A stretch of DNA of 64,000 bases, from contig NZ_KB235914.1 in NCBI RefSeq assembly GCF_000332175.1, positions 441,966-505,965 on the forward strand, read 5' to 3'. The translations under genes were made by a program, and so were the position numbers. Positions within the stretch are counted from its first letter, which is position 1. The number at the start of each line of letters is the position of its first letter. This stretch comes from Pseudanabaena sp. PCC 6802 (lineage in GTDB: Bacteria; Cyanobacteriota; Cyanobacteriia; Pseudanabaenales; Pseudanabaenaceae). This document shows positions 1 through 64,000 of the stretch, in pieces. The notes under the pieces are model-generated. The model saw nothing but the letters and a program-made list of their open reading frames with translations. It ran no database searches and was not told where the DNA came from.

Positions 1-1
1 A

Positions 2-700
2 GAGTTCAAAATTACGGATGCCAGACATGTTGCCGATCTCCTCATAGAAATGGGCATTGGTGAAGAGATGGAGTTTTTGCACCCCCTTTTGCAGAGCGAT
101 TCTGCTCAGTGGGCTATCCAATTTGCCTATAACCTGACTTGTCCTTTTGCGAACAATCAAATCATAAGTGGTGCTGTAGATCGCTCCGCTAAAATAGTTT
201 TTGCTCTCAAAAACTACGCTCGTTTTGACCAGAGCGAACAGAAACAGTTGGTAAAAGTGACTGACGGCGTAGAAACCGTACTGGAAATTTATCATAACCA
301 GATCAAACGTAAAATAGATGTCGTGCAAAATTATCAAGATATCCCTGCCATTTGGGCTTATCCAGATCGACTCATTCAGCTTTGGACAAACCTGATTCAT
401 AATGCAACTCAAGCGATGGAATCAGGTGGAACGCTGACGATCGCGACGCAGCAGCAAGGGAATGGCGTGACGGTGAGCGTTATAGATACAGGATCTGGTA
501 TCCCAACCGAAGTGCAACCGAGAATTTTCGATCCCTTCTTTACTACCAAACCCCCAGGTGCAGGAAGTGGTTTAGGGCTGTATATCAGCCAGAAGATCGT
601 CGATCGCCACCAGGGACGGATCGAGGTGGAGAGCCAACCAGGTTATACTCGGTTTAAGGTCTGGTTGCCCATAGAAGGTAACAATTTGGAGGAAACTTAA
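2..700 (+). CDS. Sensor histidine kinase, C-terminal part (5' end outside window)
   Basis: The reading frame is open to the left edge, so the ATG at 50 is probably internal and the gene is partial. The visible part is a dimerisation-like stretch (NYARFDQSEQ region) followed by a complete HATPase_c domain: N box NLIHNATQAM, G1 box DTGSGIP, F box IFDPFFTTK and G2 box GSGLGLYISQ. It should autophosphorylate on a His outside or near the left edge and pass the phosphate to a receiver. The stop codon is 2 bases before the next gene, a response regulator, so the two form an obvious two-component pair. The signal sensed cannot be told because the sensory part is missing. Confidence 0.9.
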   Translation, partial: EFKITDARHVADLLIEMGIGEEMEFLHPLLQSDSAQWAIQFAYNLTCPFANNQIISGAVDRSAKIVFALKNYARFDQSEQKQLVKVTDGVETVLEIYHNQIKRKIDVVQNYQDIPAIWAYPDRLIQLWTNLIHNATQAMESGGTLTIATQQQGNGVTVSVIDTGSGIPTEVQPRIFDPFFTTKPPGAGSGLGLYISQKIVDRHQGRIEVESQPGYTRFKVWLPIEGNNLEET

Positions 701-702
701 AC

Positions 703-1092
703 ATGCCCGATACTGCCATTCTCTGCGTTGATGATGAAGAGACAATTTTGATGGCGCTTAAGCAACAACTAAAAAATTGCTTTGGCAGTCAGTACATCTA
801 TGAGGTTGCTCAAAGCGCTGAGGAAGCCTGGCTTGCGATCGACGATCTAGTGCAGGACAGGATCGAGATTATCATTGTTGTTTCTGATTGGTTGATGCCA
901 AATGTCAGGGGGGATGAGTTTTTAATTCAAGTCCACCAACGCTTTCCAGAAGTGAAAACTATCATGCTGACCGGGCAGGCTGATGAAGCAGCTATTAATC
1001 GAGCTCGCAAACAGGCTAATCTTTATGCTTGCATTTCTAAGCCTTGGCAGCAGGAAGAGTTGCAGCAAATTATTTATGCCGCGTTGAATTAA
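703..1092 (+). CDS. Single-domain response regulator (receiver only)
   Basis: A 129-residue CheY-like receiver with no output domain. The acidic pocket is D10, D11 and E12; the phospho-acceptor is D62 in VVSDWLMP; the switch Thr is in MLTGQ (about residue 90) and the conserved Lys in SKPW (about residue 112). It starts 2 bases after the kinase stop codon and has the upstream GGAGG at 691-695 as ribosome binding site, so it is co-transcribed and very likely the kinase's direct partner. With no DNA-binding domain it presumably acts by protein-protein contact or as a phosphorelay intermediate. Confidence 0.93.
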   Translation: MPDTAILCVDDEETILMALKQQLKNCFGSQYIYEVAQSAEEAWLAIDDLVQDRIEIIIVVSDWLMPNVRGDEFLIQVHQRFPEVKTIMLTGQADEAAINRARKQANLYACISKPWQQEELQQIIYAALN

Positions 1093-1162
1093 TAGACGAC
1101 AAGCTTAACCTGTGGAAATCTTTGTAATGTTACTTAAAACCCCCAACTAGTTAAAATATAGC

Positions 1163-1190
1163 TTGTCCGATTAATTTTGGTCTGCATAAT
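1163..1190 (+). promoter_or_regulatory. Possible sigma70-type promoter of mnmG
   Basis: TTGTCC (1163-1168) and CATAAT (1185-1190) are separated by 16 bases, and the -10 box lies 14 bases before the mnmG start. This is a match by eye only; the leader would be very short. Confidence 0.3.
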
Positions 1191-1203
1191 CCTGGGTTAA
1201 GTC

Positions 1204-3108
1204 ATGAATAACGTGCAGTTTCTAGATGAATATGAAGTAATTGTCGTAGGTGCAGGTCATGCTGGCTGCGAGGCAGCGCTGGCATCGGCGCGGCTTGGCC
1301 GTAAAACCCTACTGCTTACTTTGAATCTAGATCGGATTGCTTGGCAGCCCTGTAACCCCGCCGTGGGTGGCCCTGCCAAATCGCAATTAGTGCACGAGGT
1401 TGACGCGCTGGGTGGCGAAATCGGTAAAATTACCGATCGCACCTACCTGCAACGCCGCATTCTCAATAATTCCAGAGGCCCTGCCGTCTGGGCATTGCGC
1501 GCCCAAACCGATAAACGCGAATACGCGGCTGAGATGAAAAAGGTCATTGAAAATCAGCCCAATTTGCAACTGCGCGAGGGCACGGTTGTCAATCTTGTTT
1601 TAGAGAACAAGCAGAAAGTAATAGGTGTCGAAACCCAATTTGGTGTGGGCTATGGCTGCAAAGCCGTAATTTTGACCACGGGCACGTTTCTGAACGGTCA
1701 AATTTGGGTAGGCAATCGCTCCATGGCAGCGGGTCGAGCCGGAGAGTTTGCCGTATCGGGACTGACTGAAACTCTGAATGAATTGGGATTTGTCAGCGAT
1801 CGCCTCAAAACCGGCACGCCAGCACGGGTGGACAAGCGCACTGCCGATTACAGCAAAATGGAAGTGCAACCACCTGACGCGGAAGATCGTTGGTTCAGTT
1901 TTGACCCCACCGCCTGGGTACAGCGCGAGCAAATGAACTGCTATCTAACGCGCACGACTGCTGCGACACATCAAATTATTCGCGATAACCTGCATCTATC
2001 GCCCGTCTACGGTGGCTTCATCGATGCCAAAGGCCCGCGCTACTGTCCCAGTATCGAAGATAAAATCGTGCGCTTTGCCGATAAGGAAAGCCATCAAATC
2101 TTTATCGAACCTGAGGGACGCGATATCCCCGAACTCTATATCCAGGGATTTTCCACAGGTCTGCCGGAACCGATTCAGTTGCAAATGTTGCGAACTCTCC
2201 CTGGCTTAGAGAACTGCCAAATGCTTCGCGCCGCCTACGCGGTGGAATACGACTATATTCCCGCCACGCAATGCTATCCCACTCTCATGACCAAGCGGGT
2301 GGAGGGTTTATTCTGTGCCGGACAAATCAACGGTACTACGGGTTACGAAGAAGCTGCTGCCCAAGGGCTGGTGGCAGGGATTAACGCGGCGATGTACGCG
2401 GGCGATCGCGCTATGTATACATTTCCCCGTTCCCAAAGCTATATCGGCACCCTGATCGACGACCTCTGCACTAAGGACTTGCGCGAACCCTACCGCATGC
2501 TCACCAGCCGCTCCGAGTATCGTCTCATCCTGCGCTCGGACAATGCCGATCGCCGTCTCACAGCACTAGGACGAGAGATTGGCTTAATCGACGATCGCCG
2601 CTGGCAGTTATTCCTCGATAAGCAAGCCAATATCCAGGCAGAGATCGAACGCCTGCAATCTACCAGGCTCAAGGAACATGACGATGCGGGAAAGGCGATT
2701 ATTAGTTCCACTGGAGAAGCAATTAAAGGAGCGATCGCGCTGGCTGACCTGTTGCGCCGTCCCAGCATCAGTTATGCAGACTTATCGCGCTATCAACTCG
2801 ATAATCCCAATCTATCTCTTGCCGAGCAACAGGGAGCAGAAATCGAGATTAAGTATCAAGGCTATATCCAGCGGCAACAATTACAGATCGAAGCGATCGA
2901 GCGTCAGTCCGAGCGCAAATTGCCAGCCAATCTGGACTACAGCAAAATCGCAACTCTCTCGATGGAATCGCGCGAAAAACTTGGAAAAATCCAACCGCTG
3001 ACCATAGGACAAGCCAGCCGCATCGGTGGCGTGAACCCAGCGGATATCAATGCTTTACTCGTATACCTGGAGCTAAAGAACCGCTGCGCCGACCTAGTCA
3101 CCAAATAA
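1204..3108 (+). CDS. mnmG: tRNA uridine-5-carboxymethylaminomethyl modification enzyme MnmG (GidA)
   Basis: A 634-residue protein of normal family length. With MnmE it installs the cmnm5 group on U34 of tRNAs reading two-family codons, using FAD and methylene-tetrahydrofolate. The FAD dinucleotide motif GAGHAG is at residues 16-21, followed by the conserved [11 protein letters not shown] block (about 50-60), the second FAD contact [18 protein letters not shown] (about 370-390), and the helical C-terminal tRNA/MnmE-binding domain ending in [15 protein letters not shown]. It stands alone, 111 bases after the response regulator, and converges with the next gene 6 bases away. No anomalies. Confidence 0.97.
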
Positions 3109-3114
3109 TTCCAC

Positions 3115-3579
3115 TTAAATATAATTCCATTCGCTAAATGTGGCGGCTTGACCGCATTTGCGATCTTCTTCGTCTAAAACGTTCCACACGATCGCCGATT
3201 TAATCTCAAAACGCTTCCTAGTACTGGAGATGCGAATGCCGTTATAGTTACTGATATAGCCGTGGGTTTGGGCTTGCCTTAAAAGCCGTTCGCGCTCCTC
3301 CCTTGCCACTGGTTCGGCGGTATGGCGAGAAGGCGTACTGGTAAACTGCGCCCAATCCATTTGCCATAGATCGAGTGCTGCTAGATTCCCGTAATTTAAG
3401 ATGGGATCGGCTTCCATGCCATGAGAAACCAGGATGAATGAGGCTTCAAACAGCGATCGCGCTATTTCCTCATCCGCGCCCTTCGTTTCAATTAAAGGTT
3501 TGCCCGTCCAATGCTGAAAGCTGCGATATAAGCGCATACTATGCAAAATAAGTTCAGGTTGTTGCCAAATAGCCTGCAT
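3115..3579 (-). CDS. MEKHLA domain protein
   Basis: A 154-residue protein that is one MEKHLA domain: SHGMEADPILNYGN, then MDWAQFTSTPSRHTAEPV, then GIRISSTRKRFEI and AIVWNV. The domain is PAS-like, found in cyanobacteria and at the C-terminus of plant HD-ZIP III factors. It is a likely small-ligand or redox sensor, with no biochemical role I can name. The start at 3579 lies 6 bases after the stop of the broken TOPRIM gene remnant (3586-3736), so before the IS insertion this gene was probably the third gene of the ATPase-TOPRIM unit. The IS now separates it from its upstream genes. Confidence 0.85.
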   Translation of the reverse strand: MQAIWQQPELILHSMRLYRSFQHWTGKPLIETKGADEEIARSLFEASFILVSHGMEADPILNYGNLAALDLWQMDWAQFTSTPSRHTAEPVAREERERLLRQAQTHGYISNYNGIRISSTRKRFEIKSAIVWNVLDEEDRKCGQAATFSEWNYI

Positions 3580-3585
3580 CTTAAA

Positions 3586-3736
3586 TCAATCCTCTTCCTC
3601 TATTACAATGTTTCTCTTTTTAATTTCATCCACAAAGATTTTAAAACTGGGATTCTCTTTGTAAGAATTTAATAGAGTTTTGGGTTTGCAGTATTTGCAT
3701 GAAATACTGCGATAATATTCGGGATTCTTATTATTA
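3586..3736 (-). pseudogene. Severed 3' end of the TOPRIM-like gene
   Basis: Beyond the IS, the frame that continues the gene broken at 5220 stays open for about 47 codons and stops with TGA at 3586-3588. Joining the two sides after removing one target duplication gives an in-frame passage: DANN, then KNPEYYRSIS, and ending KIFVDEIKKRNIVIEEED. The NPSFKIFVDEI segment resembles the C-terminal end typical of this TOPRIM-type family. The fragment has no start codon or ribosome binding site of its own and is unlikely to be translated. Confidence 0.85.
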
Positions 3737-5220
3737 CTGGAGTTTAGACTAAAAGGCAACAAGAAGCATCTCGCTAGATAGAAACTAGCGAGAGAGAGGA
3801 TAAAAGGGAAGAAGTTGAGCTAAGCAGTTGCAGCGGAAGCTTTTTTGAGGGGCTTGGCATAGCGTTTTTTGACAGTAGGATAACGAATCCGTTGGGTTCG
3901 TTTTTTCCCAAGAGGCCAACCTGGAGACTTACCGCGAGGTTTAGGGTCAGGGGAAGGAGAGCCAATCCTGACCAAAACTAAAGCAAAAGCATTTGCAACT
4001 CGACCAGGAGACAATTTAGTCATCGGTTTCTGCCAAGGCAGAGGAGAGTCTTGGACAAGTTCACGAGCGAGCCACAATTGCCAAGTAAGTAAAGGCATCA
4101 AGTCCGACCAAGTCTCCATCTGAGCAGGGGTAGAAAGCTGAGGGATTGTCCAATGGAGACGTTGACGCACCAAGCGATACCAATGCTCAATGGCAAATCT
4201 GCGCAGATATTTTTGCCATACCTCACTCAAGATTGGCTCGTCTTTAGCGACCCAAATCAACCACAGGGGTTTCGATTCAGGCATATCAAGACGTTCGACC
4301 AGAATGAGTGTAAAGGGATGGTCTGCGGCTTGCTTTAAGTGCAGGTTTGGCCATCGACGAATTTGCAATCGTCCCAGTTTAGGCTCTGCAATTGTGATGT
4401 CTGCTTGGGGAATAGACCAAGTGTCAGAGTCTTTGAGGCTAAATTTCTCTCCATGCTTATGGGGTCGCCCATGCCCCTCGTAATCCTTTGGGGCATGATA
4501 CAGAACCCGGTTGGGGCGTAGCCTGAGCAGCTTGATACACGGGATGTCTGCTGTTTGCTGCAAAAATGGTGCGCACCCATACTCGCCATCCCCCAGGAAA
4601 AGCACAGTCCCAGGAATTTCCGCACAAACCAAGCGTAACTGACTAGCGGCTTTCTGAATCGGGTTCTCGAAACTGGTGATCCGCTCATGCCGCAACGGTA
4701 AGGCAAAACTCCCTTCTGACTCTGGAATCCAGGCAATTGTGCTGTATCCTTGCCCCACCGTAACAGGTTTGCTTCCTACTCCCGGTTGAGGTTGATGTTC
4801 GTAGGTGCGTTCTTGTAATGTCACCGCATAGGGACGCGACCAGGCTGTATGGTCGCCCGCCAATATCGTCACCTCTGCTGCCGGCATTTGCTGTATGTAT
4901 TGCTTCATCAAGTCTTCACGTGGAGGATGACTATCTTGCAGTGCTTCATAGATACTCGACCACTCCCTCCGAAATAATGGGCTTAACGAAAGTTCCACAA
5001 ACGATGAAACACTCCGACTCGTCAGTACCGCATCCATCAAGTCGAACAGCGCATCTCTCCCGTTCCCTATAATTTCGTACGTGTACTTGCGAAATTGCTC
5101 AAGTTTATCCAAACTAATCATGATGAAGCTGTTGATTTTATAGTCTTTTCAGCTTCCATCATCAAGCGGTCAGTCTGCAATGGCTGGCTGCTTTTTACCA
5201 CTTTTTAGTCTAAACTCCAG
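3737..5220 (-). mobile_element. Insertion sequence, IS4/IS701-like, 1.48 kb
   Basis: Perfect 18-bp terminal inverted repeats (CTGGAGTTTAGACTAAAA) occupy 3737-3754 and 5203-5220 and enclose one transposase gene. The flanks read TTATTA on both sides. Depending on whether the next base pair is counted in the inverted repeat, the target duplication is TATT (4 bp, IS 3736-5221) or TTATTA (6 bp). Removing the element restores an uninterrupted reading frame across the insertion point, so this is a clean simple insertion. The transposase looks intact, so the element may still be mobile. Confidence 0.93.
3820..5121 (-). CDS. DDE transposase of the IS (IS4/IS701-like)
   Basis: A 433-residue DDE-type transposase. 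The first catalytic Asp is in LAGDHTAW, the second in FLGDGEYG, and the Glu is in the helix RFAIEHWYRLVRQRLHW, which carries the Y-R-E-K style spacing of IS4-group enzymes. The C-terminus is very basic (GKKRTQRIRYPTVKKRYAK), as expected for DNA binding. It fills most of the element between the inverted repeats and has no stop or frameshift. I place it with the cyanobacterial IS701-like transposases from sequence character only; the exact IS family would need an ISfinder search. Confidence 0.92.
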   Translation of the reverse strand: MISLDKLEQFRKYTYEIIGNGRDALFDLMDAVLTSRSVSSFVELSLSPLFRREWSSIYEALQDSHPPREDLMKQYIQQMPAAEVTILAGDHTAWSRPYAVTLQERTYEHQPQPGVGSKPVTVGQGYSTIAWIPESEGSFALPLRHERITSFENPIQKAASQLRLVCAEIPGTVLFLGDGEYGCAPFLQQTADIPCIKLLRLRPNRVLYHAPKDYEGHGRPHKHGEKFSLKDSDTWSIPQADITIAEPKLGRLQIRRWPNLHLKQAADHPFTLILVERLDMPESKPLWLIWVAKDEPILSEVWQKYLRRFAIEHWYRLVRQRLHWTIPQLSTPAQMETWSDLMPLLTWQLWLARELVQDSPLPWQKPMTKLSPGRVANAFALVLVRIGSPSPDPKPRGKSPGWPLGKKRTQRIRYPTVKKRYAKPLKKASAATA

Positions 5221-5747
5221 TTATTAGCGTCAATTGTAAAACCTTTTTTGGCAAGCGCTTGATTCAATGTGGATAGACAATTTATGATTTTTGCTTTTTT
5301 CTTGTCACTGTAGTACAGGGGTAGTAACCAACACTCCGTCGAATGAACGGCTATGGCAAAAATGATTTTATCTTCATTCTGACTGTAAAAATCTTCGCCA
5401 ATTGAGGATTTAAATTTTGTAATTACATTCTCGATTAGTTTTTCAGGAGATAATTCGCCATCGCAATCTCTGTGAGGCACATCGTAATGTTCTTCTGAAA
5501 CGTCAGTATCTATTTGAACAATGATGTATTCATTGAACTGAAATGCTTCTTTAAAATCATCTGATTGACAATACTCAAAAACTTGACTCCAGCCACCATA
5601 ATTACTGGATCTATTTGCATCAGTTGTGTCTCTTAAAGGTTGAAGCCAGTTAACATCTATATCGGGGTTAAAATATCCAGCTAAAATATTTTCAATAATA
5701 ATTTGGTCGGTGATTCCCTCTGTAATTCCTGCGAAAGTGTTCTTCAT
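5205..5747 (-). pseudogene. TOPRIM-like protein, 3' end interrupted by the IS
   Basis: The start is taken at the ATG 5745-5747, one base after the ATPase stop; an ORF from 5774 would overlap the ATPase. The TOPRIM fold signature is visible: a glycine-rich loop with Glu (ITEGITD, near residue 9) and the DxD strand end IIVQIDTDV (near residue 90). The reading frame runs into the IS inverted repeat, which supplies the last residues WSLD and a stop, so about 47 native C-terminal residues are replaced by 5. The intact protein would have been about 222 residues. It could still fold, but the conserved NPSF-type C-terminus is lost. Paired with an OLD-like ATPase it resembles two-gene ATPase/TOPRIM anti-phage systems; that role is inferred. 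Confidence 0.78.
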
Positions 5748-5748
5748 C

Positions 5749-6990
5749 TTAAAATCCCTTGGGCAATCCTCCAATATAGCCTCGCATAAAAGCTTCGGAT
5801 AATTTTACTGGTTTTTGTCCCTCTAGAGGTTCTGGCTTTAAAATACGTTTAGCTTTGGTATGTCCGAATCTATTACGATAAACTACAAACAGTCTCTGCT
5901 CGTCATCATCTAGGTTTAGTCCGTCTAAAATAGCTGGATTATGTGTTGTGAGTATGGCTTGCTTATCGTGTTTTTTAGACAGTTCTACCAACTCTCTGGT
6001 TAGCTGACTGCATAATTTAGGATTAAGGGAAGCATCAATATTATCAACAGCAAAAAAGTCAGGTGTAATGCTACTAATAAATAAGGCAAAGTAAAACAAT
6101 AAAAATAGAAAGCCTTCATTTGAGCTTTTCTGATCGAAGTAAGGTAGATTTGCATCCAAGTATCTATCTTTAATTTGGATACTTCGTTCCATACTTAATA
6201 AATCTTGAGATATTTCAAAATCACCAAACCAATCTATAAGCTTAAGTTTGGTTTTGATCTCATTGATTTCATCAATATTTTCGTCCGAATTTAAAGACTT
6301 AAGAAGTTTAAATAGCCCCTCTCCATTAATTCCTAACGGCTGGATCTGTCCTTCTCGCTCAAAAATACGCAATGATGAATTTTCTGGAGAATATATCAGG
6401 AAACTACTAAGACTATCTCGGTTTCCCCATTCTGAGATAATTCCAGTCGTATCGGCTGAAGTTTCTGCAATTAATAAAGCAAGTTTTTCTTTGACATCTG
6501 AAATTGTTTCAAGTAACAAAGCAAGTTTTCTCTTGCGATCGTTATCCTCTCCGCGATCAGTGGCATTAGCTCCAAACTCTTTAGATGCCCACTCAACAAT
6601 CACTTCCATCTTATCAGTCGCAATCTCATTGAGTTGGTTGAGCATTTCAAGATGCTTCTCTCTCCAACTAGAGTAAGATTGATTATCATTTTGCAGTATG
6701 TATTTAAAATTACTTCCATCTTCCATTCTTAAATATATCTTTATCTCTTTATCAAGGGTTTCCTGTTCAAATGCCGATCGCATAAATTGAGGCTCTGTAA
6801 CTCTGATACCCCTAGAGAATAAGAACTCGTTATCTAATTTATTGTTGGCAGCAGCAGAGGCTAGAGCGATCGCTTCTAATATATTGCTCTTGCCACAACC
6901 ATTTTCGCCAATCAATACTGTTATTCGCCCCAAGTCTAGCTTGAGCTTTTGAATAGATTTAAAATTCTCTACCTGAATTTCTGTAATCAT
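5749..6990 (-). CDS. OLD-like AAA ATPase (ABC/SMC-type nucleotide-binding)
   Basis: A 413-residue protein beginning MITEIQVENFKSIQKLKLDLG, the standard start of RecF/OLD-type ATPases. The Walker A motif is GENGCGKSN (about 28-36). A long variable middle region contains a predicted helical insert (residues 110-185). The C-terminal half has the Walker B-like FFAVDNIDASLNP and the H-loop ILTTHNPAILDGL. Genes like this usually work with a nuclease or TOPRIM partner in phage defence. Here the next gene, one base away, is a TOPRIM protein whose 3' end is destroyed by an IS, so the system is probably inactive or altered. The specific defence family is not determined. Confidence 0.85.
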   Translation of the reverse strand: MITEIQVENFKSIQKLKLDLGRITVLIGENGCGKSNILEAIALASAAANNKLDNEFLFSRGIRVTEPQFMRSAFEQETLDKEIKIYLRMEDGSNFKYILQNDNQSYSSWREKHLEMLNQLNEIATDKMEVIVEWASKEFGANATDRGEDNDRKRKLALLLETISDVKEKLALLIAETSADTTGIISEWGNRDSLSSFLIYSPENSSLRIFEREGQIQPLGINGEGLFKLLKSLNSDENIDEINEIKTKLKLIDWFGDFEISQDLLSMERSIQIKDRYLDANLPYFDQKSSNEGFLFLLFYFALFISSITPDFFAVDNIDASLNPKLCSQLTRELVELSKKHDKQAILTTHNPAILDGLNLDDDEQRLFVVYRNRFGHTKAKRILKPEPLEGQKPVKLSEAFMRGYIGGLPKGF

Positions 6991-7051
6991 ATGGCGATCG
7001 CCTCTGTATCTAATTACTCGGCTTTAATATTTTCTGGTTCTTTCAGTAGCT

Positions 7052-7387
7052 CTAGGCTACAGCATAACCTGTATGAGGACGCACGTGAGCCGGGTAAAAA
7101 CCTAACACGATCTTATCCTTTGGAATACCTGCTTCCTCTAGCTCACCCGTAATGCCATCCTCAAGGCCATCTCGCTGAATCCAGATCTTATTATCGATAA
7201 TCTGTACGTGTACTAGGCAACCGTGTACCCTACGGTGCTTTTCCCAGCCTTCTATCATCAACAAGAAATTCTTTCGTTCCGCGTCAATTACAACACTATT
7301 ATGAATTTCACCATAACTATGGGGGATTTTCGCATGATTCTGTAGAACAGACTCAATTATTTGACTGTATTCAGCTAATTTATCCAT
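7052..7387 (-). CDS. xisI: XisI-type protein (fdxN element excision controlling factor family)
   Basis: A 111-residue protein with the family hallmarks: an N-terminal MDKLAEYSQIIESVLQNHAKIPHSYG, a central VVIDAERKNFLLMIEGW and the C-terminal IPKDKIVLGFYPAHVRPHTGYAVA. In Anabaena, XisH and XisI are needed for excision of the fdxN element, but the family is much wider in cyanobacteria than that element. XisH is nuclease-like and XisI is its constant partner. Here xisI overlaps the last 13 bases of the xisH remnant, the usual arrangement. XisI is intact while XisH is not, so its present function is doubtful. Confidence 0.92.
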   Translation of the reverse strand: MDKLAEYSQIIESVLQNHAKIPHSYGEIHNSVVIDAERKNFLLMIEGWEKHRRVHGCLVHVQIIDNKIWIQRDGLEDGITGELEEAGIPKDKIVLGFYPAHVRPHTGYAVA

Positions 7388-7567
7388 TTGACGATTTCCT
7401 CCGTTACTGGATCGAAAACAATAATATTGAGCTGATTGTTCTCAATAAAAATCCTTCCTATTGGCTCGGAAAATATGTCTAAGTAAACATCATCGCGAAC
7501 TGCCAAGTAAAGCCTTCGCTTTTCTTCCCGATACACCATTACTCCTTGATATAAAACGTATTGACCT
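7375..7567 (-). pseudogene. xisH: Truncated xisH (C-terminal part only)
   Basis: Upstream of xisI, the frame ending in TAG at 7375-7377 encodes the C-terminal part of XisH: LGQYVLYQG, then VMVYREEKRRLYLAV, DVYLDIFSEPIGRIF and FDPVTEEIVKWIN. The N-terminal half, including the first part of the nuclease fold, is missing; at about 7567 the sequence changes abruptly into the end of a different truncated gene. An internal ATG at 7537-7539 has AAGGAG just upstream, so a 54-residue peptide could still be made. The fragment is too short to have been noticed as an ORF but is clearly recognisable. Confidence 0.82.
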
Positions 7568-7901
7568 AAATGCGGCCTCGAATCATAACTCCCTCATCTT
7601 CCATTTCGACATCGACGCTGGTTTCTGTCTCAATCCGAAATGACCTATGATAAAAATCGGCTAGATCTAGAAGTGGCACAAGAATTACCAGCTTGACACT
7701 ATTTTCAAGCATCGGCGGATCTTCCATCAATTCCAAAAAATTAGCCTTCACCCGATCCAATAACTGTTGCTCTAATTGACTCAGATCGGGATAAGCCTCC
7801 AACCATTCTGGGAAAAAGGTTGGGCTTTGAGCTTGCTGCAATCCAAATGCTTGCTTCAGCTCGCGTAGGGTAATTTCAGTAGCTGGGATTGTTTGTACCA
7901 T
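7566..7901 (-). pseudogene. Truncated cyanobacterial restriction-type nuclease (N-terminal part)
   Basis: The 111 residues match the start of a common cyanobacterial protein annotated as a type I restriction R-like or PD-(D/E)XK nuclease: MVQTIPATEITLRELKQAFGL, then FFPEWL, then LDRVKANFLELMEDPPMLEN and LVILVPLLDLADFY, ending ETSVDVEMEDEGVMIRGRI. In that family RGRI is normally followed by D and by the catalytic ESK stretch. Here a TAG follows immediately, and the next bases belong to xisH. The catalytic region is therefore deleted. Family assignment is from memory of the family, not from a search. Confidence 0.72.
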
Positions 7902-7928
7902 TCCTACCTTCTTCGGGCTAAATTAAAC

Positions 7929-8034
7929 TATAGCTATAGCCAACAGGTTTGAGACGGGGTGCAGGATTTCTACCCCCATGGTGGGGACGCACACCCCAGA
8001 CCCCCTGTAATAACCGATCTGCCTACAGCTATAT
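7929..8034 (-). repeat. Repeat family A, copy 1 (diverged)
   Basis: Reads as the reverse of the copies at 11338 and 14130: ends TATAGC, the segment CCAACAGG, GGGGTGCAGG, then a GC-rich core and CAGATC-like GATCTGCC near the other end. The core hairpins are more diverged than in other copies. It abuts the stop codon of the S9 peptidase gene (TAA then TATAGC), so it may form the 3' end of that transcript. Confidence 0.75.
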
Positions 8035-9980
8035 TATTGCAAATGACGACGCAAGAAGGCGATCGTATGTCCGACCTCCAGTACCTGATTGCTGCGTTTG
8101 CCTGAACCGTGCCCCTCATCCGCAAAAATAATCAGTTGAGAGGGAATCTTACGCTGCTCCAAAGCCACTTGCATTTGTACTGCTTCACCCACTGGTACGC
8201 GCGGATCGTTGGCTCCCTGGATAATCAACAATGGAGCTTTTAATCGCTCGATATAGGTGATGGGTGAAAGTGCAATTAGAGCAGCGCGATCGCGCTGCGG
8301 ATCGCCATATTCAGTAATTCGCAGTTGCCGCCGCGCCGGAGCCGTATTTTGCAGGAATGACAAGAGATTGCTCATGCCAACTAAGGAAACTCCCGCATCA
8401 TAGCTGCCAGCAAATTTGGTCATCCCAATCAGCGCCGAATAGCCGCCATAGCTCCAACCCATAATACCAATCTTAGGGGTTTTGCCATTCACCTGCCAGG
8501 CTTTACGAATGTAGAGAGCGCAGTCTTCAATATCCGTAATTACTCCCAAACGCTTGGCTCCATTATCGGCATTCAGCCAGTTTTTGCCATATCCATCGCT
8601 ACCGCGCACGTTGGGTTCCACGTAAACAAAACCTGCATCTACAAACATCTGCGCTAGGCGATTAAACCCCGCCGTACTTTGTGCTTCGGGGCCGCCATGA
8701 AAATGCACGACGACGGGACATGCTTTCTGCTCGCACTGGGGCGATCGCCAGACAAACATGGGAATCTTCGTACCGTCGCGAGCGGGATATGATGACAGAG
8801 TGGCAGCAACAAATCGACTCGCATCTACCTCGGGAATGCTGGGTAACACCCACTGGGTTAATTTACCCGTTGACCAATCGTAGACATAGCTAGTGCGCGG
8901 CGCTTTCCCCGTTTCCACCCCGATCGTCATAAAGCGACCATCCCGCGAAATCGTCCCCGCGTAGATACGATCTGCGCCCTCAAATTGAGGTAAAGCGATC
9001 GGCTTAAAAGTCCGCGCATCCATTGCTAACAAACGCGAATAGCCGCGATCGTTGACGCTGTAAATAATCCGTTTTCGAGGGTAATCGATCTCAAAGCCAG
9101 AGACATCCATTGGTACTTCCGGTGAGATCGGCGTAAACTTTCCGTTCGCGTATCGATAGAGGCGACGGAACTCGCCAAACTTTGGCGTGAGTACCAAAAA
9201 TTCATCTGGGCGATCGCCAAATGCGACTTCGTACTCCTGACGCTCGTCCTGTCCTAAAATGGGTTGCAGTTGCTTGCTTTGTTCGTCAAAGGTGTAATAC
9301 TCGCGATAGAGGCTGCCTGTAGCTTTTACCAGTAGCAACTTACCTGTGGGCAACCTGTCAGCGATCGCCCAAAAGCCTGACTCGGAAAAAATAAGTTGTT
9401 TCTGCCTGGTTGTGAGATCGTAGCGATAGATGGCAAAGGAATCGGGCTTGATATCGTTGGCGTTAAAGTAGATGTAGCGCGAATCATCAGAAATGGTGGC
9501 AAAGGACGTTCGCACCTGCGGCAGGTGCTGAATTACCTGTAAAGCGCCGCCGCTAGTAGGTTGAATATACAGACCGGCATTCTCTTCACCCTGGCGATCG
9601 CGAGACAGCACGATATACTTGCCATTCGGACTTATGCCCACAATCGTCGTCGCATCCTGTCCGCCAGTGACCTGCACCGGAAATGTTCGAGCACCGTCGA
9701 TGCGCCATACCTGAGCCACGCCCGTAATGCCCCAACCGAAAAATAACTGCTTGCCATCGGGGGTAAGCATTCCTAAACCAGGCGATCGCACGTCCAGCAT
9801 TGCCTCGATTTGCCGAGTTACGGTTGCGTCGAGGCTGGGAGGTGCATATTTCTTTAACGTAGCGGCATCAATGCTCGATTTGCCCAAACCCGTGTAAGTC
9901 TGTGGGACGGCTATAACTTTTGGGGCAGTACTGAAATATGTAGCAAGAGTTAGGGCAGGTAGAATCTTAAACAGCTTCAT
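8034..9980 (-). CDS. S9 family peptidase (prolyl oligopeptidase type), exported
   Basis: The codon at 10001 is TTG; the ATG at 9978-9980 begins a proper signal peptide (MKLFKILPALTLATYFSTAPKVIA), so it is preferred, giving 648 residues. Residues about 60-380 are a beta-propeller-like region built of short repeats (DGKQLFFGW, SPNGKYIVLSRD, SDDSRYIYF). The C-terminal alpha/beta hydrolase has the nucleophile elbow GWSYGGYS (Ser about 509), Asp in GANDPRVPV (about 592) and His in DEGHGS (about 622). It should cleave short peptides outside the cytoplasm, in the periplasm. The family usually has GGSYGG, so the Trp before Ser is a mild variant. Confidence 0.92.
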   Translation of the reverse strand: MKLFKILPALTLATYFSTAPKVIAVPQTYTGLGKSSIDAATLKKYAPPSLDATVTRQIEAMLDVRSPGLGMLTPDGKQLFFGWGITGVAQVWRIDGARTFPVQVTGGQDATTIVGISPNGKYIVLSRDRQGEENAGLYIQPTSGGALQVIQHLPQVRTSFATISDDSRYIYFNANDIKPDSFAIYRYDLTTRQKQLIFSESGFWAIADRLPTGKLLLVKATGSLYREYYTFDEQSKQLQPILGQDERQEYEVAFGDRPDEFLVLTPKFGEFRRLYRYANGKFTPISPEVPMDVSGFEIDYPRKRIIYSVNDRGYSRLLAMDARTFKPIALPQFEGADRIYAGTISRDGRFMTIGVETGKAPRTSYVYDWSTGKLTQWVLPSIPEVDASRFVAATLSSYPARDGTKIPMFVWRSPQCEQKACPVVVHFHGGPEAQSTAGFNRLAQMFVDAGFVYVEPNVRGSDGYGKNWLNADNGAKRLGVITDIEDCALYIRKAWQVNGKTPKIGIMGWSYGGYSALIGMTKFAGSYDAGVSLVGMSNLLSFLQNTAPARRQLRITEYGDPQRDRAALIALSPITYIERLKAPLLIIQGANDPRVPVGEAVQMQVALEQRKIPSQLIIFADEGHGSGKRSNQVLEVGHTIAFLRRHLQ

Positions 9981-10009
9981 GGGTAGCTTAATAATTTCCA
10001 AAACGAAAG

Positions 10010-10047
10010 AAGGAGCCGATAACTTTCCTCGTTTCGTTCGGCTCCTT
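10010..10047 (-). terminator. Hairpin between lipase and peptidase genes
   Basis: The arms AAGGAGCCG (10010-10018) and CGGCTCCTT (10039-10047) pair perfectly over 9 bp with a 20-base loop. Read on the minus strand, the stem is followed by CTTTCGTTTT, so it fits a terminator for the upstream lipase gene. Confidence 0.5.
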
Positions 10048-10119
10048 CATTCGGTTCGCTCCTCACACATCGGTAAGTGTAGCCTACTTCTGGCAAAATG
10101 GCTACCCCCATACCCAATC

Positions 10120-10800
10120 TTATTTTTTCGTAATATAAACAGACCAAACATCGCTAACTGACGCAGAACCGTACCAGATACCGGATCTGGGCGAATGGTT
10201 AGCGCCTTCCACCACTAAATTTTCTGCCCCATCCAGGTGCGCTGCCTCAATTGGGGTAATGCCATCGCCCCAAGTATTACCAACACCGCAGGTTAACTCG
10301 TAGCTGCTATAGGCTAACCATCTGGACAATTTCTTTTCGCCGTAGACTGCCTTACCAGCGACGCATACATATTTGACGCTTGTATAAAATGCACCCGGAT
10401 AATTGTCGTTGACAAAGCCGAGGTTGCGCCGCGTCCAAGGCTCTAAGCTGCGGTGGGGCGTGCCCAGAGTAATTAAGCTGGCTACCATAGGCTCGGCGTG
10501 CCAAGTGCGATCGTAATAGGGAATGCCACCCAAATAGATCCGCGCCACCCAGCCACCGGCAGAATGGGCGATTATATTTACCTGCGGAACGTCGTACCGC
10601 TGTAAAACATCTTTTACAGTGGCATCCAGTCTCGCTAGAATCGGAGCCATCGATCGCCCCCCTACCGTAGGCAGCCATTCCCACCACTGTAGCGGCACGA
10701 CTTCAGTTGGCATATTTTGTGCGGTTAGCCTTGCTGCCAAGTCGAAATAATCAGATGCACCAGCTAAATAGCCAGGTAAAATTACGCTAGGTAGATACAT
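10120..10800 (-). CDS. Lipase-like alpha/beta hydrolase
   Basis: The codon at 10812 is TTG; the ATG at 10798-10800 gives 226 residues beginning MYLPSVILPGYLAGASDYFDL, a hydrophobic strand with the PGYLA oxyanion-type loop. The nucleophile motif is IIAHSAGGWVARIYL, the standard GHSxG form with Ala before His. A catalytic His is likely in the C-terminal EGANHSPRSG. There is no signal peptide. The family occurs across cyanobacteria and plant plastids and is presumed to act on lipid esters; the substrate is not known. The gene runs toward the peptidase gene with a hairpin between them. Confidence 0.85.
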   Translation of the reverse strand: MYLPSVILPGYLAGASDYFDLAARLTAQNMPTEVVPLQWWEWLPTVGGRSMAPILARLDATVKDVLQRYDVPQVNIIAHSAGGWVARIYLGGIPYYDRTWHAEPMVASLITLGTPHRSLEPWTRRNLGFVNDNYPGAFYTSVKYVCVAGKAVYGEKKLSRWLAYSSYELTCGVGNTWGDGITPIEAAHLDGAENLVVEGANHSPRSGIWYGSASVSDVWSVYITKK

Positions 10801-10866
10801 GTAGGGGTTCAAGGTTTTTAGGTAATTAGCTTTTAGCTTTTAGCTTTCATCGGTCAGCAGGAAAGT

Positions 10867-11139
10867 TTAGGCAAAACGGTAGTGTTTCTTTACGTCTTTG
10901 AGGATTTTCCACGTACACGACATTCCAGCGGGAAAAGTTACCAGGTCGCCTTTCCCTATATGCACTGGATCGCCGGATTCGGGCGTGACGATTACTTCAC
11001 CTTCGAGCAAATAACAGGTTTCCTGACTGTCGTAGTGCCAGGGAAACTCAGATGCTTCCTTAGTCCAAATACCCCAATTTTTCACGCCTAGCTCTTGCAA
11101 ATGCGCTTCAGTAGGTTGTTTTTCTACTTGTATTTTCAT
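10867..11139 (-). CDS. Small cupin (DUF861/EutQ-like)
   Basis: A 90-residue single-domain cupin: WGIWTKEASEFPWHYDSQETCYLLEGEVIVTP contains the first cupin motif with its metal-type His and Glu, and GDLVTFPAGMSCTWKI the second, in which the usual His is missing. Such proteins are small beta-barrels often binding a metal or a small acid; no function can be assigned. It starts with ATG at 11137-11139 and ends 66 bases upstream of the lipase start, same strand, so the two may share a transcript. Confidence 0.85.
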   Translation of the reverse strand: MKIQVEKQPTEAHLQELGVKNWGIWTKEASEFPWHYDSQETCYLLEGEVIVTPESGDPVHIGKGDLVTFPAGMSCTWKILKDVKKHYRFA

Positions 11140-11637
11140 AGCTACAAACTTTTCCTCCTTTAAATCTTTTATTACTCGGTTGAGCGCAGGGCAGGTTTAG
11201 CTAGTAGTTTTGCTCGTCACGGGAGACACGCGTATAAAAACCGCCCCTACGACAAATCTGAGACAACTACAAACTTTTTCTGCTGCGATCGGTAAAAATT
11301 GAACCATTACAAGAGATGATCTAAATCAATCTTGAAACTATAGCCGTAGACAGATCTGTTAGGACAGGGGGTGTGGGGGCTGCGACCCCACGCAGGGGTG
11401 GAACCCCTGCACCCCGTCCTAAGCCTATTGGCTGTAGCTATAGTATCGATATATATCGTAGGGCGAGCATTGCCCACCTTACCCATGACATCCTACCTAC
11501 TGGAGTACCTGTGTAGGCTCTGTCAATGCAATCAACCTTAGTTAAATCAAGCTAAAGTCAAAACTAACATCGACACAGGTACAATTATTAAGTATTCTTA
11601 ATATTAATACTCTAAGTATATTTTCCTACTCAATTTT
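11140..11637. other. Intergenic region between cupin and glgB
   Basis: About 500 bases separate two divergent genes. It holds one family A repeat (11338-11443). The 190 bases before glgB are AT-rich, with a TATCGATATATATCG stretch near 11445-11460, and must carry the glgB promoter, although I cannot single out convincing boxes. No ORF with coding character is seen. Confidence 0.6.
11338..11443 (+). repeat. Repeat family A, copy 2
   Basis: Ends CTATAGCC and GGCTGTAGCTATAG; contains CAGATCTG near the left end, then the stems GTGGGG/CCCCAC and AGGGGT/ACCCCT. Almost the same as the copy at 14130-14233, including TTAGGACAGGGGGTG and CACCCCGTCCTAAGCC, which also pair with each other as the outer stem. 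Confidence 0.85.
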
Positions 11638-13959
11638 ATGAATATGTCACCCACAATATCAGCAGAGCAGATCGATCGCATCGTTTGGAACCAGCATCAA
11701 GATCCCTTTGCTGTGCTTGGCCCCCATGAAATTGAGCGGGATGGTAAACCTGCTTGGGTGGTAAGAGCCTACCTACCCGATGCTGAAGCGGTATCTGTGA
11801 TGGACTCAGATCGCCACATGACCTATCCCATGCATTCTGTCCACCACCCCCACTTCTTTGAGTGCGTTATCGATACGCCCCACATGTTTAGTTACAAGCT
11901 CAAAGTGACAGAAGGTGGCAGCGATCGCACGATCTACGATCCCTATTTCTTCAAATCGCCTTTGATGACTGAGTTCGATCGCCACTTGTTCGGGCAGGGC
12001 ACCCACTATCAAATCTACGAAAAAATGGGCGCGCACGTTACCACAGCAGAGGGGGTTAGCGGTGTTTATTTTGCCGTCTGGGCACCAAATGCCCGCAATG
12101 TATCCGTGATCGGAGACTTTAACTATTGGGATGGGCGCAAACACCAAATGCGCAAAGGCGATCCTGGAGTGTGGGAATTATTCGTCCCAGGCATTGGTGC
12201 TGGTACTAAGTATAAGTTTGAAATTAAAAACGATGTGGGTCACATCTATGAAAAGTCCGACCCTTATGGCTTCCAGCAGGAAGTTCGTCCGAAAACCGCT
12301 TCGATCGTCACCGACCTCAACATTCACAAGTGGCAGGATGCGGCCTGGATGGATAAGCGCCGCACGACTGATGCGCTGAAGGAACCCATATCAGTGTACG
12401 AGTTGCACTTGGGTTCCTGGATGCATGGCGATGCCAACACGCCTCCTGCCGACGGCAACCCTATAGTCTACGCCGCCGACATGAAGCCTGGTGCGAGGTT
12501 CCTTACCTATCGCGAACTGGCGGATAAGCTCATTCCCTACGTCAAGGATTTGGGCTTTACCCACATTGAAATGCTGCCCGTTGCCGAGCATCCGTTTGAC
12601 GGTTCCTGGGGTTATCAGGTGATCGGTCACTACGCCGCCACGTCACGCTACGGCAAGCCAGAGGACTTGATGTATTTCATCGACCAATGCCACCAAAATG
12701 GTATTGGTGTAATTGTTGACTGGGTACCCGGTCACTTCCCCAAGGATGGACACGGTTTAGCCATGTTCGACGGTACGCATCTTTATGAAAGTGCCGATCC
12801 TCGCATTGGCGAACATAAGGGCTGGGGTACGCTGATTTTCAACTACAAGCGAAACGAGGTTAGTAATTACCTGATTTCCAATGCCCTGTTCTGGTTCGAC
12901 AAGTACCATATCGATGGTATCCGCGTCGATGCTGTCGCCTCGATGATCTACCGCGACTATTGCCGCGAACCTGGCGAGTGGTTGCCCAACGAGTATGGCG
13001 GACGGGAGAGTTTAGAGGCGATCGAATTTTTCCGCCACCTCCACAGCATTCTCTTTGAGTACTTCCCTGGAGTGCTCTCGATCGCGGAGGAATCGACCGA
13101 TTGGCCGATGGTAACCTGGCCTGCCTATGCTGGCGGCTTGGGTTTCAACTTCAAATGGAACATGGGATGGATGCACGACATGTTGGACTACTTCCACATG
13201 GATCCCTGGTTCCGACAGTTCCATCAAAACAGCGTCACGTTCAGCATCATGTATGCGTTTAGCGAAAACTTCGTGCTGGCGCTCTCCCATGATGAAGTCG
13301 TACATGGCAAGAGTCCGATGATTGGCAAGATGCCCGGCTACGACTGGGATAAGTTTGCGAATTTGAGATGTCTCTATAGTTACATGTTTGCGCACCCCGG
13401 CAAGAAGACCATATTTATGGGTATGGAATTTGCCGTGCGCGATGAGTGGAATGTCTGGGGAGATTTAGATTGGGATCTGTTGAACCACGAGCCTCATCGG
13501 GGCATTCAAAAGCTGTTTACCGATCTAAACGCACTTGTAAAAGCCGAACCAGCTCTATACGAAGTTGACTGCTCCTACGACGGCTTCCAATGGATTGATT
13601 GCAGCGATAATCGCAACTCTGTTGTTTCCTTCATGCGCAAGGATAAGTTAGGGAATTCCTTAATTGTCATCTGCAACTTCACGCCCGTACTGCATAGCAA
13701 CTACCGCATTGGCGTACCGAAGAAGGGATTTTATTCGGAAATCTTTAACAGCGACGCTACGGTCTATGGTGGCAGCGGTGCGGGCAACTACGGCGGTAAA
13801 TACTCAGAAAACTGGGGCTATCACTATATGCCCTATTCGCTTGATATCTGCTTGCCACCTTTGTCAACTCTCGTGTTTAAGCTGACTAAGGAAGAAATCG
13901 ATCCCGAGCCTGAAGTCACTTCAGAAAGCGAAACAGAAGTAGTGGAGCAATCTGTCTGA
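11638..13959 (+). CDS. glgB: 1,4-alpha-glucan branching enzyme GlgB
   Basis: A 773-residue GH13 enzyme that makes alpha-1,6 branches in glycogen. Domains: an N-terminal carbohydrate-binding region (about 1-110), CBM48 (about 135-225, [20 protein letters not shown]), the catalytic barrel (about 260-640) and the C-terminal beta domain. The catalytic nucleophile is in [10 protein letters not shown] (about residue 427), the acid/base Glu in LSIAEEST (about 483) and the stabilising Asp in LSHDEVVHG (about 551). The last 20 residues are an acidic tail ([19 protein letters not shown]), slightly longer than usual. A second in-frame ATG follows at codon 3. It stands alone, with a strong hairpin downstream. 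Confidence 0.97.
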
Positions 13960-14050
13960 GAGATCCTCTCATGCACGAAATCCCTCTAGGGGCATTGCCT
14001 CCGTGCCGATCCCTTTAAGCAATTATGGCTTATTTGCCCTCACCCCCTAG

Positions 14051-14078
14051 CCCCCTCTCCCAAAATTGGGAGAGGGGG
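14051..14078. terminator. Perfect 13-bp hairpin downstream of glgB
   Basis: The arms CCCCCTCTCCCAA and TTGGGAGAGGGGG flank a 2-base centre. The sequence is a common cyanobacterial palindrome type. It lies between convergent genes and could end transcripts from either side, although no T-tract follows. Confidence 0.5.
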
Positions 14079-14129
14079 AACAGAGCGGTCGAACTCACGA
14101 GCTATAGCTATAAATCTTCACCCGCAAAA

Positions 14130-14233
14130 TATAGCCATAGACAGATCTGTTAGGACAGGGGGTGTGGGGGCTGTGCCCCCACGCAGGGGTTCCACCCCTG
14201 CACCCCGTCCTAAGCCTGTTGGCTATAGCTATA
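14130..14233 (+). repeat. Repeat family A, copy 3
   Basis: The best-preserved A copy. Ends TATAGCC and GGCTATAGCTATA; hairpin 1 GTGGGGGC-TGT-GCCCCCAC; hairpin 2 GCAGGGG-TTCCA-CCCCTGC; outer arms TAGGACAGGGGGTG and CACCCCGTCCTA. Confidence 0.88.
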
Positions 14234-14300
14234 TAAACAATTCCCGTACGCTCATCAAAGCGGATAGGCTCTATAGTTTTAAAAAACATGCATGAGGTCG

Positions 14301-16373
14301 TTAGTTTTGATGCGATCGCAAGGCACTGCCAACTTCATAGTCGATAATGTTGGTATCGGCCAGTGTAGTTGAGATATCCGCAAGTGAGAGTAAAGGCCCT
14401 GTCTGAAGTTGACCGTTAGTGCTCAGTTCGCTATAGCAGAGGTAAACCCTTTCGGTGGCGCGATCTAGTAAGTCTCGCAGCAAGCGCTCTAACCGCCATC
14501 GATCGGCATCATTTTCATCCTGAATTGACCAGGGTTCACCGTGCCAACCGTGTAGAAATAGCGGTGCGGCAAATAGATCGGCAGCCCCTCCCTGTTTCCA
14601 TAATGGCGAACTGGCATCCAACCAGAATTGCCAGCGGTGTTGCAATCTTGCCATTCGATACTGGTAGATGGTTGCCAGGGTTACGCTATCCGATTGGGTG
14701 CGCGGTGCGTAGGGATTGGCCGTGACCGTACCCTGACGAATCAGCTTAATAAATTGCTCGATAATTTGCCCATCCTGCCAGCCCAAACGGTAGCCGATCT
14801 CCCAATAATGTTGTGCGGTTTCAATTAATGCCTGGAGGTTGGCGATGCGGTCGTAACTGAGATTTCTAGGTACAAAAAATTTCTGAATTGCCCGATCCAG
14901 AAATAACAATGGCGCAAGGCTAGCTGTTTGTTGCTCGATCCACTGACGCAGTTGTTCGTAAGCGTGGCTGACTTCATAGCCAAGGCGATGCCACTCGCTG
15001 TAGGTATCGCTCGGAAGTAACTGAGGTCGATCGGGATGGGGCTGGAAGCACCGATCTGCTAAGATACCAGCCCTAACTGGATCGATTCTAGGATCGAGCG
15101 ATACCAGCATCTCAGCGACGCGATCGCGATCTATCTGATGTCCTAATTTGGGATAGATCAGAGGCATCAACGTGAGGAGCGATCGCACCAGTGCAGAACC
15201 CGATAGGGGATGTTGGTCGTTTAATGGTAAGATATCTATCCCTTTTTTAGTGAGAATCTCTACGATCGCGTAACTGGCGATATTGTCTAAACCTGGGGCA
15301 ATAATCGCGATTTCCTTGGCCTGAATTTGTCCAGTTGTAATCGCCGCCGCGATCGCGTCTGCAACGCTGCGGAACAGCTTAGCTCGCGAAATCGTTTCGA
15401 TACTGACCAGACCTTGCAATGGCTCGTGGGCGAAGTACGTGCTACCGATCGGATTCACAGACGAGTCCAGGACGACAGCACCAATGCGATCGCCCAAACT
15501 ATCCTGGGTAGGCGATAAATTAACGATGTCGCACTGAGCCGCAAGATCGCTCCAATAGTCTGGGTCTGCCCCTAAGCCTTGCCGAATCCCCCCCTGTGGG
15601 TTGAATGTAAATACGGCACTGGCTCCGGCAGCGATCAGGACTTCGCAAGCCTGTCGCACGATCGCTGGATATTCATCGACATCATCAGCAATGATATAGC
15701 GAAACCGCTGGCATAACTTGGCTTGATATTGGGGATTGGGGAGAAGATAGCGTCCAAATAATTCTGTAATTACGCCGTAGGTGAGCAACCCGTGCTGCCA
15801 GCAGAACTGCTGCCAGGCTGTTAGTGCCGTGCCAAAATATGCGTAGGTATTTTTAGTACTTTGATTCCCATCGCTTTCCAAACCCTGTTGTAAAATTGCT
15901 GGAATCTCATCGATCGCTTTACCACTATTAGCTGCTAGCAAATACAGATCGAGCAGGCGACGCACGAGGCGATCGCGGCTGACTCCTTCCATGCGCAACC
16001 GCCCCTCCTCCAGGTCTTCTGCCCACAGATTCATTGCCAATTCCTGTTCGTTCTCAACTCGCAAGAGAATGGGGAATTGCGCCTTCAGGCGGAGCGTTCG
16101 CACCAGGAGCGGAAAGAACAGCAGCACCTGATCGCGGAAGAAACCGATGGGAGTGGTAGCGGTAACCGGATATTGTCCGTGGGTGGCATGACTGAGGCGA
16201 TCGCTAAATAAACGGCGCTGCTCGGCATCAACGGATAGCACCAGTACGGTTTGCGATCCAGCTTGAGGGTCGCTTTGCTGCGATATTTCCGTTTCTACCC
16301 ACGTACAGAACTGTTCGCAAGCTCTCTGGCTTTTACCACTACGACCGCTCCCTTGAATCCATATTAGTGACAT
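14301..16373 (-). CDS. AddB/UvrD-like helicase-family protein
   Basis: A 690-residue protein starting MSLIWIQGSGRSGKSQRACEQF, a P-loop at the very N-terminus (GSGRSGKS). A degenerate Walker B-like IIADDVDEYP is near residue 230, followed by AAGASAVFTFNPQGGIRQGLG, the layout of UvrD/AddB-type helicase domain 1. Later segments (IAIIAPGLDNIASYAIVEIL; HPLSGSALVRSLLTL) match the second RecA-like domain of this superfamily. I see no clear PD-(D/E)XK nuclease block. Cyanobacteria keep a related conserved gene often labelled recombinase or exonuclease V beta-like. A role in double-strand break repair is plausible but inferred. Transcribed alone toward glgB. Confidence 0.7.
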   Translation of the reverse strand: MSLIWIQGSGRSGKSQRACEQFCTWVETEISQQSDPQAGSQTVLVLSVDAEQRRLFSDRLSHATHGQYPVTATTPIGFFRDQVLLFFPLLVRTLRLKAQFPILLRVENEQELAMNLWAEDLEEGRLRMEGVSRDRLVRRLLDLYLLAANSGKAIDEIPAILQQGLESDGNQSTKNTYAYFGTALTAWQQFCWQHGLLTYGVITELFGRYLLPNPQYQAKLCQRFRYIIADDVDEYPAIVRQACEVLIAAGASAVFTFNPQGGIRQGLGADPDYWSDLAAQCDIVNLSPTQDSLGDRIGAVVLDSSVNPIGSTYFAHEPLQGLVSIETISRAKLFRSVADAIAAAITTGQIQAKEIAIIAPGLDNIASYAIVEILTKKGIDILPLNDQHPLSGSALVRSLLTLMPLIYPKLGHQIDRDRVAEMLVSLDPRIDPVRAGILADRCFQPHPDRPQLLPSDTYSEWHRLGYEVSHAYEQLRQWIEQQTASLAPLLFLDRAIQKFFVPRNLSYDRIANLQALIETAQHYWEIGYRLGWQDGQIIEQFIKLIRQGTVTANPYAPRTQSDSVTLATIYQYRMARLQHRWQFWLDASSPLWKQGGAADLFAAPLFLHGWHGEPWSIQDENDADRWRLERLLRDLLDRATERVYLCYSELSTNGQLQTGPLLSLADISTTLADTNIIDYEVGSALRSHQN

Positions 16374-16420
16374 CTCAGTAGATACCTATTTGATGGTGAT
16401 AGCAATTAGCTTTTAGCAGT

Positions 16421-16577
16421 TATAGCGCTTTTCAATTGAGAACGAGTTTTATTTTTGGGGTGAAGGGGTTCCACACGGCAGTGGCTCTAGCGGGGAACCC
16501 CCAAGACCGCCCTGCCTCCCCTTCTTGGGGGCAACGCCCCCAAACCCCCTACTCTTTCCGATCTGAAAACCGCTATA
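16421..16577 (-). repeat. Repeat family B, long form, copy 1
   Basis: 157 bp bounded by TATAGCGCTTTTCA and TGAAAACCGCTATA-type ends. It has the long apical loop with CACACGGCAGTGGCTCTAGC and the hairpin GGGGGC-AAC-GCCCCC. Oriented opposite to the copy at 55130. Small ORFs here are by-products of the repeat. Confidence 0.9.
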
Positions 16578-16603
16578 GCTTTTATGCCAACGATCGCTTT
16601 GTT

Positions 16604-17206
16604 TTATCGGACAGAAAAAGTTCTATCTTTCCTCAAGACAAATACGCTGCCTTCGTTGCCTCTGCTAATACGCAGATCGGTATCTAGATAGGTGGTTTCT
16701 AGCCAGCCCTGGCGATCGCGTTCTTTAATCCCAAAATCAATCGCTCTAAGTTTCCGCCCCGATTGCAGTAACTGCACGAATTCATCCACATTAGTGTAAC
16801 CAATCAGGCGTTGCAGTCCTACTACCGCTCGCTCGAATTTAACGTTAACGCGCTGCGCGGAAACAACGGTAAAGCTGGCGCAAACACTCACAAATCCCTC
16901 TAGTAAAGGCAATCCTAAAATCTCTGCCACATTGTAAACTTTGCCCTCGTTGGCGCGAATGCACTGATAGATCTGACCGAGTTTGATGCCTGGGAAGCGC
17001 TCGAATCCCAATAATTCCTGGCTGGTGGTAAATAGCAAGCGCCAGTTGCCCGTTAGTAATTCTCCCGCCTCGGTGGGCGTTGGCGTAGGATTGCTTGCTT
17101 CCATATAGGCAATTGCGGCAAAAATGGCTTGTTTCTGCACGTCTGTCATTTTTAGACCGCGATTTACGGGCGCGATCGCCTCAAACAGCATTTCCTTATA
17201 GTTCAT
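16604..17206 (-). CDS. PAP/fibrillin family protein
   Basis: A 200-residue lipocalin-like fibrillin (plastid-lipid-associated protein) domain. Recognised by the LLTGNWRLLFTTSQELLGFERFPGIKLGQIYQCI block (residues about 47-80) and the C-terminal WLETTYLDTDLRISRGNEGSVFVLRK, the family's ending with the conserved Asp-x-Asp-x-R-I-x-R. These thylakoid-associated lipid-binding proteins are found in cyanobacteria and plastids and are linked to photoprotection. It is the last of three genes in the same direction (rseP, rimM, this one), 56 bases after rimM. No signal peptide. Confidence 0.92.
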   Translation of the reverse strand: MNYKEMLFEAIAPVNRGLKMTDVQKQAIFAAIAYMEASNPTPTPTEAGELLTGNWRLLFTTSQELLGFERFPGIKLGQIYQCIRANEGKVYNVAEILGLPLLEGFVSVCASFTVVSAQRVNVKFERAVVGLQRLIGYTNVDEFVQLLQSGRKLRAIDFGIKERDRQGWLETTYLDTDLRISRGNEGSVFVLRKDRTFSVR

Positions 17207-17262
17207 AATCTATGGGTAGGAGATTCTCTCTATCATAGCCGTCCAGTTGCAGTAGATCGCGG

Positions 17263-17799
17263 TCAAACCAGCAACTCATCCACTAAACCAGATGGCGGCA
17301 CAACTTCGATCCGTTTTTGCGCGAGATCGACAAACGGGGCGATCGCCTCGACAAATGGTATTAGCGCCGTCTTACCCTCTTTTTTGACTTCGAGCAGATC
17401 GTTGCCAGCGGGAATTACGTCGCTCACCTCACCCAAATATTTTCCTGTGAGTTGATGGAATACACGGCAACCAATTAAGTCGTTGACATAGTACTCGTCT
17501 GGTTCCAGATGGGGGCGATCGCTCTGCGGCACGACGATCGAACAGTTACGCAAAGCATCGGCGGCGGTGCGATCGCCTATTCCCTCCAAACGCAGAACGT
17601 AAACATTGGTTTTACCAGGTAAACACCGACCAGAGAGCATTTCTACAGGTTGGGGCGCATCGCGATCCGAGGCACTCAGCCATCGCTTCCCAGGCACCTC
17701 AAATCGTTCGGGAAAATCAGAATAGGAAATTACCCGCACCTCACCTTTAATCCCATGCGCAGCGACCACCTTGCCAATTACAATCCAATCGTCTTGCAT
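17263..17799 (-). CDS. rimM: Ribosome maturation factor RimM
   Basis: A 178-residue protein needed for 16S rRNA processing and 30S head assembly, binding S19. The N-terminal RimM barrel begins DDWIVIGKVVAAHGIKGEVRVISYSDFPERF; the C-terminal PRC-barrel has EYYVNDLIGCRVF and GNDLLEVKKEGKTALIPFVEAIAPFVDLAQKRIEVVPPSGL. The length is normal. It starts 6 bases after the rseP stop codon, so the two are almost certainly co-transcribed. Confidence 0.97.
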   Translation of the reverse strand: MQDDWIVIGKVVAAHGIKGEVRVISYSDFPERFEVPGKRWLSASDRDAPQPVEMLSGRCLPGKTNVYVLRLEGIGDRTAADALRNCSIVVPQSDRPHLEPDEYYVNDLIGCRVFHQLTGKYLGEVSDVIPAGNDLLEVKKEGKTALIPFVEAIAPFVDLAQKRIEVVPPSGLVDELLV

Positions 17800-17805
17800 A
17801 ACTAT

Positions 17806-18894
17806 CTAAAATGGACTGAGTCCCGATTGCTGGATTAGGTTAAATGAATCGCGGAAGATCATAAATATACCCAGTCCAAGTAGCAGGAACAATCCACCTT
17901 GCATGACGTTTTCTTGCAAGGCTGATGGGAGAGGTTTACCGCCACGCAAAGCTTCAAGAATTAGGAAAATTAACTGACCGCCATCCAGGGCGGGAAGGGG
18001 CAGGATGTTGATAATTGCCAGGTTGATACTGATAATGGCGGTGTAGTCAAACAGGCTGGAGGCATCGGATTTTGCCAGTTCGGAACCCATCGCCACGATC
18101 GCGATCGGCCCCGATACCTGAGCCGCAGTTTCTTGGAAGTTGGTAACTAGCTGCTTGAGCCCCTGAACGGTCATGACCGTGAGCCTCTCAAAACTTTTTG
18201 CCGCACTGGTTAAGGCTTCGCCAACATTGCGAATGGGGCGGCGGTGCGGCTTGTCAGTAAAGTCTAACCTGATGCCAATGCGTCCGTGCCCGACTTCACC
18301 GCTAGGGACAACCGTAAGGTTTAGCATTTCGTCATTACGCTGGACTGCTAGATCGATCGATTGGTTAGCATTCTTAGCAATTATGGCTTGAAATTCTTCG
18401 AGGGTAGTAAGGCTGGTACCAAAGGAAGTGCCATTCGCCGATCGCACGATGTCCCCAGGTCTTAGACCAGCTACAGCAGCAGGCGAGTCGTTAGCAATCA
18501 GGCTGTCAACCCGCACGCCAGGTACATCGACGGTACCAACGCCCACCGCGATCGTCATCACCAACAGCACCAGGTAGGCAAAGACAAAGTTAGCAATTAC
18601 CCCAGCACTAATTACGATCGCCCGATCGGCGATCGGGCGATTGCGCAACAGGTTGGGGTCGTTGGGGGGGATAGTGCTTTCCTCGTCATCGTCGGGGAAC
18701 CCGACATAACCCCCGAGGGGAATAGCCCGCACCGCATATTCAGTTTGCGCTCCCTGATATTTCCAGAGGATAGGACCGAAGCCAATCGAGAACCGATTGA
18801 CGTGAATGCCTTGCAGCCTCGCTGCCATGAAGTGTCCTAGTTCGTGAACTACAACCAGCAGAGCCAAAACAGAAATTGCTAGTAAAACGGACAT
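17806..18894 (-). CDS. rseP: RIP metalloprotease (RseP/site-2 protease)
   Basis: A 362-residue membrane zinc protease that cuts transmembrane segments of anti-sigma factors or signal peptide remnants. The zinc motif HELGH is at residues 17-21 in the first membrane helix, with the third ligand in LPALDGGQLIF (about residue 300). One PDZ domain lies between (about 120-205, GLRPGDIVRSANGT). Four hydrophobic segments are visible, including the last at VMQGGLFLLLGLGIFMIF. First gene of the rseP-rimM-fibrillin unit; 313 bases of AT-rich DNA upstream must hold its promoter. Confidence 0.95.
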   Translation of the reverse strand: MSVLLAISVLALLVVVHELGHFMAARLQGIHVNRFSIGFGPILWKYQGAQTEYAVRAIPLGGYVGFPDDDEESTIPPNDPNLLRNRPIADRAIVISAGVIANFVFAYLVLLVMTIAVGVGTVDVPGVRVDSLIANDSPAAVAGLRPGDIVRSANGTSFGTSLTTLEEFQAIIAKNANQSIDLAVQRNDEMLNLTVVPSGEVGHGRIGIRLDFTDKPHRRPIRNVGEALTSAAKSFERLTVMTVQGLKQLVTNFQETAAQVSGPIAIVAMGSELAKSDASSLFDYTAIISINLAIINILPLPALDGGQLIFLILEALRGGKPLPSALQENVMQGGLFLLLGLGIFMIFRDSFNLIQQSGLSPF

Positions 18895-19278
18895 ACGGCT
18901 ATTTAGGAATAAATAAATATTTGTTTAAGAATTATGTAAATCATAACACTTAGTCACATTTAGGATTTGGTTGCCGCCGCTATGCATGAATCTTTACTCC
19001 AATTAGCGATCTCGATCGCTGATGGTGAGTGGGTGCGAAATATTGGGCGATCGCAGCGACTAATCTGGGGTTAAAAAGCGCTCCAACTTGTATCTAAACG
19101 TACAAATCCCAGATAGTTGAATCTAAATAATAGATATCAACAAAATTTTGCCAGTTCAAGCCAAATTTGTCCCTCTATCAGTCAAGTTAGCTGACAAAGT
19201 TTAGGTTATGCCAAAAAGACGCGATCTCCTTTTAGGTGGGGCGGCTGCGGTCGCAGTCGCTATGATGGTATAGCGAAT
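18895..19278. other. Intergenic region with a gene stub
   Basis: No complete gene is seen. It carries the likely rseP promoter region and a 21-codon stub of a Tat-exported protein at 19208-19273 (listed separately). Confidence 0.5.
19208..19273 (+). pseudogene. Stub of a Tat-signal gene
   Basis: An ATG opens a 21-residue frame, MPKRRDLLLGGAAAVAVAMMV, ending in TAG. The twin-arginine start (RRDLLLGG followed by a hydrophobic Ala/Val run) is typical of Tat or lipoprotein export signals, yet nothing follows it. Immediately after is the 3' end of an oppositely oriented lipoprotein gene. It is best read as what is left of an exported-protein gene after deletion; it could also be chance. Confidence 0.4.
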
Positions 19279-19554
19279 TCAAACTCTTCTTGACATTCTC
19301 GGTTGCATCATCATTTCCGGTGCAGGTTCGGGTTTAGGGATCGATGCTAAGAAAGGTGTTATCCTATTTCCCATATTCTCCACAGCCAAATTAGAGCCAA
19401 AGATATTGGCTTCTGACTGAGTAGCTCTAGCAGGAGTAGGAGAACTGCTAGTTGGCCGGTTAGTAGAACGGTTACTTGTGTTATTGGGAGCTGATGGCGT
19501 ACAACTGGCAAGCAAGGCCATCAGTGCAATTGAAGCTAAATATTTGAATTTCAT
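19279..19554 (-). CDS. Small putative lipoprotein
   Basis: The ATG at 19552-19554 begins MKFKYLASIALMALLASCTPSAP, a classic lipoprotein signal with lipobox LASC (Cys at residue 18). The longer frame from TTG at 19617 has no such logic. The mature part is only about 74 residues: a Thr/Ser/Pro/Asn-rich linker (NNTSNRSTNRPTSSSPTPARA) and a short tail with EMMMQPRMSRRV. No known domain. It lies downstream of dnaE on the same strand, separated by a B repeat. Function unknown. Confidence 0.6.
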   Translation of the reverse strand: MKFKYLASIALMALLASCTPSAPNNTSNRSTNRPTSSSPTPARATQSEANIFGSNLAVENMGNRITPFLASIPKPEPAPEMMMQPRMSRRV

Positions 19555-19617
19555 GGCATGGGGTTTCCATAATAAATAACCTGGTGCAAAACTTGCAGGC
19601 CCTGACTGCGCAGCCAA

Positions 19618-19919
19618 GTTGCTTGCACTAGGGATGTACGATAGAGAATGGTAAGATTTAGAGAAGTAAATCTTGCTACTCTAATCTTTATACTGTCTTT
19701 GTCTAATAACGAATGTGACGCGGATCTCACTTAGTATGCGATCGCGATCTCATATAGCGGTTTTCAGATCGGAAAGAGCAAGGGGTTTGGGGGTGTTGCT
19801 CCCAAAAAGGGGTAGCCCCCCTTCACCCCGTCAACAAAACCCGTTCTCAAGTGAAAACCTCTATAGTATATGTGGAGAAATGCTCTATTAGTGTCAAATA
19901 TCACCACAAGAAACCCAGG
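19618..19919. other. Intergenic region downstream of dnaE
   Basis: It holds a family B short repeat (19753-19865) and an 8-bp hairpin at 19654-19675 (AAGATTTA/TAAATCTT). No coding sequence is seen. Confidence 0.5.
19753..19865 (+). repeat. Repeat family B, short form, copy 2
   Basis: 113 bp, ends TATAGCGGTTTTCAGATC and GTGAAAACCTCTATA; hairpin 1 is degenerate (GGGTGTTGCTCCC). It lies 55 bases past the dnaE stop codon. Confidence 0.88.
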
Positions 19920-22900
19920 TCAGAGAGGATTTACTGCTTCATTAGCCAGGGCATCGGGAAATGCAGTAAATCCAGCTTTTGTCAAAGCTTTTACTGTGGC
20001 TTTGTCATCGCTGACCCAATGCTGATTGCCAAGGCGCACCATTTGGGAATGATATGCGATCGAGGCGATAACTGGAACTTTCGCCCCTTCTTTCTCACCA
20101 GTTTGCGCTCTCAGGATTTCCCGCAGTTGGTGCAGCTTCTGGATATCCATTGCTTGCTCGCGATCCAGCTCCACACGCACCATACGCACTGATTCAATTG
20201 GTTGCATATCATCAATCACTAACTGGACGCGATCGTCGCGGCGATCGGCTTTGCCCCACACCATCAGGCGATTGTCTTTTTGAAGATGCGATCGCACCTT
20301 TTCGTAGATCTTAGGAAACACTACCGCTTCCGAGCTACCCGTGAGATCTTCGATTTGCAGAACCGCCATGCGATCGCCCTTTTTAGTAGTAATATCCTTG
20401 ATATCTAGAATCAGAACAATTGCCGTCAGGGTAGTATTCTCAGGACTGTCAGCCAGGTCGCTCAAGTTAATGGGAGCCATCAACTTCGCAGATTTGCCTA
20501 CAACCTTAAGGGGATGATCGGAAATATAGAATCCCAGTAATTCCTTTTCCATGCGCAGCTTTTCTTGGGGAGGATAGTCCTGCACCTTGGGGCCACTGGG
20601 GGTGTCGTCATAGGCGCTCTCGCTTGTATCTCCTGTCAGGAGATCGAACAAACTGACTTGACCGGATGCCTGTTCCTTCGCTTTGCGCGATGCCCACTCC
20701 AGCGTGATTTCCAGATCGCTCATCAGTTGATGGCGATTGGGTTGGATGGAGTCCAGGGCACCAGTTTGAATCAGCGCTTCCAATGCCTTTTTGTTCAACG
20801 CCCGCGAATCGACACGACTGCATAGATCGGCTAAAGACTTGAACTTGCCTCCCTTTTGTCGTGCTTCTAGGATAGAATCAATCGCACCGCCACCGAGATT
20901 CTTAATTGCTGCTAAACCGAAGACGATCTGACGATCGCGGGGCGTAAAGTCCACACCGGAGGTGTTTACGTCCGGTGGCAGAATATCGATATTCATGCTG
21001 TTGCAACTGGCAATATATCGTTGCACTTTAGCCTGGTCGCCACTTACAGACGACAGCAACGCTGCCATGTATTCAACGGGGTAGTTGGCTTTTAAATAGG
21101 CAGTTTGATACGTGACATAGCCATAGGCAACGCTATGGGATTTGTTAAAACAATATTCCGCAAATAGCACCATCTGATCGAAGAGATCGGTAGCAATCTT
21201 GGACTTAATGCCGTTCTTAGCCGCACCATCGAGGAACTTCTCTCTTTGCTTCTCCATTTCTGCGGGTTTCTTCTTTCCCATTGCTCTTCGGAGTAAATCG
21301 GCTTCTCCCAATGTGTATCCTGCCAGATCTTGAGCAATCTTCATAATTTGCTCTTGGAATACCAGAATCGAATATGTTTCTTGTAGAATCGGCTCCAGAT
21401 CGGGATGAGCGTAATCCATTGCTTCGCGACCGTGCTTGCGGTTGATGAATTTCGGAATCAGTCCCGCATCCAATGGTCCAGGTCGATAGAGCGCTAATAT
21501 TGATGAAATATCATCGATATTTGATGGTTTGAGATCCCGCACGATTTGCTTCATGCCCGATGATTCGAGTTGGAATATACCTTCCAATTCGCCTCTAGCC
21601 AGCAACTGATATGTCTTTTCGTTTTCGTGGGTGGATGCATCTGGCGCGATCGCATTGATATCAAAAGCTATATTCTTGCCCTTCTCGATCAGATCGACCG
21701 TATGTTGAATTGTGGTCAAGTTCCGCAGTCCCAAAAAGTCCATTTTCAGCAACCCTAAGGACTCTAGATCCTCCATCGGATATTGCGTCACTACGGCACC
21801 ATCATTACTTCTCTGGAGCGGCACAACTTCATCTAGGGGCATGGGTGAAATCACCACACCCGCAGCATGTACGCCAGAACTCTTGTTCACGCCTTCAATC
21901 CGCATTGCCATATCCAGCCATTGAAATACCTTCGGATCTTTTTCATAGCGCTCCTTAAACTCCGGGGCTGGAGTCTCGTCTGAAATCATGGTCTTGAGCT
22001 TAGCTGGCTTGCCCCTAAACACGGGGATCATCTTCGCCATTTTGTCCGCTTCGCCATAGGAGATATCCAGCACTCTACCCACATCCTTGAGTACTGCTTT
22101 AGAGGTGAGGCGATTAAACGTGACGATTTGAGCCACGCGATCGTCGCCGTACCGCTGCGTGACGTACTCGATCAACTCGTTGCGATGATCGATACAGAAA
22201 TCGGTATCGATATCAGGCATGGATTTGCGTTCGGGATTGAGGAAGCGCTCGAATAGCAGGCCGTGGTGAATGGGATCGATATTGGTAATACCCAAGGCGT
22301 AAGCAACTAAACTGCCAGCAGCAGAATTATGAATGGCAATAGAGTTAGCAACGTAGGAAGTATCACCAGGAACGGTAATATCGTAAACCTTGCCTTTGTA
22401 GTGGAATTTCTCAGCCGATCTGATTTTGAGGTAAATGTAGCGATCGTCCACATAAAAGCTATCATTCCTGAAAAATTTCTGCTCCTTAACCCCAATGGGA
22501 AAATCCCAAAAGTCACTATTCCAGTTAAGTAGTTGACTCCCTGCTAGTTTGACCGAATATTCTATAGCCCAGTTGTCTTGCTGTTTGCCTCTTTTGCTTT
22601 TGATAATAGAGACCCAGTAACCAAACCTAGCTAATAGCGATCGCAGTTGCATCGCTAATGCCGAAGATGTAGTCGTATACTTAATTGCTGTAGTTTTCTC
22701 TTTAGACCCATTATGTCCATCACCCCTGAACATATAGGCGATCAAAATCTTAATCAGTTCTGATTTACCTTTGAGCACGACCGCCGTAGGGATTGATTTG
22801 TGATTGGCTCCGATGCCACACAAACTTGAAAGGAACTCACCGACAGTACGGGAGTATGTAAGAACCTGGATTGATTGCTTGGCATGATGCGGAACTATGT

Positions 22901-24683
22901 TAGCATCTAGTCCAAAAATATTTTTGAGCAGTTGCTGAACCTCATTGGCATAGGTAGTTTCCTTACTGGAAAACCCAAATCCGACCGTACATTCTCTCTC
23001 ACCTAATCTTGACCATCCTTCAGCAATATAGTAGCCAAGTAATCGAGCTAGATCCTCGTCATATGAGATATACCTGGGAATCCTTTTCGTTGCTAGCTGA
23101 TTCGAGCCAATTTCATACCAAATAAATTCTTTGTCATACCTTAAATGTTCTCTTGCAGCTACATACTCAACAACATCAAAAACTATTTCCACTTCCTCAG
23201 ATGGAATTCTCGGAAATGCAACAAAATCATCTTTGCTTAATTCTCCTGCTGCTATCCACTGTAGTTGGTAGTAATCGCAGGGTTTGACGGAGCAATAGCG
23301 CGTGCAGGTCGGTTTGCAAACATTTGCTGTTTTAGCTGAGTTCACCGCGCAGTCTGCCGATCTAACTGCCCAGATCTTGTGATCTTGAGTCAGGCACAAC
23401 TCTTCACTGGCAACTTTAATTTTGATAATCTCCTCATCACAGTCATATACCAGCTTGTCCTCTACAGGCAAGAGATTCCCTGCATGAGTTACGACCTCTT
23501 GCCCAATCTGAACCTCATGAATTGGGATTTCCTTGCCGCTAGACAGCAGTACATTTGTATCCGGCAAAACGCATCCTCTGCCAGGGCCAACCGGGATACC
23601 GCGATCGCGCGCGTATTTAATGTAGTCCCACACGACTAGAAAGTAGGTGGAGAAGCCCATTTGTTGCATGATCTGCAACTCATAGTGGATGCGTTGTTGA
23701 TAATTGTCGGGTATATCGCTGCGACGCTCGGTTTGGAATCTCTCCATCAGTCCCTGCCAGGTTACTGCCTCCAGATAGGTATCGGCAGTGTGCCCCTGGG
23801 GAACTGGATATTCCGCCGCTCGCGGATCGCTCATGATGTCGTAGCTTTTTACTTTTGCCGCGACTTCTACGGTATTGCTAATTGCTTCCGCAATAACATC
23901 ATCGGGGAGGTGATCGCGAAACATCAATTTCATTTCGTCGGCGGATTTGAGATATTCCGTACCGCTGTAGTGCAGGCGATTGACTTCTGTAATTAGTTTG
24001 CCAGTTTGAATGCAAAGCAATGCATCGTGAGCTTCAACGTCATGACAGGAGACAAAATGCGAATCGTTAGTCGCGACGATTTTGATGTCTAATTCCCTAG
24101 CAATTTTGACAATCTCTACGTTGACGGTGCGGTCTTCAGGGTAGCCGTGATCTTGAATTTCCAGGTAATAGTCACCGCCAAATACCTCTTTATACCAGGC
24201 GGCAACTTCGCGAGCGATTTCAGGATGTCCTTGCAAAATTGCCTGCGGTACTTCACCCGCTAAGCAACCTGAGGTGACGATCAGACCTTCTTTATATTTT
24301 TCTAAATAATCTTTACTGATGCAGGGGCGGGCAAATATTCCCTTGCCCTGGTAACCCTGGAGGTGGGAAATAGTCGTGAGTTTGACGAGATTTTTGTAGC
24401 CCTGCGTGTTTTTTGCCAGGACAATCTGGTGATATTTCCGCTTCTTTTCCTGCTTGGTAATATCGCCATTGATGATGTACATCTCGTTGCCCACAATCGG
24501 CTTGATACCCTTGCCGCGACAGGTCTTAATTAGCTCGATCGCACCGTACATTACGCCATGATCCGTCAGGGCGATCGCCTCCATGCCCAATTCTGCTGCC
24601 TGGTCGATCAGGTTGGGTAGCTGACTAGCACCATCAAGTAAACTATATTCGCTATGAACGTGCAGACCGACAAAATTAGACAT
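19920..24683 (-). CDS. dnaE: DNA polymerase III alpha subunit DnaE, with an in-frame intein
   Basis: A 1587-codon frame that encodes a 1171-residue replicative polymerase plus a 416-residue intein (residues 371-786). The N-terminal PHP domain starts [17 protein letters not shown] with [11 protein letters not shown]; the palm continues after the intein with [14 protein letters not shown] and the catalytic aspartates in [13 protein letters not shown]; a further catalytic-region motif is [12 protein letters not shown]. The C-terminal OB fold is visible in [28 protein letters not shown]. The site [11 protein letters not shown] (Cys codon 21150-21152), where most cyanobacteria have the split DnaE intein, is uninterrupted, so the gene is not split. 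Protein splicing is required for a working polymerase. Confidence 0.96.
22326..23573 (-). mobile_element. DnaE intein with LAGLIDADG homing endonuclease
   Basis: A 416-residue class 1 intein inserted between GPGRG and SAAGSL. Splice residues are all present: Cys1 (TGC at 23571-23573), the block B T-x-x-H in LTQDHKIW, block [25 protein letters not shown] with the His-Asn end (Asn codon 22326-22328), and Ser as +1 residue. Two LAGLIDADG helices lie inside: [12 protein letters not shown] and [10 protein letters not shown], so a dodecapeptide homing endonuclease is probably complete. The interior also has a Cys-rich stretch ([25 protein letters not shown]). Removing it restores the unbroken DnaE active-site region. 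Confidence 0.95.
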
Positions 24684-25111
24684 AATAGACCTTCTTTACG
24701 GCAGGACTGGGCTGAGATTAACCATGACCGTCAGCGCTCAGGTATACAATAGCGCATGGATCGATCCTAGTGTACTAAACCGTGAAGGTGGGCTTGTGTT
24801 TGGGCGATCGAGAGCGATCGGCTTCGCCACGCAAGCTAACAGTTTCGCCATACAAGCAAAAGGCTCCGCCGTGCAGGCTAAAGAAAGTTTCCAGCATATT
24901 TCTAGGGTCGGCGATCCTGAAAGTTTCTGTATAATAGACTTAATCGGAAATAGTCAAAGCCTTGTGTAGCAAGGCTTTCAGGAATGACCCAAAATTAAGC
25001 GAAATGCTTACTGCATAAGCTTTTGATGGCATTTTGCCCTTTCTATTGCCGATAAAGTCTAATACATAGTTGGACTGCTCTAAAAAAGTTCATTTTGCCC
25101 TGTTGCTGGGG
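24684..25111. other. Intergenic region between dnaE and pyrC
   Basis: It contains three 21-base direct repeats (24823-24885), a TATAAT box at 24930-24935, and a perfect 9-bp hairpin at 24956-24978 (AAAGCCTTG/CAAGGCTTT, 5-base loop). An 81-codon frame from 24724 spans the repeats but I do not accept it as a gene. The hairpin may close transcripts or mark a small RNA. Confidence 0.45.
24823..24885 (+). repeat. Three tandem 21-base repeats
   Basis: The units start at 24823, 24844 and 24865; each begins TTCGCC or TCCGCC and contains CAAG or CAGG at the same offset. If translated they read FATQANS, FAIQAKG and SAVQAKE. Similar short GGCTTCGCC-type units are a known class of heptad repeats in cyanobacterial intergenic DNA. 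Confidence 0.65.
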
Positions 25112-26140
25112 TCAAGCCATTTGCCAAGTCATTTCTTGACCTGCCCGTAAGGGTACAAGTCCAGATTCCATAAAGGGAAGTTCATCGGGAACACACCAGG
25201 CTGTTTTGGTCAAAGTAATGTGCTCCGTATTACGTGGAAGCTGATAAAAATCTGGCCCATAGAAACTGGCGAACGCTTCAAGTTTATCAAGGGCATCGGC
25301 ACTCTCAAACACTTCTGCATACAACTCCATCGCATGCAAAGCTGAATAGCAACCTGCACAGCCACAGGAACTTTCTTTGCTATTCCGAGAGTGGGGGGCG
25401 CTATCGGTGCCTAGAAAAAACTTAGGATTGCCGGAGGTTGCTGCTTGCAAAAGTGCCGACCGATGCTCCTCTCGTTTCAAAATTGGCAAGCAATAAAAAT
25501 GGGGGCGAATGCCACCCTGGAACAGGCTATTGCGATTAAATAACAAATGTTGTGGTGTGATTGTTGCAGCGATGTTGTTTGCAGATAGGACATACTGTAC
25601 TGCATCGGAGGTGGTAATGTGTTCAAGGACTACGCGCAGGCTGGGAAATCTTTGCTTGAGAGGAATTAAATCTCGCTCGATAAATACTTTCTCGCGATCG
25701 AACATATCAACATCGCGATCGGTCACTTCTCCGTGCAGGAGTAAAGGCAGGTCTACCTGCTGCATCGCTTCAAAGACGCGATCGCACTTGTGAATGTCTG
25801 TCACCCCAAGGTCTGAATTAGTTGTTGCTCCGGCTGGGTAGTACTTGACCGCTTTGACAAACTGAGACGCTTTCGCCGCGATAATTTCTTCGGGGCTTGT
25901 GTTGTCGGTGAGGTAAAGCGTCATCAGTGGCTCAAACTGCTGACCAGATGGAACTGCTGCAAGGATGCGATCGCGGTAGGATGCAGCATCAGCGACCGAT
26001 CGTACTGGGGGCTTCAAATTCGGCATGATAATGGCACGGGCAAACTGACGCACCGTATGGGGTAGAACTGCTTTCAGTGCTTCACCATCGCGGAGATGAA
26101 GGTGCCAGTCGTCGGGTCGAGTAATTGTGAGCTTTTGCAT
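25112..26140 (-). CDS. pyrC: Dihydroorotase
   Basis: A 342-residue class II (E. coli-type) dihydroorotase that interconverts carbamoyl-aspartate and dihydroorotate in pyrimidine synthesis. The metal-binding HLHLRDGE is at residues 13-20, the carboxylated Lys in [12 protein letters not shown] (about 97-108), further His ligands in LLLHGEVT and VLEHITT, and the catalytic Asp in FLGTDSAPH. Length and motifs are normal. Transcribed alone; downstream is the repeat-bearing spacer before dnaE. No anomalies. Confidence 0.96.
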
Positions 26141-26612
26141 CTTTCAATCATAAAACAGTTAGCGATATGGTGAGGACGTGTGGAACCCATGTGTTTTCAT
26201 GTTCTTGGATGGTGCCAATGACAATCTCTATAAACCGAGTCGGTTCACAATCGGTAAAAGACTTGGCTACTCGTTAATTGCTGCTACAAGCAGCGCCCAT
26301 GCACGCCGACCGCCGAGAGTCGATTATGATAAAAAGGTTATCTGCGACGGGTGATGGGCAACGTTAGCTAGTGAGTTATTGGTAGGGTCGTACTTCCATC
26401 ATATTGTCGGCAGGTGCCACTTGGTTCCAAACATGACGGCAGCTTGTGATATTGCTGACTGTCTTAGCCAAGTGGACACCCTATCTAAATACCCTGTGGT
26501 ACAAGGGTTTCCTAAACAGTAGCAGCAGATCTGAAGCACTACCCATTTGCAATGCTGCTCTGGCGATCGGATTTTGAGGCTAAAACCCTTGCTATGACAA
26601 TCGCCGAATTTG
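26141..26612. other. Intergenic region with RNA-like structure
   Basis: 472 bases with no credible gene. A 12-bp stem with one bulge is formed by GGTGCCACTTGG (26413-26424) and CCAAGTGGACACC (26468-26480), enclosing an inner hairpin CAGC/GCTG (26440-26457). A further short hairpin ACCCT/AGGGT follows at about 26490-26510. The segment could encode a structured small RNA or a leader. I do not recognise a named RNA family. Confidence 0.4.
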
Positions 26613-27473
26613 TTACAAGACATCGGCAAAAGCCGATCGCAAGCGCTGATAAAACTTAAAGCTTATTAAGAACACGATCGCGGCAAAAACAGTGGCAATG
26701 CCCCACTCCTGCCAATGTTGCACCCGTCCTACCAAAATCAGATCGCGATAGACCTCGGCGATCGCTGCCATAGGATTCAGCCACAGTACCCAATGTCGCC
26801 AGGCGGCTGGAATCACCCTTTCTGGATAGACGATGGGGGTGAGGTAAAACCATAGGTTAATAATTACGGTGACAGTTTGGGGAATATCGCGTAAAAAGAC
26901 TGTTAAGCCTGCCACCAGATAACCCAAGCCTGCCGTTAACAGCAATTGCGTTACCCACACCAGAGGCAACAGCCATAATGTAGGCTGGACGACCTGGGAC
27001 GACAACCCCACCGCCACAATGAGCGCCGCCAGACCCATTGTGCTTTCAATAAAAGCAGACAGGACTGGTACGATCGGCAGTAGTTCCAGGGGAAATACTA
27101 CTTTTTTGACCAGATTGGGTTGGCTAATTACGGCAACGGCAGCTTGCGAGAAGCCCGTGGTAAATGCCACCCAGGGCACTAAACCGGCAAATAGCCACAG
27201 ACCAAAAGTTAAGCTATTTTCCGGCAGACTATCCAGCTTCAGCTTGACCTGGAGTACCACCGAAAACACGTAGGTATAGATCAGTAACTGTGAGAGTTGA
27301 TTAAATAGCGGCCAAAAATTTCCTAAAACCGAGCCTTTGTACTTAGCGGATAAGTCGCGCCAGACCAGCGTGCCCAACAGATCTAATTTGGTGGATGTAC
27401 TAGCTGGTAGAGATTGCATAAACCTGGCGAATAATCGCCTAGCCCTACCTACTAAACGCTCGAACAACCTCAT
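26613..27473 (-). CDS. ABC-2 type permease, polysaccharide/polyol export family
   Basis: A 286-residue permease of the TagG/Wzm family: the cytosolic N-terminus LLGTLVWRDLSAKYKGSVLGNFWPLFNQ is the family's conserved amphipathic entry, then about six membrane segments. The loop LNPMAAIAEVYRDLILVG near residue 235 is also typical. Such a permease needs a Wzt-like ATPase, but none is adjacent; the only one in the window is beside a different permease at 45390. It may pair with an ATPase elsewhere or share the one at 45390. Substrate unknown. Confidence 0.88.
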   Translation of the reverse strand: MRLFERLVGRARRLFARFMQSLPASTSTKLDLLGTLVWRDLSAKYKGSVLGNFWPLFNQLSQLLIYTYVFSVVLQVKLKLDSLPENSLTFGLWLFAGLVPWVAFTTGFSQAAVAVISQPNLVKKVVFPLELLPIVPVLSAFIESTMGLAALIVAVGLSSQVVQPTLWLLPLVWVTQLLLTAGLGYLVAGLTVFLRDIPQTVTVIINLWFYLTPIVYPERVIPAAWRHWVLWLNPMAAIAEVYRDLILVGRVQHWQEWGIATVFAAIVFLISFKFYQRLRSAFADVL

Positions 27474-27575
27474 CAGAATCTGTAACCATATTTATTTAGC
27501 CTGCTAATTGTCCTATATATTTAGTCACTCTCTTCATCCCGAATTATGACTCAATCTTAAAAATTAGTTGATGCA

Positions 27576-27581
27576 TATAAT
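27576..27581 (+). promoter_or_regulatory. Possible -10 box for the M16 peptidase gene
   Basis: A perfect TATAAT 53 bases before the start codon; no good -35 box at the expected distance, so support is limited. Confidence 0.3.
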
Positions 27582-27634
27582 GGACTGTTAGGTTTAGCGT
27601 TCAGAATTGTATTGTTAAAAGCTTTGGTGTATTT

Positions 27635-30442
27635 ATGATTTCTTTTGTCAGTCGAGTAGTAGCGATCGCCCTAGCCACGATCCTTCTCAGCAATATATCG
27701 TTTGGCTGGTTTAGACCCGACAATGCCGCAGCGATCGACCTTACCCAACAACTTCAGAGTCAATCTAGCGCTGCATCTACTACTCAGCCAGTTGCCCTCG
27801 CCAGGGGCGTAACCAAAACCGTTCTGGACAATGGGTTAACGGTTTTGACAAAGGAAATCAATACGGCACCAGTGGTCAGCGTGCAGGTTTGGTATCGAGT
27901 CGGATCGCGCAACGAAAAGCCCGGTATTACTGGCATTTCCCATCAATTAGAACACCTGTTGTTCAAGGGCACAAAGGATCGCCCCATTCAATTCGGTCGC
28001 CTGTTTAGCGCTCTAGGTAGCAGTTCTAATGCCTTTACCAGCTACGACATGACCGCATATTTCGGCACCGTCGGCAGTGAAAAGCTCAACGCTCTTCTGG
28101 AGCTAGAAGCCGATCGCATGGTGAATACAGTCGCGGGAGCTGCGGAACTAAAGAGCGAGAATACGGTGGTGCTATCCGAATTGGATGGCGGCAACAATAA
28201 TCCTGGTACTCGCCTCAATCGGGTTGTCATGCAGGCTGCTTTCCCAAATAGCTCCTACGGTTGGCCAGTAATTGGCTATCGCTCTGATGTCGTAGACTTT
28301 AGCGCTGAAGAAGTCCAGGCTTACTACCGCACGCACTATCGCCCGGACAATGCCGTGCTGGTTGTGGTTGGTAATTTTAATACCAACGCGGTGCTGAAAC
28401 AAATTAAAGACATTTTCGGGAACATTACACCCCCACCTGCCCCCTCATCAATTCCAATATCTGCCCCCTCCATTCCCCCTGCCAAGCCATACAAGCAAGG
28501 CGAGCCTATCGTGCTGAAGGAACCGGGCAGCGTACCGTTTTTGCAGTCAGTTTATCCGACTCTGCCCCCGATTACCCATCCAGATGTTCCGGTTTTGGAC
28601 GTGATGGACTCTGTCCTGACCTCTGGTAAAAGTTCGCGCCTGTATCAAGCCCTCGTACAGACTGGCTTAGCCAGTAGCGTAGGCGGTTCTTCCGTTACCT
28701 TAATCGATCCAGGTTGGTACTCATTTAGTGCTACTCCTGCCCAAGGCAAGTCACTCAAGGAGATCGATCGCCTGATTTTGGCGGAAGTAAACAAACTACA
28801 AACCAATGGCATCACGCCTGCAGAGCTAGAGCGAGCCAAAGCACAGCTATTGGCTACTTTCATCCTGGGCAATCGCGATATTAGCTCTCTAGCTCAGCAA
28901 ATAGGCTACAACCAGATCGTGGCCAACGATTATGCGTTTAGCGATCGCTACCTCGACGCGGTAAGCAAAGTCACCACCGCCGACGTGCAGCGGGTTGCCA
29001 AGCAATATCTTAATCCTGAAAAGCGGGTATTAGGTTTCTTCGAGCCATCGGTAGTCACTGCCCAAGCTGGTAATACGACAGCAGGCACTACCCATAAGGA
29101 AATGTTTGCTCCTGGCAAACCCCTCGATCCTGCCGAAGTTGCACGTTATCTACCCAAGAGCGCGCTGGATGCCAAAGCCGCAACACCCAAACCCGTAAAG
29201 CCAGAGCGTTTTACGCTTGCCAATGGCCTCAGAGTGTTGCTTTTGAGCGATAAGAGCAGTCCTGCGATCGCCTTAGTTGGGGAAATTAAGGCTGGAACTG
29301 GTTTTGACAGCGAGGCAAAAGCTGGTTTAGCCGATCTCACGGCGCAAAACTTGATGAATGGCACTAAAACTCAAGATGCCCTGGCGATCGCCAAAAATTT
29401 AGAAAATCGCGGCGCTTCTCTGGGCTTTTCTGCCAGCCGCGAGCGCGTCAGCGTGGCTGGTTCGGCACTATCCAAAGACTTACCAGTGGTAATCGAACAA
29501 TTAGCTGATGTTCTCCAAAATGCCACGTTCCCAGCCAACGAATTGGAGCTGAGCCGCCAGCGCAACCTGGTGGCGTTAAAGGCGGAACTGGACAGTCCAG
29601 GTAGCCTGGCGCGGCGCAAGTTCCAGCAAAAGGTTTTTCCTCAAGGCCATCCCTTCCATGCCATGCGGACGGAGGCAACGCTCCAGTCAATTACGCGCGA
29701 AGAAATCGCTAGCTTCTACAAAACCCACTATCGCCCCGACACCACAACCCTAACCATATTTGGTGACTTCGATCCTGCCACAACTAAAACACTCCTGACG
29801 CAAGCGCTAAGTACCTGGCAAGCTAAAGGCACGGCACCCCAGTTGCAATATCCAGATGTCAAAAAACCTGCCACCATTCAACAGGAACAGGTGGTTCTAC
29901 CTGGCAAGACCCAAGCGATCGCGATGATGGGACATCTCGGTATCGCCCGACGCGATCCCCGCTATTACAAGGCCCTGGTGTTGAATCAGGTATTAGGCGG
30001 CGATACTCTCGCCAGTCGCTTAGGTACGGAAATTCGCGATCGCCTTGGTTTAACCTATGGCATCTTCAGCGCTTTCCAAGCCGGACAAGGGGCGGGGCCG
30101 TTTGTAATTCAGATGCAAACCAGCGCCAAGGATAACCAGAAAGCCATCGATGCTACGCTTGCTCTATTACGCCAATTGCGCGAAAAAGGCGTTAGTCAAG
30201 CGGAATTAGATGCTGCCAAGAGAAGTCTAATCAACAGTTTCCCCGTGGAGTTAGCCGATCCCGATAACATCGCCAATGCCATCCTCAGCGATGAAGTCTA
30301 TGGCTTTGAGATTGGCAATTTTTATCAGTTCCCCAGTAAGGTCAAGGAGATCGACCTAGATGCGGTCAACAAAACCGCCCGCGAGTTGATCTTTCCTGAG
30401 AACTTAGCGATCGTGACGGTGACACCGGGGGATAAATCGTAG
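27635..30442 (+). CDS. M16 family metallopeptidase, two fused units, exported
   Basis: A 935-residue protein made of two M16 (insulinase-like) halves in tandem. The signal peptide is MISFVSRVVAIALATILLSNISFG. The N-terminal unit carries the zinc motif HQLEH (about residue 103, in GISHQLEHLLFKGT) and the downstream Glu in LLELEADRM. The C-terminal unit (from about 525, FTLANGLRVLLLSDKSSPA) lacks the HxxEH motif (GLADLTAQNLMNGT) and is the inactive partner, as in fused pitrilysin-type peptidases. It probably degrades peptides in the periplasm. Its 3' end converges with the DUF3616 gene on a shared hairpin. Confidence 0.93.
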   Translation: MISFVSRVVAIALATILLSNISFGWFRPDNAAAIDLTQQLQSQSSAASTTQPVALARGVTKTVLDNGLTVLTKEINTAPVVSVQVWYRVGSRNEKPGITGISHQLEHLLFKGTKDRPIQFGRLFSALGSSSNAFTSYDMTAYFGTVGSEKLNALLELEADRMVNTVAGAAELKSENTVVLSELDGGNNNPGTRLNRVVMQAAFPNSSYGWPVIGYRSDVVDFSAEEVQAYYRTHYRPDNAVLVVVGNFNTNAVLKQIKDIFGNITPPPAPSSIPISAPSIPPAKPYKQGEPIVLKEPGSVPFLQSVYPTLPPITHPDVPVLDVMDSVLTSGKSSRLYQALVQTGLASSVGGSSVTLIDPGWYSFSATPAQGKSLKEIDRLILAEVNKLQTNGITPAELERAKAQLLATFILGNRDISSLAQQIGYNQIVANDYAFSDRYLDAVSKVTTADVQRVAKQYLNPEKRVLGFFEPSVVTAQAGNTTAGTTHKEMFAPGKPLDPAEVARYLPKSALDAKAATPKPVKPERFTLANGLRVLLLSDKSSPAIALVGEIKAGTGFDSEAKAGLADLTAQNLMNGTKTQDALAIAKNLENRGASLGFSASRERVSVAGSALSKDLPVVIEQLADVLQNATFPANELELSRQRNLVALKAELDSPGSLARRKFQQKVFPQGHPFHAMRTEATLQSITREEIASFYKTHYRPDTTTLTIFGDFDPATTKTLLTQALSTWQAKGTAPQLQYPDVKKPATIQQEQVVLPGKTQAIAMMGHLGIARRDPRYYKALVLNQVLGGDTLASRLGTEIRDRLGLTYGIFSAFQAGQGAGPFVIQMQTSAKDNQKAIDATLALLRQLREKGVSQAELDAAKRSLINSFPVELADPDNIANAILSDEVYGFEIGNFYQFPSKVKEIDLDAVNKTARELIFPENLAIVTVTPGDKS

Positions 30443-30448
30443 GCATTG

Positions 30449-30488
30449 AGGACGGGATGCCAGAGGTTCCATCTCCACATCCCGTCCT
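30449..30488. terminator. Shared terminator hairpin between convergent genes
   Basis: AGGACGGGATG (30449-30459) and CATCCCGTCCT (30478-30488) pair perfectly over 11 bp with an 18-base loop. It lies 6 bases past the peptidase stop and touches the stop codon of the opposing gene. Confidence 0.65.
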
Positions 30489-31584
30489 AGTCCCCGAGAT
30501 CGAATAGATCTGCTCTCGCGATGGCATCACCCCATCTGCGCGAGGCACCAAGCGCGTCGTAAACTACTAAGAGCGATCGCTTGCCATCAACTCCAGAGAA
30601 AATCGTCATGCCCTCGGCGCGATCGCTGCCTTTGCCGTAGGGAATGTCTTGAATGGGAAATAACTTATCCGGCGCTTGCCAAATAAGGGTCTCTTGAGGC
30701 TGTTCGGGAGCTTCAGTATCGTCTAGAGCATTGCGCCACCGAAAAAGTTGAACTGCACCATCGAGAGACATGGTTGGCCCCGCTAAAATTAGCAGATCGC
30801 GATCGGCGATCGCCAGGTCTCGAATACCCAATCCATTTAGTTGCAGGAAGTGTTTTTTGTAGAGTCGCTTATGGGAGCCAATTTTACCGAGCTTCAGTTT
30901 GTTCCCTTTAACCTTGACTTCAAGTTCTAAGACAATCGCCCAGCCCCTCAATACAGGGCCGCGCAAGCCCAGAAAAATGCGGCGATCGCGAACCGCCAGC
31001 CCTTCTATATCAAATCCATTATCCTTGCCAGGTATTTTGAGAAATGGTTTGAGATGTTTATCCGCACCTAAAGCTTCGATCAGATCGTTGCTGCTACCCG
31101 AGATTTCCAATTGCGCCGCCGTTAAATCGCCATCGGAGACTAATTCATATTCACCGTCCCTCTCCACCAGGGGAATGCGAGCGAGGAAATGGCGATTAGC
31201 TATCTTACGCCTTGGCAATACATACGTTAATGACTCGATGTTCTCCGCCATACTTTGCTTGGCTTTAGGGCGATCGCGCTGGAGAGAATGCGAACCAACA
31301 ATCCAAAGATAATTACCATCATAATCCATGCCTTCGATATCAATTTCCGCCTGAGAGTCTGGAAGTTTGACATACCGATTGATTTGAAACTGTTGATGCT
31401 GACTGAACGTTCTGCCCTCTGCTCCAAGTTTGAGCCGCTCGACTGTGGTTGTCTCATCGCTGGCTAGAAACAGATTCTTCCCAATTGATGCAACTGCGGA
31501 GAGGCTATCTCGAATCTCTTTAACCTTGCCATCAGAATCCTTGGGATTGTTATAAATGTTAAAATGTAATGAAATATCTTGCAT
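30487..31584 (-). CDS. DUF3616 domain protein
   Basis: A 365-residue protein with the DUF3616 pattern: VASIGKNLFLASDETTTVERL, then IDIEGMDYDGNYLWIVGSHSLQR, then GFDIEGLAVRDRRIFLGLRGPVLRGWAIVLEL and GIRDLAIADRDLLILAGPTMSLDGAVQLFRW. The repeated IEG/DLA blocks suggest a beta-propeller. No signal peptide is seen at this start. The family is widespread in cyanobacteria and proteobacteria; no function is known. The 5' side carries an A/B hybrid repeat at 31614-31725. Confidence 0.88.
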   Translation of the reverse strand: MQDISLHFNIYNNPKDSDGKVKEIRDSLSAVASIGKNLFLASDETTTVERLKLGAEGRTFSQHQQFQINRYVKLPDSQAEIDIEGMDYDGNYLWIVGSHSLQRDRPKAKQSMAENIESLTYVLPRRKIANRHFLARIPLVERDGEYELVSDGDLTAAQLEISGSSNDLIEALGADKHLKPFLKIPGKDNGFDIEGLAVRDRRIFLGLRGPVLRGWAIVLELEVKVKGNKLKLGKIGSHKRLYKKHFLQLNGLGIRDLAIADRDLLILAGPTMSLDGAVQLFRWRNALDDTEAPEQPQETLIWQAPDKLFPIQDIPYGKGSDRAEGMTIFSGVDGKRSLLVVYDALGASRRWGDAIARADLFDLGD

Positions 31585-31613
31585 ATCCGTACTCTAGAAT
31601 TCGTCAGCTATTA

Positions 31614-31725
31614 TATAGCGATTTTCACTTGAGAACGGGTTTTGTTTTTGGGGTGCAGGGGTTCACCCCTGCGTGGGGGCACAGCCCCCACTCCCCCTGT
31701 CCTGACAGATCTGCATACGGCTACA
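31614..31725 (-). repeat. Repeat family A/B hybrid
   Basis: The left half is family B (TATAGCGATTTTCACTTGAG and the following AACGGGTTTTG), and the right half is family A (CACCCCTGCGTGGGGGCACAG, then CCCCTGTCCTGACAGATCTG). It ends 2 bases from the cysteine desulfurase stop codon. It shows that A and B are related and can recombine. Confidence 0.85.
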
Positions 31726-31727
31726 AT

Positions 31728-32894
31728 CTAAGAATTCAGGATTTTTGCTTGTCGTAGAGATTGAATTGTAGCGATCGCAGTCTGTGCTGCCAGATCGATT
31801 TCCTCTGTCGTATTAAATCGCCCAATGCCAAATCGGATCGAGGCATGGGCTAATTCTTCCGATCTTCCCAATGCCATCAGAACGTGGGAAGGAGAATTCT
31901 TAGTAGAACTACAGGCGGCACCGGATGACACGGCAATTCGCCCGTTCAAACCTATTATCAAGGCAGCTCCATCTACTCCCTCAACGCTAATATTGAGATT
32001 TCCCGCAAGACGTTGGGTAGCGTGACCGTTGAGATGAATGCCGTCAACCTGTTGCAACTGCGTCCAAAGCCGTTGGCGTAAATCCAACATGCGTTTTTGT
32101 TCGCTGGACTGGGATTCTATGGCGATCGCGATCGCGGTCGCGAAACCAACGATTTGCGGTGTAGCGAGCGTGCCGGAGCGCAGCCCCCGCTCGTGTCCGC
32201 CTCCATGCAACTGCGGTGCGAGCTGCACTCTAGGATTGCGCCGCCGCACGTACAGAGCGCCAACACCCTTGGGGCCGTAGATCTTATGTGCTGTGAGCGA
32301 CATCAAATCTATATGCATATCCATGACATCCAGAGGGATTTTACCGATCGCCTGGGCAGCGTCGGTATGGAATAGTACTTGATGCCGATGACAGATGTCG
32401 CCAATGGTAGCTAGCGGTTGCAGCACACCGATTTCGTTATTGGCTGCCATGATGGAAACCAGGATCGTATCGGCACGGATGGCACTTTCTAAGTCTTGCG
32501 GATCGATTAGCCCATCGGGTTGCACGGGGAGGTAGGTAATCTCAAATCCCAGCGATGCTAGATAAGCACAGGGATCGAGTACGGCGTTGTGCTCTGTGTG
32601 CGCGGTGATGATATGCCTTCCTTTATGCAAATAGGCTTCCGCTACTCCCTTAAGGGCCAGATTATTAGCTTCCGTCGCCCCACTGGTGAAGACAATCTCT
32701 TCGGGCGAAGCATGCATGGCAGTTGCGATCGCCTCCCTCGCGCTTTTAACCGCCGCCTCCGCTTCCCAACCGTAGAAATGATTGACACTGGCAGGATTGC
32801 CAAACGCAGTGCGAAAATAAGGCAGCATTGCCTCTAGCACTCTTTCATCCAACGGAGTTGTAGCCTGATAATCTAAATAAATCGGACGCTGCAT
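31728..32894 (-). CDS. Cysteine desulfurase (IscS/NifS family)
   Basis: A 388-residue PLP enzyme that takes sulfur from cysteine for Fe-S clusters and thio-modifications. It starts MQRPIYLDYQATTPLDERVLEAMLPY, the family start. The PLP Lys is in LTAHKIYGPKGVGALYVRR (about residue 202) and the catalytic Cys in SSGAACSSTKNSPSHVL (about 327), the long-loop form of group I enzymes. A partner scaffold gene (iscU/nifU) is not adjacent. It starts 8 bases after the stop of the upstream methyltransferase-like gene, so the two are probably co-transcribed. IscS and NifS cannot be told apart here. Confidence 0.95.
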   Translation of the reverse strand: MQRPIYLDYQATTPLDERVLEAMLPYFRTAFGNPASVNHFYGWEAEAAVKSAREAIATAMHASPEEIVFTSGATEANNLALKGVAEAYLHKGRHIITAHTEHNAVLDPCAYLASLGFEITYLPVQPDGLIDPQDLESAIRADTILVSIMAANNEIGVLQPLATIGDICHRHQVLFHTDAAQAIGKIPLDVMDMHIDLMSLTAHKIYGPKGVGALYVRRRNPRVQLAPQLHGGGHERGLRSGTLATPQIVGFATAIAIAIESQSSEQKRMLDLRQRLWTQLQQVDGIHLNGHATQRLAGNLNISVEGVDGAALIIGLNGRIAVSSGAACSSTKNSPSHVLMALGRSEELAHASIRFGIGRFNTTEEIDLAAQTAIATIQSLRQAKILNS

Positions 32895-32902
32895 GGTTGA
32901 AA

Positions 32903-33619
32903 TTACGAGGGATTCTGAGAGTGGATATTTTGGTCTTGGGTGCTGGTGCTAAATAGATGGGGGAGAATTAAACCGGAACGCGCTTTGTAATCCGCAAATT
33001 CGGGATAGCGCGACAGAGATTTATCCTTTTTCAGCATATTAGGCACGAATAACGCGAATACAAAAAATCCTAGAATTACAAAGGGTAACCAGTGCTGCGC
33101 CAACATGGCAAATGACAGGTAAATCAGAATTTCGCCTAGATAGTTGGTGTTGCGGCAACGGGCAAAAAAACCTTCAGTGATTAATCCAGGGCGATATTTG
33201 AGCGTGTAGTATTTCTGAGCGTCGCTGGTGTAGTGGAGGAAGATTCCTATGATATTAATGGCGATCGCGGCTGCGATTAGAGCGAAACTCGGTACAGAGC
33301 CGCTACTAATCAACAAAAATGGAGCAACCCAATACAGGAATAAGACTGCAAATGTAAACAAACCAATTTGAATGGGTATTTCGGTTTCCCATTGCTTATC
33401 GGGATAAATGCGATCCTTCATCAACCATAGGATTCCATAGGTACCGTGCAGCGCTAAATAGACCCAGGCACCGAGACTAAAATTTTGGTAGGCATACATT
33501 AGTCCTAGAACTACTAATGCCGTAGTTCCTTTATGCAGGTTGATGGCGTGTTTGATTTTCATCGGCATAACTTCAGAAATATCTAGCTTCTGTTCTAGCA
33601 CACCGACATTTAAAGACAT
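32903..33619 (-). CDS. Isoprenylcysteine methyltransferase-like membrane protein
   Basis: The codon at 33658 is TTG; ATG at 33617-33619 with GAGG 5 bases upstream is preferred (238 residues). Several membrane helices are followed by the family's conserved C-terminal block: LHYTSDAQKYYTLKYRPGLITEGFFARCRNTNYLGEILIYLSFA, then PNMLKKDKSLSRYPEFADYKARSGLILP. This is the DUF1295/ICMT-like/steroid 5-alpha-reductase-like fold, which binds SAM or NADPH in the RxxNYxGE region. The substrate is unknown. It overlaps no other gene in frame and runs into the cysteine desulfurase gene. Its start is divergent from folB-rnhA by 59 bases. Confidence 0.85.
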   Translation of the reverse strand: MSLNVGVLEQKLDISEVMPMKIKHAINLHKGTTALVVLGLMYAYQNFSLGAWVYLALHGTYGILWLMKDRIYPDKQWETEIPIQIGLFTFAVLFLYWVAPFLLISSGSVPSFALIAAAIAINIIGIFLHYTSDAQKYYTLKYRPGLITEGFFARCRNTNYLGEILIYLSFAMLAQHWLPFVILGFFVFALFVPNMLKKDKSLSRYPEFADYKARSGLILPHLFSTSTQDQNIHSQNPS

Positions 33620-33678
33620 AACCTCATCAATGACAGGGTATGCTTTATGTTTGTGCAATCAACTGGCAACAAATTTTT

Positions 33679-34632
33679 ATGACTGGCAAAATTTATTTAA
33701 CTGGAGTGCGTGCCTATGGCTATGTGGGGTTACTCCCAGAGGAAAATGTCCTGGGACAGTGGTTTACGGTTGATGTCGCGATCGCCACAGATTTTGAGGC
33801 GGCAACTTACAGCGATGCGATCGACGATACCCTGGACTATCGTTCCTGTATTGCCAAAATTGAAACAACGATCCGCACTGCCAAGTTTGCTTTGATTGAA
33901 AGATTGGCTGGGGCGATCGCTGACTCCCTCCTCGAAGATCCCAAAATTGAGAAATTAGAACTGCGGGTCACCAAGCACCCGCCTATTCCTAACTTTCAAG
34001 GTGCCGTTGCGGTTGAAATTAGCCGCGATCGCACGGCTAGAAATCGCTCTATCCAGGACTCTATCCAACTTTCCGAGCGATCGCAACCACAGCAATTACA
34101 ACTCCAGGCTCAAGCTATAATGCAGTCGCCCCAACCCAGTCAATCCGATGGGGTTGTTGTCAAGCAGAATAACCAGCGATCGGCGATTGTCACCAGCATC
34201 CATACAGACGGTGCCTGCTCCAAAAACCCCGGCCCTGGAGGTTGGGGCGTAGTCGTACACTTTGATAATGGTGACGTGCAAGAACTTGGTGGCGGAGCGA
34301 GAAATACGACGAACAATCAAATGGAGATGCAAGGAGCGATCGCCGCTTTAGAATTCCTGGCAGAACAAAAACAGGCAGCACCAGTCGATTTATATACCGA
34401 TAGTAAATATGTAATTGACGGCATCACGAAATGGATTAAAGGCTGGAAAAAGAACGGCTGGCAGACCAAAGACAAGAAACCAGTCAAGAATCAGGAACTT
34501 TGGCAAGAACTAGATCGGCTGAATTCAGCTAACGTAAGCTGGCACTGGGTGGAAGGACATTCTGGCGATCCCGATAACGAGCGCTGCGATGCGATCGCCC
34601 GCGCCAATACTGCCGAACAAGTTTATCGCTAA
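33679..34632 (+). CDS. Dihydroneopterin aldolase fused to ribonuclease HI
   Basis: The start ATG 33679 gives 317 residues and the true FolB start ([23 protein letters not shown]). Residues 1-122 are FolB: Glu of LLPEEN and Lys of [12 protein letters not shown] are the catalytic pair, so the aldolase (dihydroneopterin to 6-hydroxymethyl-dihydropterin, folate synthesis) looks active. A Gln-rich linker (about 123-165) leads to RNase HI (about 168-317), with its four acids in [24 protein letters not shown] and [11 protein letters not shown], and the basic handle [20 protein letters not shown]. Both parts appear complete. The reading frame is continuous with no internal stop, and the spacing leaves no room for a separate rnhA start with a ribosome binding site of note. 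Confidence 0.93.
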
Positions 34633-34667
34633 GACGATCTCATCAGAAATTTTGCCCTATATTACGT

Positions 34668-34692
34668 AGGGGCAATCCCTTGTGGTTGCCCT
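34668..34692. terminator. Hairpin between convergent genes
   Basis: AGGGGCAA (34668-34675) pairs with TTGCCCT (34686-34692) with one bulged G and a 10-base loop. It is placed between the 3' ends of the FolB-RNase HI gene and the nucleotidyltransferase gene. Confidence 0.4.
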
Positions 34693-34703
34693 GAAACATA
34701 TCT

Positions 34704-35909
34704 TTATTTTTTTATCCCTACGTATTTTGACAGAGGTAATCGATATCTTCTTAACAGTCTAATTGGACGAATTAGATAATACAGAAAATGAAGAAATTTA
34801 GGTAAAGGTAAAAACTCTAAATCTTGTGCTGTGGGAGTAAACCATCCGTGAGTATTCATCAGGCTCATAAAGATTTCCCATCTATCTTGCCAGCGCTCGC
34901 GCGCGCTCATGTGGAATAAAGCCTGCGGAACTCCCTGGATTTCCTCCTCAGTAGTTTCAGAGAATAATTGCTGACTGACCTGTAGTGCTAGAAAATTCGC
35001 TGCGGCATCGGACTCTAACTCTTTTAATACTTCTTCTGAGAGGGGCGCTTCTAGTAAATTTCTTGCTAGTAGAAGTGCTAGAAAAATTATCCGTTTGCAG
35101 CCTAAATTTGCAGCTCGATCCATAATCTGTTGCCAATCCATACTGGTATTAGCTCTCACTGTTTCTGCTACATCGCAAATCCGCTGCAATGTGTTCCAGC
35201 AGTCTTTAGTTCCGTTTAAACAGAGCATCAAAAAGCAGGCTTCTGGACCTAAATTAGGCACCATTTCTCCAGCTAGGCACAGTGGCTGCTGGCTCTCCCA
35301 CCAGTAGTCATCGCTTGCAGAGCGAGAGTAGTTCTTTGGTAAAATTTCGCAATGCAGGTCGATACAAACGATATCGCCATCAAGCACAAAATGACACTCC
35401 CAGGGCAGATTGAGAATAACCTCATATCCTGTGGAAGCGAGCAAATCTATAGCTTTTTGGTAATGCTGTTTGCGCACGAGGATATCTAGATCCCGTGTTT
35501 GACGCAGGCAAAGGTTTCCATAGGCTGCCGTTGCTAAAATAGATCCCTTGAAGGGGAGGGCGGGAATTTGATGGCTTTCAAACAAGCGCACGATCGCAAT
35601 TAACTTTTGAGCTAGAAAAACGGTACGACAACTGTTAGTTTGAAAATACTCGCGGAGTTGCTTGAGCTTCTCTAGAGGAACAAGTTCAGGGCACGTACTT
35701 TTGAGACTTTGGTACAAAAGTGGCATTACCCCATGCCATTGTGCTACTTGCATCAAATAATCCCAGTCGATATCTTCTAAGAGAAGAGTCCTTAAATACT
35801 CTGCTATTGGAGCGGGCATGTAAGTCCTGGCACAGCAAAGCAACAATTCTTCTTCTTTGCGAACGGTCATAGGCAGCGATTTAGCAGGTGTTCGTGGTAA
35901 TTGGATCAT
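34704..35909 (-). CDS. Lasso-cluster nucleotidyltransferase (NTP_transf_5 type)
   Basis: ATG 35907-35909 is preferred (401 residues); the frame from 35975 would overlap the ABC gene. The family motif is PFKGSILATAAYGNLCLRQTRDLDILVR (residues about 112-140), with the GS turn and the catalytic D-x-D. The rest is helical, without known domains. Uncharacterised nucleotidyltransferases of this type occur in lasso peptide clusters that also have a kinase; in pseudomycoidin such an enzyme acts after the kinase on the phosphorylated peptide. It is the last gene of the cluster, 25 bases after the exporter gene. Three tandem AGGTGAAAG units lie just before its start. Confidence 0.82.
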   Translation of the reverse strand: MIQLPRTPAKSLPMTVRKEEELLLCCARTYMPAPIAEYLRTLLLEDIDWDYLMQVAQWHGVMPLLYQSLKSTCPELVPLEKLKQLREYFQTNSCRTVFLAQKLIAIVRLFESHQIPALPFKGSILATAAYGNLCLRQTRDLDILVRKQHYQKAIDLLASTGYEVILNLPWECHFVLDGDIVCIDLHCEILPKNYSRSASDDYWWESQQPLCLAGEMVPNLGPEACFLMLCLNGTKDCWNTLQRICDVAETVRANTSMDWQQIMDRAANLGCKRIIFLALLLARNLLEAPLSEEVLKELESDAAANFLALQVSQQLFSETTEEEIQGVPQALFHMSARERWQDRWEIFMSLMNTHGWFTPTAQDLEFLPLPKFLHFLYYLIRPIRLLRRYRLPLSKYVGIKK

Positions 35910-35913
35910 GCTG

Positions 35914-35940
35914 CTTTCACCTCTTTCACCTCTTTCACCT
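35914..35940 (-). repeat. Three exact 9-base repeats at the nucleotidyltransferase start
   Basis: CTTTCACCT three times on the plus strand, i.e. AGGTGAAAG three times in the transcript, 4 bases before the ATG at 35909. Each unit contains AGGTGA, usable as ribosome binding site and, in the ABC frame, as stop codon. Confidence 0.8.
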
Positions 35941-37767
35941 ATAGTGTTGGGCTTGAATTTCAAACAAATTGGCATAAGTTCCGCCCAACCGTACTAGATC
36001 CTCGTGACTGCCGCTTTCCACAATCGAGCCATCAGTCATTACATAAATGCGATCGGCCATCTTAACTGTGGATAGACGATGGCTGATCAGAATAGCCGTT
36101 TGACCTGCAATTAGCTGGCGAAATCCTTCAAAGACTTCAGCTTCTGCTTTAGCATCCATAGCGCTGGTAGGTTCGTCCAGGACAATCACAGGTGAGTTCC
36201 GCAGGAATGCCCTTGCCAGTGCTACTTTCTGCCATTGACCGATACTAAGTTCTTCACCCTGGTCGAACCAATTTCCCAACATGGTGTCATAGCCTTGAGG
36301 TAATCTGGCGATGACGCGATCGGCTCCAGAACGACGCGCCGCCGCAATTATGCTTTCGTGATTTGGTGGAATGTCAATATTTCCCAAACCGATATTTTCT
36401 CTGACAGTAAAGTAATACTTAACATAGTCCTGGAAAATAATGCTGAATTGGCGGCGCAGTTCTATGATATCAAAGTGACGGATATCGATACCATCAATCG
36501 CGATCCTCCCACTGGTTGGATCGTACAGACGGCACATCAGCTTAATCAAAGTGGTTTTACCAGAGCCGTTTTCACCTACTAATGCTACTATTTCACCTGG
36601 TTTAATCGTCAGGCTAATATCCTGGAGTGCTTGCCTGGTAGAGTTGGGGTATTGGAAGTTCACGCGATCGAAAACAATGCCAGTTGCCATGTTTTGAGGA
36701 ACGGGCTTGGGATGTGCGACTTGAACTATATTGGGTCTCAACCCCAAAAACTCGTAGAGATTGACAAGAAATAAGTTGTCTTCATAGAGCGATGATAGAC
36801 TGCTCAAAACTCCCTTAAGAGACTCCTGTCCGCGTTGTAGAGCTTGGTAATAAAGTACCAGATCGCCAATGCGCAGAATTCCCACGAAGGTTTGATAGAT
36901 GATGAAGCTATAGGCAGTAAGCATGAGAACGATCGCTGCAGCTTGGGCACCTAAACTAGCGAGAAAGCGCTTAGTCGAGATCTCCATATTTTCTCGGTAC
37001 AGTTGCTGCCGTAACTTGTCAAAGCGCCGGCTGAAAAGCGAACCTAAGTCAAATAGACGAATTTCTTTAGCAAAAAGATTTCCTGTCAACAGCCAACTGA
37101 GGTATTCAGTTTCCCGATCGATCGCAGTGCGTTTGCGATGCCAATGGTACATAATCTTGGCAAATTTAAACCGCACCAATACCGCTGGAATTGCTGCCAC
37201 AAACAATACGCCAGCAACTCCCCAATGTAGCGAAAGTAGCAATCCTACCATTGCGACCAGGGAAATAACATTCTGACCGGCTTCTACCAGATTATTCAGG
37301 ATTTGCTTGGGACGATAAGTGGCTTCTTCTTGGGCGCGTTGCAGCGTATCGAAGTACTGGGGATTCTCATAGTACTCCAGATCTACTTCAATGGATTTGG
37401 CATGAATTATACTACTCATATAGTTCTCGATCTGCTGGGATTGGGCAGTATTGACAAGTTCCGCACCGGATGTCAAGACAACGTTGACTAGAGTAACCGC
37501 ACCAGTTAAAGCAATGAGGAGAATTAGTTGAGAGAAGTTAGACGCTCTGTCAGCACTGGTAACGCTGATACTGACCGTATCGATAATCAGCTTTGTGAGA
37601 TACAGTTGCAGTACAGGTACAATGCCCTGAGCGATTAACAAGAAAATATAAATAGCAGTCCAGCCAGGGGAGCTTTGCCAGACCAGGCGCAATGCTGGTA
37701 AAAGCCGCAAGGCATTCTTAAGTTTATGCAGTAACGTTTGCAAGGAGGACATTAAACTTGCTTTCAC
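35935..37767 (-). CDS. ABC exporter (permease-ATPase), lasso peptide D protein
   Basis: A 610-residue half-transporter. The membrane domain (about 20-330) has five to six helices (WTAIYIFLLIAQGIVPVLQLYL; QAAAIVLMLTAYSFIIYQTFV). The ATPase has Walker A VGENGSGKTTLIKL (about 395), Q-loop IFQDYVKYYF, signature LSIGQWQKVALARAF, Walker B VIVLDEPTSAMD and the H-loop ISHRLSTV. There is no peptidase domain, as in McjD-type lasso exporters, where the leader is removed by a separate protease. The start is GTG at 37767, or ATG at 37752. It begins one base after the methyltransferase stop. Probable role: secretion of, and immunity to, the mature lasso peptide. Confidence 0.92.
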   Translation of the reverse strand: MKASLMSSLQTLLHKLKNALRLLPALRLVWQSSPGWTAIYIFLLIAQGIVPVLQLYLTKLIIDTVSISVTSADRASNFSQLILLIALTGAVTLVNVVLTSGAELVNTAQSQQIENYMSSIIHAKSIEVDLEYYENPQYFDTLQRAQEEATYRPKQILNNLVEAGQNVISLVAMVGLLLSLHWGVAGVLFVAAIPAVLVRFKFAKIMYHWHRKRTAIDRETEYLSWLLTGNLFAKEIRLFDLGSLFSRRFDKLRQQLYRENMEISTKRFLASLGAQAAAIVLMLTAYSFIIYQTFVGILRIGDLVLYYQALQRGQESLKGVLSSLSSLYEDNLFLVNLYEFLGLRPNIVQVAHPKPVPQNMATGIVFDRVNFQYPNSTRQALQDISLTIKPGEIVALVGENGSGKTTLIKLMCRLYDPTSGRIAIDGIDIRHFDIIELRRQFSIIFQDYVKYYFTVRENIGLGNIDIPPNHESIIAAARRSGADRVIARLPQGYDTMLGNWFDQGEELSIGQWQKVALARAFLRNSPVIVLDEPTSAMDAKAEAEVFEGFRQLIAGQTAILISHRLSTVKMADRIYVMTDGSIVESGSHEDLVRLGGTYANLFEIQAQHYR

Positions 37768-37768
37768 C

Positions 37769-38890
37769 CTAGGAAAAACTGCTAACTAAGCTCTGGACAA
37801 AACTTATAGCTTTATGAGGTTCTGCGAATAAGTGAGGGTAATCCTGAACCAGATGATGGCTGAGTTTTTCTATTGATAAGGTGCCATTACTATGGGATAA
37901 AACGTAAAGAGCAGCCCTACCTTTATCGTTAATCTGGGGTTGATAGTCCCAGGCAACTTGCTTGATACTCTTAAGTGTTCTCGGCACCGAAAAAAAAGTA
38001 GAACGCACCTGTTGAGTCAGATTGGTTCTTACTTCCCAAGTCCAGTCGCCACAGGGAGGACGTTGCAATTTAAAGACGATCTCCTCACCTGCTGTCAGTT
38101 CGATGGGAGGGTCGAGGGGTAAAAATGCTGCCGACCAATGTAGGGGAGGTTCGTGAGGGGCCGTTGAAAGCCATGTTTCTCCTAACTGCATCTTGAACCA
38201 ACCAGCAAAGCCATGGCACGTTCCAGATTCCGCAATCGCATATTGCACTTCGCTCTGGCAGTAGGTGCTATGAGCTTGATGAAAATCCAGGGTTAACAAT
38301 TTGGCGGGTTCTGCCAAATAGCGAGCCTTGTTCAACTCTTTGTTGTAGTAGTAAATGGATTGACTGGCGTACGTGCGAGCCGGATCGTGGTCTATGCCCA
38401 TGTGAGGTGTCGACCAGGATGCTATTTCTTGTTGATGGAGTTCTTCAGCGCATATGGGTACTGCTTCCATCACCGCTGCTTGGGGAATCATTACTCCCCC
38501 TGGTTTTAAATACTTGTCGCGGGCGTAGAACAGCGATGGCAGCAGATCTTCTTCCAGTAAAAAGTTACCAGTAAATACGGATACGATCGCGTCTACTCGT
38601 TCGGGCAAATTCACCTCTTCAATCTTGCCCTGGAGGCAATGGATGCGATCGCTAAACCCATTGGCTCGCACAATTTGAGCGGCGACGCTAATAATATCTT
38701 CGGGTTCGACCAGATAAACTTGCTTGGCACCTAACTTGGCCGCTAAAAGTCCGTGGATGCCCAGGCCAGCACCTAAATCGAGGACGACACTGTCAGGAGC
38801 GATCGCCTGGGTCAAAGCTCGAGCGTAGGCTTCATTGCGACGAGAATCAAGGGTCATCGATTGTTGACCCTGAACCAATAAATAGCTCAC
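37769..38890 (-). CDS. PRMT-like SAM methyltransferase in the lasso cluster
   Basis: A 373-residue enzyme starting with GTG that overlaps the kinase stop by 4 bases (GTGA), a sign of coupled translation. The SAM site is VVLDLGAGLGIHGLLAAKLGA (about 35-55), with the acidic VEPEDII. The double-Glu loop region is represented by VFTGNFLLEEDLLPSL, and the C-terminal beta barrel is as in protein arginine methyltransferases (LHWSAAFLPLDPPIELTAGEEIVF). The last 60 residues look like a small PqqD-like or winged-helix unit (LSHSNGTLSIEKLSHHL). Its place suggests modification of the lasso peptide, which has two Arg and two Asp in the predicted core. The target is inferred. Confidence 0.82.
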   Translation of the reverse strand: MSYLLVQGQQSMTLDSRRNEAYARALTQAIAPDSVVLDLGAGLGIHGLLAAKLGAKQVYLVEPEDIISVAAQIVRANGFSDRIHCLQGKIEEVNLPERVDAIVSVFTGNFLLEEDLLPSLFYARDKYLKPGGVMIPQAAVMEAVPICAEELHQQEIASWSTPHMGIDHDPARTYASQSIYYYNKELNKARYLAEPAKLLTLDFHQAHSTYCQSEVQYAIAESGTCHGFAGWFKMQLGETWLSTAPHEPPLHWSAAFLPLDPPIELTAGEEIVFKLQRPPCGDWTWEVRTNLTQQVRSTFFSVPRTLKSIKQVAWDYQPQINDKGRAALYVLSHSNGTLSIEKLSHHLVQDYPHLFAEPHKAISFVQSLVSSFS

Positions 38891-39753
38891 AGTTGATGAA
38901 CTTCCTTCAGTAAAAAGTCGTAAACTTGGGGCAACATGACGAAATCGCGGGGGTAAAACAGTTTTTTAACTGGAGTTTGTTTTACCAGGTGGGCGTAAGC
39001 ATTCAAGAGATTGGGATTGGTAGGAATAAAAAGGCTAACATCGTAGCCGTGCGTCAACAAGTCGAACACGGCTTGGGCTTGGGGCAGCCGCTCGGCATAA
39101 ATACGTTCGTCGGGACTTTCATCGAGCAAGTAAATAATGCCAAGAGGAACGGGTTGCTGGTGAAGTACGGCACCTAACTGTGCTGGCTCGTAAAAAATTT
39201 TATAGTCCGTGTCTTCTGAAGCATCCAATCCCAGTATTTCTCCTGCCTCCGGATATAGTTTAATGCGAGGATTTCCCGGTACTATCCGACTATTTTCATC
39301 AATAACCAGAACGTCATCCGTAATAAAACCCGCACCGCGAGAAGCACAGTAAGCACTCAGCGTTGATTTACCTTTCCCGGAATAGCCCACAAAGGCGATT
39401 CCCCAATCTTCTAAAGATACGGCGTTCGCGTGAATTGCCACCTGTCCTTGTAAGTTAAGACAGATACCAGTCAGCACGCTAGTAAACCCAAGCGTGAGTT
39501 CGCCAACATCTATTTCTCTAGCATCGTCTCGGATCAGAATTTTGACATCAGAGCCATCATTACTCACCCAAGCTCCTAATTGTTCCGTCCAGTCAATCCA
39601 ATATGGAGTGCCAGATTTTTTCTTAGCTGTCGGTAAACTAGGGACATATTCCAAGCTCAAACGAACTGTTTGGGGAATTTGCGCTAGATCCCTAGAGACA
39701 GTTTCTAAAACATTCATTGAAAAAATAAGGTGTAGTCTGCCTGCCAATTTCAT
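38887..39753 (-). CDS. HPr kinase-like enzyme, lasso peptide K protein
   Basis: A 288-residue protein related to the C-terminal catalytic domain of HPr kinase/phosphorylase. Motifs: VAIHANAVSLEDWGIAFVGYSGKGKSTLSAYCASRGAGFITDDVLVID, i.e. the HANAV strand, Walker A GYSGKGKST (about 119-127) and the acidic DDVLVID. Such kinases are known in lasso peptide clusters (paeninodin, pseudomycoidin), where they phosphorylate the C-terminal Ser. The N-terminal 90 residues (VRLSLEYVPSL; WIDWTEQLGAWVSNDG) fit the small adaptor part of these enzymes. It is the first gene after the precursor, 331 bases downstream, so the precursor may be made in excess. Confidence 0.88.
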   Translation of the reverse strand: MKLAGRLHLIFSMNVLETVSRDLAQIPQTVRLSLEYVPSLPTAKKKSGTPYWIDWTEQLGAWVSNDGSDVKILIRDDAREIDVGELTLGFTSVLTGICLNLQGQVAIHANAVSLEDWGIAFVGYSGKGKSTLSAYCASRGAGFITDDVLVIDENSRIVPGNPRIKLYPEAGEILGLDASEDTDYKIFYEPAQLGAVLHQQPVPLGIIYLLDESPDERIYAERLPQAQAVFDLLTHGYDVSLFIPTNPNLLNAYAHLVKQTPVKKLFYPRDFVMLPQVYDFLLKEVHQL

Positions 39754-40084
39754 TTAGCAGAAACGGGACAAAAATCAGGACAAGGAAGCACCAACCCATT
39801 CAGCTAGATGCAATTAGATACAGATAGATACAGAGTGCATCTCAAGTTTGCAGGTTCATAACCCCACCTATCCTCCCCTTACCACGGGGAGGTGACGGAG
39901 TCGGAGGGGTAATTGCAAGACCAGGATGATTCCTAGATACCATTAAGGAAGAGTTGCACGGATAAGTGAGGGCTATTGCCTGCTAGAGCAGTAGCTTTGT
40001 TGTATGATAGCCCATCGCATCGTACAACTCCTCTCAAAGACTTCAGACCGTATTTAGAAATACGATCTATATCTAAACTTTATC
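39754..40084. other. Spacer between lasso precursor and kinase gene
   Basis: 331 bases without a gene. It contains the hairpin CCTCCCC/GGGGAGG at 39872-39892 and a decayed repeat around it. A plus-strand frame here (39976-40191) is antisense to the precursor and not accepted. Confidence 0.5.
39872..39892 (-). terminator. Possible attenuator after the lasso precursor gene
   Basis: A perfect 7-bp stem with a 7-base loop, about 190 bases after the precursor stop and before the tailoring genes. No T-tract, so it may rather limit read-through or protect the precursor mRNA. Confidence 0.35.
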
Positions 40085-40237
40085 TCATCCATCCACCATC
40101 ATCATCCTCATTGCCATACTCAGGCGAGCAAAGTCTCCATATGCGCCTGTATTCATGGCTTGAGTCATTGCCGCAACGGAACCCAATTTAGAAATTTTGA
40201 TGGCTGAATAAGTCTTTTTGTTGTTTTTGCCAATCAT
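40085..40237 (-). CDS. Lasso peptide precursor (A gene)
   Basis: A 50-codon gene too short for normal ORF calling. ATG at 40235-40237 is preceded by AAGGAG (40246-40251), 8 bases away. The leader is MIGKNNKKTY, then SAIKISKLGSVAAMTQ. It fits the lasso leader pattern: Tyr, a hydrophobic residue in the usual Pro position, Lys-Leu-Gly-Ser-Val, and Thr as penultimate leader residue. Cleavage after TQ gives the core AMNTGAYGD (ring, Ala1 to Asp9) followed by the tail FARLSMAMRMMMVDG. The core starts with Ala rather than Gly and has six Met, five of them in the tail. It lies between cyclase and kinase genes, same strand. It is the only candidate in the cluster with both leader features and an acidic residue at position 9. 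Confidence 0.86.
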   Translation of the reverse strand: MIGKNNKKTYSAIKISKLGSVAAMTQAMNTGAYGDFARLSMAMRMMMVDG

Positions 40238-40479
40238 AGAATTAACTCCTTACTTGTTTAGATAATTGAGAGTTACATGCTTGAGCCAAATTTAAGTGCA
40301 ACTTTCGCTGCGAGCAAACCAAATATCTTAGAAAAACATTTCGATGTGCTCGGGGGAGGCTTTGAAACTCGCACTACGGAATTTTAGCATGTTAATGAAA
40401 ATACTAGACTAACCCGAGCATTGGAAAAGTTCCCTACGAGCTTCTAAAAATACATGCCCCAACTCTACAAGCAACATAG

Positions 40480-42357
40480 CTACATAGAAGTTATGCATTG
40501 ACGAACATAGCGATCGCTAACTTTTTGATACCAATTAACAAAGGCCAAAAGGTAATATAGCTGATTAGCAGTGTTATTTTGGTAAGGCTCTCCCGGACAA
40601 TATGCCTCAGAGTATCCCTGACGATAACGATCGAGATAAATTTTCAATTGCTCGACATTAACGATTTGCCGCAGTAAAGGAATATCTCGTATTTGCCCTA
40701 AAAGTTCCAAGGCTTGATGTCCTTTACCAAGTCCAGCGTATTTTAGGGGATCGAAATAGTTTTCTTTGGAGCGCCACAGGATATCCTGTGGCAGTTTAGT
40801 TTGATTGGCTTGACGGAGAAATATTTTTTCGTGCATGGAGTCATACTGGAGAGCAGGGGGCAGAGCGATCGCAAACTCTACTAATCGGCGATCTAGTAGA
40901 GGTGAAGTATATTGCAACTGATGTGCAGCGCTCATTAATTTGTAAACCTGACCCATACCAACAGCCCCAGCAGAGTCGATTCCCCACATAATCATCCGCC
41001 ACTGGTCTGAGGATAGCGTACTTTCATAATATTGCTGGATGGCTAGCCGTGTCTGCATTGTTTGGGCATAGGCTGGTGCAATCCAGACAGGTAAGGGATT
41101 AGACAGGCGTTGCCTTCTCGCAAACCATGGCGCGCGCAAAAATCTGGGCAGTCGAGGCAGTACGAATTCTCGCCAAACTGCTGAGTGCCAGCGCCCTTCG
41201 GTTTTCAGGATATGGAGTACTTTTCGGCAGCAACCAGCTCGTGCTAAGTCTGACAAGCTCGTATAAAATAGTTCGTCCCCCCCTTCCCCATCAAAAACCA
41301 ATCCAAATCCTTGCCTTTGGATTTGCTCCATCAGGCTAATATTCATCGCCAGCGTGTAGCTTACTAAGGGATCGTCAGTAACTGGTAAGCTGTGCCAGGG
41401 TTCGCTCAAAGACCAGGCGCGATCGCTATTGACTGGATGCCACCTTACCTGGGGATATTGCTGTAAAAAAGATTGAATTGGTTGGCGCTCGTCAAATTCT
41501 GGAAAAATATCGGTCACGGTTGAGAATGCATCTACCACTGGCAAGTGATTTAGTAAGGAAATCGTAACTGTAGTCGAGTCCAGCCCGCCACTGAGCGTAC
41601 TGCAAATCGATCGACAACTGCGCAAACGATCTTTGGTAGCTCGATCCAATATATGCCAAAGCTCCTCGTAGTATATCTCTGGCGATCTCCGTGAGTTGTA
41701 GGATGCAGATATGGCCAATCGTGCAATTTGTCGCTGTTGCAGTTGCCCGGATTGGAGCACTAGCGCGAACCCCGGTCGCAGGCGCGCGATCGCGGCAAAA
41801 GGGGTGATGCCAGGCGGATGTGCCCACAAGTTGCAGATAGTATGGGCGAGGTAGAGTTCGTCCAGTGCTTTACTCACTTGGGGATGCAGCAATAGAGTTA
41901 CTACCCTTGAAGATAGCAGCAGGGTCTTACCATCCCAGTAGTAAGCAAGCGTGCGACCTCCCACAGGATCGCATCCCACCAGCAGTAGATCGCCGAAGGC
42001 ATCCCAGAGAATAAAAGCAAACTCACCGATCAGGTATTTTAAGCAATCGATTCCCCATCGGCGATAACTTGCAATCAGCAGTTGCGCATCGGTGGTAGAA
42101 CTTGGAAGATCGGCTAAAAGCAATTCGCGTGCATCCAGGCGACCATCCCAGACCAAAACGCAACCAAGAAATTCGACTACGGGTGCTTCATGACAGGATT
42201 CAGGTGTATCAAAGAATTGATTGCATCCTAGACTAAGACATACTTTAGTATCGTGCCAGTCGCCCTGTCCATCCTGTCCTAGCACGTGCAGATCGTCCAA
42301 CATGTTTTGCCAGGGAGTAGGCTTCTGGCTGTTCCAAACACCTAAGATGCCGCTCAT
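40480..42357 (-). CDS. Lasso cyclase (asparagine synthetase-like, C protein)
   Basis: A 625-residue homologue of asparagine synthetase B. The N-terminal glutaminase-like domain begins MSGILGVWNSQK: Ser instead of Cys at position 2, so it cannot use glutamine, which is the rule for lasso cyclases. The synthetase domain has the ATP motif CSTLSGGLDSTTVTISLL (about residue 254) and VFDGEGGDELFY. It should adenylate the Asp side chain at core position 9 and close the ring on the N-terminal amine of Ala1. It follows the B1 gene by 63 bases and precedes the precursor gene by 242 bases. Confidence 0.93.
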   Translation of the reverse strand: MSGILGVWNSQKPTPWQNMLDDLHVLGQDGQGDWHDTKVCLSLGCNQFFDTPESCHEAPVVEFLGCVLVWDGRLDARELLLADLPSSTTDAQLLIASYRRWGIDCLKYLIGEFAFILWDAFGDLLLVGCDPVGGRTLAYYWDGKTLLLSSRVVTLLLHPQVSKALDELYLAHTICNLWAHPPGITPFAAIARLRPGFALVLQSGQLQQRQIARLAISASYNSRRSPEIYYEELWHILDRATKDRLRSCRSICSTLSGGLDSTTVTISLLNHLPVVDAFSTVTDIFPEFDERQPIQSFLQQYPQVRWHPVNSDRAWSLSEPWHSLPVTDDPLVSYTLAMNISLMEQIQRQGFGLVFDGEGGDELFYTSLSDLARAGCCRKVLHILKTEGRWHSAVWREFVLPRLPRFLRAPWFARRQRLSNPLPVWIAPAYAQTMQTRLAIQQYYESTLSSDQWRMIMWGIDSAGAVGMGQVYKLMSAAHQLQYTSPLLDRRLVEFAIALPPALQYDSMHEKIFLRQANQTKLPQDILWRSKENYFDPLKYAGLGKGHQALELLGQIRDIPLLRQIVNVEQLKIYLDRYRQGYSEAYCPGEPYQNNTANQLYYLLAFVNWYQKVSDRYVRQCITSM

Positions 42358-42420
42358 TGATTCAGATACTTCGATCGCGAATCCTTATAATTTCTAGATA
42401 ATTTCTAGTAGTTGAAATCT

Positions 42421-42741
42421 TTAATCAGAAACTTTGTAAATCAGCCCGTAACTCGATAATTCCTCTATAAAAAACTCTAGATCGTTAAGAACTCGATCGC
42501 GATCCACTTCATATTCGTCAATTATGTTTTCAACCACATGGGCAAAAGGCTGTTGTTTTTGCAAAGCTTCCCAAAATGGCAAACTGGTTTCGCTTAAACT
42601 GTAGTACATGCCAGAAGAAACATGTAACAAAACCGCTTCATTCTCTACGTAACTGCAAAAAACGTCATCAACTACTTTAAAGACTTGAGCCTTCAATAAA
42701 TCTTCGCTTGTCGATACATTGTTTTGACTGTTTGTATGCAT
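42421..42741 (-). CDS. PqqD-like RRE protein, lasso B1
   Basis: A 106-residue PqqD fold: FKVVDDVFCSYVENEAVLLHVSSGMYYSLSETSLPFWEALQ, then VVENIIDEYEVDRDRVLNDLEFFIEELSSYGLIYKV. In lasso clusters this RiPP recognition element binds the precursor leader through the Tyr/Pro/Leu face and delivers it to the B2 protease. It is separate from B2 here (split B1/B2 type), lies upstream of the cyclase gene and is transcribed with it. The first 15 residues are polar and probably disordered. Confidence 0.93.
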   Translation of the reverse strand: MHTNSQNNVSTSEDLLKAQVFKVVDDVFCSYVENEAVLLHVSSGMYYSLSETSLPFWEALQKQQPFAHVVENIIDEYEVDRDRVLNDLEFFIEELSSYGLIYKVSD

Positions 42742-42982
42742 AATTTTTTCTGTAAACCTTAAACCGAGCGGAGCTAAAAACAGAGCGATCGCGTAGCTTA
42801 TAGACCATATAGCACTCCTCTCTGAATTGTGAAGTTTTTTCGCCGATTGCTGAATCGCCGATCGCTAACTTAAACACAAATCATTTCAGATTGCCATATT
42901 TGACATCCCACTCTTACTCGCCTATCGATCGGCAAGTTTTAATAAAAACTATTCTGAGGATAAATAATTGGGTTGATATTAA

Positions 42983-43468
42983 TTACTTCATAAACATCGC
43001 TGGCAACTTTACCTCTATTGGACGCTCGAACGGGACAAAATGTTGCCGTATATTTGGTCGATCGTTCAAAACTTTGTTCTGATACTCTACCCACGCATGG
43101 GCTTGAACCTCTCCAGCAATCTGTTGTACTCCTATGCGCAAGTCGCTAACAATGCCCTGACGACGTAGTAAATACCACAAAACCAGCGATCTTTTCAGAC
43201 AGTTGGCCCAATACTGACTGTAATGAGCTGCGATCGCCACCATTCGTGCTGTTGTTTCAACCTGCAGCCATAAAGATTCGGGCGATCGTGAAGTTGCCTG
43301 TGGGCATAGCTTCAAGAGCGCATATTGGGTTCGTCCCATTCCCAAAAGATGTATGCAGAATGCTACTAATGGCAGTAAGACCAATGCCTGTAACAACAGC
43401 GATTTCTCTTGCCAAGACAGTCTTATGAATTTGCCAGCCTTGCTAAATAGGGCTCCAAAATGTGACAT
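42983..43468 (-). CDS. Lasso leader peptidase, B2 protein (transglutaminase-like)
   Basis: A 161-residue cysteine protease of the transglutaminase-like superfamily. Catalytic triad: Cys in YWANCLKRSLVLWYLLRRQG (about residue 89), His in AHAWVEYQ (about 122) and Asp in LNDRPN (about 136). The N-terminal stretch LLLQALVLLPLVAFCIHLLG is hydrophobic, as in most B2 proteins. It removes the leader from the precursor after RRE binding. It is the first gene of the cluster; 241 bases separate it from B1, and the 540 bases upstream must hold the cluster promoter. Confidence 0.93.
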   Translation of the reverse strand: MSHFGALFSKAGKFIRLSWQEKSLLLQALVLLPLVAFCIHLLGMGRTQYALLKLCPQATSRSPESLWLQVETTARMVAIAAHYSQYWANCLKRSLVLWYLLRRQGIVSDLRIGVQQIAGEVQAHAWVEYQNKVLNDRPNIRQHFVPFERPIEVKLPAMFMK

Positions 43469-44010
43469 AAATACGCGACATAAGAGACTGCTAAGCTAAA
43501 AAATTAACACCATTTAAACATAGCTTAATACTAAAAGGTCAAAAATCTAAGTTTGTATTGTAAAAAACAGACTTTGAAATTAAATAGTGCAACTCAATAT
43601 CTGCGATTGACCTCAGCAGTAAAGTGTATACCAAAATATACTGCTTTTTAAAAGCATGAGCTAAGATAAAAACTGAAAATCGCTATGGAGCTTAACTATT
43701 ACACTATTGCAACTATGTGTAGGATGTGCGATTGTAGTTCACGAGTTAAACAATATCTCTAAATAAAGAACTTTTTGAACAATTAATCAGTCAAGCATCT
43801 CTAACGCGATAATTTGGAGCATTTTCCAATATATGAGTTATATGGTTTAATAGTTTAGCAATGCTGAAAAACTCTTACGGCAATTATATTTCAACAGAAT
43901 ATCTAGCTTACTTTTGATTTAGGAGTGGGCTTTGATGGTCTGTGAAGATCTCAGTCTCTCCAACGTAATCTTCCATTTTTTTCTTTATTTTTCTTGTGTG
44001 GGAGGTCGAA
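43469..44010. other. Divergent intergenic region between the lasso cluster and the polysaccharide locus
   Basis: About 540 AT-rich bases. Visible elements are short dyads: GTATACCAAAATATAC near 43626-43641 and GCTTTTTAAAAGC at about 43644-43656, plus a pyrimidine tract TTTTTTCTTTATTTTTCTTG at 43976-43995. A 30-codon frame at 43935-44027 preceded by AGGAG could be a leader ORF for the next gene, with little support. Confidence 0.45.
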
Positions 44011-44439
44011 TTGCAGAGAAGGTGTGACCGAAATCGGAAGCGTTCTAAACAACGATCTATTTATTGCCCAATTCACGGCTGTCATCTCGATAGTGCGAGT
44101 CAAAAATATCAGTTGTTTGCGGATAGTGTTGAACAGCTACAGGAACGCGGCATGCCTAAACGGAATGCCCTAATGCTAGTAGCAAATCAGACAGCAGTAC
44201 CTTTAGAGGGAGAATGGGTAGAAGCTTTTTGGTGCAACGATTGCCAGCAAACAAAATGGTATCACGTCCGTAAGGGTGAACATCGTACCTTTGAGGTCTC
44301 TCCAGCACCACGAGAACTTTGGCAATATGCCACTGGGGCGATCGCTCCTGAAGGCAACCCGTCGGTCGGAGAGTTTACTCGCAGGCAGGCGCGGTTACTC
44401 AAACATGGTGGGCTCAAAGACTTTAAGTTTGTAGGTTAA
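44011..44439 (+). CDS. Conserved cyanobacterial zinc-ribbon-like hypothetical protein
   Basis: The TTG at 44011 is preferred because GGGAGG lies at 44000-44005, 5 bases upstream; a GTG at 43996 is the alternative. The 142-residue product has CPIHGCHL (Cys-x2-His-x-Cys-x-His) near residue 20 and WCNDCQ near residue 75, together a likely zinc site, and a C-terminal GEFTRRQARLLKHGGLKDFKFVG. No domain name comes to mind. It is 40 bases upstream of the ABC permease, so it may be transcribed with the polysaccharide export genes, but nothing links its function to them. Confidence 0.7.
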   Translation: MQRRCDRNRKRSKQRSIYCPIHGCHLDSASQKYQLFADSVEQLQERGMPKRNALMLVANQTAVPLEGEWVEAFWCNDCQQTKWYHVRKGEHRTFEVSPAPRELWQYATGAIAPEGNPSVGEFTRRQARLLKHGGLKDFKFVG

Positions 44440-44479
44440 GTGGTTGCACCACCACATACTGAGGTTATTGCGATTGATG

Positions 44480-45340
44480 TTTTTATCCAAGTCAAAGCGC
44501 CGCCCTCGTTCAACTCCAGTCAGCCAGCTAACTCGCATTCAAGCGACTAAGGGATGGGGATCGCTCAAGCTAGACGAATTGTGGCGCTATCGGGATTTGA
44601 TTTATTTCCTGTTATGGCGCGAGATCGTCGCTCGTTATAAACAGATGGCTCTAGGACCACTATGGTTGGTAATTCAACCGTTGTTCCTGATTACGATGAA
44701 CACGCTGGTGTTTGGAACTTTGGCCAAACTACCATCAGATGGAATTCCCTATCCATTATTCAATTTCGCAGGCGTACTACCTTGGCAGTTTTTTGCAGGA
44801 GCGCTAGCAAGAGTTTCTGGCAGTTTAGCTAATAATCAACAACTGATTACCAAAGTTTATTTCCCCCGTCTCGTCATGCCAATTGTGGGGGCTTTGTCCG
44901 GAGTATTAGATTTTCTGGTTTCCTTAGGGCTATTTCTGATTATTATGCCCCTTTACCAGTTTTTCCCAGGCATAAATGTCCTAGCAATACCATTTTTACT
45001 CATTTTTGCCGGAGCGATCGCTTTAGCAGTTGGATTGTGGCTGGCATCACTTCAAGCCCGATTTCGGGATGTGGGGTTTATGCTGAGTTACATATTGCAG
45101 GCCTGGATGTATGCAACACCTGTGGTGTACGCTAGCAGCATCATTCCAGAGCAATGGCAGTTTGTATACCGACTAAATCCAATGACAACGGTAGTAGAGG
45201 GATTTCGCTGGGCTCTATTGGGCAATGGGACTTTGCAATGGTTGCCCTCATTGATTTCGGTTGCGATCGTATTGATATTGTTGGTAACTGGAGCTTACGT
45301 ATTTCGGAGGTCAGAGCGCACTATTGTTGATGTTGTGTAA
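44480..45340 (+). CDS. wzm: ABC-2 permease for polysaccharide export (Wzm/KpsM type)
   Basis: ATG at 44480 is chosen over the TTG at 44444 (286 residues). The family entry is LDELWRYRDLIYFLLWREIVARYKQMALGPLWLVIQP, followed by six hydrophobic segments and the loop RLNPMTTVVEGFRWALLG. It forms the membrane channel that moves a finished, lipid-linked glycan out of the cytoplasm. The matching ATPase gene follows 49 bases downstream. It is related to, but clearly different from, the lone permease at 26613. Confidence 0.92.
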   Translation, partial: FLSKSKRRPRSTPVSQLTRIQATKGWGSLKLDELWRYRDLIYFLLWREIVARYKQMALGPLWLVIQPLFLITMNTLVFGTLAKLPSDGIPYPLFNFAGVLPWQFFAGALARVSGSLANNQQLITKVYFPRLVMPIVGALSGVLDFLVSLGLFLIIMPLYQFFPGINVLAIPFLLIFAGAIALAVGLWLASLQARFRDVGFMLSYILQAWMYATPVVYASSIIPEQWQFVYRLNPMTTVVEGFRWALLGNGTLQWLPSLISVAIVLILLVTGAYVFRRSERTIVDVV

Positions 45341-45389
45341 TGGGTTGCTGACAACTCAGATAGTAAAGCATTTTATTTAGAATCCGCTT

Positions 45390-46646
45390 ATGTCAGATAC
45401 AGTTATTCAAGTAGAAAACTTGAGCAAGCGCTACAAAATTGGCTTGCGAGAAAAACAAGCTAAGACGCTCAGACAAGCGGTTAAAAGAATTGCTAGTTCC
45501 CCATTTAAGTATTTAAATTCTGTGTTGAGAGAGCCAACACCGGAAGAGGTATTTTGGGCGTTGCAGAATATTTCATTCGAGGTAAAGCAGGGAGATGTAG
45601 TTGGGATTATTGGTCGCAATGGTGCTGGAAAGAGCACGCTCTTGAAGATTTTATCGCAGATTACGGAGCCAACTTCTGGGTATGCGGAAATTCGCGGTCG
45701 GGTTGGATCGCTCTTGGAAGTGGGAACTGGATTTCATCCAGATTTGACTGGTCGAGAGAATACTTATCTCAACGGCACAATTATGGGAATGAGGAAGCGA
45801 GAGATAGATCGCCGATTTGATGAAATTGTGGACTTTGCAGGAGTTGAGAAATTTATCGATACTCCTGTAAAGCATTACTCCAGTGGCATGTATACGCGCT
45901 TAGCATTTGCAGTAGCAGCGCATTTGACACCAGAGATTTTGATTATTGATGAAGTGCTAGCCGTAGGAGACGCTCAGTTTCAGAAAAAGTGCTTGGGCAA
46001 GATGGAGGATGTGGCAGAGAAAGAGGGTAGAACTGTCTTATTTGTAAGCCATAGCATGGGAGCCGTTTCTCAATTGACTGCTAAATGCCTTTTTTTAGTA
46101 AATGGCAAGATGATAAGCTATGGACCAACCCAAGAGATAGTCAACAAGTACGTTCAGTCAGGCTATAGCCAGCTTTGCGAAGGAAAAATCTACAAGAAAG
46201 ACAAGAGTAAATATGATTGTCAAAAGCCGATTGAGTTTGAGCAAATTAAAGTAGAACAAGGAAAAGATAGTGCTATTGAGTGCGAGATCCTTTACATAGT
46301 TCGCATGCCCATTAAAAGCGTTATTGCCATGAAGGTTACTAATAGTCAGGGTTTTGTCATTACCACGGTTAGAGATACAGATCACGACCCCAACTTATTT
46401 TTGAAAGCTCAGGGACAATACAGAGCAAAATTTAGCTTGTCAGCCGATGATTGGTGTCCAGGTATTTATTTTCTGACTTTCTCATTAGCAGATATGGTGA
46501 GTAAAAGATACGAAATCTTAGAAGAAATTTTATCTTTTGAAGTTAGTTTAAACGACAAGGATAAAACACCTGGATGGTCTCGTGAAGGTTTATTTCTCAA
46601 ACAAACATGCTGGGAAATAAGTCCATTAGATTTTTCTTGTATCTGA
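45390..46646 (+). CDS. wzt: ABC ATPase for polysaccharide export with C-terminal binding domain (Wzt type)
   Basis: A 418-residue ATPase. The nucleotide-binding domain has Walker A IGRNGAGKSTLLK (about 74-86), the Wzt-type GRVGSLLEVGTGFHPDLTGRENTYLNG, signature YSSGM, Walker B LIIDEVLAVGD and H-loop FVSHSMG. Residues about 270-418 form an extra beta-sandwich-like region (VRDTDHDPNLFLKAQGQYRAKFSLSADDWCPGIYFLTF) as in Wzt proteins that recognise the finished end of the O-polysaccharide. This implies chain-length or cap-dependent export. Pairs with the permease just upstream. Confidence 0.93.
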   Translation: MSDTVIQVENLSKRYKIGLREKQAKTLRQAVKRIASSPFKYLNSVLREPTPEEVFWALQNISFEVKQGDVVGIIGRNGAGKSTLLKILSQITEPTSGYAEIRGRVGSLLEVGTGFHPDLTGRENTYLNGTIMGMRKREIDRRFDEIVDFAGVEKFIDTPVKHYSSGMYTRLAFAVAAHLTPEILIIDEVLAVGDAQFQKKCLGKMEDVAEKEGRTVLFVSHSMGAVSQLTAKCLFLVNGKMISYGPTQEIVNKYVQSGYSQLCEGKIYKKDKSKYDCQKPIEFEQIKVEQGKDSAIECEILYIVRMPIKSVIAMKVTNSQGFVITTVRDTDHDPNLFLKAQGQYRAKFSLSADDWCPGIYFLTFSLADMVSKRYEILEEILSFEVSLNDKDKTPGWSREGLFLKQTCWEISPLDFSCI

Positions 46647-46705
46647 ATTTTTGTAAGCCCTACTATACAAGTGACTCAGCGATCGCCCTGTTTTAACTCT
46701 CTTTG

Positions 46706-46818
46706 TATAGCGGTTTTTAGATAAAAACGAGAAGGGGGTTTGAGGGCGTTGCCCCCAAGAAGGGGTTCCACCCCTTCACCCCAAAAATAAAACCCGTTCT
46801 CAAGTGAAAACCGCTATA
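46706..46818 (+). repeat. Repeat family B, short form, copy 3
   Basis: 113 bp, ends TATAGCGGTTTTTAGAT and GTGAAAACCGCTATA; hairpin 1 GGGCGTTGCCC and hairpin 2 GAAGGGG-TTCCA-CCCCTTC. It lies 59 bases after the Wzt stop codon. Confidence 0.9.
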
Positions 46819-46922
46819 TCCAATTTATATTTCAGGTAGACTAGCATTCCTGGTTGTGAGAATTCAAACACATTGGATATAGAAATATATTTAGCGACAA
46901 TCCAAAATCGAAACTCAAACAA

Positions 46923-49247
46923 ATGTATAGCTCTTTTAAACAAGCAGTTAAGCAATTAACTAAATCAATTCTGACCGATCGCCAACTGCGCCAAGTTAGG
47001 AGAATCGAACATCTTCAGGCTTTAGGTAAACTTGCACTACAAGATTTCAGGGTTTACCAGCTCGGGCAAATTTTTCCCATGAAACCCCACACGCTTAATT
47101 TACTAGTAAATGACGTGTGTAACTCTCGGTGTCAAATGTGTTTGATTTGGCAACAAAAAAAGAATAAGGAGATGACTCCCGAAGAGCTAGTCAAAATATT
47201 AAACGATGACTTATTTAGCGAGTTGAAATACGTTGGTGTTAGCGGTGGCGAGCCAACCTTAAGACCAGACTTACCTGAATTGTTCGAAGCAATCTGTTCT
47301 AAGGAACCCAAGATTCTTGGAACTGGAATTATTACTAATGGAATTATTGAAAATCAGGTTAGAGAGAGAATCCTAGCTTCTGCTGAAGTTTGCAGAAAAT
47401 ATGGTGTAGGATTCAATGTGATGATTTCTTTGGATGGCATAGGCCAAGTTCACGATGCTGTCAGAGGTCGAAAAGATAACTTTGAGTCGGCTATTTCTCT
47501 CCTCAGGTTTTTCCACAATGAAACAGATATCCCAACATCATTTGGATGCACTATTACCAGTACGAATGCCATATATGTCGATGAGTTGCTCGATTTTGCT
47601 AAATCAGAAGGTCTATATGGCAGATTTAGGGTAGCTGAGTATATTCAAAGGCTCTATAACGAGGGGCAAACAGAGTTTATTAGGTCGTTCGACGATAAAA
47701 TGCTCTATCACCTAGCACTATTCTTCTTCCGAGCTGAGCATGACTTTGAGACAACATCACTCTTTCAAAAAACGTATCGAAATATCAGGGGAATGCTGGT
47801 TGAAGGTAAGTCTAGACAAATAAGATGCCCTTATCAAACTGGGGCTGTGGTAATGACTGCCCGTGGAGAGTTGCTCTATTGCGCTCCCAAATCCCCAACC
47901 TTGGGAGATGCGTTAACGACCCCAGCCAGTAAACTATATTTTTCAAATGTGGCAAAGCGGAAAGCAATTCTTCAGAAGGACTGTGGCAACTGCATTCACG
48001 ACTATCATATGCCACCTACGTTTCAGGAAACACTATCTAACTACTTAGAAGACCACAGAAGAAGTAAATATAGCTGTTCAAACCTATTGAAACTTGCTGC
48101 GAAGCAGATCGAACAGAGGCAACCTGTTGAGGATATAGCGAGTCTTAGTTCCTCTAAGGTACTGATTGTAGGATGGTACGGCACAGAAACAGTTGGCGAT
48201 AAGGCAATTTTATGGGCAGTAGTTGATAAGCTTCGTTCGCGCCCAAATCCACCAAAGAGAATTTATATTAGCAGTCTTTACCCATTCATCTCCCAATGGA
48301 CTATTAAGGAAATGAATCTTGAGAATGTCTCAATTCTTGAAACGTACTCAAGAGAATTTGAAGCAGCCTGTGACGAGGTTGATGAAGTTGTGGTTGGTGG
48401 TGGCCCCTTGATGGATATCGAGCCGCTCAATCATATACTTTACGCTTTTATTCGAGCGACCCGCAATAAAGCAATTTGTAGAGTAGAAGGATGCGGTGTT
48501 GGTCCACTCAACCATCCCCTTTACATTAATGTAGTTTCCGAAATCTTCAGGCTGTCTAATTGTATAATGCTTCGCGATCGAGCTTCTGAAAACTTCAGCC
48601 TGCAAAAATTCCCGATATCCACAGCAACAGTAATCCCCGATCCAGCAACTGACTACGTTGGCTATATAAAAAACTCGGGTATTCTGGAAAAGAGTTTGCC
48701 TCTACTTAGTTCCACAAGAAATGTCTCATGTTTCCTGAGAGAATGGTCGACTGAGTACAGTGGTTCGCTAAGCACAGCAGAATTCACTTCAATGAAACAA
48801 GAGTTTGAAACTCAGCTCGTGCAACTGGTGATGGCTATTGCTCGAGCTAAGAATTTAGATATCCATCTATTACCTATGCATACTTTCCATGTTGGTGGAG
48901 ACGATCGTATCTTTAACCGACAATTTGCCCAAAAATTATCCAGCTTGACAGAAAAGCATCAGACGAAACCATCAATAGATTTTGCCAGAGGACCTGTATC
49001 TCCTCTTGAAATTCTACAAAGCATGTATCGTGCTGAGCTTAGCATTTGCATGCGATTTCACGCTGTCTTGTTTGCAGAAACTCTGGGAGTACCCTATTTT
49101 GCCATCGACTATACCAATGGTGGAAAAATTAAGGCATTCTTAGAAAGTAAAGGCAAATTAGATCGATTGATTTCTCTGCAAGATATTGCTTTCGGTGATT
49201 GGAGGAATAGGCTCAACGAGTTGATGCAAATCAAAGCAACAATTTAA
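46923..49247 (+). CDS. Radical SAM enzyme fused to polysaccharide pyruvyl transferase
   Basis: A 774-residue two-part protein. Residues about 55-390 are a radical SAM domain: cluster motif CNSRCQMC (about 66-73), SGGEPTLRPDLPEL, SLDGIGQVHDAV, and a C-terminal extra-cluster region with CPYQ, LYCAPKS and CGNCIHD (SPASM-like). Residues about 412-774 are a polysaccharide pyruvyl transferase domain: VLIVGWYGTETVGDKAI, VDEVVVGGGPLMDIEPL, SNCIMLRDRASENFSL and ICMRFHAVLFAETLGVPYFAIDY. One product would thus carry out a radical-based change and a pyruvyl (or related) transfer, probably on a surface glycan. The reading frame is unbroken. First of the glycan assembly genes after the exporter. Confidence 0.88.
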   Translation: MYSSFKQAVKQLTKSILTDRQLRQVRRIEHLQALGKLALQDFRVYQLGQIFPMKPHTLNLLVNDVCNSRCQMCLIWQQKKNKEMTPEELVKILNDDLFSELKYVGVSGGEPTLRPDLPELFEAICSKEPKILGTGIITNGIIENQVRERILASAEVCRKYGVGFNVMISLDGIGQVHDAVRGRKDNFESAISLLRFFHNETDIPTSFGCTITSTNAIYVDELLDFAKSEGLYGRFRVAEYIQRLYNEGQTEFIRSFDDKMLYHLALFFFRAEHDFETTSLFQKTYRNIRGMLVEGKSRQIRCPYQTGAVVMTARGELLYCAPKSPTLGDALTTPASKLYFSNVAKRKAILQKDCGNCIHDYHMPPTFQETLSNYLEDHRRSKYSCSNLLKLAAKQIEQRQPVEDIASLSSSKVLIVGWYGTETVGDKAILWAVVDKLRSRPNPPKRIYISSLYPFISQWTIKEMNLENVSILETYSREFEAACDEVDEVVVGGGPLMDIEPLNHILYAFIRATRNKAICRVEGCGVGPLNHPLYINVVSEIFRLSNCIMLRDRASENFSLQKFPISTATVIPDPATDYVGYIKNSGILEKSLPLLSSTRNVSCFLREWSTEYSGSLSTAEFTSMKQEFETQLVQLVMAIARAKNLDIHLLPMHTFHVGGDDRIFNRQFAQKLSSLTEKHQTKPSIDFARGPVSPLEILQSMYRAELSICMRFHAVLFAETLGVPYFAIDYTNGGKIKAFLESKGKLDRLISLQDIAFGDWRNRLNELMQIKATI

Positions 49248-49292
49248 TCTTTTTGCGAATGCAATTTTGCAATACATCGTTCTGGGTTAGCT

Positions 49293-50543
49293 GTGCAAGT
49301 TCTACAAATCAACCAATCTGATGTTTCAGGTGGTGCCGCGATCGCAGGTTACAGGCTTCATCAAGGTTTATTGGATGCAGGTATAGATTCTCGCTTGCTA
49401 GTTGGCAATATGCAAACGGATAGCGATCGCGTTGCGTTAGCTCCTATAAGTCCTCTTAAGGAAAATCTTTTATTCCGTGCGAGCAATCGTCTCTTAAATA
49501 CCAACCTCAGTAGCGACGATTTAGGTCTCAATTACATCAATATTAGTGGAAGCTTTGACATTCCCAAACATCCCTTTTACAAAAACGCGGATATTCTTAA
49601 TTTTCACAATCTACATACAGGCTATTTTAACTATCTGTCAATTCCCAAACTTACGGAAAATAAGCCTGCAATATTTACCCTTCATGACATGTGGAGCTTT
49701 ACTGGGCATTGTGCTTACAGTTTTGACTGCGATCGCTGGAAAGTTGGTTGTGGTAAATGCCCTTATCCCAATACCTACCCAGAAGTTAAGCATGATAGCA
49801 CCTGGCTAGAATGGAAATTGAAAGATTGGGTTTTTAGTAGGTCAAATTTAACTATTGTTACTCCTAGTAGATGGCTAGCAGAACAGTCTAAAGCAAGCAT
49901 GCTAAGACGTTTCCCTATTCACCACATACCTAACGGAAGCGACATGTCATCCTATCAGCCGTTAGACAGCGGCCTATCTCGGAGAGAATTAGGGCTTCCA
50001 GAGAACAAAAAAATTCTTCTTTTCGGTGTAGAAAGTCTTAAGGATTTACGTAAAGGGGGTGATTTACTCTTAGAAGCCCTGCAAAGGCTTCCAGAAACAT
50101 TGAAATCAGAGATCGTGCTCCTGACGTTTGGTTATGGGGGGGAAGCAATTGCTGCTTCGGTGGGCGTACCTACTCTGAACTTAGGCTATATCAGTAGCGA
50201 TCGCATCAAGGCTATTGCCTATTCGGCATCTGACTTGTTTCTCTTCCCAACTCGAAACGATAACCTCCCCCTAGTGCTACAGGAAAGCATGGCCTGCGGT
50301 ACCCCAATGGTATCTTTCAAGATTGGTGGAGTTCCCGAGCTAGTTCGTCCGGATATTACCGGCTATCTGGCACAACCAGAAGATGCAAGAGATTTCTGTA
50401 ATGGAATTATGCACCTGCTTGAAGACAAAGAAAAATTGCAACAACTGAGGCAGAATTGCAGGCAAATTGCTGTAGACGAATATTCTATAGAACGACAAGT
50501 CAAGAGGTATATAAACTTATATCACCAGGTTTTGGAGAGGTAA
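49293..50543 (+). CDS. Glycosyltransferase, GT4-like
   Basis: A 416-residue GT-B enzyme starting with GTG. N-terminal domain: LQINQSDVSGGAAIAGYRLHQGLLDAG, then the subfamily insert HDMWSFTGHCAYSFDCDRWKVGCGKCPYP, whose Cys residues probably bind metal or form a structural loop. C-terminal domain: PNGSD, LLFGVESLKDLRKGGDLLLEAL and the donor-binding E-x7-E in LVLQESMACGTPMVSFKIGGVPELV. The stop codon overlaps the next start by one base. It transfers a nucleotide-activated sugar to the growing glycan; donor and acceptor unknown. Confidence 0.9.
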   Translation: MQVLQINQSDVSGGAAIAGYRLHQGLLDAGIDSRLLVGNMQTDSDRVALAPISPLKENLLFRASNRLLNTNLSSDDLGLNYINISGSFDIPKHPFYKNADILNFHNLHTGYFNYLSIPKLTENKPAIFTLHDMWSFTGHCAYSFDCDRWKVGCGKCPYPNTYPEVKHDSTWLEWKLKDWVFSRSNLTIVTPSRWLAEQSKASMLRRFPIHHIPNGSDMSSYQPLDSGLSRRELGLPENKKILLFGVESLKDLRKGGDLLLEALQRLPETLKSEIVLLTFGYGGEAIAASVGVPTLNLGYISSDRIKAIAYSASDLFLFPTRNDNLPLVLQESMACGTPMVSFKIGGVPELVRPDITGYLAQPEDARDFCNGIMHLLEDKEKLQQLRQNCRQIAVDEYSIERQVKRYINLYHQVLER

Positions 50544-51385
50544 TGCCAAACTATTTAAAAATGATTAGCGTTATTACGCCAGTTTACAACGGCGAACGAT
50601 TTATCGAAGCCTGTATCAAGAGTGTTATCGACCAAAATTGTCCCGAGGTCGAACACATAATCATGGATGGAGGCTCCACAGATAGAACAACAGAAATTAT
50701 CAAACATTATGCCGAACGACATTCGCATATTAGATGGGTTTCAGAGAAAGATCGAGGACAGTCGGATGCAATGAATAAAGGAATTGCGCTAGCAAGGGGG
50801 GAAATTTTAGGAATTCTAAATGTGGATGATTTTTACGAGCCAAATGTACTCGATCGCGTATTAAAACTATTCCTTCCCCTCCCAAACCCAAGTTTGCTAG
50901 TTGCTAACTGCAATGTCTGGAATGACGAAGACACTATAATTTACGTCGATAAACCAACCAACTTGAATTTCTTTGATTTATTGACATTCCCTTTTAGACA
51001 GGTGACTCATCCTGTTAATCCGTCAGCATATTTTTATCATACCTCTTTGCATCAAAAAATAGGCCCATATAAAGTTGACGAACACTATGCGATGGACGTA
51101 GATTTCATACTTCGCGCCGTTCAGGTAGCTCATGTTAAATATATAGATGAAATTTGGGGGAATTACCGATTGATTGTGGGAACCAAGACATTTAACGATA
51201 ATCAAGGTAGGCAAGGTAGGCTTCGCTTGTTGAACCTTTTAAGTCAATATCGCAAAAAACTTCCAGTTCATCAAAAGATCCGCATGTTCGCCATAGAACA
51301 AAGTACAAAAGCAAGATGGAAAACCATATCGCTAATAAACAAACTAAGAGCGCTAAATACGCTGGCAAACAAGCATTTTGGCTAG
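50543..51385 (+). CDS. Glycosyltransferase, GT2 family
   Basis: The start is ATG at 50543, overlapping the previous stop by one base (TAATG) with GGAGAGG just upstream; the longer frame from 50456 is not used. The 280-residue product has the GT-A fold: ISVITPVYNGERFIEACIKSVIDQ, then IIMDGGSTDRTTEII, KDRGQSDAMNKGIALARGE and the metal-binding D-x-D in LNVDDFYEPNV. There are no membrane segments, so it acts at the cytoplasmic face. Translationally coupled to the GT4 gene before it. Confidence 0.93.
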   Translation: MPNYLKMISVITPVYNGERFIEACIKSVIDQNCPEVEHIIMDGGSTDRTTEIIKHYAERHSHIRWVSEKDRGQSDAMNKGIALARGEILGILNVDDFYEPNVLDRVLKLFLPLPNPSLLVANCNVWNDEDTIIYVDKPTNLNFFDLLTFPFRQVTHPVNPSAYFYHTSLHQKIGPYKVDEHYAMDVDFILRAVQVAHVKYIDEIWGNYRLIVGTKTFNDNQGRQGRLRLLNLLSQYRKKLPVHQKIRMFAIEQSTKARWKTISLINKLRALNTLANKHFG

Positions 51386-51523
51386 CCCGATCGCAGCATT
51401 TTTAACGCAGAAGACTCAACGACCCAATTCTCGCGAGGCAATTTCCCTATGTTATTGAAGAAATAAGTTAAATATGGAGGCATCCTGAATATCAATCCTC
51501 TAATTCCATAGCAAGAAATACCA

Positions 51524-52765
51524 ATGTCTAAAACAATTCTTGTTTTTTTTCCTCATAATCCTTTCCCCCCAAGAACAGGCTCCCACAGACGTTTTATAGA
51601 GATATGCAATGGCTTAAAATCAATCGGATTCAAGACAATCTTCCTTAGCTCTACGCTTAACACCGATACAAAATGGCACTTGCCAATAAATAGCGATTCG
51701 ACAAATAAGACAGTAGATCGGTTATTTGTTTATACGCCAAATTTATTAGATCGCCAGTACCTTAAATTTGCGCGTCGCTACTATGGTTACTTGAAGAAAA
51801 CTCCAGCTCTTAGTTCAGATCTATTTTGTCCCCCAGGTATGCGATCGTGGTTTTCTCAAGTTTTAGATCGAGTTAGCCCTAATTTCATTTTAATGAACTA
51901 TGCCTACTGGGATAAGCTGATCGATCATCGGAAGTTAGCGGATATACCCCGCTTAATCGAAACTCACGATCTAGTTACGCTAAACTCCAAAATGCAAAAG
52001 GAATTGTCTCGTTATTTCCCCCGTAACATGGACTCTATTAGTCTTGACCAAATAAACGACGAAATTTTGCGAGAAGATTTCTTTGAAGCATTAAATCTAG
52101 AAGCAGAGAGAGAAGAGTTTGACATATATAACCGTTACTCTACTACTATTGCAATTACTCCGAGAGAGGCTGACATTATACGCGATCGCACTTCAAACAC
52201 TCATGTTGTTTCAATTCCGATGATGCAAAAGCCCGTTTCGATCGAAAATTCTTATTCTGGCCCTGCTATTTTTCCGGTCGGGCCGAACTCTTTTAATTTA
52301 CAGGGGTACATTTACTTCCTCAAGAAAGTTTTACCCAAGGTTATGCAACAAATTCCGTCTTTTAGACTGCAAGTTACTGGTTCTTTTGGAAGTCATATCT
52401 CAGTGGAGCATGTAGATGGAGTTGTTTTTAGTGGTTTTATCCCAGACTTAACAGCCACGTATAAACAATCTAGTTTTTTGATTTGTCCGGTTTTTGGTGG
52501 CACCGGACAACCGGTAAAGATTGTAGAGGCAATGGCGCATGGGTTGCCTGTAGTTGCGCTTAAAGATGCGGCAAAGCGCTCTCCAATGCGACATCAGTTT
52601 AATGGATTGGTTGCTAACAACTCTGAGGAATTTAGCGAATATGTAATTCAACTGTGGCAAGATCGAAATCTTTGTCGCCAACTAGGTAATGCTGCCAGAG
52701 AAACCATCGCATCTGAATGCTCGCAAGATCTTCTTTGCGATTCCCTAGCTCGTGTCTTTCGGTAA
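51524..52765 (+). CDS. Glycosyltransferase, GT4-like (diverged)
   Basis: A 413-residue GT-B type protein. N-terminus: ILVFFPHNPFPPRTGSHRRFIEICNGL, a substrate-binding loop of the family. C-terminal domain: LQVTGSFGSHI, DGVVFSGFIPDLTATYKQSSFLICPVFGGTGQPVKIVEAMAHGLPVVAL, which contains the E-x7-E-equivalent region with Val-Lys in place of the first Glu area. The middle region (residues about 130-215) is charged and poorly conserved. It starts 138 bases after the preceding gene. The sugar specificity cannot be read. Confidence 0.85.
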   Translation: MSKTILVFFPHNPFPPRTGSHRRFIEICNGLKSIGFKTIFLSSTLNTDTKWHLPINSDSTNKTVDRLFVYTPNLLDRQYLKFARRYYGYLKKTPALSSDLFCPPGMRSWFSQVLDRVSPNFILMNYAYWDKLIDHRKLADIPRLIETHDLVTLNSKMQKELSRYFPRNMDSISLDQINDEILREDFFEALNLEAEREEFDIYNRYSTTIAITPREADIIRDRTSNTHVVSIPMMQKPVSIENSYSGPAIFPVGPNSFNLQGYIYFLKKVLPKVMQQIPSFRLQVTGSFGSHISVEHVDGVVFSGFIPDLTATYKQSSFLICPVFGGTGQPVKIVEAMAHGLPVVALKDAAKRSPMRHQFNGLVANNSEEFSEYVIQLWQDRNLCRQLGNAARETIASECSQDLLCDSLARVFR

Positions 52766-52974
52766 ACTGGAGATTTAGTTTAAGGTTACAGCGCTGTTTT
52801 GAAGTGAAAGTTCACAATTCTTGCTGCTGTAAAAATCCATTGGTGTAGCGGTAGGTTTTGTACGAGCGTTAGCGGTAACAAGCAAAAATTTCTAGCTAAA
52901 CCTGCCCGTACATAGAGCATATCAATGAAGATTTACAAGTAGAAATTCTTTGTAGGTAGAGGCGGAATTATTTG

Positions 52975-54072
52975 ATGCGAATTCTTTACGATGGTCAGAT
53001 CTATTCGTGGCAAGCTGCTGGCGGTATTAATCGATATTTTGCCAACCTTATTGGTCGGCTACCGCATGACTTTTATCCCAGCCTCACTAACTGTGCATCG
53101 CGGGACGTTAACTTCCCCAATCACCCTAATCTGAATATATACTTCTATCAAAGATTCAACTTTCGACCGGGACGTATTTCCCTACAAGTAGAAAAATTCT
53201 ATTTCAGGATAATTAGTACTTGGCACAAATTTGACCTAGTGCATCCAACCTATTACGAGTCGATAACCGGACAAGGCTTTCAGAAATTTCGCTACCCCGT
53301 TGTTTTAACAGTTCACGATATGATTCATGAACTATTTTCGAGCCAGATGGATCCTACAAAAGCTTGTGCTGAAACAAAGAAAAAAGCCATTACTGCAGCC
53401 CAGGCGATAATCTGTATTTCTGAAAATACAAAACAGGATTTACTCAAGTACTATCCCATACCGGAAGAGCGAATAACCATAATCCCACATGCTTCTGAAA
53501 TTGATATTAGTTTATCCTATGGTGACGATTCAGTGCCAGCCCAGCCTTACTTCTTATACGTCGGAAGCCGTGCTTCTTATAAAAACTTCGATCGCCTCCT
53601 TCAGGCATTTGCAAATGTAGTTGCTACCTTCCCAGATTTACAGTTATGTGTTGTAGGCTCGTCCTTCACTAAAGAAGAAATTCGTTCGATTGCCGATCTG
53701 AAACTGGATTCTCACCTCCAATACTATAGCTTTTTAAGCGATCGCCATCTTGCCAAACTTTATCGATGTAGTATTGCCTTTGTCTATCCTTCACTCTATG
53801 AAGGTTTTGGCATTCCTCCGTTAGAGGCAATGTCCTGTGGCACGCCTGTCATTGCCTCTAATACATCGAGCTTGCCTGAGGTAGTTGCTGATGCTGGCTT
53901 GCTCTTTAACCCACTTTCGACTGATGAATTAAGCGATTGCCTGAGATTTGTGCTCGATAATCCTGCCAACCGCGAGCAATTAGTGCAAAAAGGATTTGAG
54001 CGCGCTCGGGAATTCAGTTGGGACAAAACGGTTAACCAAACCCTTGATGTCTATCGTGCTGTAGCCTCTTAA
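52975..54072 (+). CDS. Glycosyltransferase, GT4 family
   Basis: ATG at 52975 (TTG at 52972 is the longer option), 365 residues. Typical mannosyltransferase-like GT4: MRILYDGQIYSWQAAGGINRYFANLI, VLTVHDMIHELF, AIICISENTKQDLLKYYPIPEERITIIPHASE, then PYFLYVGSRASYKNFDRLLQAF and FVYPSLYEGFGIPPLEAMSCGTPVIASNTSSLPEVVADAGLLF with the complete E-x7-E. The 209 bases before it have no ORF. Confidence 0.93.
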   Translation: MRILYDGQIYSWQAAGGINRYFANLIGRLPHDFYPSLTNCASRDVNFPNHPNLNIYFYQRFNFRPGRISLQVEKFYFRIISTWHKFDLVHPTYYESITGQGFQKFRYPVVLTVHDMIHELFSSQMDPTKACAETKKKAITAAQAIICISENTKQDLLKYYPIPEERITIIPHASEIDISLSYGDDSVPAQPYFLYVGSRASYKNFDRLLQAFANVVATFPDLQLCVVGSSFTKEEIRSIADLKLDSHLQYYSFLSDRHLAKLYRCSIAFVYPSLYEGFGIPPLEAMSCGTPVIASNTSSLPEVVADAGLLFNPLSTDELSDCLRFVLDNPANREQLVQKGFERAREFSWDKTVNQTLDVYRAVAS

Positions 54073-54104
54073 ACAACCAGTTTTAATATTTAAGGATAGC
54101 CAAT

Positions 54105-55112
54105 TTGAAGCATATCGTTCTTACCGATCCTACTCTAAAGGGGTTTGAATATGGCGTACTACAAGATTTTAAAGAAGAAATAATTCGTGTCACTAGCGGT
54201 CATCCTGTTGTCATGCCGAGGCGGAAATTCCCAAAGTTAATTGAAGCTCGACTCGGACACGGTACTAGGTACGGAGGGTTGCGCAAATTAATTCCCAAAA
54301 TTGAGTGCGATCTAAAGGCAGATGTACTTTGGGTTGTCCTTATGGGGGCAGAAAACTTTTCCCTCGACCTGTTCAAAAACTGGGATCGGCATATTGGAAT
54401 TAAGATCCTCTACATATTTGATACTTTTGAAAGCCAACTACCTTCAATTCGTCGAGTTTTACAGTCGTCAAAATGGGATCTTGCGATCGCTTCTTTTCAT
54501 GGAGCTTTACCTTTTTTAGAAGAACAAACTCAACAAAAATGGCATGCTATACCACAAGGAGTAAAACTCGATCGATTTCAGCCAGTTAGTAAAGATGAGA
54601 AGCTTATTGACTTTTCTGCCTATGGCCGTCGACTAGAAAAGGTTCATAACAGTATCAAAGAGTATTGTTGGCAAACGGGGAAGTACTATGACTATACAAC
54701 TACATCGACTGTGCAACCGCATCTAGATCCTCTAGAGAGCTATAGACACTATGCTTGGCACCTTAGCCACAGTTTTTTTACATTCTCCTGGCCAGTAGAG
54801 TTAACAAATCCTAAAAGAGTTCTAACGTATAGCCCGATTACCTGCAGATGGTTTGAAGCGGCTGCTAGTGGAACTGTTATACTTGGGCAAGCGCCTCAAG
54901 ACCCTGAATTCGAAAAATTGTTTGGTTCTGATTTAGTAATTCCCATCGATTATACAAGCTGCCAGGAGAAGCTAAGAAGCGTCTGGGAGGAACTGTGGGA
55001 GAATCGAGACAGTTATTTCCAGTCAGCACTAAACGCTAGAGAAAAATTACTTGAAAAGTGGAGTTGGGAAAGTCGGATACGGGAAATTTTAGAGCTAGTT
55101 AATTTAGGTTAG
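54105..55112 (+). CDS. Glycosyltransferase family 1-like protein
   Basis: A 335-residue protein that probably starts with TTG at 54105, with AAGGA 7-8 bases upstream; no ATG is well placed. The N-terminal half is not typical (RVTSGHPVVMPRRKFPKLIEARLG; DVLWVVLMGAENFSLDL). The C-terminal part has RWFEAAASGTVILGQAPQDPEFEKLFGSDLVIPI and ALNAREKLLEKWSWESRIREIL, the pattern of GT-B proteins in which the donor-binding region is recognised by the A-A-x-G-x-x block. It lies 32 bases after the GT4 gene. Confidence 0.78.
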   Translation: MKHIVLTDPTLKGFEYGVLQDFKEEIIRVTSGHPVVMPRRKFPKLIEARLGHGTRYGGLRKLIPKIECDLKADVLWVVLMGAENFSLDLFKNWDRHIGIKILYIFDTFESQLPSIRRVLQSSKWDLAIASFHGALPFLEEQTQQKWHAIPQGVKLDRFQPVSKDEKLIDFSAYGRRLEKVHNSIKEYCWQTGKYYDYTTTSTVQPHLDPLESYRHYAWHLSHSFFTFSWPVELTNPKRVLTYSPITCRWFEAAASGTVILGQAPQDPEFEKLFGSDLVIPIDYTSCQEKLRSVWEELWENRDSYFQSALNAREKLLEKWSWESRIREILELVNLG

Positions 55113-55129
55113 CTCACTTAGGTAGGAGC

Positions 55130-55286
55130 TATAGCGGTTTTCAGATGAAAACGAGAAGGGGGTTTGGGGGCGTTGCCCCCAAGAAGGGGAGGCAGGGCGG
55201 TCTTGGGGGTTACCCGCTAGAGCCACTGCCGTGTGGAACCCCTTCACCCCGTCAATCAAACCTGTTCTCAATTGAAAAACGCTATA
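55130..55286 (+). repeat. Repeat family B, long form, copy 4
   Basis: 157 bp, nearly identical to the inverted copy at 62275-62431. Ends TATAGCGGTTTTCAGATG and CAATTGAAAAACGCTATA. It starts 17 bases after the preceding stop codon. Confidence 0.92.
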
Positions 55287-55377
55287 TTGTTACTACATAC
55301 CTTTTCTAAGTTTTACCGGAATTACTAAAATAACGATCCCGAAATGCTGTAAATATTTGAAGATTGCAACTTGACTA

Positions 55378-56556
55378 ATGCTACGTTTAGCTTACTTTGT
55401 CTCCCATCCAATTCAATATCAGGCACCTTTGCTGCGGCTAATTGCAACAGAGCCAGATATCGATCTAAAAGTTTTTTTTTACAGCGACTTTTCTTTGAAG
55501 TCGTATAAAGATCCAGGCTTTGGAAGATCGATCTCGTGGGACATCCCATTGACAGACGGTTACAAGCACCATTTTTTGCATTGCTGGGGTAGTAGCAAAT
55601 ATCAAGGTATGTTACACCAGCCATTTGCTCGGGATATTTTTCAACAATTACAACATGGAAAGTTCGATATTGTCTGGGTGCATGGTTGGTCGTGGTTCTG
55701 TAGTTTACAAGCTGTCATCGCAGCTAATAAATTGGGAATTCCAGTCTTGATGCGGGGAGATTCTAATAGTGTCAGCGAACCAACAAATACGTTGAAAAGA
55801 CAGGTGAAAAAACTTTTTTTGAGCTGGCTGTTTAAAAAAGTAGCGGGATTCCTTACCGTTGGTACTTCTAATCGTCAGTTTTATCAAAACTATGGAGTCG
55901 ATCGCGATCGCTTGTTTTTTTTACCCTATGCGGTTGACAATGAATATTTTCAGCAACGAGCGTCGATCGCTAGTACCAATCGTGAAGAACTGCGCAAATC
56001 TCTTAATTTAGAGGCAGGAAGACCGATAATTCTTTATGCTGCCAAGCTTGTTGATGTCAAGCGTCCCCAGGATTTGCTCGCAGCTTATCAACTGCTATCA
56101 ACCGATGGAGTTCAAGAACCCGAACCTTATTTATTGTTTGTGGGAGATGGGATGTTACGCCCGACTTTGGAAGCGCAGGCAAGGTCAACAAACTGGCAGT
56201 CAATTCGCTTCCTAGGTTTTTGGAACCAGTCAGAAATACCAGCAATCTACGATCTGTGCGATGTTTTTGTCCTACCCTCAAGGTTTGAACCTTGGGGATT
56301 GGTAATTAATGAGGTCATGAATGCAAAGAGGGCAGTAGTCGTAAGCGATCGCGTTGGGTGTGCTCCCGATCTGGTAAAAGATGAGCAAAACGGACGGGTT
56401 TTTCCAGTTGGAGATGTTAAGGCTTTGGCTGAAGCTATGCGTTGGGCGATCGCACACCACGAATCAGCCGGAGAAAGCAGTTTTGAACTGATTCAACAGT
56501 GGAGCTTTCAGGAAGATATTCGCGGACTCAAACAAGCTATGGCGTTTTTCAATTGA
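55378..56556 (+). CDS. Glycosyltransferase, GT4 family
   Basis: A 392-residue GT-B enzyme. N-terminus: AYFVSHPIQYQAPLLRLIA, followed by WVHGWSWFCSLQAVIAANKLGIPVLMRGDSNS. C-terminal: RPIILYAAKLVDVKRPQDLLAAYQLL, LLFVGDGMLRPTLEAQA and FVLPSRFEPWGLVINEVMNAKRAVVVSDRVGCAPDLV with the E-x7-E-like pair. The last codons (MAFFN and stop) are formed by the end of a family B repeat at 56538, so the original C-terminus may have been slightly different. Confidence 0.92.
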   Translation: MLRLAYFVSHPIQYQAPLLRLIATEPDIDLKVFFYSDFSLKSYKDPGFGRSISWDIPLTDGYKHHFLHCWGSSKYQGMLHQPFARDIFQQLQHGKFDIVWVHGWSWFCSLQAVIAANKLGIPVLMRGDSNSVSEPTNTLKRQVKKLFLSWLFKKVAGFLTVGTSNRQFYQNYGVDRDRLFFLPYAVDNEYFQQRASIASTNREELRKSLNLEAGRPIILYAAKLVDVKRPQDLLAAYQLLSTDGVQEPEPYLLFVGDGMLRPTLEAQARSTNWQSIRFLGFWNQSEIPAIYDLCDVFVLPSRFEPWGLVINEVMNAKRAVVVSDRVGCAPDLVKDEQNGRVFPVGDVKALAEAMRWAIAHHESAGESSFELIQQWSFQEDIRGLKQAMAFFN

Positions 56557-56644
56557 AAACAGGTTTTATCGGCGGGGTGAAGGGGGTGAAACCCCTTCCT
56601 AGGGGCGTTTTTCCCTACTTTTCCCAATCTAAAAACCGGTATAT
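56538..56644 (-). repeat. Repeat family B, degenerate copy 5
   Basis: 107 bp. Ends TATGGCGTTTTTCAATTG and AAAAACCGGTATA; the core is worn (AAGGGGGTGAAACCCCTT) and hairpin 1 is changed to AGGGGCGTTTTTCCCT. It overlaps the 3' end of the GT4 gene. Confidence 0.8.
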
Positions 56645-56669
56645 AAATTTCTTGCAGGTGACAGCTTAG

Positions 56670-57692
56670 ATGAAAAAAGTCTTGATTGTCGGCCAAGCGC
56701 TGGAAGTAGGACGTACTGAGGAAGTTTACGGGCGTGGCTTTTCAGCTTTTGGTTGTGAAGTGCAGCATTTTACGTGGACAGAGTCTAAACCCAGCCTATT
56801 TCCCAATTCGTTACTGAATAGAGCTGCCTGGCGAGTGGCATGGCAACCACTGGCAAAACTGGCAAATCAGAAGTTAGTGAAGATGGCAGATCGATTTCAA
56901 CCAGATTTAACTTTAGTGATTTCACCGCTTTTGCTCCACCCCGATAGCATTCTGGCTATTAAACAGCATGGCTTAGCCTTTGTATTTTTTACAGATAATC
57001 CCGTAGATGCTCATCGTACTCACACTAATTCTTGGGTGCGGCGCGGGTTTCCCCTATGGGATGCGGCTTTCATTTGGAGTCAAGAGCTGGTCGATCGCTT
57101 GTTAGCAAATGGAGTTAAACGAGCTTTCTTCCACCCTTTTTGTAGCGATCTGGAATATCATTTTCCCAAGCGGCAGCAAAATCCAATTTATGATGTCGCA
57201 TTTATTGGGAACTGGGATGCTAGCCGCAAGCGAGAGCAGTATTTAAAGGCGATTGCTAACTATCGCTTGGGACTATGGGGATCTAACTATTGGAATACTC
57301 ACTGTCAAGAACCCGCGCTCAAAGGTTTATGCCAAGGGATGTGTAGTTATCAAGAAATTCCAGAAGTATTAGGCTCTGCTAAAATCGGCCTCAATATTTT
57401 GCGCCCCCAAAATGAAGACGGGCACAATATTAGAACATACGAAATTCCAGCGACAAGGACGCTAATGCTCAGCGAACGCAGCAGTACGTTACTGAAATTA
57501 TTTGGAGAAGATAGGGAAGCAGTGTATTTTTCTCATCCTGATGAATTAAAACAAAAGGTAGACTACCTTTTGCAAAATCCTGCCCTCATGACATCCATTG
57601 CAGAAGCAGGATATAAAAAAGCCCTGGAGAATACAATTTCAGCAAGAATCGAAGAAAATTTCCAAATATACGAGCAAATCAAAAATAATTAG
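56670..57692 (+). CDS. CgeB-like glycosyltransferase
   Basis: A 340-residue GT-B type protein. MKKVLIVGQALEVGRTEEVYGRGFSAFGCEVQHF is the N-terminal nucleotide fold; the middle has LAFVFFTDNPVDAHRTHTN and DVAFIGNWDASRKREQYLKAI. The C-terminal donor-binding block is EDGHNIRTYEIPATRTLMLSERSSTLLKLFGEDREAVYFSHPDELKQKVDYLL, typical of CgeB/Glyco_trans_1_2 proteins. The ATG at 56670 is 25 bases after the repeat. Substrate unknown. Confidence 0.88.
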   Translation: MKKVLIVGQALEVGRTEEVYGRGFSAFGCEVQHFTWTESKPSLFPNSLLNRAAWRVAWQPLAKLANQKLVKMADRFQPDLTLVISPLLLHPDSILAIKQHGLAFVFFTDNPVDAHRTHTNSWVRRGFPLWDAAFIWSQELVDRLLANGVKRAFFHPFCSDLEYHFPKRQQNPIYDVAFIGNWDASRKREQYLKAIANYRLGLWGSNYWNTHCQEPALKGLCQGMCSYQEIPEVLGSAKIGLNILRPQNEDGHNIRTYEIPATRTLMLSERSSTLLKLFGEDREAVYFSHPDELKQKVDYLLQNPALMTSIAEAGYKKALENTISARIEENFQIYEQIKNN

Positions 57693-57719
57693 CTGACCTT
57701 ACGTGAACGACAATAAAGA

Positions 57720-58865
57720 ATGAAAGTTGTTATCTCAGTATGGGGAAGATTTCATGCCTTTAATTTGGCTCAGCAACTGCAAAAAAGAGGACATTTACAA
57801 CAATTAATTTCCACTTATCCAAGTTTTGCAATTACCAAGTATGGTATCGACAGTCAGTTAATTCATTCTATATGGCATCTGGAACTTTTATGCCGCAGTT
57901 GGCAGCGCTTACCAGTTCGGTTGAGAGGCGATCGCAATTTACAGCTTTGGTTTGCAGAGCAATTCGATCGCTCAGTTACAAATTATTTGTCGCCAGGTTT
58001 TGACTTGTTTGTAGGTTGGTCTGGATTTAACTTCCGGTCGTTGCAGAAGGCTAAAGAAATAGGCGCAAAAACAGTAATTGAGCGAGGTAGCAGTCACATG
58101 CTTTACCAAACAGAAATCCTCAAAGCAGAATACGAACGATGGGGATTAAAATTTACTGCGACACATCCTGGGATATACGAAAGAGAAATCGAGTCCTATG
58201 GTGAAGCTGACCGAATAGCCGTTCCCAGTCTATTCGTAAAACGCACTTTTTTGCAGCAGGGAATAACCGAAAACAAGTTAATCCACGTTCCCTATGGCAC
58301 CTCTCTATCAGAATTTTATCCAGTTCCTAAAGAAGATACTATTTTTCGGGTCATACACTGCGGGGCACTATCCCTGCGTAAGGGCGTACAGTATTTATTG
58401 CAAGCTTTTTCCGAATTAAATCTGCCCGATGCCGAACTGTGGCTTGTCGGTTCGATCGCTCCAGAGATAAAGCCATTTTTAGCTAAATATCATAGCGATC
58501 GCATCCTTTATAAAGGTACGCACCCTCAAAATCGCTTGCGCTGGTTTTATTCTCAGTGTTCGGTATTTTGCCTTGCCTCTATTGAAGAAGGTTTGGCTAT
58601 GGTGCAAGCACAGGCTATGGCGTGCGGCCTACCTGTAGTTCATACAACCAATACAGGGGGAGATGATATCGTGCGAGATGGGATGGATGGTTTTTGCATA
58701 CCGATTCGGGATGTAGAAGCTTTGAAAGAAAAAATACTTTTTTTCTACGATCGCTCTGATCGGCGAAATGAGATGGGAAGAAATGCCTTAGAGCGGGCGC
58801 GCAAGTCACTATCTTGGGATGACTATGGTGAAAAGATTGTCCGTGCCTATCTAGAAACCTTTTAG
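57720..58865 (+). CDS. Glycosyltransferase, GT4 family
   Basis: A 381-residue GT-B enzyme. N-terminal: VISVWGRFHAFNLAQQLQKRGHLQQLISTYPSFAI, a subfamily with the HAFNLAQQL motif. Middle: TVIERGSSHMLYQTEIL. C-terminal: IHCGALSLRKGVQYLLQAF, LYKGTHPQNRLRWFYSQCSVFCLASIEEGLAMVQAQAMACGLPVVHTTNTGGDDIV with E-E and the distal acceptor region. It lies 27 bases after the CgeB-like gene and is followed after 5 bases by a B repeat. Confidence 0.92.
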   Translation: MKVVISVWGRFHAFNLAQQLQKRGHLQQLISTYPSFAITKYGIDSQLIHSIWHLELLCRSWQRLPVRLRGDRNLQLWFAEQFDRSVTNYLSPGFDLFVGWSGFNFRSLQKAKEIGAKTVIERGSSHMLYQTEILKAEYERWGLKFTATHPGIYEREIESYGEADRIAVPSLFVKRTFLQQGITENKLIHVPYGTSLSEFYPVPKEDTIFRVIHCGALSLRKGVQYLLQAFSELNLPDAELWLVGSIAPEIKPFLAKYHSDRILYKGTHPQNRLRWFYSQCSVFCLASIEEGLAMVQAQAMACGLPVVHTTNTGGDDIVRDGMDGFCIPIRDVEALKEKILFFYDRSDRRNEMGRNALERARKSLSWDDYGEKIVRAYLETF

Positions 58866-58870
58866 ATAAA

Positions 58871-58983
58871 TATAGCGGTTTTCAGATCAGAACAAGTAGG
58901 GGGTTTGGGGGCGTTGCCCCCAAGAAGGGGTTCCACCCCTTCACCCCATCAATAAAACCCGTTCTCAATTGAAAAGTGCTATA
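58871..58983 (+). repeat. Repeat family B, short form, copy 6
   Basis: 113 bp with perfect hairpins GGGGGC-GTT-GCCCCC and GAAGGGG-TTCCA-CCCCTTC; ends TATAGCGGTTTTCAGATC and CAATTGAAAAGTGCTATA. It begins 5 bases after a stop codon. Confidence 0.9.
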
Positions 58984-59037
58984 TATAGTTAGGAATAAAT
59001 TTGTCTATCGACATGCAAGTACGCAATAACCCAATTA

Positions 59038-60042
59038 TTGCTCCGGCAGCCTGAGATATTACAGGAGATACGGTTGTTTCAAGGGTCACTACCTAAAAAA
59101 TGCAGGCTGTATTATTGCCGGAGCAATAATCTAAGTAATGATAGTTACTTTGACATTGAGAACGAAACATTATACTGTGGGTGGAATGCTGGCTTCTTCT
59201 CCAATTGTAGCATTGCTTTTAGAAGTCTAATCGACCTGTTCAACAGAAATATAACACCAAAAAAGATCGATTTCTCAAATAGCTTCCATAGTTATAAAAC
59301 AAAAGCACAAATTAATAAAAATCTAGATTTATTTCCATATTATTTCTCAGTAGACGATCGCTTCCAAATTCCACGCAACAGAAAGATTCGTAAGCCTCTC
59401 ACCCATGGCATTTATCAAAATTTGGATTACTATTCTTTCAGTCCTTTTATGCAAAAGTACTTTAACTTGAGCAGCCATATTCTAGATATTCAGAGCGCGT
59501 TAATTGAAAAATATAAGTTCGATCCGGCAAAAATAATTGCTGTTGTCTATAGGGGTACAGATAAATATCAAGAGGTTAACCTGGCAAACCCGCAGTTGTA
59601 TTTAAATAAGGCTGAGGCAATTTTAAAGCAAAATACAGGGTTTAAAGTATTAATCCAAACAGATCAAAAGCAGGTTAGAGATTTGTTCATCGATCGCTTT
59701 GGAGAACAGTGTTTGTTTTTTGAGGAAATGTCAGTTACAGAAGGCAAAATTGGCTTACATTTGCTTGATGAAGATTGTCTTGGCTTGAATAAGTTTGAAT
59801 TCGGGAAAACGATCTTAGCAGTTACCCATTTAATCGCAAAATGTAAATTCATAGTTAACCACACAGGTAACATGGCGCTTTGGATCTGCTTATTTCGAGG
59901 CAATGCACGCAATATGTTTCAGTTTGACCGAAAAGGAAACTTTGTATCTCGTTTCTATTGGATAAAATATTATCCAGAACTGTTTGTTGATGGGCTGAGA
60001 ATTTTTTACTCCTCGCTGACAGATAAAAAGAGCGATCGCTAA
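59038..60042 (+). CDS. Fucosyltransferase-like protein (GT23/O-FucT superfamily type)
   Basis: A 334-residue protein whose best available start is TTG at 59038; no ATG lies in frame before about residue 139. The frame is open only back to 58999, just past the repeat, so the N-terminus may have been changed by the repeat insertion. Motifs: AVVYRGTDKYQEV (the R-G-T-D that in NodZ/FUT8-like enzymes contacts GDP-fucose), KVLIQTDQKQVRDLFIDRFG and the distal FIVNHTGNMALWICLFRGN. These suggest a fucosyltransferase of the GT23-like fold. A 15-bp inverted repeat brackets the start region. Donor sugar is inferred. Confidence 0.7.
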   Translation: MLRQPEILQEIRLFQGSLPKKCRLYYCRSNNLSNDSYFDIENETLYCGWNAGFFSNCSIAFRSLIDLFNRNITPKKIDFSNSFHSYKTKAQINKNLDLFPYYFSVDDRFQIPRNRKIRKPLTHGIYQNLDYYSFSPFMQKYFNLSSHILDIQSALIEKYKFDPAKIIAVVYRGTDKYQEVNLANPQLYLNKAEAILKQNTGFKVLIQTDQKQVRDLFIDRFGEQCLFFEEMSVTEGKIGLHLLDEDCLGLNKFEFGKTILAVTHLIAKCKFIVNHTGNMALWICLFRGNARNMFQFDRKGNFVSRFYWIKYYPELFVDGLRIFYSSLTDKKSDR

Positions 60043-60052
60043 AGGATTATAG

Positions 60053-61009
60053 ATGCATCCACACTCTCAATTCTTAGTTTATCCCCAATTACCCAGGGCA
60101 GGTTTAGGCAATATGCTTCTGGTATGGGCGAGGGCAATTTTATTTGCCCATATTAATAGTTTTCCTATTGTTACACCTGCTTGGGGTCAGTTTGCGATCG
60201 GGCCTTATTTAAGGGGCGAACGGGATAAGAGGTATTACGGCCATCTATTTTCTCGCAGAAATTATGTATCCAGGTTTACTTATTTATTAGCGAGTTTAAA
60301 GAAACCACACGTTCACAATAATCCGGCTATATCCAAGCTAGAACTACCCGATTTAGAATTTCAAGCATCAGGCTATCATCTATTTATTTTTAACCAATTA
60401 CCCCATTGGAGTGACTTCTTCGTAGATTTAAAAGAGCATCAACCGATCGTCAAAGATAAATTACTCTCAAGCATTCGCCCATCCGTACTTGCAGCTATTT
60501 CTAAGCGATCTGCACCCCAAATTGGCGTGCATATTCGCATGGGTGACTTTAGAACTCTGAAACCGGGAGATGATTTTACCCAATTAGGTGGCGTGCGCAC
60601 CCCTTTTAGCTGGTTCATTAGGGTTATCGATACTATTAGGGAAATAGCTGGTTGTGACGTGCCTGTAACTATATTTTCAGATGGCCGCGATTGCGAGCTA
60701 AGCGAACTGCTAAAACTTCCCCAAGCGTGTCGCGCTCCCACTACCTCTGCCCTATCCGATATGCTCACTTTGTCAAAAAGTAAGCTTTTGATTGCTTCTA
60801 GTGGCAGTACGTTTAGCTATTGGGCTTCATATTTAGGACAGTGTCCTACTATATGGCATCCAGCACATTTTCACGGAGGAGTGTTTCCACAAGATGTCAG
60901 CCAGATCAAATTTGAAGGGGGCTTCGATCCTCAGTCAACGAGCGTTCCAGATTTACTGATTCATAACCTCAGATCGGCATTTAAAGCTTCCTATAGCAGT
61001 CTGAAATGA
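60053..61009 (+). CDS. Alpha-1,2-fucosyltransferase-like protein (GT11)
   Basis: A 318-residue protein. PQLPRAGLGNMLLVWARAILFA is the N-terminal G-L-G-N motif of GT11; APQIGVHIRMGDFRTL corresponds to the donor-binding H-x-R-x-x-D; the C-terminal SDMLTLSKSKLLIASSGSTFSYWASYLGQCPTIWHP is the third conserved block. It starts 10 bases after the preceding gene, so the two fucosyltransferase-like genes are coupled. They suggest that the glycan contains fucose or another deoxyhexose. Confidence 0.86.
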   Translation: MHPHSQFLVYPQLPRAGLGNMLLVWARAILFAHINSFPIVTPAWGQFAIGPYLRGERDKRYYGHLFSRRNYVSRFTYLLASLKKPHVHNNPAISKLELPDLEFQASGYHLFIFNQLPHWSDFFVDLKEHQPIVKDKLLSSIRPSVLAAISKRSAPQIGVHIRMGDFRTLKPGDDFTQLGGVRTPFSWFIRVIDTIREIAGCDVPVTIFSDGRDCELSELLKLPQACRAPTTSALSDMLTLSKSKLLIASSGSTFSYWASYLGQCPTIWHPAHFHGGVFPQDVSQIKFEGGFDPQSTSVPDLLIHNLRSAFKASYSSLK

Positions 61010-61073
61010 TTCGCTCAAATTAGCAGCGACCAGCTATCAGCTATCGGCGAAGCAATTTACAACTCAGCTCCTC

Positions 61074-62273
61074 ATGATTTTTCAGGTTAGAACAATGGGT
61101 AAAAAAAGTATTGGGATAGTTATCTATGCCAATCCCGACTACTATCCGCCAACAGTCAACGCCGTACATTTATTATCGCAATATTTTGATATAGTTTTAA
61201 TCGGGCGCAATCAAGATCCTCCCGATCGCGAATATCCCGATAATGTTAAAGTCTACCGACTGGGGGAATACACAACGGTACGGGAACGAGAGCAGATAAG
61301 TGCTAAAGCCAAGCTTTGGGAATATATCAACTTTGTGGCTCGATCGCGACATCTTCTCAAAGGAGTATCCCTCATTTATGCTTACGATCCATTTGGCTAT
61401 ATCGCATCTTGCATTTGTCAATTGCGATTGGGACAGAAACTTCCACTAGTCTACCAATGTCATGAAATTAGCGATCGCCTGGCTCCTCTCTCTTCCTTGA
61501 CAGGACTAGTTCAGCGAGCCGAACGAGCCTGGATAGATAAAGCTGATGTTATTATTTTCCCTGACAAAGACCGAGCGATATTTTTCCAGCAACAGGCAGC
61601 GAATCTTAAAAAGGAACCGCTAATTGTTCCTAATTTCCCTTTAAAAGCTTATTTTAAAATTTCAGAAGATTGGAATTTGTTAATTGAGAAACGTCGATCC
61701 CATATTACGCTCTTCTACAGAGGCTCCATCTCAGATAGCAGTGCCATGTTGGAAAGTATAACTGCAGCCTCCTTTTTAGATATAGACGTTAATATTAAAT
61801 TTGTGGGGTTCCTTACCGCTCCTAATGCGGAAAAGCTGATCGGCTGGGTGGAACAGATGAAAATGTCAGACAGTTTTTCCTATTTAGGTACCCTACCTTA
61901 TCAAGATTTACAACCTCTTACATTGGCTGCAACAATAGGCTTTGCTCTCTACAAAAGTACTCATTTCGATCGCTTAGCTTGCGTGACTGCTTGCAATAAA
62001 ATATACGAGTACGCAGCTTGTGGCTTACCTGCGATCGTGAGCGATTTCCCTAATTATCGGAAATATCTTAGTAATGAGACTTGGGTGCGCTTTGCCGATC
62101 CCAACAACCCTGAATCCATTGCTTCTGCTATTCGGGATATCTTGAGCGACTTTGAGAATTATCAGACAATGTGTTTAGCAGCTAGAAAGGCATTTGAAGA
62201 AAGGTATAATTACGAGTCAGCTTTTTCTCCTCTGCATGCAAAAATAGACGAACTGATTAGATATTCCAAATAA
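61074..62273 (+). CDS. Glycosyltransferase, GT4-like
   Basis: A 399-residue GT-B protein; the ATG at 61095 (MGKKSIGIVIYANPDYYPP) is an equally good or better start because the Rossmann strand follows at once. Motifs: LIYAYDPFGYIASCICQL, LVYQCHEISDRLAPL, and the C-terminal FALYKSTHFDRLACVTACNKIYEYAACGLPAIVSDFPNYRKYL, in which the usual E-x7-E is reduced to one Glu. It is followed after 1 base by a long B repeat. Substrate unknown. Confidence 0.85.
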   Translation: MIFQVRTMGKKSIGIVIYANPDYYPPTVNAVHLLSQYFDIVLIGRNQDPPDREYPDNVKVYRLGEYTTVREREQISAKAKLWEYINFVARSRHLLKGVSLIYAYDPFGYIASCICQLRLGQKLPLVYQCHEISDRLAPLSSLTGLVQRAERAWIDKADVIIFPDKDRAIFFQQQAANLKKEPLIVPNFPLKAYFKISEDWNLLIEKRRSHITLFYRGSISDSSAMLESITAASFLDIDVNIKFVGFLTAPNAEKLIGWVEQMKMSDSFSYLGTLPYQDLQPLTLAATIGFALYKSTHFDRLACVTACNKIYEYAACGLPAIVSDFPNYRKYLSNETWVRFADPNNPESIASAIRDILSDFENYQTMCLAARKAFEERYNYESAFSPLHAKIDELIRYSK

Positions 62274-62274
62274 A

Positions 62275-62431
62275 TATAGCGTTTTTCAATTGAGAACAGG
62301 TTTTATTGATGGGGTGAAGGGGTTCCACACGGCAGTGGCTCTAGCGGGTAACCCCCAAGACCGCCCTGCCTCCCCTTCTTGGGGGCAACGCCCCCAACCC
62401 CCCTTCTCGTTTTCATCTGAAAACCGCTATA
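62275..62431 (-). repeat. Repeat family B, long form, copy 7
   Basis: 157 bp in the opposite orientation to the copy at 55130-55286, with only a handful of differences. It begins 2 bases after the GT4 stop codon. Confidence 0.92.
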
Positions 62432-62543
62432 TCGCAACGGCTGAAATGCTAGCTAATACTAGCTATAGCAACCCCAAATGATGCGTGCAAGTTAGCGGTC
62501 AGCGATCGACGGGGAAATTTTACAACTCAGATAGGAGTGCTAT

Positions 62544-64000
62544 ATGTCTGGTTCTAGCGAAACTCAAACTACCTGGAAACAAATACTGCAAAATTATTTT
62601 GAAATCCAGATAGCGAATGAGCGTTACATCAGGGGACTCGGCTATTTTTTACTATTTTGCGCGATCGCATATAGTTTTTACTTATTGGATAATCGCCCCA
62701 AAGTAGTGACGTTTGACAAAGCATATCTAGCTTTGGGCATAGTTTGGCTGGGATTTCTACCAAGTATCCAGTATTTGTTCGATCGCAATCGTCCTCCGAT
62801 GCCTTTCTTCCCGCTAGTAGGACTATTTTATGCTAGTGGGTTCGGTTTATCTATTTTTGCTAGTAAAGCATCAGTTTCGGGGCGCTGGTCTATAGCCAGG
62901 GTTAGTGAAGAATCGCTAATGCTAACGTTCATAGCATTGGCATTGATGAACGTAGCTTTCTACTTTTCAAAGTATTTTCTATGGAGAAAAGTTTCGCCAA
63001 TTCGGTTCCCTCAAAACTACCCATTCAGCAAATTGCTAAATTTACTATGGATGCTACTGATATTAAGTACCGCTCTGAGATATATCCCATTCCTCCGAAC
63101 AATTCCTTCTCTAGGTCAATTTGTGCGTGGCTCTATATACGTTATTTTTGGAATGTTTTACGTTCTTTGGGCTAGGGGGCATCTGCCAAAATTTCAAAGT
63201 CGGTTGCTATTGTTTGTATTTGTTCCTCTTGAGGTAATACCACGTTTAGCCAGCGGGCTTTTAGCGGAAATAATGATCTTATGCTTATTCATGATGATTG
63301 TTATTTGGTACGAACGCAAAAGAATTCCAGTAATTTTAATCAGCGTATTGGCAATTTTATATCTGGGATTAGCTCCTGCCAAAGCAGAATATCGCGCTCA
63401 AACTTGGAATGATGCAGGAGCAGATCTCAATCCGATACAAAAAGTGCAATTATTTGTCAATCTTGCGATCGAGCACCATCAGAAATATACATTTAATTTT
63501 GACTCAAGAGTGCAAGCTACTCCCAAAACATCTGTTTTAGATCAAGCGGCTGAAAGATCGGCGCAAATAGTTGTCCTGTCAAAAGTAATGGAAGATACTC
63601 CTAGAGTAATACCTTACTGGAACGGCAAAACATATTTACCACTATTAACGAGTTTTATCCCTCGAATAGTATGGCCTGACAAGCCAGAATTGAGGGTGGG
63701 CAACGAATTTGGCAAGCGTTATAATTATCTAAATGCCAATGATTTCACTACCTCTTTTAATCTTCCCTGGATTGTAGAAATGTATGCAAATTTTGGGTAT
63801 TGGGGAGTGATTTTTGGAATGTCCCTGGCAGGGATTTTTCTATCTCTAATCGAAGCTAAATTGAACGATTCGCGCATGAGTGCTTTAGAATTTATAGTAG
63901 GTTGTGCAGCTTCCTTTAGTTTGGTTTATCAAGAATCAAACTTTGCACTTATGATAGGAGGTTTGATCCCTTTAATAGTATCTATGTACATATTGTTCAG
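62544..64000 (+). CDS. Wzy-like oligosaccharide repeat unit polymerase (3' end outside window)
   Basis: A frame of 485 codons open to the right edge, starting MSGSSETQTTWKQILQ with AGGAG 8-9 bases upstream. At least nine hydrophobic membrane segments are visible (GLGYFLLFCAIAYSFYLL; AYLALGIVWLGFL; FFPLVGLFYASGFGLSIFA; LMLTFIALALMNVAFYF; LLNLLWMLLILS; and others). A large outer loop contains SFIPRIVWPDKPELRVGNEFGKRYNY and FNLPWIVEMYANFGYWGV, the conserved block of one Wzy-like family in cyanobacteria. It would join repeat units of the surface glycan. Its presence beside a Wzm/Wzt exporter, which does not need Wzy, is notable. Confidence 0.85.
   Translation, partial: MSGSSETQTTWKQILQNYFEIQIANERYIRGLGYFLLFCAIAYSFYLLDNRPKVVTFDKAYLALGIVWLGFLPSIQYLFDRNRPPMPFFPLVGLFYASGFGLSIFASKASVSGRWSIARVSEESLMLTFIALALMNVAFYFSKYFLWRKVSPIRFPQNYPFSKLLNLLWMLLILSTALRYIPFLRTIPSLGQFVRGSIYVIFGMFYVLWARGHLPKFQSRLLLFVFVPLEVIPRLASGLLAEIMILCLFMMIVIWYERKRIPVILISVLAILYLGLAPAKAEYRAQTWNDAGADLNPIQKVQLFVNLAIEHHQKYTFNFDSRVQATPKTSVLDQAAERSAQIVVLSKVMEDTPRVIPYWNGKTYLPLLTSFIPRIVWPDKPELRVGNEFGKRYNYLNANDFTTSFNLPWIVEMYANFGYWGVIFGMSLAGIFLSLIEAKLNDSRMSALEFIVGCAASFSLVYQESNFALMIGGLIPLIVSMYILF

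Follow-up and report, generated by a model that had tools for sequence, protein, structure and literature searches.

Does the minus strand of Pseudanabaena sp. PCC 6802 between positions 43468 and 34704 carry a working lasso-peptide pathway, and what would the genes beyond the basic set do to its product? The window, the whole stretch of DNA analysed, comprises 64,000 nt (NZ_KB235914.1, 441,966–505,965), and all positions below are numbered within it unless a locus is named.

Gene content and the precursor

The ORF list gives eight ORFs between 43468 and 34704, in the order B2, B1, C, A, K, M, D, N. The original prediction of eight same-strand lasso genes was borne out, with every ORF on the minus strand where it had been placed and its family matched. 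The features are as follows.

42983..43468, minus strand: B2, leader peptidase, a transglutaminase-like Cys protease of 161 aa (NF033537, PF13471)
42421..42741, minus strand: B1, a PqqD-like RRE of 106 aa (PF05402)
40480..42357, minus strand: C, macrolactam synthetase of 625 aa, an Asn-synthetase homologue with Ser2 instead of Cys (PF00733, NF033535)
40085..40237, minus strand: A, precursor of 50 aa with the 26-residue leader MIGKNNKKTYSAIKISKLGSVAAMTQ and core AMNTGAYGDFARLSMAMRMMMVDG (NF033528, AAGGAG, homologues)
40033..40062, minus strand: hairpin GAUCGUAUUU..AAAUACGGUC directly past the stop codon of A, a possible processing or attenuation site (fold z-score)
38887..39753, minus strand: K, HPr-kinase-like tailoring kinase of 288 aa (PF07475)
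37769..38890, minus strand: M, PRMT-family methyltransferase of 373 aa, overlapping the end of K by 4 bases (PF22528)
35935..37767, minus strand: D, ABC exporter of 610 aa (PF00005 over the cut-off, PF00664 slightly under)
34704..35975, minus strand: N, NTP_transf_5 nucleotidyltransferase homologue of 423 aa (PF14907)

B2 matches NCBIfam lasso_biosyn_B2 (NF033537) with 86.4 bits (cut-off 33), the single match to this family in the whole genome, and its Cys90, His124 and Asp136 (Cys-His-Asp) are invariant in the four loci compared. B1 scores 55.3 bits against Pfam PqqD (PF05402, cut-off 23.4) and can be aligned with ten other cyanobacterial B1 proteins. C scores 123.7 bits against Asn_synthase (PF00733), over the cut-off, and 242.7 bits against the cyanobacterial lasso cyclase model NF033535, under the cut-off of 525. 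The ATP-binding loop of C, SGGLDS, is invariant among relatives. The N-terminus of C reads Met-Ser, in agreement with the Ser2 type proposed for it, and the glutaminase Cys is therefore missing. The end of K runs 4 bases into M, a single base separates M from D, and D and N overlap; read from the coordinates, this spacing suggests that these four genes are likely translated together. A scan of the window for promoters and terminators gave no excess over shuffles, and no RNA family matched within the window.

A scores 25.2 bits (E 1.2e-5) against NCBIfam lasso_cyano (NF033528), under the cut-off of 33. An AAGGAG ribosome-binding site precedes it at normal distance, its leader matches that of Calothrix sp. 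PCC 7716 at 51% over 39 aa, and homologues occur in L033 (the Calothrix locus), L057, L059, L089, L103 and L105. The AAGGAG site, the leader common to Calothrix and the same gene between C and K in related loci argue that A is more than a chance ORF, and they uphold the identification of 40085–40237 as a lasso precursor. Position −2 of A is Thr, and core position 9 is Asp; T−2 together with Asp at ring position 8 or 9 is found in the precursors of L033, L057, L059, L089 and L105. L103 keeps the genes, and its precursor lacks Asp or Glu at ring positions 7–9. Precursor evolution predicts a conserved leader and a changing core. The comparison with Calothrix matches this prediction, as its counterpart of A closely resembles A in the leader and carries another core, with Asp8. 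The hairpin after the stop codon of A has a fold z-score of −2.3 in a 101-nt stretch; the terminator scan, which bears on this element, found no terminator excess. Between A and K, at 39872–39892, lies the near-palindromic CCTCCCCGTGGTAAGGGGAGG, the sole copy within the window.

The gene set, the catalytic residues, the ring acid and the conserved neighbourhood are thus all in place. With an invariant B2 triad and SGGLDS loop and a precursor that carries both T−2 and Asp9, the complete lasso cluster first proposed is the best reading of the locus, and we regard it as very likely that this lasso-peptide cluster is functional and belongs to a divergent subfamily in cyanobacteria. From the genes we infer leader cleavage, cyclisation, threading and export. 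B1 would bind the leader via YSAIKI..LG, a variant of YxxP, and B2 would cleave the leader after Thr-Gln. C would then adenylate Asp9 and couple it to the amino group of Ala1, so that a 9-residue ring closes around the tail. The predicted product is an Ala1–Asp9 macrolactam with the 15-residue methionine-rich tail FARLSMAMRMMMVDG and a predicted monoisotopic mass of 2608.12 before tailoring, and D would export it.

A divergent subfamily and its distribution

The window and the six loci with homologues of A form a subfamily of seven loci. Their shared feature is the leader, in which the Pro of [Y/W]xxP is replaced by Ile or Met in all seven precursors, against none of the 50 further precursors from cyanobacteria in which the motif was scored (Pro in 50/50). 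The window leader has YSAI, its residues 10–13, at this location and falls outside [Y/W]xxP, a motif that is common in lasso peptides and not strictly defining. Discrete lasso RREs are described as reading [Y/W]xxP, and in a related pathway RRE binding was found to require YxxP (PMC13381572); the missing Pro in the window leader counts against the reading of the cluster as functional.

In the cyclase tree, C of the window and those of L033, L057, L059 and L089 form one clade (support 100/100) on a very long branch, its stem measuring 2.54 changes per site. A profile built from these five members subsequently recovered L103 and L105, which have the same leader type; the tree itself covers the first five. 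B2 precedes B1 in four of the five tree members, all but L089, which is an exception because no B2 lies beside it. L103 has a fusion of N and B2 upstream of B1, and L105 has B1 before a divergent B2. The order C-A-K-M-D is common to the window, L033, L057, L089, L103 and L105; L103 and L105 carry an additional methyltransferase gene between C and A. This second SAM methyltransferase (L103 10282–11055, L105 8706–9524) is of a non-PRMT type, and L063 11763–12575 resembles it.

Lasso clusters are not rare in the phylum, since lasso_biosyn_B2 is over the cut-off in 32 of the 386 genomes sampled; Cyanobacteria have been named an underexplored lasso source (PMC7533575). Most clusters in the phylum are arranged as B1-B2-C-A-K-D, in many cases with N added, and have their precursor gene between C and K. 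The position of A in the middle of the cluster was thus correctly described; as a special feature it had to be discarded, being normal in the surveyed cyanobacterial loci. Synteny at the insertion site was compared as well: every one of the 38 family genomes has the left flank gene, but at the four loci inspected it is not accompanied by any of the other flank genes tested.

Several other loci were observed in the survey. L037, L038, L039, L042 and L071 are lasso-like, with B1, B2, K, D and N (B1 was not seen in L071, a short contig). Their precursors, YSEPELKAHGKISGLTQQVGGSGGF.., have no Asp or Glu at ring positions and no C nearby, and these loci are possibly another RiPP class. L037 has a glycosyltransferase between K and B1, and similar ORFs are found in L039 and L042. 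L056, a lasso locus from a different cyanobacterial lineage, has two C genes and, at 11008–12934, two longer B1/PqqD-like proteins (313 and 327 aa).

Proposed roles of K, N and M

K matches Hpr_kinase_C (PF07475) with 24.1 bits (E 2.9e-5), under the cut-off of 33.3. Lasso kinases carry a His-Lys-Asp-Asp motif (PMC9266682); the corresponding His108, Lys129, Asp146 and Asp147 are intact in K, and HKDD is present in all 33 full-length K proteins found. The match and the motif together bear out the HPr-kinase-like enzyme originally predicted. The lasso kinases characterised so far have a C-terminal Ser as their target (PMC9266682). The window precursor ends in ..MVDG, without such a residue; a C-terminal Ser occurs in 4 of 50 precursors from 30 K-bearing cyanobacterial loci, and the core of L057 has no Ser anywhere. 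K would most likely act on something other than the C-terminal Ser used by its studied relatives. N scores 196 bits against NTP_transf_5 (PF14907, cut-off 31.2), in agreement with the nucleotidyltransferase first predicted. PsmN, the nucleotidyltransferase homologue of the pseudomycoidin cluster, attaches hexoses to the C-terminal Ser once this is phosphorylated (PMC9266682). In L103 (6387–8027), the NTP_transf_5 protein and the B2 leader peptidase form a natural fusion, which makes N part of the pathway in at least one case.

The original prediction also had the product modified by up to three further enzymes of the cluster. This appears plausible, since C-A-K-M-D recurs in other genomes, and K, M and N would most likely tailor the precursor or the product. 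The alternative that these three have their substrate elsewhere in the cell, or travel with the cluster as mere hitch-hikers, and that the lasso peptide stays unmodified, we consider unlikely, although of the competing explanations it survives best. It would account for the missing C-terminal Ser, the known target of K, which is absent here and in 46 of the 50 precursors, for L059, which lacks M, and for the examined stretches of L033, L089 and L105, which lack N. The conservation of HKDD, the K–M overlap and one-base M–D spacing, the N–B2 fusion and a core Met content that tracks the presence of M (see below) all speak against it.

M scores 52.3 bits against PRMT_C (PF22528, cut-off 27). Its profile matches PRMT2 in the PDB with E 9.7e-51, and both PRMT2 and PRMT6 give E < 1e-46. 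The SAM methyltransferase gene of the original prediction is accordingly identified by homology as a PRMT relative. As judged from sequence, M has the PRMT fold, PRMT_C and the SAM-binding motif DLGAGLG, and it keeps a THW-like loop (LHW, 250–252). The double-E loop, SVFTGNFLxxEDLL, retains the second Glu (E114) and has Val105 in place of the first; both residues are invariant in all six M homologues. Both Glu residues of the double-E loop are needed for arginine methylation. An AlphaFold2 model of M from two sequences was too poor for a fold search (mean pLDDT 41.5). A PqqD-like C-terminal domain on M was considered and rejected, as profile comparison with B1 gave a probability of 0.6% and Pfam gave no match.

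M is present in six of the seven subfamily loci, all but L059. Met accounts for 25 of 184 residues in the six M-bearing cores, against 6 of 1557 in all other cyanobacterial cores found. No permutation in 100000 equalled this association, a figure that ignores shared ancestry among loci that are related. The core of L059 contains no Met at all; its sister locus in the cyclase tree, L089, carries M. Across the phylum sample, only 2 of 386 genomes contain the close M clade. PRMT-like genes of greater distance lie in the lasso loci L063 and L090, too, with cores that are not Met-rich. The window genome has three further PRMT-like proteins (G000:C5 2238152, 2423833 and 2655813; L097, L095 and L096). 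Their N-terminal regions are long and rich in repeats that look TPR-like by eye, and all three proteins keep the first double-E Glu. Our literature search found no work joining lasso peptides with PRMT; the sole mention of 'arginine methyltransferase' merely cites a lasso paper.

M probably acts on the tail and not on Arg, and would most likely methylate a non-arginine site in the Met-rich region. In its fullest form, this reading makes the M proteins the founding PRMT-family RiPP tailoring enzymes, methylating a non-arginine residue (methionine or a neighbour) of Met-rich lasso tails; the RRE of their pathway would recognise leaders that lack the YxxP proline, and its kinase would have a novel target. 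We put forward this combination tentatively, with its failure in some part the likelier outcome. It is improbable that the peptide is an ordinary lasso peptide on which M serves as a true arginine methyltransferase at Arg12 or Arg18. Such a role would follow from the PRMT2 and PRMT6 matches, from the retained E114 and LHW and from the two Arg in the window core; it is opposed by the Val in place of the first Glu in six out of six homologues and by an Arg position that varies among the cores. As the L105 core, one of the six M-bearing cores, has no Arg at all, plain arginine methylation is unlikely. Least credible is a decaying cluster or a macrocycle without threading: C was absent from all 57 relatives sampled in the family and class (34 of them of the family itself), so that occurrence is sporadic, and related loci show damage (an IS66 element splits M in Calothrix PCC 7716, L089 has no adjacent B2, L103 no ring acid), whereas in the window all genes are open with their catalytic residues and the precursor has T−2 and D9.

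Significance and comparison with known systems

Lasso peptides yield antibiotics and stable scaffolds; those of cyanobacteria have received little study. The basic lasso system is already known; what is unusual here is the little-known subfamily. Three points at which it departs from the rules established in other phyla can be put to the test: its leaders would be recognised although they lack the YxxP proline, its lasso kinase has no C-terminal Ser as substrate, and its PRMT homologue lacks one catalytic Glu and is paired with methionine-rich cores. Should M act on the tail, it would add a new methylation type to the lasso repertoire.

The closest system is that of Calothrix sp. PCC 7716 (L033, NZ_AP025018.1 10862429–10883454), which has the same B2-B1-C-A-K-M-D order (identity with the window 76% for M, 59% for C and 74% for D) and the leader KKSYSAMQISKLGSLAEMTL. 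Unlike the window, it has no N in the examined stretch, its core reads GGTGSRGDGG.. with Asp8 as the ring acid, and its M is disrupted by the insertion of an IS66 element (8-bp duplication GAAGAATT). Within L033 10001–12960, the IS66-type transposase (11194–12660) splits the 3′ end of M, with the last ~30 codons beyond it.

Clusters of the paeninodin/ThcoK type share C, B2 and a kinase with His-Lys-Asp-Asp with the window; their kinase phosphorylates a conserved C-terminal Ser, whereas the window precursor ends in Gly, and no PRMT-like gene is described for them, while the window has M (PMC9266682). The pseudomycoidin cluster, from a different phylum, likewise has a kinase (PsmK) and a nucleotidyltransferase homologue (PsmN) by its lasso genes, but the substrate of PsmN is the phosphorylated C-terminal Ser that is missing in the window (PMC9266682). 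SAM methyltransferases are known in lasso clusters from lassomycin LasF/StspM and the PIMT type; these are C-terminal carboxyl O-methyltransferases or isoaspartyl methyltransferase homologues (PMC9266682), whereas M belongs to the PRMT family. The main cyanobacterial lasso clusters resemble the window in the C-A-K-D block, in the precursor between C and K and in the frequent presence of N. They differ in that B1 usually precedes B2, the leader carries YxxP with its Pro (50/50), the cyclases belong to other lineages and the cores contain few Met.

Follow-up and report, generated by a model that had tools for sequence, protein, structure and literature searches.

The window, a stretch of 64,000 nucleotides from the genome of Pseudanabaena sp. 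PCC 6802, carries a gene for a 50-residue precursor peptide (A, 40085-40237, minus strand), and the evidence supports reading its sequence as a lasso precursor with an Ala1/Asp9 core. The core has a methionine-rich tail, and a methyltransferase with a PRMT fold, M, is encoded in the same cluster. From the sequences of related clusters it is very likely that methionine-rich cores are usual where M is present and not in comparable clusters without M. The explanation that we favour, with slightly less than even confidence, is that A is the precursor of a Met-rich lasso subfamily in which the methionines are coupled to M and would be S-methylated by it.

The translation of A from its ATG start is MIGKNNKKTYSAIKISKLGSVAAMTQ-AMNTGAYGDFARLSMAMRMMMVDG, in which residues 1-26 would form the leader and residues 27-50 the core, AMNTGAYGDFARLSMAMRMMMVDG, which divides at the ring residue into AMNTGAYGD-FARLSMAMRMMMVDG. 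A putative ribosome-binding site, AAGGAG, lies 8 nt upstream of the ATG. Thr25 at position -2 is followed by Gln26 and then Ala1, and Asp9 falls within the required core positions 7-9. The core holds two arginines, Arg12 and Arg18, and six Met, at positions 2, 15, 17, 19, 20 and 21; on the assumption of a 2% Met background, the chance of at least 6 Met among 24 residues is p=6e-6. This unusual sequence gives a specific prediction for mass spectrometry, the computed monoisotopic mass of the unmethylated lasso form being 2608.119, with [M+2H]2+ at 1305.067. The NCBIfam model lasso_cyano (NF033528) matches A with 25.2 bits (E=1.2e-5), short of its curated cut-off of 33; judged by sequence, A is a relative of this family and not a curated member of it. 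Because of this match and its location in a full lasso cluster, flanked by C and K, A is more than a chance ORF. It is present once in its own genome (5.6 Mb, 6 contigs searched).

Homologues at the same cluster position in other genomes share the core pattern. The precursor of Myxacorys (L055), 47% identical, reads ...LTQ-NMNVGRYTD-AGFAGANMLMIMAPGGGMAN, and Candidatus Cyanaurora vandensis (L058) has two precursors, ...LTQ-AMNTGSMFD-SMAMTTAS and ...LTQ-AMNTGTMAD-GSLSMNGVPLIS. The repetition of AMNTG....D straight after LTQ in Cyanaurora backs the proposed cleavage site. These are the homologues for which a preliminary description of this DNA had advised a search, and together with the cluster context and the leader match they uphold its lasso precursor with an Ala1-Asp9 core. 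The leader pattern, Thr at -2, Asp9 and the Met at 15, 17, 19, 20 and 21 are as it described, Met2 having been missed, and no better precursor, which it had named as a ground for rejection, was found in any of the six frames between 34 and 48 kb. The description errs for cyanobacteria in calling Ala1 rare: Ala is the commonest first residue of their background cores (14 of 67).

The lasso cluster is complete and lies on the minus strand in the order B2-B1-C-A-K-M-D-N. Adjoining the precursor are a transglutaminase-like leader peptidase, B2 (42983..43468, 161 aa; NF033537 E=2e-24, PF13471 E=8e-21), a PqqD-like RiPP recognition element (RRE), B1 (42421..42741, 106 aa; PF05402 E=8e-15, lasso PqqD models below cut-off), and an asparagine synthase-like lasso macrolactam synthetase, C (40480..42357, 625 aa; PF00733 E=2e-35), whose top NCBIfam match is the lasso cyclase model NF033535 (E=8e-72, below cut-off). 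K (38887..39753, 288 aa) is a kinase of the PEPCK/HprK superfamily; its NCBIfam HprK-related matches fall below cut-off, though the alignment shows the P-loop GYSGKGKST and the HANAV...DD motifs to be kept, and the AlphaFold model (pLDDT 86) resembles PEPCK/HprK folds. M (37769..38890, 373 aa) is followed by an ABC exporter, D (35935..37767, 610 aa; PF00005 E=4e-34), which is 62-74% identical to D of most close related clusters, and by a nucleotidyltransferase-like protein, N (34704..35975, 423 aa; PF14907 NTP_transf_5 E=1e-57). The end-to-end packing of K, M, D and N suggests one translational unit: M overlaps the last 4 bases of K, D begins 1 base past M, and N and D overlap by 41 bases. The gene order C-A-K-M-D is kept in relatives.

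By analogy with established lasso biosynthesis, B1 would bind the leader, B2 would cut after Gln26, C would join Ala1 to Asp9 and D would export the product. In the manner of paeninodin and pseudomycoidin, K may attach a phosphate on which N might then act; the C-terminal Ser targeted by a paeninodin-type kinase is absent, the core ending in Gly and the last residue varying among relatives. The intergenic stretch between A and K (39760-40084, minus strand) is predicted to fold into an RNA much more stable than those of its shuffled versions (z=-3.8), and a long hairpin directly 3' of A may guard the precursor mRNA or curb read-through. The window has no second copy of this palindrome, and around the cluster no sigma-70 promoter or terminator scored above shuffles. 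Two further features of the window, both on the plus strand, are a single ORF fusing dihydroneopterin aldolase (FolB) with RNase H (33640-34632) and a 774-aa ORF with radical SAM and polysaccharide pyruvyl transferase domains (46923-49247), which adjoins an ABC polysaccharide-type exporter (44444-46646).

M combines the PRMT fold with the PRMT oligomerisation domain. It matches PRMT_C (PF22528) with E=8e-14, a profile search of the PDB gave PRMT6 with E=1e-45, and its AlphaFold model (pLDDT 89) was matched by Foldseek to PRMT2/PRMT6 with E about 1e-30. In PRMTs the arginine guanidinium is held by two glutamates. M does not have both: in its double-E loop the first catalytic Glu is replaced by Val105, while the second (Glu114) and the His-Trp of the THW loop are kept. 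SVFTGN stands in place of the PRMT SEWMG in all 16 aligned proteins of the M clade, and remoter lasso methyltransferases carry SDL-RG at this site. The first Glu is kept in L004 and L015, two PRMT-like proteins from the same cyanobacterial family. L015 comes from the window's own genome, which holds three more PRMT-like matches (L013-L015) outside the lasso cluster, one with an internal stop; only L015 was counted in the double-E comparison. At its C-terminus M carries an additional domain of some 60 residues. The idea that this is a second PqqD-like RRE found no support (hhalign against B1, probability 0.1%).

Close relatives of M (41-76% identity) are found in lasso clusters of cyanobacteria (L055, L056, L057, L058, L140 and Calothrix PCC 7716, L064) and of marine Gammaproteobacteria (L067, L069, L071, L120-L124 and Litorirhabdus, L070). 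In the tree this clade is split from the other lasso methyltransferases with support 100/99; the remoter ones, L059-L063, are 30-34% identical and fall in a clade of their own, and such of their precursors as were found are not rich in Met. No M was found on PLSDB plasmids. In L066 (8001-10922), M is split by a stop into two ORFs; it lies with K next to a gene resembling phytanoyl-CoA dioxygenases, and the sequence fetched there contains no cyclase. Behind the cyclase, some clusters carry another methyltransferase, different from M (L057, 6782-7555; L140, 7206-8024; L062, 7763-8575).

To compare cores with and without M, precursors were identified from their position, from the leader pattern or by a tblastn match to A; MxM matches also passed the ORF filter, and all precursors counted match a leader pattern as well. 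Met makes up 72 of 492 residues (14.6%) in the 19 cores of M-containing clusters and 15 of 2220 residues (0.7%) in the 72 cores of clusters without a close M. The remark in the preliminary description that so many Met are unusual is thus borne out, although it had not tied them to the neighbouring methyltransferase. Twelve of 16 clusters with M have at least three Met per core, against none of 47 without (p=7e-10, Fisher test, a value that overstates the evidence because the test ignores kinship and clusters of related organisms are non-independent samples). MxM occurs in 11 of the 16 clusters with M and in 0 of the 72 cores without it. The background set came from an NF033528 search over 388 genomes in which the M-bearing genomes are known, and its cyanobacterial cores contain 13 Met in 2066 residues (0.6%), with MxM in 0 of 66. 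One control core, L060, was entered one residue short and with its first letters altered, which leaves the Met counts unchanged because this core has zero Met either way. L066, L068 and L136 yielded no precursor.

Met-rich core segments include SMVMIMGGMVMVMC (L069), DDMAMSG (L070), AMMGMN (L071) and GFNMGMGG (L064), and the tail of L056, GSGMGMVVDMGND, is also rich in Met. Clusters found only through M were predicted to be Met-rich, and among five fetched after this prediction four have 5-9 Met each, namely L121 (NMNRADMQMMM), L122 (MGQMMVIMRQM), L124 (TMGMSMGMGMGMGMN) and L140 (NMNFIMMNMDM), and the fifth, L120, has a single Met. L067 also has one Met, and two are present in L057 and in each of the second precursors of L123 and L124; given these Met-poor cores, M needs no high Met count. 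In L123 and in L124 (4318-13034) two lasso systems are apparently interleaved, with a pair of cyclases and a pair of precursors, of which one is extremely rich in Met and the other has FFFF and two Cys (SGNFTNINENIFFFFGGMCSDMFVCPS). The sum of Ile, Leu, Val and Met is similar with and without M (23% and 20%), so Met takes the place of the other three. Met and Gly are the only residues common to all 19 cores. Although their cyclases are only about 25% identical, cyanobacteria and Gammaproteobacteria both show the coupling of M with Met, and this recurrence in two phyla is a stronger argument than the p-values. A Met-rich tail is a trait of the family.

Several clusters serve as natural controls. 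The syntenic locus G259 (L106) has the arrangement B2-B1-C-A-K-D, with C 57%, K 52% and D 72% identical to those of the window; its leader is QYSAIKISSLGEINVMTQ and its core, GNGGYLCDGNSTLTQRPGGASNGNRCD, has zero Met. M was not found between K and D, which lie 39 bases apart, nor anywhere in the genome at E<=1e-36. N was also undetected at this locus, so G259 does not isolate M alone. The gammaproteobacterial cluster L135, without M, has the core SLNNSQVDECGNNGHYKGCNRS and zero Met, and the clusters with remoter methyltransferases, L059-L062, have 0, 0, 2 and 0 Met. The gammaproteobacterial clusters L121, L124, L135 and L068 adjoin the same two housekeeping genes, putatively purA-like and hisZ-like, which suggests a common insertion site, occupied in some cases with M and in one without it. 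In Calothrix sp. PCC 7716 (L064, 8001-10960), M is broken near residue 343 by a transposase-like ORF (9194-10660) and the other cluster genes look intact; by its sequence this is a natural case of loss of M.

The best reading of the role of M, tentative and drawn from co-occurrence, is that it would S-methylate the tail methionines with which it is co-encoded to S-methylmethionine, a sulfonium. A hydrophobic tail would in this way become permanently charged. This reading is preferred because M has lost the first arginine-holding Glu and many cores contain no Arg; Val in that position is compatible with a Met substrate, as a thioether requires neither a base nor a guanidinium clamp. We know of no PRMT-fold enzyme that methylates a thioether. 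Lys is nearly absent from the cores of M-containing clusters (2 of 492 residues, against 3% in the background), which fits another cation in the core but does not prove it. A precedent among RiPPs is S-methylated Met13 of longipeptin A, for which the enzyme LopH was proposed (PMC11285071).

The co-occurrence of M and Met does not single out the methylated atom. M might act on another group of a Met-rich lasso peptide, such as a C-terminal or side-chain carboxylate, an Asn/Gln amide or the amino terminus, with the Met having some other role, for example in a flexible hydrophobic tail directed at a membrane target. Nearly every lasso core offers a C-terminus and a ring acid (Asp/Glu), and the targets of known lasso methyltransferases are the C-terminal carboxylate (StspM, LasF) or the ring Asp (LihM/TceM) (PMC9266682, PMC13352647). 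We nevertheless consider it rather unlikely, since it leaves unexplained why Met, and no other residue comparably, tracks M in two distant lineages; the C-terminal residues vary (G, N, D, S, A, P, R, M), the L122 core has no Asn and the L055 core no Ser.

The tails may instead bind a soft metal such as Cu(I) through MxM and MM, as a lasso metallophore or for copper handling, with M tuning the ligand or being incidental. Met-rich MxM motifs of known copper transporters bind Cu(I), and the MxM spacing in 11 of 16 clusters, with L124 and L069 as extremes, would suit this role. The strict link to M is unexplained by it, however, several cores have isolated Met only, and none of the neighbourhoods listed, which were annotated unsystematically, showed a recognisable copper transporter or regulator; we regard metal binding as improbable. 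Methylation of Arg12 or Arg18 by a working arginine methyltransferase was the first idea given the PRMT fold, the two Arg of the window core, the second Glu and the His-Trp, and was set aside as highly improbable because the first catalytic Glu is Val in 16 of 16 proteins and Arg is absent from 8 of 19 cores, its enrichment not being significant (p=0.09). Equally improbable is a by-product of shared cluster ancestry with no functional basis: M is one clade and its cyanobacterial members are related, but the link spans both phyla despite the divergent cyclases, the cores diverge widely apart from Met, and G259 retains cyclase, kinase, exporter and leader without M and Met.

If S-methylation by M is correct, the Met-rich tail and a marker gene, the Val-type PRMT-fold M, would define a lasso subfamily of cyanobacteria and Gammaproteobacteria that lies mostly under present family cut-offs. 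The wider claim, an unrecognised lasso class in two phyla with several S-methylmethionines made by a PRMT re-purposed through the change of its first Glu to Val, is advanced more cautiously still, at somewhat above one third in our judgement. A PRMT-fold enzyme acting on Met might become a tool for selective modification of peptide methionine. The open PubMed Central literature yielded no paper joining lasso peptides with a PRMT or a sulfonium, and the word methionine is absent from the lasso-modification reviews PMC9266682 and PMC13352647; a protein-methionine S-methyltransferase acting in lasso modification would thus be undescribed in the reviews searched, as is any methionine modification of lasso peptides. 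Lasso peptides with Cu(I)-binding MxM tails are likewise undescribed in the papers searched. Even if M acts elsewhere, its association with Met is strong enough to steer experiments.

Among known systems, lasso_cyano (NF033528) shares the leader Y-x-x-x-x-[LI]-x-x-x-G-x-[VLI]-x-x-[LM]-T-Q, separate B1 and B2 and a D8/D9 ring; the window precursor falls below its cut-off, several relatives score lower or are unmatched, and its background cores are poor in Met and lack MxM. In paeninodin and pseudomycoidin clusters an HprK/PEPCK-superfamily K and an NTP_transf_5 N likewise adjoin lasso genes, and in pseudomycoidin such enzymes phosphorylate and glycosylate the C-terminal Ser (PMC9266682); the window core ends in Gly instead, and its cluster has M in addition. 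StspM and LasF (C-terminal ester) and LihM/TceM (PIMT-type, aspartimide) are also SAM-dependent methyltransferases of lasso clusters, but of O-methyltransferase or PIMT types (PMC9266682, PMC13352647), whereas M is of PRMT fold and carries the oligomerisation domain. Longipeptin A shares the proposed chemistry, a sulfonium on a RiPP Met, but has a single Met13 and is not among the lasso peptides of the reviews searched; LopH, possibly a new family with an unproven role, is likened to M by chemistry and not by sequence (PMC11285071). PRMT6 and PRMT2 share with M the fold, the SAM site, the second catalytic Glu and the His-Trp loop, whereas M differs in Val for the first Glu, in its extra C-terminal domain and in a presence that tracks Met and not Arg.
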